From positions 1 to 12,672 of the forward strand of contig JAAZCB010000770.1 of NCBI GenBank assembly GCA_012513545.1: a stretch of 12,672 nucleotides of DNA, in the 5' to 3' direction. Both the position numbers and the translations under genes were made by a program. Under the pieces are notes generated by a model. The model saw nothing but the letters and a program-made list of their open reading frames with translations, searched no databases and had not been told where the DNA came from. This stretch comes from Clostridiaceae bacterium. Lineage in GTDB: Bacteria; Bacillota_A; Clostridia; Acetivibrionales; Acetivibrionaceae. Below are positions 1 through 12,672 of the stretch, piece by piece; position 1 is the stretch's first letter; every line of letters starts with the position of its first letter.

Positions 1-1967
1 CCAATGACTTGTATGCAGGAAGTGACAAGATAAACATGAATGTCACACTTCCATTCTTTATAAACTATAGCTTTAATACTGTATACGTTGAAGGTGATAA
101 GCCTGTTCTCGGAGTTAATGCTTATGGAAACGGACTTACAGAAAACGAACCTGTTACATTTGAAGTATCCAACGCCTCAGACCCGAATCAGAAACTGACA
201 GCTTCCGGGAAAGCCTTTGAAAGGGTAAACATACCGCTTTGGGCTCTGGAGGAAGGTAACTATGACCTGATTATCAGGGCATACACTGCAAATGGACTTT
301 CTGATGCTGTCAAGCATTCCGTTAATGTAGTAAAATCCTATTACGAGATCGACAAGGCAGAGTATTCCAATCTTGCACCTGGTATAAACATAGCAGGCGG
401 AACTTCCGGAAATACCCGATTGGTATTCCAGGACAGAAGCAAGGGTATGTTCCTGTCTCAATTAATTAACCTTTATTATTCTTATGGTAACAGGATTGAT
501 CAGGTTGTATCCAGATATACTGCCTCAAAGCTTATTTCACAGTATTTTGAGGGTCTGACTTATACAAACAATCTTGATAAGCCTTACTTGGCAGATTACC
601 AGAAAGATGATGGTGGATTGTCACTCCTTCCGTATTCGGAAAGCGATATTGATATTTCAGCCAAGCTTGCTGTTTTAGCTAAAGACATGGTAAATACAAC
701 AGCACTTAAAAACTACTTTTACGGCATTCTTGATAATGGCGACAATACAGGAAGAGCAAAAGCACTTTACGGACTTTCAGTGTTAAAGGAACCGGTAGTT
801 CTCGAACTTGACAAAACAGCTCTTCTCGACAACCTGAGTATTAAGGATGTTATATATGTTGCACTTTCCTATTATGAACTTGGTGATTCTACAAAAGCGG
901 GTCAGCTTTATGATGAAAGAATATCCAAGTATATCGTTGAAAACAAGCCTTATTTCATAGTTAAAACTGGTGATGACAAGGATGATATCCTTGAAACTAC
1001 GTCATTATGTTCAATACTTGCTGCCAAGCTTGACAAGGCAGAAAAATCAGGTTTGTATGAATACTGTACAAGGAACTATGCTATGGATATCCTTTTAAGT
1101 ACTGAAAAATTAATGTTTATATCCGAAGAGATTGGTGGGAAATCCACCGTACCAGCTTCCTTCAGTTACAGCTTTAATGGGGAGGAAAAAAACATAAGTC
1201 TTGAAAACGGATACAGTCATTGTATTAACTTGCTTTCCAGCCAGATGAAGGATTTCAGCATAACAAAAGTTCAAGGTGATATTTCAGTAGTGTCAATATT
1301 TAAAGAAAATGTTGTAGATATAAACAAGGTTGATCCTGATATCTCAATTACAAGATCTTACCTGTTAACTGACGGAACGCCGGTATACTCAAATGAATTC
1401 AAGCAGGGTGATCTTATAAGAGTAAGGCTTGATTGGTCTTTCGGCTCCCAGTCCTTTGACGGAACATATGAAATTACAGACTATCTACCAGCTGGATTAC
1501 AACCTTATAACAGGTATTTATACAGTGACGGCCAGAAAATAAGCTTTTATGCTTATAACAGTCCGTATTGGAATACCAACAGGCATGTTGAATACCTGGC
1601 AAGGGTTATAAGTCCTGGTACATATACCGCGCTAGGACCTGTTATTCAGGGGAAAACCTCCCAGGACAATATCAATGTAGGTAAAACCGAGATCGTTACT
1701 ATTAAAACAAACGGTGATATTACCAATCCTTCAGAAGTAACGCCTCCTCCGTCACCTGCTGAAATAACCCTCGGCGACCTTAATGGAGATTCAAAAGTCA
1801 ACTCCACCGATTACTCATATTTGAGAAGATATCTCCTGGGTCTAATTGATAAACTTCCGGTTGATATTAACAATGCAGACCTGAATGGTGATGGCAAGGT
1901 AAACTCCACCGACTACGCCATCTTAAAGAGATACCTGTTAGGTACAATAGAGGAGTTTCCAAGATAA
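1..1967 (+). CDS. Alpha-2-macroglobulin-like secreted protein with C-terminal type I dockerin (5' partial)
   Basis: The frame is open to the left edge, so only the C-terminal ~654 residues are seen; TTG at 9 is just an internal Leu codon. Counting that Leu as residue 1: residues ~15-110 look like a macroglobulin beta-domain. Residues ~138-375 match the helical thioester domain (a YSYG..DQ..SRY segment, then YQKDDGG). Residues ~440-565 match the bacterial receptor-binding-like domain (DYLPAGL at 491-497, then a YLARVISPGTY stretch). A Pro-rich linker (~571-586) leads to a dockerin at 587-650 with two loops, DLNGDSKVNSTD and DLNGDGKVNSTD. The expected thioester Cys (GCxEQ) is absent: the site reads G-N-R-I-D-Q at 160-165. 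Family members trap proteases; with a dockerin it would dock on a cellulosome scaffoldin, perhaps guarding it against proteolysis (inference). The fold is fairly sure; inhibitor activity without a thioester is uncertain. Confidence 0.85.
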   Translation, partial: NDLYAGSDKINMNVTLPFFINYSFNTVYVEGDKPVLGVNAYGNGLTENEPVTFEVSNASDPNQKLTASGKAFERVNIPLWALEEGNYDLIIRAYTANGLSDAVKHSVNVVKSYYEIDKAEYSNLAPGINIAGGTSGNTRLVFQDRSKGMFLSQLINLYYSYGNRIDQVVSRYTASKLISQYFEGLTYTNNLDKPYLADYQKDDGGLSLLPYSESDIDISAKLAVLAKDMVNTTALKNYFYGILDNGDNTGRAKALYGLSVLKEPVVLELDKTALLDNLSIKDVIYVALSYYELGDSTKAGQLYDERISKYIVENKPYFIVKTGDDKDDILETTSLCSILAAKLDKAEKSGLYEYCTRNYAMDILLSTEKLMFISEEIGGKSTVPASFSYSFNGEEKNISLENGYSHCINLLSSQMKDFSITKVQGDISVVSIFKENVVDINKVDPDISITRSYLLTDGTPVYSNEFKQGDLIRVRLDWSFGSQSFDGTYEITDYLPAGLQPYNRYLYSDGQKISFYAYNSPYWNTNRHVEYLARVISPGTYTALGPVIQGKTSQDNINVGKTEIVTIKTNGDITNPSEVTPPPSPAEITLGDLNGDSKVNSTDYSYLRRYLLGLIDKLPVDINNADLNGDGKVNSTDYAILKRYLLGTIEEFPR

Positions 1968-1990
1968 TAATGCAGATGAATTTCCCATTC

Positions 1991-2025
1991 AAACCTGGAG
2001 GCTTTAAGCCTTCAGGTTTTTGTTT
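1991..2025 (+). terminator. Intrinsic terminator of the macroglobulin-dockerin gene
   Basis: AAACCTGGAGGC (1991-2002) pairs with GCCTTCAGGTTT (2008-2019) as a continuous 12-bp stem with one G-U pair and a 5-base loop. A T-rich tail follows (TTTTTGTTT, 2017-2025). It lies 24 bases after the TAA at 1967. Confidence 0.9.
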
Positions 2026-2027
2026 AA

Positions 2028-2075
2028 CCTCTTTCGAACGAAGTGAAAGAGGGAAAGGCGAGGGACTCGATGTCC
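2028..2075. repeat. Hairpin cluster, possible small palindromic repeat element
   Basis: CCTCTTTC (2028-2035) and GAAAGAGG (2045-2052) form an 8-bp stem over a 9-base loop. GGAC (2063-2066) and GTCC (2072-2075) form a second small stem, followed by a T-run near 2082-2086. The segment is more GC-rich than the AT-rich DNA after it. It could be a second terminator or a dispersed palindromic element; only genome copy number would tell. Confidence 0.35.
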
Positions 2076-2275
2076 AGAAGCTTTTTACTTTCCTAAAACC
2101 AACTTATAATCCGCCTTCATTTATTGTCATATTTTAACATGAATTAAAATAATAAAAACGATCATAATAATATGCGTAGGGTTCATGATGATTGAGCCAA
2201 GACAGTTATAAGGTCATAAAAGGCTTTATAATTGTCGGCCAAAGGTTAATATCAGGTTTGTGTCAATACTAAAGC

Positions 2276-2632
2276 TTGGTATTAGCCGGCGGGAAGAATA
2301 TTATATGTCCTGTAAGGCTGTATTGCAGTAAAATGCTATGGCTTCTGCTTTTGGGAATGTCCTTACTGATTATTGTAATATGGTCAAAAGGGATGTATGA
2401 TATTCGAGCCAGGATTACCAGGAGTTCCGCATGCAGGGTATTTTACTGCTTAATGCAGGAGGTCTGCTGCAGTCGAAAGATTGCAGCAGGTTTCCAAGGA
2501 ACTTCCGGTGGTCTGGCAAAGGTTGGTACAGGTTCTGTAATGCTTGTGGGCATTCGAAAGATTGTTTATAGGTACAAAGGGATTTGTATCAGCTGTAGCG
2601 TAGATCATCATGGGCTCTACCTTTTTGTTTAA
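2276..2632 (+). CDS. Doubtful 118-codon ORF, unrecognised product
   Basis: An open frame begins with TTG in a 960-base gap between two clear genes. It has no convincing ribosome-binding site. The product would be rich in Cys and Arg, with one hydrophobic stretch (LWLLLLGMSLLIIVIW, residues ~22-37) that could be a single membrane helix. I recognise no family. Internally, TCGAAAGATTG occurs at 2473-2483 and again at 2554-2564, exactly 81 bases (27 codons) apart, giving a repeated RKI. CTGCTGC and GCAGCAG flank the first copy (2464-2489). Other frames of this stretch are also partly open (for example the minus strand over ~2450-2565), so it may be decayed coding DNA or non-coding sequence. Low confidence that it is translated. 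Confidence 0.2.
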   Translation: MVLAGGKNIICPVRLYCSKMLWLLLLGMSLLIIVIWSKGMYDIRARITRSSACRVFYCLMQEVCCSRKIAAGFQGTSGGLAKVGTGSVMLVGIRKIVYRYKGICISCSVDHHGLYLFV

Positions 2633-2696
2633 AAAATAATTTCGAATAATAAATATTTTTGTTTTACGCCTTTGAATAATGGTATATATATATTAC

Positions 2697-2835
2697 AGCC
2701 GGACAGGTTGAATAAATTAATGAAGGGGTGAGTCCACCAGCATAGTAAATTAAAATTGGTGGCAATCCAGATATGCTAAATGCAAGTACGTAAGCGAGTC
2801 ATTACTATTGATGGTATGACTCGCTTATATTTTTA
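2697..2835 (+). ncRNA. Candidate structured RNA: pseudoknot followed by terminator
   Basis: Two helices interleave as in an H-type pseudoknot. CCACC (2734-2738) pairs with GGTGG (2758-2762), and AGCATA (2739-2744), inside that loop, pairs with TATGCT (2772-2777). A perfect 12-bp terminator stem follows (2791-2827). GTGAGTC (2728-2734) can also pair with GACTCGC (2818-2824), the terminator's 3' arm, with one U-G, so a terminator/antiterminator switch is conceivable. AT-rich promoter-like DNA lies just upstream (TTTACG at 2663, TATATA around 2683-2692). No open frame fits it, and I could not match it to a known riboswitch class. It could be a cis-regulatory leader of the YggT gene or a free-standing small RNA. 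The pairings are read directly; the function is inference. Confidence 0.4.
2791..2833 (+). terminator. Strong intrinsic terminator in the gap before the YggT gene
   Basis: TAAGCGAGTCAT (2791-2802) pairs perfectly with ATGACTCGCTTA (2816-2827) over a 13-base loop, followed by TATTTTTA. No annotated gene ends close upstream, so it must terminate either the structured RNA or read-through from the left. Confidence 0.8.
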
Positions 2836-2862
2836 TGAAAAATAAGTTAAATAACTATTTTT

Positions 2863-2890
2863 TTGCATCCGGATAACTCATACCGATAAT
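2863..2890 (+). promoter_or_regulatory. Possible promoter of the YggT-family gene
   Basis: TTGCAT (2863-2868), a 16-base spacer and GATAAT (2885-2890) resemble a sigma-A promoter with a weak -35. It lies downstream of the terminator at 2791-2833 and about 38 bases before the ATG. If used, the YggT gene is transcribed independently of the structured RNA. Confidence 0.35.
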
Positions 2891-2927
2891 GAAAATAATA
2901 ATATAAAAATATACTGGGAGTATTATT

Positions 2928-3332
2928 ATGGTGCCTAATGACAGTAACAATAAAGAAATCAAGGAAAAGGATATAAATATTGATAACATAAACAATGCAG
3001 GAACGCTCGAACACGAAGACTTAAACAAATCATTATGGTACATTAAAAGTATAAACACGATAAAATATATCGCTGGTGTAATTGAAGTACTGCTTGCATT
3101 CCGCTTTATACTGAAGCTATTGGGTGCTAGCCCCAGCAGCGGCTTCGTGTCTTTCCTGTATTCAGTAACAGGCTTTTTTATTGCACCTTTTTCCGGAATA
3201 TTCAATTCTCTCGTCAATAGAGGTCCATCTTTAACCTACGTGTTTGAGCCTGCTTCAATTGTAGCAATGATAGTTTATGCTGCAGCGTCATATGGGCTGA
3301 TAAAGCTTGTTAAACTGAGTCTATATAGATAA
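2928..3332 (+). CDS. YggT-family integral membrane protein
   Basis: This 134-residue protein has a polar, charged N-terminus (~1-40) and three hydrophobic segments (~46-66, ~72-92, ~109-131). The stretch 56-91, FRFILKLLGASPSSGF followed by a segment ending APFSGIF, has the YggT signature: an Arg-containing first helix, Gly/Asn-Pro-Ser turn, then a Pro-Phe near the end of the next helix. Classical YggT proteins often hold two such units; this one has a single unit plus an extra N-terminal tail. The role of the family is poorly defined; links to osmotic tolerance and to division-site or envelope proteins have been proposed. ATG at 2928 is supported by GGGAG at 2916-2920, 7 bases upstream. It is a single gene between terminators, with the structured RNA candidate upstream. 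Confidence 0.8.
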   Translation: MVPNDSNNKEIKEKDINIDNINNAGTLEHEDLNKSLWYIKSINTIKYIAGVIEVLLAFRFILKLLGASPSSGFVSFLYSVTGFFIAPFSGIFNSLVNRGPSLTYVFEPASIVAMIVYAAASYGLIKLVKLSLYR

Positions 3333-3430
3333 GGACAATAATTAAAATATTTTTATTATAAGTTGAATATTATCAAATCATATCGTCAATAATATAAATG
3401 ACCTCACAAAATACATTTTGACCCCCTTTT

Positions 3431-3465
3431 ATATGCTCGGCAATTATGCCTGAGCATATTTTTTT
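3431..3465 (+). terminator. Intrinsic terminator of the YggT-family gene
   Basis: ATATGCTCGGCA (3431-3442) pairs with TGCC-T-GAGCATAT (3447-3459), with one bulged T and an ATTA loop, followed by a T-run to 3465. On the minus strand no T-run follows the stem, so it acts mainly rightward. The rest of the 3333-3551 gap is AT-rich with no ORF I can support. Confidence 0.85.
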
Positions 3466-3520
3466 ATGAGCCATTACATCGCCCCTAATAAAACAAAATT
3501 TAGTATCTTTTCTCATTAAT

Positions 3521-3531
3521 ATTATATCATA
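3521..3531 (-). promoter_or_regulatory. Consensus extended -10 element pointing antisense into the YggT gene
   Basis: The minus strand reads TATGATATAAT here, that is TG-A-TATAAT, a perfect extended -10. No good -35 is visible, which extended -10 promoters tolerate. Transcription would start near 3514 and run leftward through the terminator stem toward the 3' end of the YggT gene. No coding frame follows. Confidence 0.35.
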
Positions 3532-3551
3532 CCAGTCTGATAACTATAGTC

Positions 3552-5294
3552 CTATTTAAGTTTATTGTTCATTATCTGCTGCCATACGTCAAGGTAAAGC
3601 CTCTTTGCTTGAGTATCTTCATAATCTGGTATGTTCCCCAGCCTCCAAAGGGAAATCCCTTCAATGCCAAACATTTTTGCAAGGCTGATTTTAGCCCGTA
3701 TGCTTCTGGAATCCTCATACCAGATAATATTGTCAGTTTCATCCTTAGCGTCATAAAAAGCTGCATATGGGCTCAGAGAAGTCTCTTGATAATTTACCTC
3801 AACACCCTCCATGAGAAGTCTTTTTTGTATAGCTTCATAACCAGGATTATAGGGATATTTGTTAATAACCTTTCCCTCTTTGAGTTTCCATTGTGCCGAG
3901 TCAAACGAAAACTGTATCCATATCCTGTTTAAATCCTTAACCCCGGTGTCCTTGTCGGTAATTGATTTTAAAGCATAGTATACTTCATCAATTGGAGCTA
4001 GCGGAGTAGTGGTATATCCATTATGCATCTCAGCCTCGGTAAGTTGCTTTGCATAGTAGTCATGTGCCATCAGTATGACTTTATCCGCAGTTTCTCCAAT
4101 CGTTCTGTAATCGTATCCATCGTAATATGCCTGTCCTGGTCGTCTTTTTGGATGAACTGCAACGTATAACAGCTTATTGCTTTTATTAAGCTCCTGCTTT
4201 AATTCTTTCAGGAATATATTAAAGGACTGCCTGAGCATATCTCCCTTCATACTTTCAAAGTCAATTACAACTCCGTCGAAAGAAGGAGAAGTATTACCAA
4301 GGTCTTCGTTATTGATTTGCGATGTTATAGCTTCAATAACCTGCCTTCGTACTTCAGGTCTTGTTATTATGTATTCAACCAGATGAACCTTTGATTGGGC
4401 AGCAGTACTAAATACAGTATCGTTATTTGCATACACCATAAGCTGTGTGGAAACGTTATTCTCCCTGGCTGAATTCAAAGGCTTTGTGAATCCTTCAGGT
4501 ATGTCATACTCATTACCATTTTTGTCTGTAGTATTCAAAAACACACTGCTGGTCTCAGAATCATACTCCAGCCTGCTCCAACCGAAGCCCACAGAATCAA
4601 GAGCCAATAACTTATCTGCCTGATTTGCAGAGCTTATCGCGTAAAAAGCATGCAGCTCATTTATAGATCTGCCAAGCTTTTCGTACATTTTCATCATCAT
4701 TACTGCCGCTTCTTCCCTTTTAGCTGTAGCACGCGGCATAAACTGATTATTTCCAACTCCGGCAATAATACCGAAGTCTTTTGCTATGGTAATGTACCCT
4801 GTATTCTCCGAAACATCAGCAAAAGGACTTCCGAGATATGTTAACTGCCTTGCAAGGCTGTCATAGCCCAAAGTCCGTACAGTCATAACTGCCATTTCTT
4901 CACGGGTAATCGGCTCGTCAGGCCTGAAGCGGTCGACGTCCTTTATAACAACACCATGCTCTAGCGCTGTTTCTATCTGCGAATAATACCACTTGCCTGA
5001 ATCAAGATTATCAATAAAACTGCCCTTTTCTGGTTTTATCAACTCCCATTTCATCAGCTTGACCAAAAAGGCTGTAAATTCACTTCTCTTTATTGTAAGC
5101 CCCATACCAAACCGATTATTGCCAATTCCATCAGTTATTTTTATTAGCCGAAGGTCATGAACAGCCTTATCTGCCCAATGTCCCTCCGGTACATCACCAA
5201 AGCGCTCAGCTTTGCTATCTTGCGCAAATACCTGAATTGAAAATAAAAAAACTGCTATCAGAAAAAGGCTCAATATTCTTTTTAATTTTGTCAT
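3552..5294 (-). CDS. Exported protein with three SLH repeats and a GH18-type glycosidase domain
   Basis: The protein has 580 residues. Residues 1-24 form a signal peptide (KLKR, hydrophobic core, VFA-Q). Three S-layer homology repeats lie at ~32-72 (FGDVPEGHWADKAVHDL), ~94-137 and ~158-202; these bind secondary wall polymer and hold the protein at the cell surface. Residues ~220-575 resemble the GH18 barrels of YaaH/SleL-type wall enzymes. D340-G-V-V-I-D345-F-E347 corresponds to DGxDxDxE with the catalytic Glu kept; MAHDYY (409-414) corresponds to the MxYD motif; GISLWRLG (W550) is the last strand. The first Asp of DxDxE is Val (343). The likely substrate is peptidoglycan or another GlcNAc polymer (inference). 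Start: the ATG at 5303 directly abuts GGGG, so it lacks a usable ribosome-binding site. The ATG at 5294 has GGGGA at 8 bases and begins a better signal peptide. It is a single gene. Confidence 0.85.
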   Translation of the reverse strand: MTKLKRILSLFLIAVFLFSIQVFAQDSKAERFGDVPEGHWADKAVHDLRLIKITDGIGNNRFGMGLTIKRSEFTAFLVKLMKWELIKPEKGSFIDNLDSGKWYYSQIETALEHGVVIKDVDRFRPDEPITREEMAVMTVRTLGYDSLARQLTYLGSPFADVSENTGYITIAKDFGIIAGVGNNQFMPRATAKREEAAVMMMKMYEKLGRSINELHAFYAISSANQADKLLALDSVGFGWSRLEYDSETSSVFLNTTDKNGNEYDIPEGFTKPLNSARENNVSTQLMVYANNDTVFSTAAQSKVHLVEYIITRPEVRRQVIEAITSQINNEDLGNTSPSFDGVVIDFESMKGDMLRQSFNIFLKELKQELNKSNKLLYVAVHPKRRPGQAYYDGYDYRTIGETADKVILMAHDYYAKQLTEAEMHNGYTTTPLAPIDEVYYALKSITDKDTGVKDLNRIWIQFSFDSAQWKLKEGKVINKYPYNPGYEAIQKRLLMEGVEVNYQETSLSPYAAFYDAKDETDNIIWYEDSRSIRAKISLAKMFGIEGISLWRLGNIPDYEDTQAKRLYLDVWQQIMNNKLK

Positions 5295-5383
5295 GATTTT
5301 CATCCCCGCAAATATAATAAAAGTAAATATTTTTATTTTATGTTATAATTATGAAAGCCGCAGTAGTAATAAACACTATTACA

Positions 5384-5409
5384 ATTCTATCATAAATAAT
5401 GCTGGTCAA
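5384..5409 (-). promoter_or_regulatory. Possible promoter of the SLH-GH18 gene
   Basis: On the minus strand TATGATAGAAT (5394-5384) gives an extended -10, TG-A-TAGAAT, with TTGACC at 5409-5404 upstream. The 14-base spacing is short, so the extended -10 would do most of the work. The 5' leader would be roughly 80 bases. Confidence 0.35.
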
Positions 5410-5482
5410 AAAGCTGCACAAGTCACTTTTTCAACAAAAACTGATGAAAAAATACAGATAATTCTAAATTTTATCAATCGGG

Positions 5483-5512
5483 TCACACCATTTTATGATA
5501 AAATACTTGTGA
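5483..5512 (+). promoter_or_regulatory. 30-base imperfect palindrome over an extended -10, upstream of the four-helix membrane protein gene
   Basis: TCACA (5483-5487) and TGTGA (5508-5512) flank a perfect 15-base palindrome, ATTTTAT-G-ATAAAAT (5490-5504). TATGATAAAAT (5494-5504), an extended -10, lies inside it. The arrangement would suit an operator blocking a promoter about 65 bases before the ATG at 5576. Apart from this and the divergent promoter at 5384-5409, the 5295-5575 gap holds nothing I can support. Confidence 0.4.
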
Positions 5513-5575
5513 TACTTTCTGTAACGTAAAAAAGACGACTATTGGATAACTACTTGTAAAGGAATGGTTAAATTT

Positions 5576-6145
5576 ATGAAAAATAAAGGCTTCTTCTGTC
5601 TAAGAAACTTAATAATATCACTTATACTTTTTATAGTTATGTATATTTTAATCAACGGTTCTCCTTTCGGATTGGCAAAGCTTATGGAAATAACCGGCGG
5701 ACATAGCATCCTGGATATGGAAATGATAAAGGGCTATTCCGTAGACAAGGCATATGATATATTGACTGCTCTTGGAGAGGAAGGCAGAGCCTTTGAAATG
5801 AAATACATTATACCTTTAGATTTTCCATTTCCTTTGGCTTACGGCTTCTTTTTCTTCATAACACTAACAGTTATTGCAAAAAAAATATTTACCGGGATGA
5901 AAAAACCCTGGCTGATAGGTCTTATTGCTTTATTCGGAGCTTTATGCGACTGGTTGGAGAACATAATGGTAATTATACTTTTACAGAACTATCCTAACCA
6001 GCTTGATGGAATCGTTAAAAGCGCAAGCTTTTTTACTCAATTAAAAAGCCTGCTAATATCAGGCAGCATGCTTTTTACTATAATTGGTCTAATAGCTGTA
6101 ATTGTAAAAAGGTTCTTACCGGTAAATGCCACAAGGCCAAGTTAG
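5576..6145 (+). CDS. Four-helix membrane protein of unknown function
   Basis: This 189-residue protein is not assigned to a named family. Predicted membrane helices lie at ~10-26, ~82-102, ~111-137 and ~158-178. The first outside loop (~30-78) is polar. Conserved-looking features are LGEEGR (66-71), PLDFPFPLAYG (80-90) before helix 2, and CDWLEN (124-129) within helix 3, where Asp and Glu inside a helix suggest a functional polar site. Start: the ATG at 5564 directly follows AAAGGA and cannot use it. The ATG at 5576 sits 12 bases after it, slightly long but usable, and removes only four residues. The gene stands alone, converges on the ammonium channel gene, and has a palindrome-overlapped promoter candidate. 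Membrane topology is fairly safe; function is unknown. Confidence 0.7.
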   Translation: MKNKGFFCLRNLIISLILFIVMYILINGSPFGLAKLMEITGGHSILDMEMIKGYSVDKAYDILTALGEEGRAFEMKYIIPLDFPFPLAYGFFFFITLTVIAKKIFTGMKKPWLIGLIALFGALCDWLENIMVIILLQNYPNQLDGIVKSASFFTQLKSLLISGSMLFTIIGLIAVIVKRFLPVNATRPS

Positions 6146-6179
6146 TTCCTGGTCCCCTGTTAAACTGTAACAAGCTAAA

Positions 6180-6197
6180 GCCGGGATTACTCCCGGC
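6180..6197. terminator. Bidirectional hairpin between convergent genes
   Basis: GCCGGG (6180-6185) and CCCGGC (6192-6197) form a GC-only 6-bp stem over ATTACT. It lies between the stop at 6145 (+) and the stop at 6211 (-). Only weak T-rich tails follow on either side (CAGTTTCTCC on plus, TTTAGCTTGTT on minus). Confidence 0.65.
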
Positions 6198-6210
6198 CCA
6201 GTTTCTCCTG

Positions 6211-7380
6211 CTACTCTACATGAAATTCTTCCTTGTCCTCGTAAAGCAATACTTTTTTTCCTGTAAGTTTAATTATATATCCTCCTGTAACACCGCTAAC
6301 TATGGCTAAAACAACAGTAAATATTATTCCTGCAAGTTGTGCAGATGCAACAATCCCGGGAATGGCAATTATTGCAACCAATCCTCCGAACAGGCCCGGC
6401 ATCCCATGAAGATTATGGACACCGCAAGTATCAACAGTTTTTAAGGCTTTTTGCATCCTTGGCTGAATAATATTATAGCCAACAGTACATATTAATCCTG
6501 CTAAAGCTCCAATAATAAAGGCACCAAATACTCCAACCCTGTTACACGAAGCCCCGATTGCAACACCACCCGCCAGAGAAGCATTAGCAATATCAGCGAC
6601 AGATACTTTTCCTTTTCTTAATATAGCACTCATAATGTATGTAACAACTGTTGCACCACAGAGCGCAAGAATAGTATTAACAACCGTTTTGGGCATATCT
6701 TCCGAAGGCACAATAGCACTGCAGAAGCTTGGCCAGAAAATCCAAAGTATCATAGACCCAAGCATGGAAAAGCGGTCTGAAGTGCTGTCGGATTCAATTA
6801 CTGCTTTTTGATCTTCATTATTCCTGAGGGCAATTGCCAATCCTAAGCCAAAGTATGCTCCAAACGCATGAATAACTACAGAACCTGCAGAATCCGTAAA
6901 ACCCTTAGTAACCCCAAGACCTCCATCCAGAACAAGCCATTCATTCAATGTATAAGCCAATACCGCAATTATTGCTACAATACCATACTGGTATAGCCGT
7001 ATCCTTCCAAGAACAGCCCCCATGGCTATTAGAGCAGCAGCACATGCAAACTCAGCAAAAAGGATCGCCTCTATACTGTCTGCCGGAATGGACTCACTGG
7101 AAATTATACCTGTTGAACGGATCAACAAATACAGAGGAATACCTGTTGCAACAATTATAAAGGTTCCAGTTGTTGCACTGAAACCATAGTTCCTGACAAA
7201 TACCATAAGAAAACCGAAACCTACAAGAAGCATAGCTAGAATATGAATAGAAAAATTATATTGTTCGACTTGCCTTAAGCCTGATTCCGCTGTCTCTGAG
7301 CCAAAAACATTCAATGGACTCGATAACAGAAATACACATGACAAAAACACCATCACAGATAAATTTAAAAACTTTTTCAA
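6211..7380 (-). CDS. amt: Ammonium/ammonia channel, Rh-like subfamily of Amt/Rh
   Basis: The protein has 389 residues: a signal-peptide-like N-terminus (1-27) and then about 11 membrane helices. Key sites by analogy with E. coli AmtB are D163 (D160), H171 (H168) and H325 (H318), the Asp and twin His of the conduction pore. The wording is Rh-like: DSAGSVVIHAFGAYFGLGLA at 163-182 (classical Amts have a different segment here), WPSF at 216-219, and DTCGVHNLHGMPG at 317-329. The C-terminal tail after the last helix is short and acidic, without the HGExAY-type regulatory motif of P-II-controlled Amts. No glnB/glnK gene is adjacent in the window. It imports or equilibrates ammonia across the cytoplasmic membrane. 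The start is TTG at 7380, backed by AAGGGGAG 6 bases upstream. A possible promoter and TTGCAA-rich DNA precede it. Family membership is sure; Rh versus Amt is strongly suggested by motifs. Confidence 0.92.
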   Translation of the reverse strand: MKKFLNLSVMVFLSCVFLLSSPLNVFGSETAESGLRQVEQYNFSIHILAMLLVGFGFLMVFVRNYGFSATTGTFIIVATGIPLYLLIRSTGIISSESIPADSIEAILFAEFACAAALIAMGAVLGRIRLYQYGIVAIIAVLAYTLNEWLVLDGGLGVTKGFTDSAGSVVIHAFGAYFGLGLAIALRNNEDQKAVIESDSTSDRFSMLGSMILWIFWPSFCSAIVPSEDMPKTVVNTILALCGATVVTYIMSAILRKGKVSVADIANASLAGGVAIGASCNRVGVFGAFIIGALAGLICTVGYNIIQPRMQKALKTVDTCGVHNLHGMPGLFGGLVAIIAIPGIVASAQLAGIIFTVVLAIVSGVTGGYIIKLTGKKVLLYEDKEEFHVE

Positions 7381-7381
7381 T

Positions 7382-7432
7382 CTGATCTCCCCTTTGAGTA
7401 TTTAATTTTCCAACTAATCTCTTCTTTGAGTA
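7382..7432. repeat. Two 19-base direct repeats in the channel gene's leader
   Basis: CTGATCTCCCCTTTGAGTA (7382-7400) recurs as CTAATCTCTTCTTTGAGTA (7414-7432), 3 mismatches, exactly 32 bases apart. The first copy contains the ribosome-binding site of the ammonium channel gene when read on the minus strand. Confidence 0.5.
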
Positions 7433-7436
7433 CTTT

Positions 7437-7544
7437 TTGCAACAATACTTTTTTGCAAGTTTGTATTCTCATAATTGCAATTATCAGGTAGTATTCTATC
7501 ATATATCTCAAAAAATGCAATATTTCTGTTTATGATTTGCAAAT
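7437..7544. repeat. Cluster of TTGCAA palindromes, candidate operator array
   Basis: TTGCAA occurs at 7437, 7453, 7475 and 7537, with ATGCAA at 7515. Two sit in longer perfect palindromes: ATAATTGCAATTAT (7471-7484) and ATTTGCAAAT (7535-7544). The cluster lies between the divergent ammonium channel and LysM genes and overlaps the likely channel promoter. Confidence 0.4.
7493..7520 (-). promoter_or_regulatory. Possible promoter of the ammonium channel gene
   Basis: On the minus strand TTGCAT (7520-7515), a 16-base spacer and TAGAAT (7498-7493) with an upstream TG make an extended -10 promoter. The leader would be about 105 bases and would include both 19-base direct repeats. Confidence 0.4.
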
Positions 7545-7609
7545 TTCATTCAAGTAATAACATAGCAATAAAACTGATAATAATCTGACAATATAAATAT
7601 CAAAAAGAA

Positions 7610-7641
7610 AAATAAATCATAACATATATTATGATTTATTT
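7610..7641 (+). promoter_or_regulatory. Inverted repeat with 13-base arms just upstream of the LysM gene
   Basis: AAATAAATCATAA (7610-7622) and TTATGATTTATTT (7629-7641) are perfect inverse copies around CATATA. The repeat ends 5 bases before the ribosome-binding site AAGGTGA (7647-7653). It could be an operator at the promoter or a hairpin in the 5' leader. Confidence 0.5.
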
Positions 7642-7658
7642 ACTTTAAGGTGAGGTTT

Positions 7659-9047
7659 ATGCAAGTATTCTATACAGTCCGTTCAGGTGACAACTTAAGC
7701 AGTATAGCCAGGCGCTGGCATATACCGTTAAATTCTCTTATAAATGCAAATAATCTTTCGGCTCCTTACACCATTTTCCCGGGACAGCAGTTGTCCATGC
7801 CTCCAGGTGTAACTACCTATGTTGTTAAGCCTGGTGAGTCGGTATTTTCCATTTCACAAATGTATGGATTGCCTATGAACGTTATAATTGAAGCAAATGG
7901 TCTCGAAGACCCCTATGTCATTGTACCCGGACAAATTCTTATTGTTCCGCCAGGAGTTCCCTATTATGTTGTCAGAGCAGGAGATACACTATACAAAATA
8001 GCAGTCAGATATAATGTGGTATTAAACGGTCAACCCAGACCCGATTTGATAATTAATGCCAACACCGGGCTTACTCCTGCAATTTTTCCCGGCATGACAA
8101 TTGCTGTTCCCTATCCGCCTTCTGGTGGTCCGGGAAGGTTGGCTGTGGTTCTGAACGACAGCTTGAGTTTTTATTTGGGACTGTATGATCCGGTTACCGG
8201 AACAATAAGCACTACAGCTTCAGAAACACTTGACGAAACATCAAACTTGTTCTGGTCTCCAGACCGGACTCGTATTGCATATGTGGGAAGTTCAGGTATA
8301 ATCTACATCCTGGAGGTTGCTACCCGGAGGGTTACGGCAATTGATCAAATCCCTCTTCCTGCCTTTTTGGACTGGGCTCCCGACAGTAGGAGAATAGTCT
8401 ATTCCACTGGAAATGTGATCAGAATATATGATGTTACTAACAATACCTTCAGCTCTATTGAGCGTTCAGGGGCATTATATGTTCAATGGTTTCCAAACGC
8501 AACCGGAATTTTGTATGAAGCCGGAGACACTTCCGGTATCAGCCAGCTTTTCAGAAGTAATACTGACGGAAGTAATGAAAGGAGAATAACAAATAACATA
8601 AGCGGCCTTCTAAATCATGTAAGGCTGTCGCCAAACGGCAGTTTTGTTCTTTATACTACCCCGGGCGTAAGCATTTCGGAGATTTATACTATTGAGCTTT
8701 CCAGCGGTGATATATTTAAAATTCCGGGAGGACCTGAAGCAAAAAACTACAATCCAACCTGGTCACCGGATTCAACCAGGATTGCATACAGTTCCACCCA
8801 GTTTATTAACGGCAAATACTACTCGCTGATCCGTATGTCCGGAACAAAAGGAGAGGGTGACTCTACCCTGGCGATTTCCAGTTGCTATTCCACTCCGGTT
8901 ACCTGGTCCCCTGACAGCAGGAGGATTGCTTACCTGTCAGGCTGCAGAGATGAGTACCTCCCTGTTGAAGTCTGGAGTATCGACATAACAAAACCTGCTC
9001 CTGTTAATTTGTTAAGCGGATTTTTCTTTTATAACCTTGACTGGTAA
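7659..9047 (+). CDS. LysM (x3) - PD40 beta-propeller fusion protein, probably cell-wall or spore associated
   Basis: The protein has 462 residues. LysM domains lie at ~4-47 (FYTVRSGDNLSSIA), ~53-97 (TYVVKPGESVFSIS) and ~102-151 (YYVVRAGDTLYKIA, with an insert); LysM binds GlcNAc-containing glycans such as peptidoglycan. After a short linker, residues ~163-462 hold six TolB/WD40-like PD40 repeats, recognisable by W199SPD, W239APD, W277FPN, L323SPN, W368SPD and W416SPD. The chain ends on NLDW, the start of another repeat, which would close the propeller ring with the first blade. No signal peptide is present: the first LysM begins at residue 4. Signal-less LysM proteins are common on clostridial and bacillus spores (for example SafA), so a mother-cell role in spore coat or cortex assembly is plausible but inferred. 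The ATG at 7659 is preferred over GTG at 7650 because AAGGTGA at 7647-7653 overlaps the GTG and is well spaced for the ATG. Confidence 0.85.
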   Translation: MQVFYTVRSGDNLSSIARRWHIPLNSLINANNLSAPYTIFPGQQLSMPPGVTTYVVKPGESVFSISQMYGLPMNVIIEANGLEDPYVIVPGQILIVPPGVPYYVVRAGDTLYKIAVRYNVVLNGQPRPDLIINANTGLTPAIFPGMTIAVPYPPSGGPGRLAVVLNDSLSFYLGLYDPVTGTISTTASETLDETSNLFWSPDRTRIAYVGSSGIIYILEVATRRVTAIDQIPLPAFLDWAPDSRRIVYSTGNVIRIYDVTNNTFSSIERSGALYVQWFPNATGILYEAGDTSGISQLFRSNTDGSNERRITNNISGLLNHVRLSPNGSFVLYTTPGVSISEIYTIELSSGDIFKIPGGPEAKNYNPTWSPDSTRIAYSSTQFINGKYYSLIRMSGTKGEGDSTLAISSCYSTPVTWSPDSRRIAYLSGCRDEYLPVEVWSIDITKPAPVNLLSGFFFYNLDW

Positions 9048-9061
9048 TAAGAATTAAAGCT

Positions 9062-9081
9062 GACTATTTCATAGTCTTTTT
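9062..9081 (+). terminator. Short intrinsic terminator of the LysM-propeller gene
   Basis: GACTAT (9062-9067) and ATAGTC (9071-9076) form a 6-bp stem with a TTC loop, directly followed by TTTTT (9077-9081). It lies 14 bases after the stop at 9047. Confidence 0.6.
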
Positions 9082-9108
9082 CATATACTGAAGTTAAAAC
9101 AGGGTTAA

Positions 9109-9140
9109 TAAAAATTCCATATATTTATGTTTTATATATG
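9109..9140 (-). terminator. Weak AT-rich terminator candidate for the radical SAM operon
   Basis: On the minus strand CATATAT (9140-9134) and ATATATG (9124-9118) can pair over a 9-base loop, followed by GAATTTTTA. The stem overlaps the stop codon at 9132-9134 and has little GC, so it is weak. The GACTAT hairpin further on may help. Confidence 0.3.
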
Positions 9141-10427
9141 TGGGTCGCTCAACTTTTGATATAACTCTGTTTTATTTCCTCTGTCCCAGTTTTCATATAT
9201 CTGTTTTGATAATTCCGGCGGCAAGGGTAATGCCTTTAAATTATTGTCCCTGTAAAGTTTTAGTATTTCTTTCGAATACTTCTCACACAACCAGCACTCC
9301 CCAGGCACTTCAAAACAGCTTCTCATCCTTTGGTATATTTCATCAAAAGGCTCCGCACCAATATTCCCGAAGGAAATGTTGACAAACTCACAGGGCTGCA
9401 CATCCCCTTTGGCATTTATATAAAATCTGTCGGTTCCCCCTGCGGTGCAGCCGAACATGGTTTTATCCTCTTCAATAGCCTGGGCGGAAATGGAGGGATA
9501 GCTGCTGTAGTCTTTATCAAGATTATATTTATTAACCAGCTGCTTTAAATGCTCCAGATCTTCATGGTTAAAAGGCTCAACACCTGTTTCAAGCCACCCT
9601 CCGGATGGCTTTGGCTTTATTAACTGAATAATTGAGGCATTAAATTCCCGTGCCCTTTCCATCACTTTCTCAAAATTTCCGTTATAAAAATCCTGTCTCC
9701 CCAGGCATGAGTTGAACGCTACAGCTATCCCTGCCTTATGGCAAAGTTCAACTGCTCCGGACATTGTGTCCCATGCATCCTCTTTCCCCAGAAAACTGTT
9801 AAACGCCATTGGCTCGGGGGTATGCAGTGAAAACATTATTGCAGTAACATTATTCTTTTTAAGCTCTAACAGCCTGTTGAGTGTTAATCCGTATCCAGTG
9901 GAATTAATCCATATTTCAGATCTGTTGTCAATTTCCCTGCAAAGCTTTATAAGCCTGTCATATACAAGAAAAGGCTCTCCACCCTCAATATTGAAAAATG
10001 CAATCCCCATATCCTGAAGCTTTCTTACCACGGATATCAGAACATCAATATCTATATCCTTTCCCTTGTCATGCTTCTGGTAGCAGTGGCTGCAGTTGCA
10101 GCTGCAGGCTGAGGTAACTGAAACAAGTACTGTTGTACAGGGAAGCTTCCCTGAAAAAACAGAAAACTTGCTTGCCGCAGTGTAAAAAGCTCTGGAGGGA
10201 TAACCCGGGCAGTACAGATCGACACGGGTATTGGCACCTATTTTGACAAACTTGTTGTGCTGCATTTTTGAGAGAAAATATAAAAGCCTTTTTAAAAAAA
10301 TAATAAACTTCAAAAACCCTATCCTTCCTGTTAAAAGCTTGGGCAAAAACCGGAAGAAAACACCCAGCTTAACCCTCTGGTTAAACAATATCTTTTTAAA
10401 CCCTGTAATATTTCTGACTTTTTGCAT
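9132..10427 (-). CDS. Radical SAM protein with SPASM/twitch-like C-terminus
   Basis: The protein has 431 residues. C108-x3-C112-x2-C115 in TSACSCNCSHCYQ is the radical SAM 4Fe-4S motif, and GGEP (149-152) is the SAM-binding motif. After the barrel, C327 (FGCTAGG), C346 (VQPCEF), C371, C378 and C381 (CWLC) suggest an auxiliary Fe-S cluster domain of the SPASM/twitch kind. The ~100 residues before the cluster motif are unusual: residues ~20-60 are basic and hydrophobic (FFRFLPKLL, FLKFIIFLKRLLYFL), suggesting an amphipathic membrane-facing segment. It would generate a 5'-deoxyadenosyl radical on an unknown substrate; its operon partners suggest an acyl chain or ACP-bound intermediate (inference). 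Start: ATG at 10427 has GGAGGTGA (10439-10432) at ideal spacing. The in-frame ATG at 10463 has no ribosome-binding site. It is the last gene of the operon, 46 bases after the SDR gene. Confidence 0.85.
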   Translation of the reverse strand: MQKVRNITGFKKILFNQRVKLGVFFRFLPKLLTGRIGFLKFIIFLKRLLYFLSKMQHNKFVKIGANTRVDLYCPGYPSRAFYTAASKFSVFSGKLPCTTVLVSVTSACSCNCSHCYQKHDKGKDIDIDVLISVVRKLQDMGIAFFNIEGGEPFLVYDRLIKLCREIDNRSEIWINSTGYGLTLNRLLELKKNNVTAIMFSLHTPEPMAFNSFLGKEDAWDTMSGAVELCHKAGIAVAFNSCLGRQDFYNGNFEKVMERAREFNASIIQLIKPKPSGGWLETGVEPFNHEDLEHLKQLVNKYNLDKDYSSYPSISAQAIEEDKTMFGCTAGGTDRFYINAKGDVQPCEFVNISFGNIGAEPFDEIYQRMRSCFEVPGECWLCEKYSKEILKLYRDNNLKALPLPPELSKQIYENWDRGNKTELYQKLSDPHI

Positions 10428-10431
10428 TAGC

Positions 10432-10439
10432 TCACCTCC
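10432..10439 (-). promoter_or_regulatory. Ribosome-binding site that fixes the radical SAM start
   Basis: The minus strand reads GGAGGTGA here, near-perfect complementarity to the 16S 3' end, 4 bases (7 from GGAGG) before the ATG at 10427. It lies inside the longer open frame that begins at 10463, so that longer start is unlikely. Confidence 0.85.
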
Positions 10440-10473
10440 CATAAGTCTCGTCCATGTCCGCATAGAATTATAC

Positions 10474-11505
10474 TCAAATCAACCCACGGTCTTTATACCA
10501 CTTTACTGTTTTTTCGATTCCTTCTTCAAGACTGAACTCGCTTTTAAAACCCAGAACTTCAGCTGCTCTTTTTGTCGAATACTCAATATTATCATAGAAC
10601 ATGTTAACCCTGCCCCGGGTCAAAAGCGGGGGATTCTTTAAGCCTAAGAGCGTATATGCCAATTCCGCTGAAAAGCCCAGAGGATATACCAATGCTTTTG
10701 GTAAGTTCCCCGGTTTTTTTATTCCTGCCTTACTGCAAAAAAGTGAATATATCCTGTCCATATACTCCACTTCCCTGCTGCCAATAATGAAGGATTGGAC
10801 TCCTTTGAGTTTTTTTGAATAAGCAGTGAAATAAGCTCTTGCCAGGTCTTTTACATAGACAGTATGAAACTTGTTCCTGACTGACCCGGGTAAAAAAGGA
10901 ATCCCGCTTTTTGCAGTCTTTAAATACTCGTAAAAGCCTGTATTGAATTCCCTTTCGCCATATACCCATACCGGCTCTATAACAGTCAGATTCATGCCCT
11001 TTTCCTTTGCGTATTCCATTGCTCTTAATTTTCCTTCAGCCTTGGTATCCCTGTAATAGTTGAGTGCACTCTTAAATATTCTGTCCGCAAAATAAGGGTA
11101 GTGTGAGTTGTTCGGTGAGTTTTCATCCTTTATTCCAGGACAGTCTTCCTCTCCATACACCGAGCAGGAGGAGGTTATGATAATATCTGAAATCCCATTT
11201 GCGCTGCAGGCCTTAAGCACATTCATGGTGCCTTCCGTATTGGTTCTGAAAAACCTTTCATAGGGACCCCAATCCCTTGCATAGGCCGCAATATGGATTA
11301 CACAGCTGTAGCCCTTTAAAACTTCAGCAAGGCGGTCATAATCTTCAATATCTCCATACTCCATCCTTGCAGAAAGACCCTTGAGGTTTTCAAGATTGCT
11401 GCCATTACGCACAAGGCAGCCTGTATCTATTCCATTGTTGCAGAAAAGCTCCGCCACATGACTGCCAATAAACCCGGCAGCACCAGTTATCAATACCTTA
11501 TCCAT
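10474..11505 (-). CDS. Extended short-chain dehydrogenase/epimerase (3-beta-HSD/OleD-like)
   Basis: The protein has 343 residues. It opens with a Rossmann nucleotide-binding motif, VLITGAAGFIGSH (4-16; G8, G11, G14). It continues with HIAAYARDWG (71-80), TSSCSVYGEE (111-120) and Y151-RDT-K155, the YxxxK catalytic pair of extended SDRs. The end (RAAEVLGF..EFSLEEGIEKTVKWY) matches the NAD-dependent epimerase / 3-beta-hydroxysteroid dehydrogenase branch rather than sugar-specific GalE. The likely reaction is NAD(P)-dependent reduction of a keto group or epimerisation; beside a ketosynthase, a beta-keto-acyl or polyketide-type substrate is plausible (inference). ATG at 11505 overlaps the ketosynthase stop in ATGGATAA, 8 bases, implying translational coupling. 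An ATG at 11517 is nearly abutted by AAGAGG. The chosen start gives a normal family N-terminus, though its spacing to AAGAGG (13) is long. Confidence 0.85.
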   Translation of the reverse strand: MDKVLITGAAGFIGSHVAELFCNNGIDTGCLVRNGSNLENLKGLSARMEYGDIEDYDRLAEVLKGYSCVIHIAAYARDWGPYERFFRTNTEGTMNVLKACSANGISDIIITSSCSVYGEEDCPGIKDENSPNNSHYPYFADRIFKSALNYYRDTKAEGKLRAMEYAKEKGMNLTVIEPVWVYGEREFNTGFYEYLKTAKSGIPFLPGSVRNKFHTVYVKDLARAYFTAYSKKLKGVQSFIIGSREVEYMDRIYSLFCSKAGIKKPGNLPKALVYPLGFSAELAYTLLGLKNPPLLTRGRVNMFYDNIEYSTKRAAEVLGFKSEFSLEEGIEKTVKWYKDRGLI

Positions 11506-12672
11506 TATCTTTTTCATACCTCTTAAAAAGAATAGCTGCATTATGTCCGCCAAAGCCATAGGACGCAGATATGGCATGGTTTATTTCCACAGAAGTAGTC
11601 TCCATTGCAATATTAAGGTTATCCACAGGCTCAGTCACAAGACTCCCGTGTACAACCGATTCTTTTATCGACAAAGCGGTTACCGCTGCCTCAATTGCGC
11701 CGCTAGCTCCAACACTGTGTCCTAAAAGCCCTTTGGTTGAGTTTATCAACGGTTGGCTGTTTGTATCACCGAAAAGCTTCCTTATCGCTTTTGCCTCAAT
11801 ATCGTCATTAAGAATTGTACCTGTACCATGGGCATTATAATATTCAATCTTTGTGTTTCCTGCAAGCTTTGCAAGTATTTTCTCAACCTGCTCGCCATTT
11901 TCCTCCATTTGTACAATATTATAGGCGTCACTAGTGCATTCGTAACCGCATATTTCCGCATAAATCTCTGCGCCTCTTTTTAATGCACTTTCCAGTTCCT
12001 CAAGTATTAAAATGCATCCTGCTCCTTCATTAAACAAAAAGCCGCTTCTATTCTTTGAAAAGGGCATGGGATTCCCATTCTCAGACCTTGTAAGGGTTGA
12101 AAGAATATCAAATCCGCGCATAACTCCGCCATGCTTCTCTGCGAGGCACTCAACTCCTCCTGTTACAACTATACTGCTGATACCGTTTTTTATTCGAAGG
12201 TATGCTTCTCCTATGGCACAGGTGCCTGAAGCACAGGAGGCATTAATTGTAAAGTTGGCTCCCTTGATACCGAATAATATTGATACCCAGGCTGAAGCTG
12301 AGTTTGGCATAAGTATTGGAATAACCATTCTGTTAAACCTTACTTCTATCCCGTATTTTCCAGGAACCTCCATGTCACCTTCGAAGACATGGGCAGTATA
12401 AGAATCAAAGGCCGTCTGGAGGCTGCCCATGCCCGTACCTATAACTATATCAGGGTTTTCCAGTCCCTTTACAGTAAAATACCTGCCTCCGGCCGTGATT
12501 TCAAATCCTGCATCCTCCAAAGCCAGTTTTGCGCCAACTACTGCAAACCTGGCAGACTTCCCCATCAAGGTCTCAACTGAAGCAGGCAGATTATGCTTTT
12601 CAAGAGATATTTCTGGCGCCGGAACATAGTGCAGTGATTTAAACTGATATTTCTTTTTGAAGTCCTCTGGTA
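11498..12672 (-). CDS. Beta-ketoacyl-ACP synthase, FabF-like (N-terminus cut by the right edge)
   Basis: The frame stays open from the stop at 11498 to the window's right end, giving about 390 residues; I translated 12569-12670 and found no stop (ending PEDFKKKYQFKSLHYVPAPE near the edge). The TTG/ATG at 12568/12565 are internal. Catalytic residues of the decarboxylating condensing enzymes are present: nucleophile Cys in NASCASGTCAIGEA (codon 12233-12235), His in NAHGTGT and Lys/His in STKGLLGHSVGASG, with GFGGHNA near the C-terminus. FabF is ~410 residues, so about 20 are missing. It condenses a malonyl-ACP extender with an acyl chain. Some internal motifs depart from housekeeping FabF (CLAEKHGG in place of the usual segment; PNSASAW), and the SDR and radical SAM partners are not those of fatty acid synthesis, so a specialised lipid or polyene pathway is more likely (inference). 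Confidence 0.9.
   Translation of the reverse strand, partial: PEDFKKKYQFKSLHYVPAPEISLEKHNLPASVETLMGKSARFAVVGAKLALEDAGFEITAGGRYFTVKGLENPDIVIGTGMGSLQTAFDSYTAHVFEGDMEVPGKYGIEVRFNRMVIPILMPNSASAWVSILFGIKGANFTINASCASGTCAIGEAYLRIKNGISSIVVTGGVECLAEKHGGVMRGFDILSTLTRSENGNPMPFSKNRSGFLFNEGAGCILILEELESALKRGAEIYAEICGYECTSDAYNIVQMEENGEQVEKILAKLAGNTKIEYYNAHGTGTILNDDIEAKAIRKLFGDTNSQPLINSTKGLLGHSVGASGAIEAAVTALSIKESVVHGSLVTEPVDNLNIAMETTSVEINHAISASYGFGGHNAAILFKRYEKDNG

Follow-up and report, generated by a model that had tools for sequence, protein, structure and literature searches.

Three genes in the stretch of DNA analysed here (the window, 12,672 nucleotides from a Clostridiaceae bacterium) are best read as the last three of a nine-gene operon, UbiA-OYE-ACP-AONS-DAGK-ThiL-KS-SDR-rSAM, which is common to distantly related bacteria and has apparently gone undescribed so far. 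We put at about one in two the chance that this operon encodes a single dedicated pathway for an amino-alcohol lipid, the substrates, order of steps and product of which are all predictions. Because the contig ends inside the ketosynthase gene, the six genes ahead of it are, for this bacterium, predicted from its relatives.

In the window the three genes all lie on the minus strand. The ketosynthase (KS) gene (11498..12670) is cut at its 5′ end by the window edge and encodes 390 aa, versus about 427 aa in the nearest full-length relatives; the product has a KAS II fold with a Cys-His-His site, and both the N- and C-terminal ketoacyl-synt domains of Pfam are matched. Its stop codon (11500-11498) is overlapped by 8 bases by the start (ATG, 11505-11503) of a gene for an extended SDR of the NAD-dependent epimerase/3beta-HSD type (10474..11505), for which HpnA and OleD come nearest among the NCBIfam models, each with a score far below its cut-off. 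After a further 46 bases comes the gene for a 431-aa radical SAM/SPASM protein (rSAM; 9132..10427), preceded by a likely ribosome-binding site read from the sequence, GGGAGGTG (10433..10440, minus strand). The rSAM protein carries the CxxxCxxC motif and the SPASM cysteines, and its N-terminal part, some 100 residues ahead of the radical SAM domain, is conserved. The sequence-only reading had placed the three genes in just this way, which is confirmed, and had called the KS a FabF-like Cys-His-His enzyme; Cys146, His281, Lys313 and His318 are invariant in all 52 aligned KSs, the window copy included. The order KS-SDR-rSAM recurs in many phyla, far beyond chance.

The full operon emerges from 80 related loci fetched with the rSAM protein. 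In these relatives UbiA, OYE, ACP, an alpha-oxoamine synthase (AONS), a DAGK-type lipid kinase and a ThiL-type kinase precede KS-SDR-rSAM, and the same two gene blocks occur in two arrangements among the 55 loci that could be scored; the other 26 of the 81 sequences (window included) were left unscored owing to a cut at the contig end, a split, an rSAM gene standing alone or, in L002, a UbiA gene beyond the fetched flank. A core of six genes (UbiA, AONS, DAGK, ThiL, SDR and rSAM) is complete in 53 of the 55 scorable loci and all nine genes are found in 39. Within one order, 73 genomes were compared, and rSAM and UbiA occur in the same 15 of them. KS is absent from 13 loci and ACP from nine (46 have it), so that a dedicated acyl supply is optional. 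OYE is missing from four loci, and a search with the operon OYE model at E 1e-10 gave nothing in the genomes of three of these (L037, L043 and L069, the last a 4.3-Mb contig titled chromosome). Where the blocks are split, the partners lie elsewhere in the genome: UbiA-OYE in L015, and UbiA-OYE-ACP with the start of AONS in L074. In L071 and L077 the rSAM gene stands apart from the operon; the L071 genome has UbiA and OYE at another place, and that of L077 gave no UbiA match at E 1e-10. Extending the sequence upstream, as had been proposed for the window, was thus done in relatives. Of the genes then looked for, an ACP was found, along with further lipid-type enzymes, while dehydratase, acyltransferase and thioesterase families, as well as SAM methyltransferase and phytoene-desaturase-like ones, were absent from the 17 protein clusters common to at least four loci, each judged by one or a few representatives.

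Carrier genomes contain further paralogues of KS, AONS and UbiA, from which the operon copies are distinct. Taking the TIGR03150 equivalog cut-off (493.75 bits) as the criterion for a housekeeping FabF, the partial window KS, at 251 bits, falls below it. Among ten carrier genomes the operon KSs do so too, with 234.5-299.6 bits in nine (L059 has no operon KS), and in all ten genomes a separate gene encodes a FabF above the cut-off (569.9-682.1 bits). In a KS tree, which like our other trees comes from a quick search, has flagged long branches and holds no ladderane KS, the 52 operon KSs fall on one side of a branch with SH-aLRT 99 and a stem of 1.27, apart from FabF; E. coli FabB lies on the operon side, as do four further KSs that are not FabF, with support of 83-87. 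The placement in a tree that had been suggested as a check, together with the scores and the separate FabF, refutes a housekeeping fab role for the KS. FabF, ACP and BioF-like folds are indeed what an ordinary fatty-acid or biotin gene cluster would contain, yet AONS reaches 275 bits where the BioF cut-off is 426, and that such a cluster is at hand can practically be dismissed. The view that this is not a housekeeping fab arrangement is thus upheld, the partners being AONS, DAGK, a ThiL-like kinase, UbiA and OYE.

These same conserved partners lend no support to the kinship with ladderane or diabolic-acid pathways that had been raised for the window. According to PMC9821293, ladderane gene clusters are of the type II FAS kind and contain radical SAM enzymes along with SAM methyltransferases and phytoene-desaturase-like enzymes. 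The anammox clusters resemble the operon in joining type II FAS-like genes, KS among them, to radical SAM, but the operon has AONS, UbiA and kinases instead, and their defining methyltransferase and phytoene-desaturase-like families have no counterpart among the shared clusters. Since KS is moreover dispensable, a pathway to ladderane-like or other ring-containing fatty acids built around KS and radical SAM is very improbable, and we rejected it. The OleABCD pathway to long-chain olefins was rejected as well: OleD, a 2-alkyl-3-oxoalkanoate reductase, is among the best models of the SDR, but the SDR reaches 109.1 and 114.3 bits with NF042422 and NF042423 (cut-offs 580), and no OleA, OleB or OleC type gene occurs among the shared clusters.

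A closer parallel is offered by bacterial sphingolipid synthesis. PMC9386255 reports a gene layout in which a bacterial Spt is adjoined by its dedicated ACP, and there and in PMC11324152 the epimerase/dehydrogenase CerR and a ceramide kinase belong to the same system; cerS is reported in another operon (PMC11324152). The Caulobacter dihydroceramide genes aasR-cerR-acpR-spt-cerS plus ceramide kinase thus match our operon in having a dedicated ACP next to an enzyme of the AONS fold, together with a lipid kinase and an SDR of the epimerase type. In the operon ACP lies directly 5′ of AONS in the listed gene orders. In family alignments, whose members were limited to between 0.85 and 1.2 times the median length, the ACP attachment Ser is kept in 39/39, the PLP Lys of AONS in 58/58 and the GGDGT motif of DAGK in 58/58. 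Unlike Spt, however, the operon AONS stays under the model cut-off (249.9 bits for the L015 copy with NF047600, cut-off 640), so that by NCBIfam it is not Spt, and it has a family-specific Cys-x-Thr-Pro loop; no N-acyltransferase (CerS) is found among the shared clusters, and UbiA, OYE, a ThiL-like kinase, KS and radical SAM come in addition to the Caulobacter set. The ThiL-type kinase keeps six Asps in 62/62 proteins each (D35, D51, D78, D126, D213 and D216 in L003 numbering), which align with the ThiL motifs and which we take to be metal ligands. Its copies in ten genomes score 131-168 bits against TIGR01379 (cut-off 184.15; 138 bits for the L058 copy), all below cut-off. In eight of the ten nothing scores above the ThiL cut-off and the best hit is the operon kinase itself, which may therefore have a thiamine role there.

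For UbiA, the nearest solved structure by sequence is that of MjDGGGP synthase, an archaeal digeranylgeranylglyceryl phosphate synthase (E 1.8e-11), and a model of the L003 copy (pLDDT 85.7) has 6m31 as best PDB match (E 1.6e-9, TM 0.71 by target length), from which the operon protein is predicted to have the UbiA fold. In MjDGGGPS numbering, N62, D183 and D187 are kept in 59/59 proteins and D70 in 58/59. The catalytic Asp D66, on the other hand, is replaced by Gly in 59/59, breaking motif 1 (D66-x3-D70), and D180 by Tyr in 59/59. Twenty other UbiA genes of carrier genomes served as controls (20 of 23 further matches, from 13 genomes, the G001 match being counted as the operon's by assignment); at D66 they have D in 15 and E in two, with three unmatched by a pattern that allowed only D, E or G, a wider pattern missing the same three. 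The loss of D180 is not diagnostic against the superfamily as a whole, because all 13 controls in which that motif could be matched have a residue other than Asp there (seven were unmatched). As Ala mutants of D66 and D180 in MjDGGGP synthase were strongly reduced, according to PMC9385802, the loss of both residues makes ordinary prenyl-diphosphate transfer by the operon UbiA doubtful. A menaquinone role is disfavoured in Alkaliphilus peptidifermentans, where the operon UbiA is the sole UbiA-family match. The operon enzyme also differs from the archaeal synthase in its setting beside AONS and kinases.

On our best reading, by analogy, the pathway would resemble sphingoid-base synthesis (ACP, AONS, SDR and lipid kinase), with an archaeal-ether-lipid-like transferase added to it. 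KS and the operon ACP would provide a particular acyl-ACP, which AONS would condense with an amino acid, with loss of CO2, to an alpha-amino ketone. All later steps are inferred: SDR would convert the ketone into an amino alcohol, the DAGK-type kinase would place a phosphate on a hydroxyl and the ThiL-type kinase a second one, UbiA would link the product, in the membrane, to an alkyl or prenyl group, and OYE and rSAM would tailor the chain or backbone. In a speculative and unlikely extension, UbiA would take, in place of an isoprenoid diphosphate, a long-chain alkyl diphosphate produced by the operon's own enzymes, and an AONS-made amino-alcohol backbone with the second chain so attached would form a new class of bacterial membrane lipid. 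The DAGK-type kinase would there form the monophosphate, from which the ThiL-type kinase would make the diphosphate. The missing motif 1 Asp would be a sign that the donor has changed, and the part of the radical SAM enzyme would be to prepare the alcohol or to cross-link chains.

The transferase could instead use an ordinary isoprenoid diphosphate as donor and the phosphorylated amino alcohol, through its hydroxyl, as acceptor, giving an archaeal-like hybrid ether lipid, with OYE reducing the prenyl chain and ThiL acting on the head group. The nearness to DGGGP synthase in sequence and fold and the retained residues speak for this, but the replacement of D180 and of D66, the latter a position where other UbiAs of carrier genomes mostly keep an acidic residue, makes it improbable. 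Another route would lead to a nitrogen heterocycle: the amine of serine or glycine added by AONS to a beta-ketoacyl-ACP from KS would close a hydroxypyrrole-like ring, the kinases would activate a hydroxymethyl group and UbiA would alkylate the ring, yielding a lipid-soluble redox carrier or signal. Such a ring is formed in prodigiosin by PigJ, a KS, and PigH, an ACP-ACP-AONS fusion, with a pyrrole product, and UbiA enzymes often alkylate aromatic rings. In favour of this route, KS, ACP and AONS do occur together in 41/55 loci, and an XRE-type regulator gene lies directly 5′ of UbiA in 16 loci. However, the operon proteins are separate, unlike those of the prodiginine module, KS or ACP is sometimes absent, and SDR and kinases are conserved. 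The core six persist without KS in 11 loci, which removes the dedicated beta-keto step (of the remaining two loci without KS, L043 and L057, neither has the complete core), the SDR would reduce the very ketone required for ring closure, and UbiA is most like DGGGP synthase. We regard a heterocyclic product as a minority prospect, and the amino-alcohol lipid stays our preferred reading.

No published description of the nine-gene set was found in the open-licence PMC literature, subscription papers and preprints being outside the scope; the sole candidate with UbiA operons, PMC12419801, concerns a different gene neighbourhood in the sections available. With gene content largely fixed across distant phyla and patchy within sampled groups, the operon would represent a widespread capacity to make a lipid, or something lipid-like, to which no genes have been assigned in the literature searched. 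It unites modules known apart, namely sphingoid-base synthesis, an archaeal-type ether-lipid synthase, a diphosphate-forming kinase and radical SAM, and a search for its product is directly testable in cultured carriers, among them Desulfosporosinus lacus DSM 15449, D. hippei DSM 8344, Alkaliphilus peptidifermentans DSM 18978 and Mangrovibacterium lignilyticum. Should a UbiA with an altered metal site indeed take a non-isoprenoid donor, the known scope of this membrane enzyme family would be widened.

The best structure matches of the rSAM protein, SkfB and SuiB (15-17% identity, TM about 0.5), gave no clue to its substrate; with these matches weak and no recurring short peptide gene among the clusters (ORFs of at least 70 aa), a RiPP-maturase reading was dropped. 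SDR and rSAM are fused in P0079 and L078. Locus L057 apparently consists of UbiA-OYE-SDR-rSAM only, with OYE and SDR both shortened at the junction; it looks like a deletion or a misassembly, and was kept in the locus counts. Shared clusters outside the operon, seen through one representative each, comprise an ABC transporter, a sigma factor, a response regulator, a histidine kinase, a carbamoyltransferase and a VTT domain protein.

The window holds the last three genes of a nine-gene pathway that is real, non-housekeeping and widely shared, and apparently new to the literature; no description of the set was found in the open-licence PMC literature searched. Its product is most likely an amino-alcohol lipid. 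Re-reading of the open reading frames on the reverse strand upheld the coordinates and spacings that the sequence-only reading had assigned to a ketosynthase (KS; 12670-11498, its 5′ end truncated at the window edge), an extended SDR (11505-10474), whose start overlaps the KS stop by 8 bases, and a radical SAM/SPASM protein (rSAM; 10427-9132), which starts 46 bases past the SDR and is preceded by GGGAGGTG. Since the leftward neighbour (7650-9047) lies on the opposite strand, the operon most likely ends after rSAM; no terminator-like site was found in the intergenic stretch between the two genes.

With the window itself ending inside KS, upstream genes were studied through relatives of its rSAM, of which 837 homologues at E ≤ 1e-10 were found among 3966 candidates. 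Species genomes were scanned once with the rSAM alignment A1, and the best 80 of 91 loci were taken; their open reading frames were clustered by protein together with those of the window. Nine clusters recurred, every one on the rSAM strand: UbiA, an Oxidored_FMN protein (OYE), an ACP, an alpha-oxoamine synthase of the BioF/KBL/Spt fold (AONS), a DAGK-type lipid kinase, a ThiL-like kinase, KS, SDR and rSAM. An XRE-type regulator lies immediately 5′ of UbiA in 16 loci, and every other cluster occurs in at most 7; those common to at least 4 loci represent general functions outside the operon or an unannotated protein following DAGK (5 loci). This protein, of ~340 aa and hydrophobic by eye, occurs in L062, L063, L064, L070 and L076; by record title, four of these loci belong to Ignavibacteria or Ignavibacteriales/-aceae and the fifth to Bacteroidetes. 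Two copies were scanned with Pfam, and neither had a hit over the cut-off.

When the nine family models were searched against six-frame translations of 81 sequences, 55 were scorable and 26 were not. All nine genes are present in 39 of the 55, and UbiA, AONS, DAGK, ThiL, SDR and rSAM in 53, the exceptions being L043, without DAGK, and L057, without AONS, DAGK and ThiL, a reduced set that looks like an artefact. UbiA precedes rSAM in 39 loci; in the other 16 the blocks ThiL-(KS)-SDR-rSAM and UbiA-(OYE)-(ACP)-AONS-DAGK are in swapped order. KS and ACP occur together in 41 loci and are both missing from 8, while 5 have ACP only and 1 KS only. For split loci, partners were found elsewhere in the genome: UbiA-OYE for L015 and L071, and UbiA-OYE-ACP with the start of AONS, apart from the rSAM locus, for L074; no UbiA was found in the L077 genome at E 1e-10. 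In Mangrovibacterium lignilyticum (L059:6722-8926) a carbamoyltransferase gene occupies the usual KS position.

A role of KS as housekeeping FabF is ruled out. All 10 carrier genomes have a separate FabF over the equivalog cut-off (569.9-682.1 bits), whereas their operon KSs (n = 9) score 234.5-299.6 bits with that model. In a tree of 75 KSs, from which aryl-polyene, ladderane and OleA enzymes were left out and in which several long branches were flagged, the 52 operon KSs, catalytically complete by alignment, form a single branch (SH-aLRT 99). FabF and FabB do not form a single group there, and E. coli FabB and four further non-FabF KSs fall, with weaker support, on the operon side. The firm grouping with housekeeping FabF that would have spoken against the sequence-only reading was thus looked for and not found. 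Among 11 genomes searched whose loci lack KS, that of L058 alone has an intermediate KS elsewhere, whose 397 bits lie between the 674 of the Alkaliphilus operon KS and the 280 of Alkaliphilus FabF; the other 10 gave no KS match above 277 bits.

Within one order, 15 of 73 genomes have rSAM and the identical 15 have UbiA (E ≤ 1e-80), on one contig in 14. At E ≤ 1e-100, rSAM was found in 3/391 genomes sampled from the class of Herbivorax sp., all already among the loci. The rSAM tree (75 rows) covers 17 NCBI phyla, counted from record titles. Since the Bacillota require 5 label changes on it, of which well-supported branches force at least 2, horizontal transfer appears likely. Measured by path, the window lies closest to a UBA Clostridiales genome and to Acetivibrionaceae.

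In the amino-alcohol lipid reading the pathway would pass through an amino ketone, and the steps beyond it are more tentative. In bacterial sphingoid-base and ceramide-phosphate synthesis, as described in two papers (PMC9386255, PMC11324152), Spt works with an ACP of its own, alongside the epimerase/dehydrogenase CerR and a ceramide kinase that acts later; the operon similarly pairs an ACP with the adjoining AONS and adds an SDR of the epimerase type and a lipid kinase. The operon AONS is nevertheless a separate subfamily. Its closest solved relatives are KBL and Spt, and the L015 copy is under the cut-off of every NCBIfam model matched (11/11). Operon copies score 574-675 bits in 10 genomes searched and all other copies at most 309. 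Of a Cys-x-Thr-Pro stretch, Cys and Pro are present in 58/58 and Thr in 57/58, whereas KBL and Spt have Arg at the Pro position.

For UbiA, the closest solved structure by sequence and by predicted fold (model pLDDT 85.7) is MjDGGGP synthase, the archaeal enzyme from which a glycerol-phosphate ether receives its second prenyl chain. Mutants of this enzyme with Ala in place of D66, D70, D180, D183 or D187 are reported to be strongly reduced (PMC9385802). With residues transferred by sequence alignment, the operon UbiA has Gly for D66 and Tyr for D180 (both 59/59) and retains N62, D183 and D187 (59/59) and D70 (58/59), so that it probably retains activity, though its donor or its metal site would be unusual. 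Of the 23 other UbiA matches in 13 carrier genomes, 20 served as controls: 15 carry Asp at the D66 position, 2 carry Glu there, and 3 were unmatched by the pattern. D180 is no general feature of the superfamily, 0/13 matched controls carrying it. Alkaliphilus peptidifermentans has no UbiA-family match besides the operon copy.

DAGK enzymes convert lipid alcohols to monophosphates and ThiL converts a monophosphate to a diphosphate. Since such kinases are here paired with UbiA, whose family uses diphosphate donors, an alkyl-diphosphate donor made by the two kinases is an attractive idea. A thiamine role of the ThiL-like kinase is possible in 8/10 genomes, because the highest-scoring ThiL match there is the operon copy, itself under the ThiL cut-off; the other 2 have a separate ThiL.

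All three CxxxCxxC cysteines of rSAM and three in the SPASM region are invariant (75/75), and a fourth SPASM-region position is Cys in 50/75. The protein matches 34 NCBIfam models and is under the cut-off of all 25 listed among them; its best structure matches, SuiB, SkfB and BlsE, indicate no substrate. SDR-rSAM fusions (the homologue P0079 and locus L078) suggest that both enzymes act on consecutive intermediates.

Elsewhere in the window, the gene convergent with the operon (7650-9047, forward strand) encodes three LysM domains fused to a PD40/TolB-like propeller. An ammonium-transporter protein (6211-7380, reverse) scores 126 bits, well under the amt subfamily cut-off of 343, and no P-II gene was found among nine window ORFs scanned with Pfam. 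A surface protein (3552-5303, reverse) combines a family 18 glycosyl hydrolase domain with SLH domains. At 3-1967 (forward), Pfam finds the MG10 domain of bacterial alpha-2-macroglobulin with a type I dockerin after it, and the source therefore probably makes cellulosomes.
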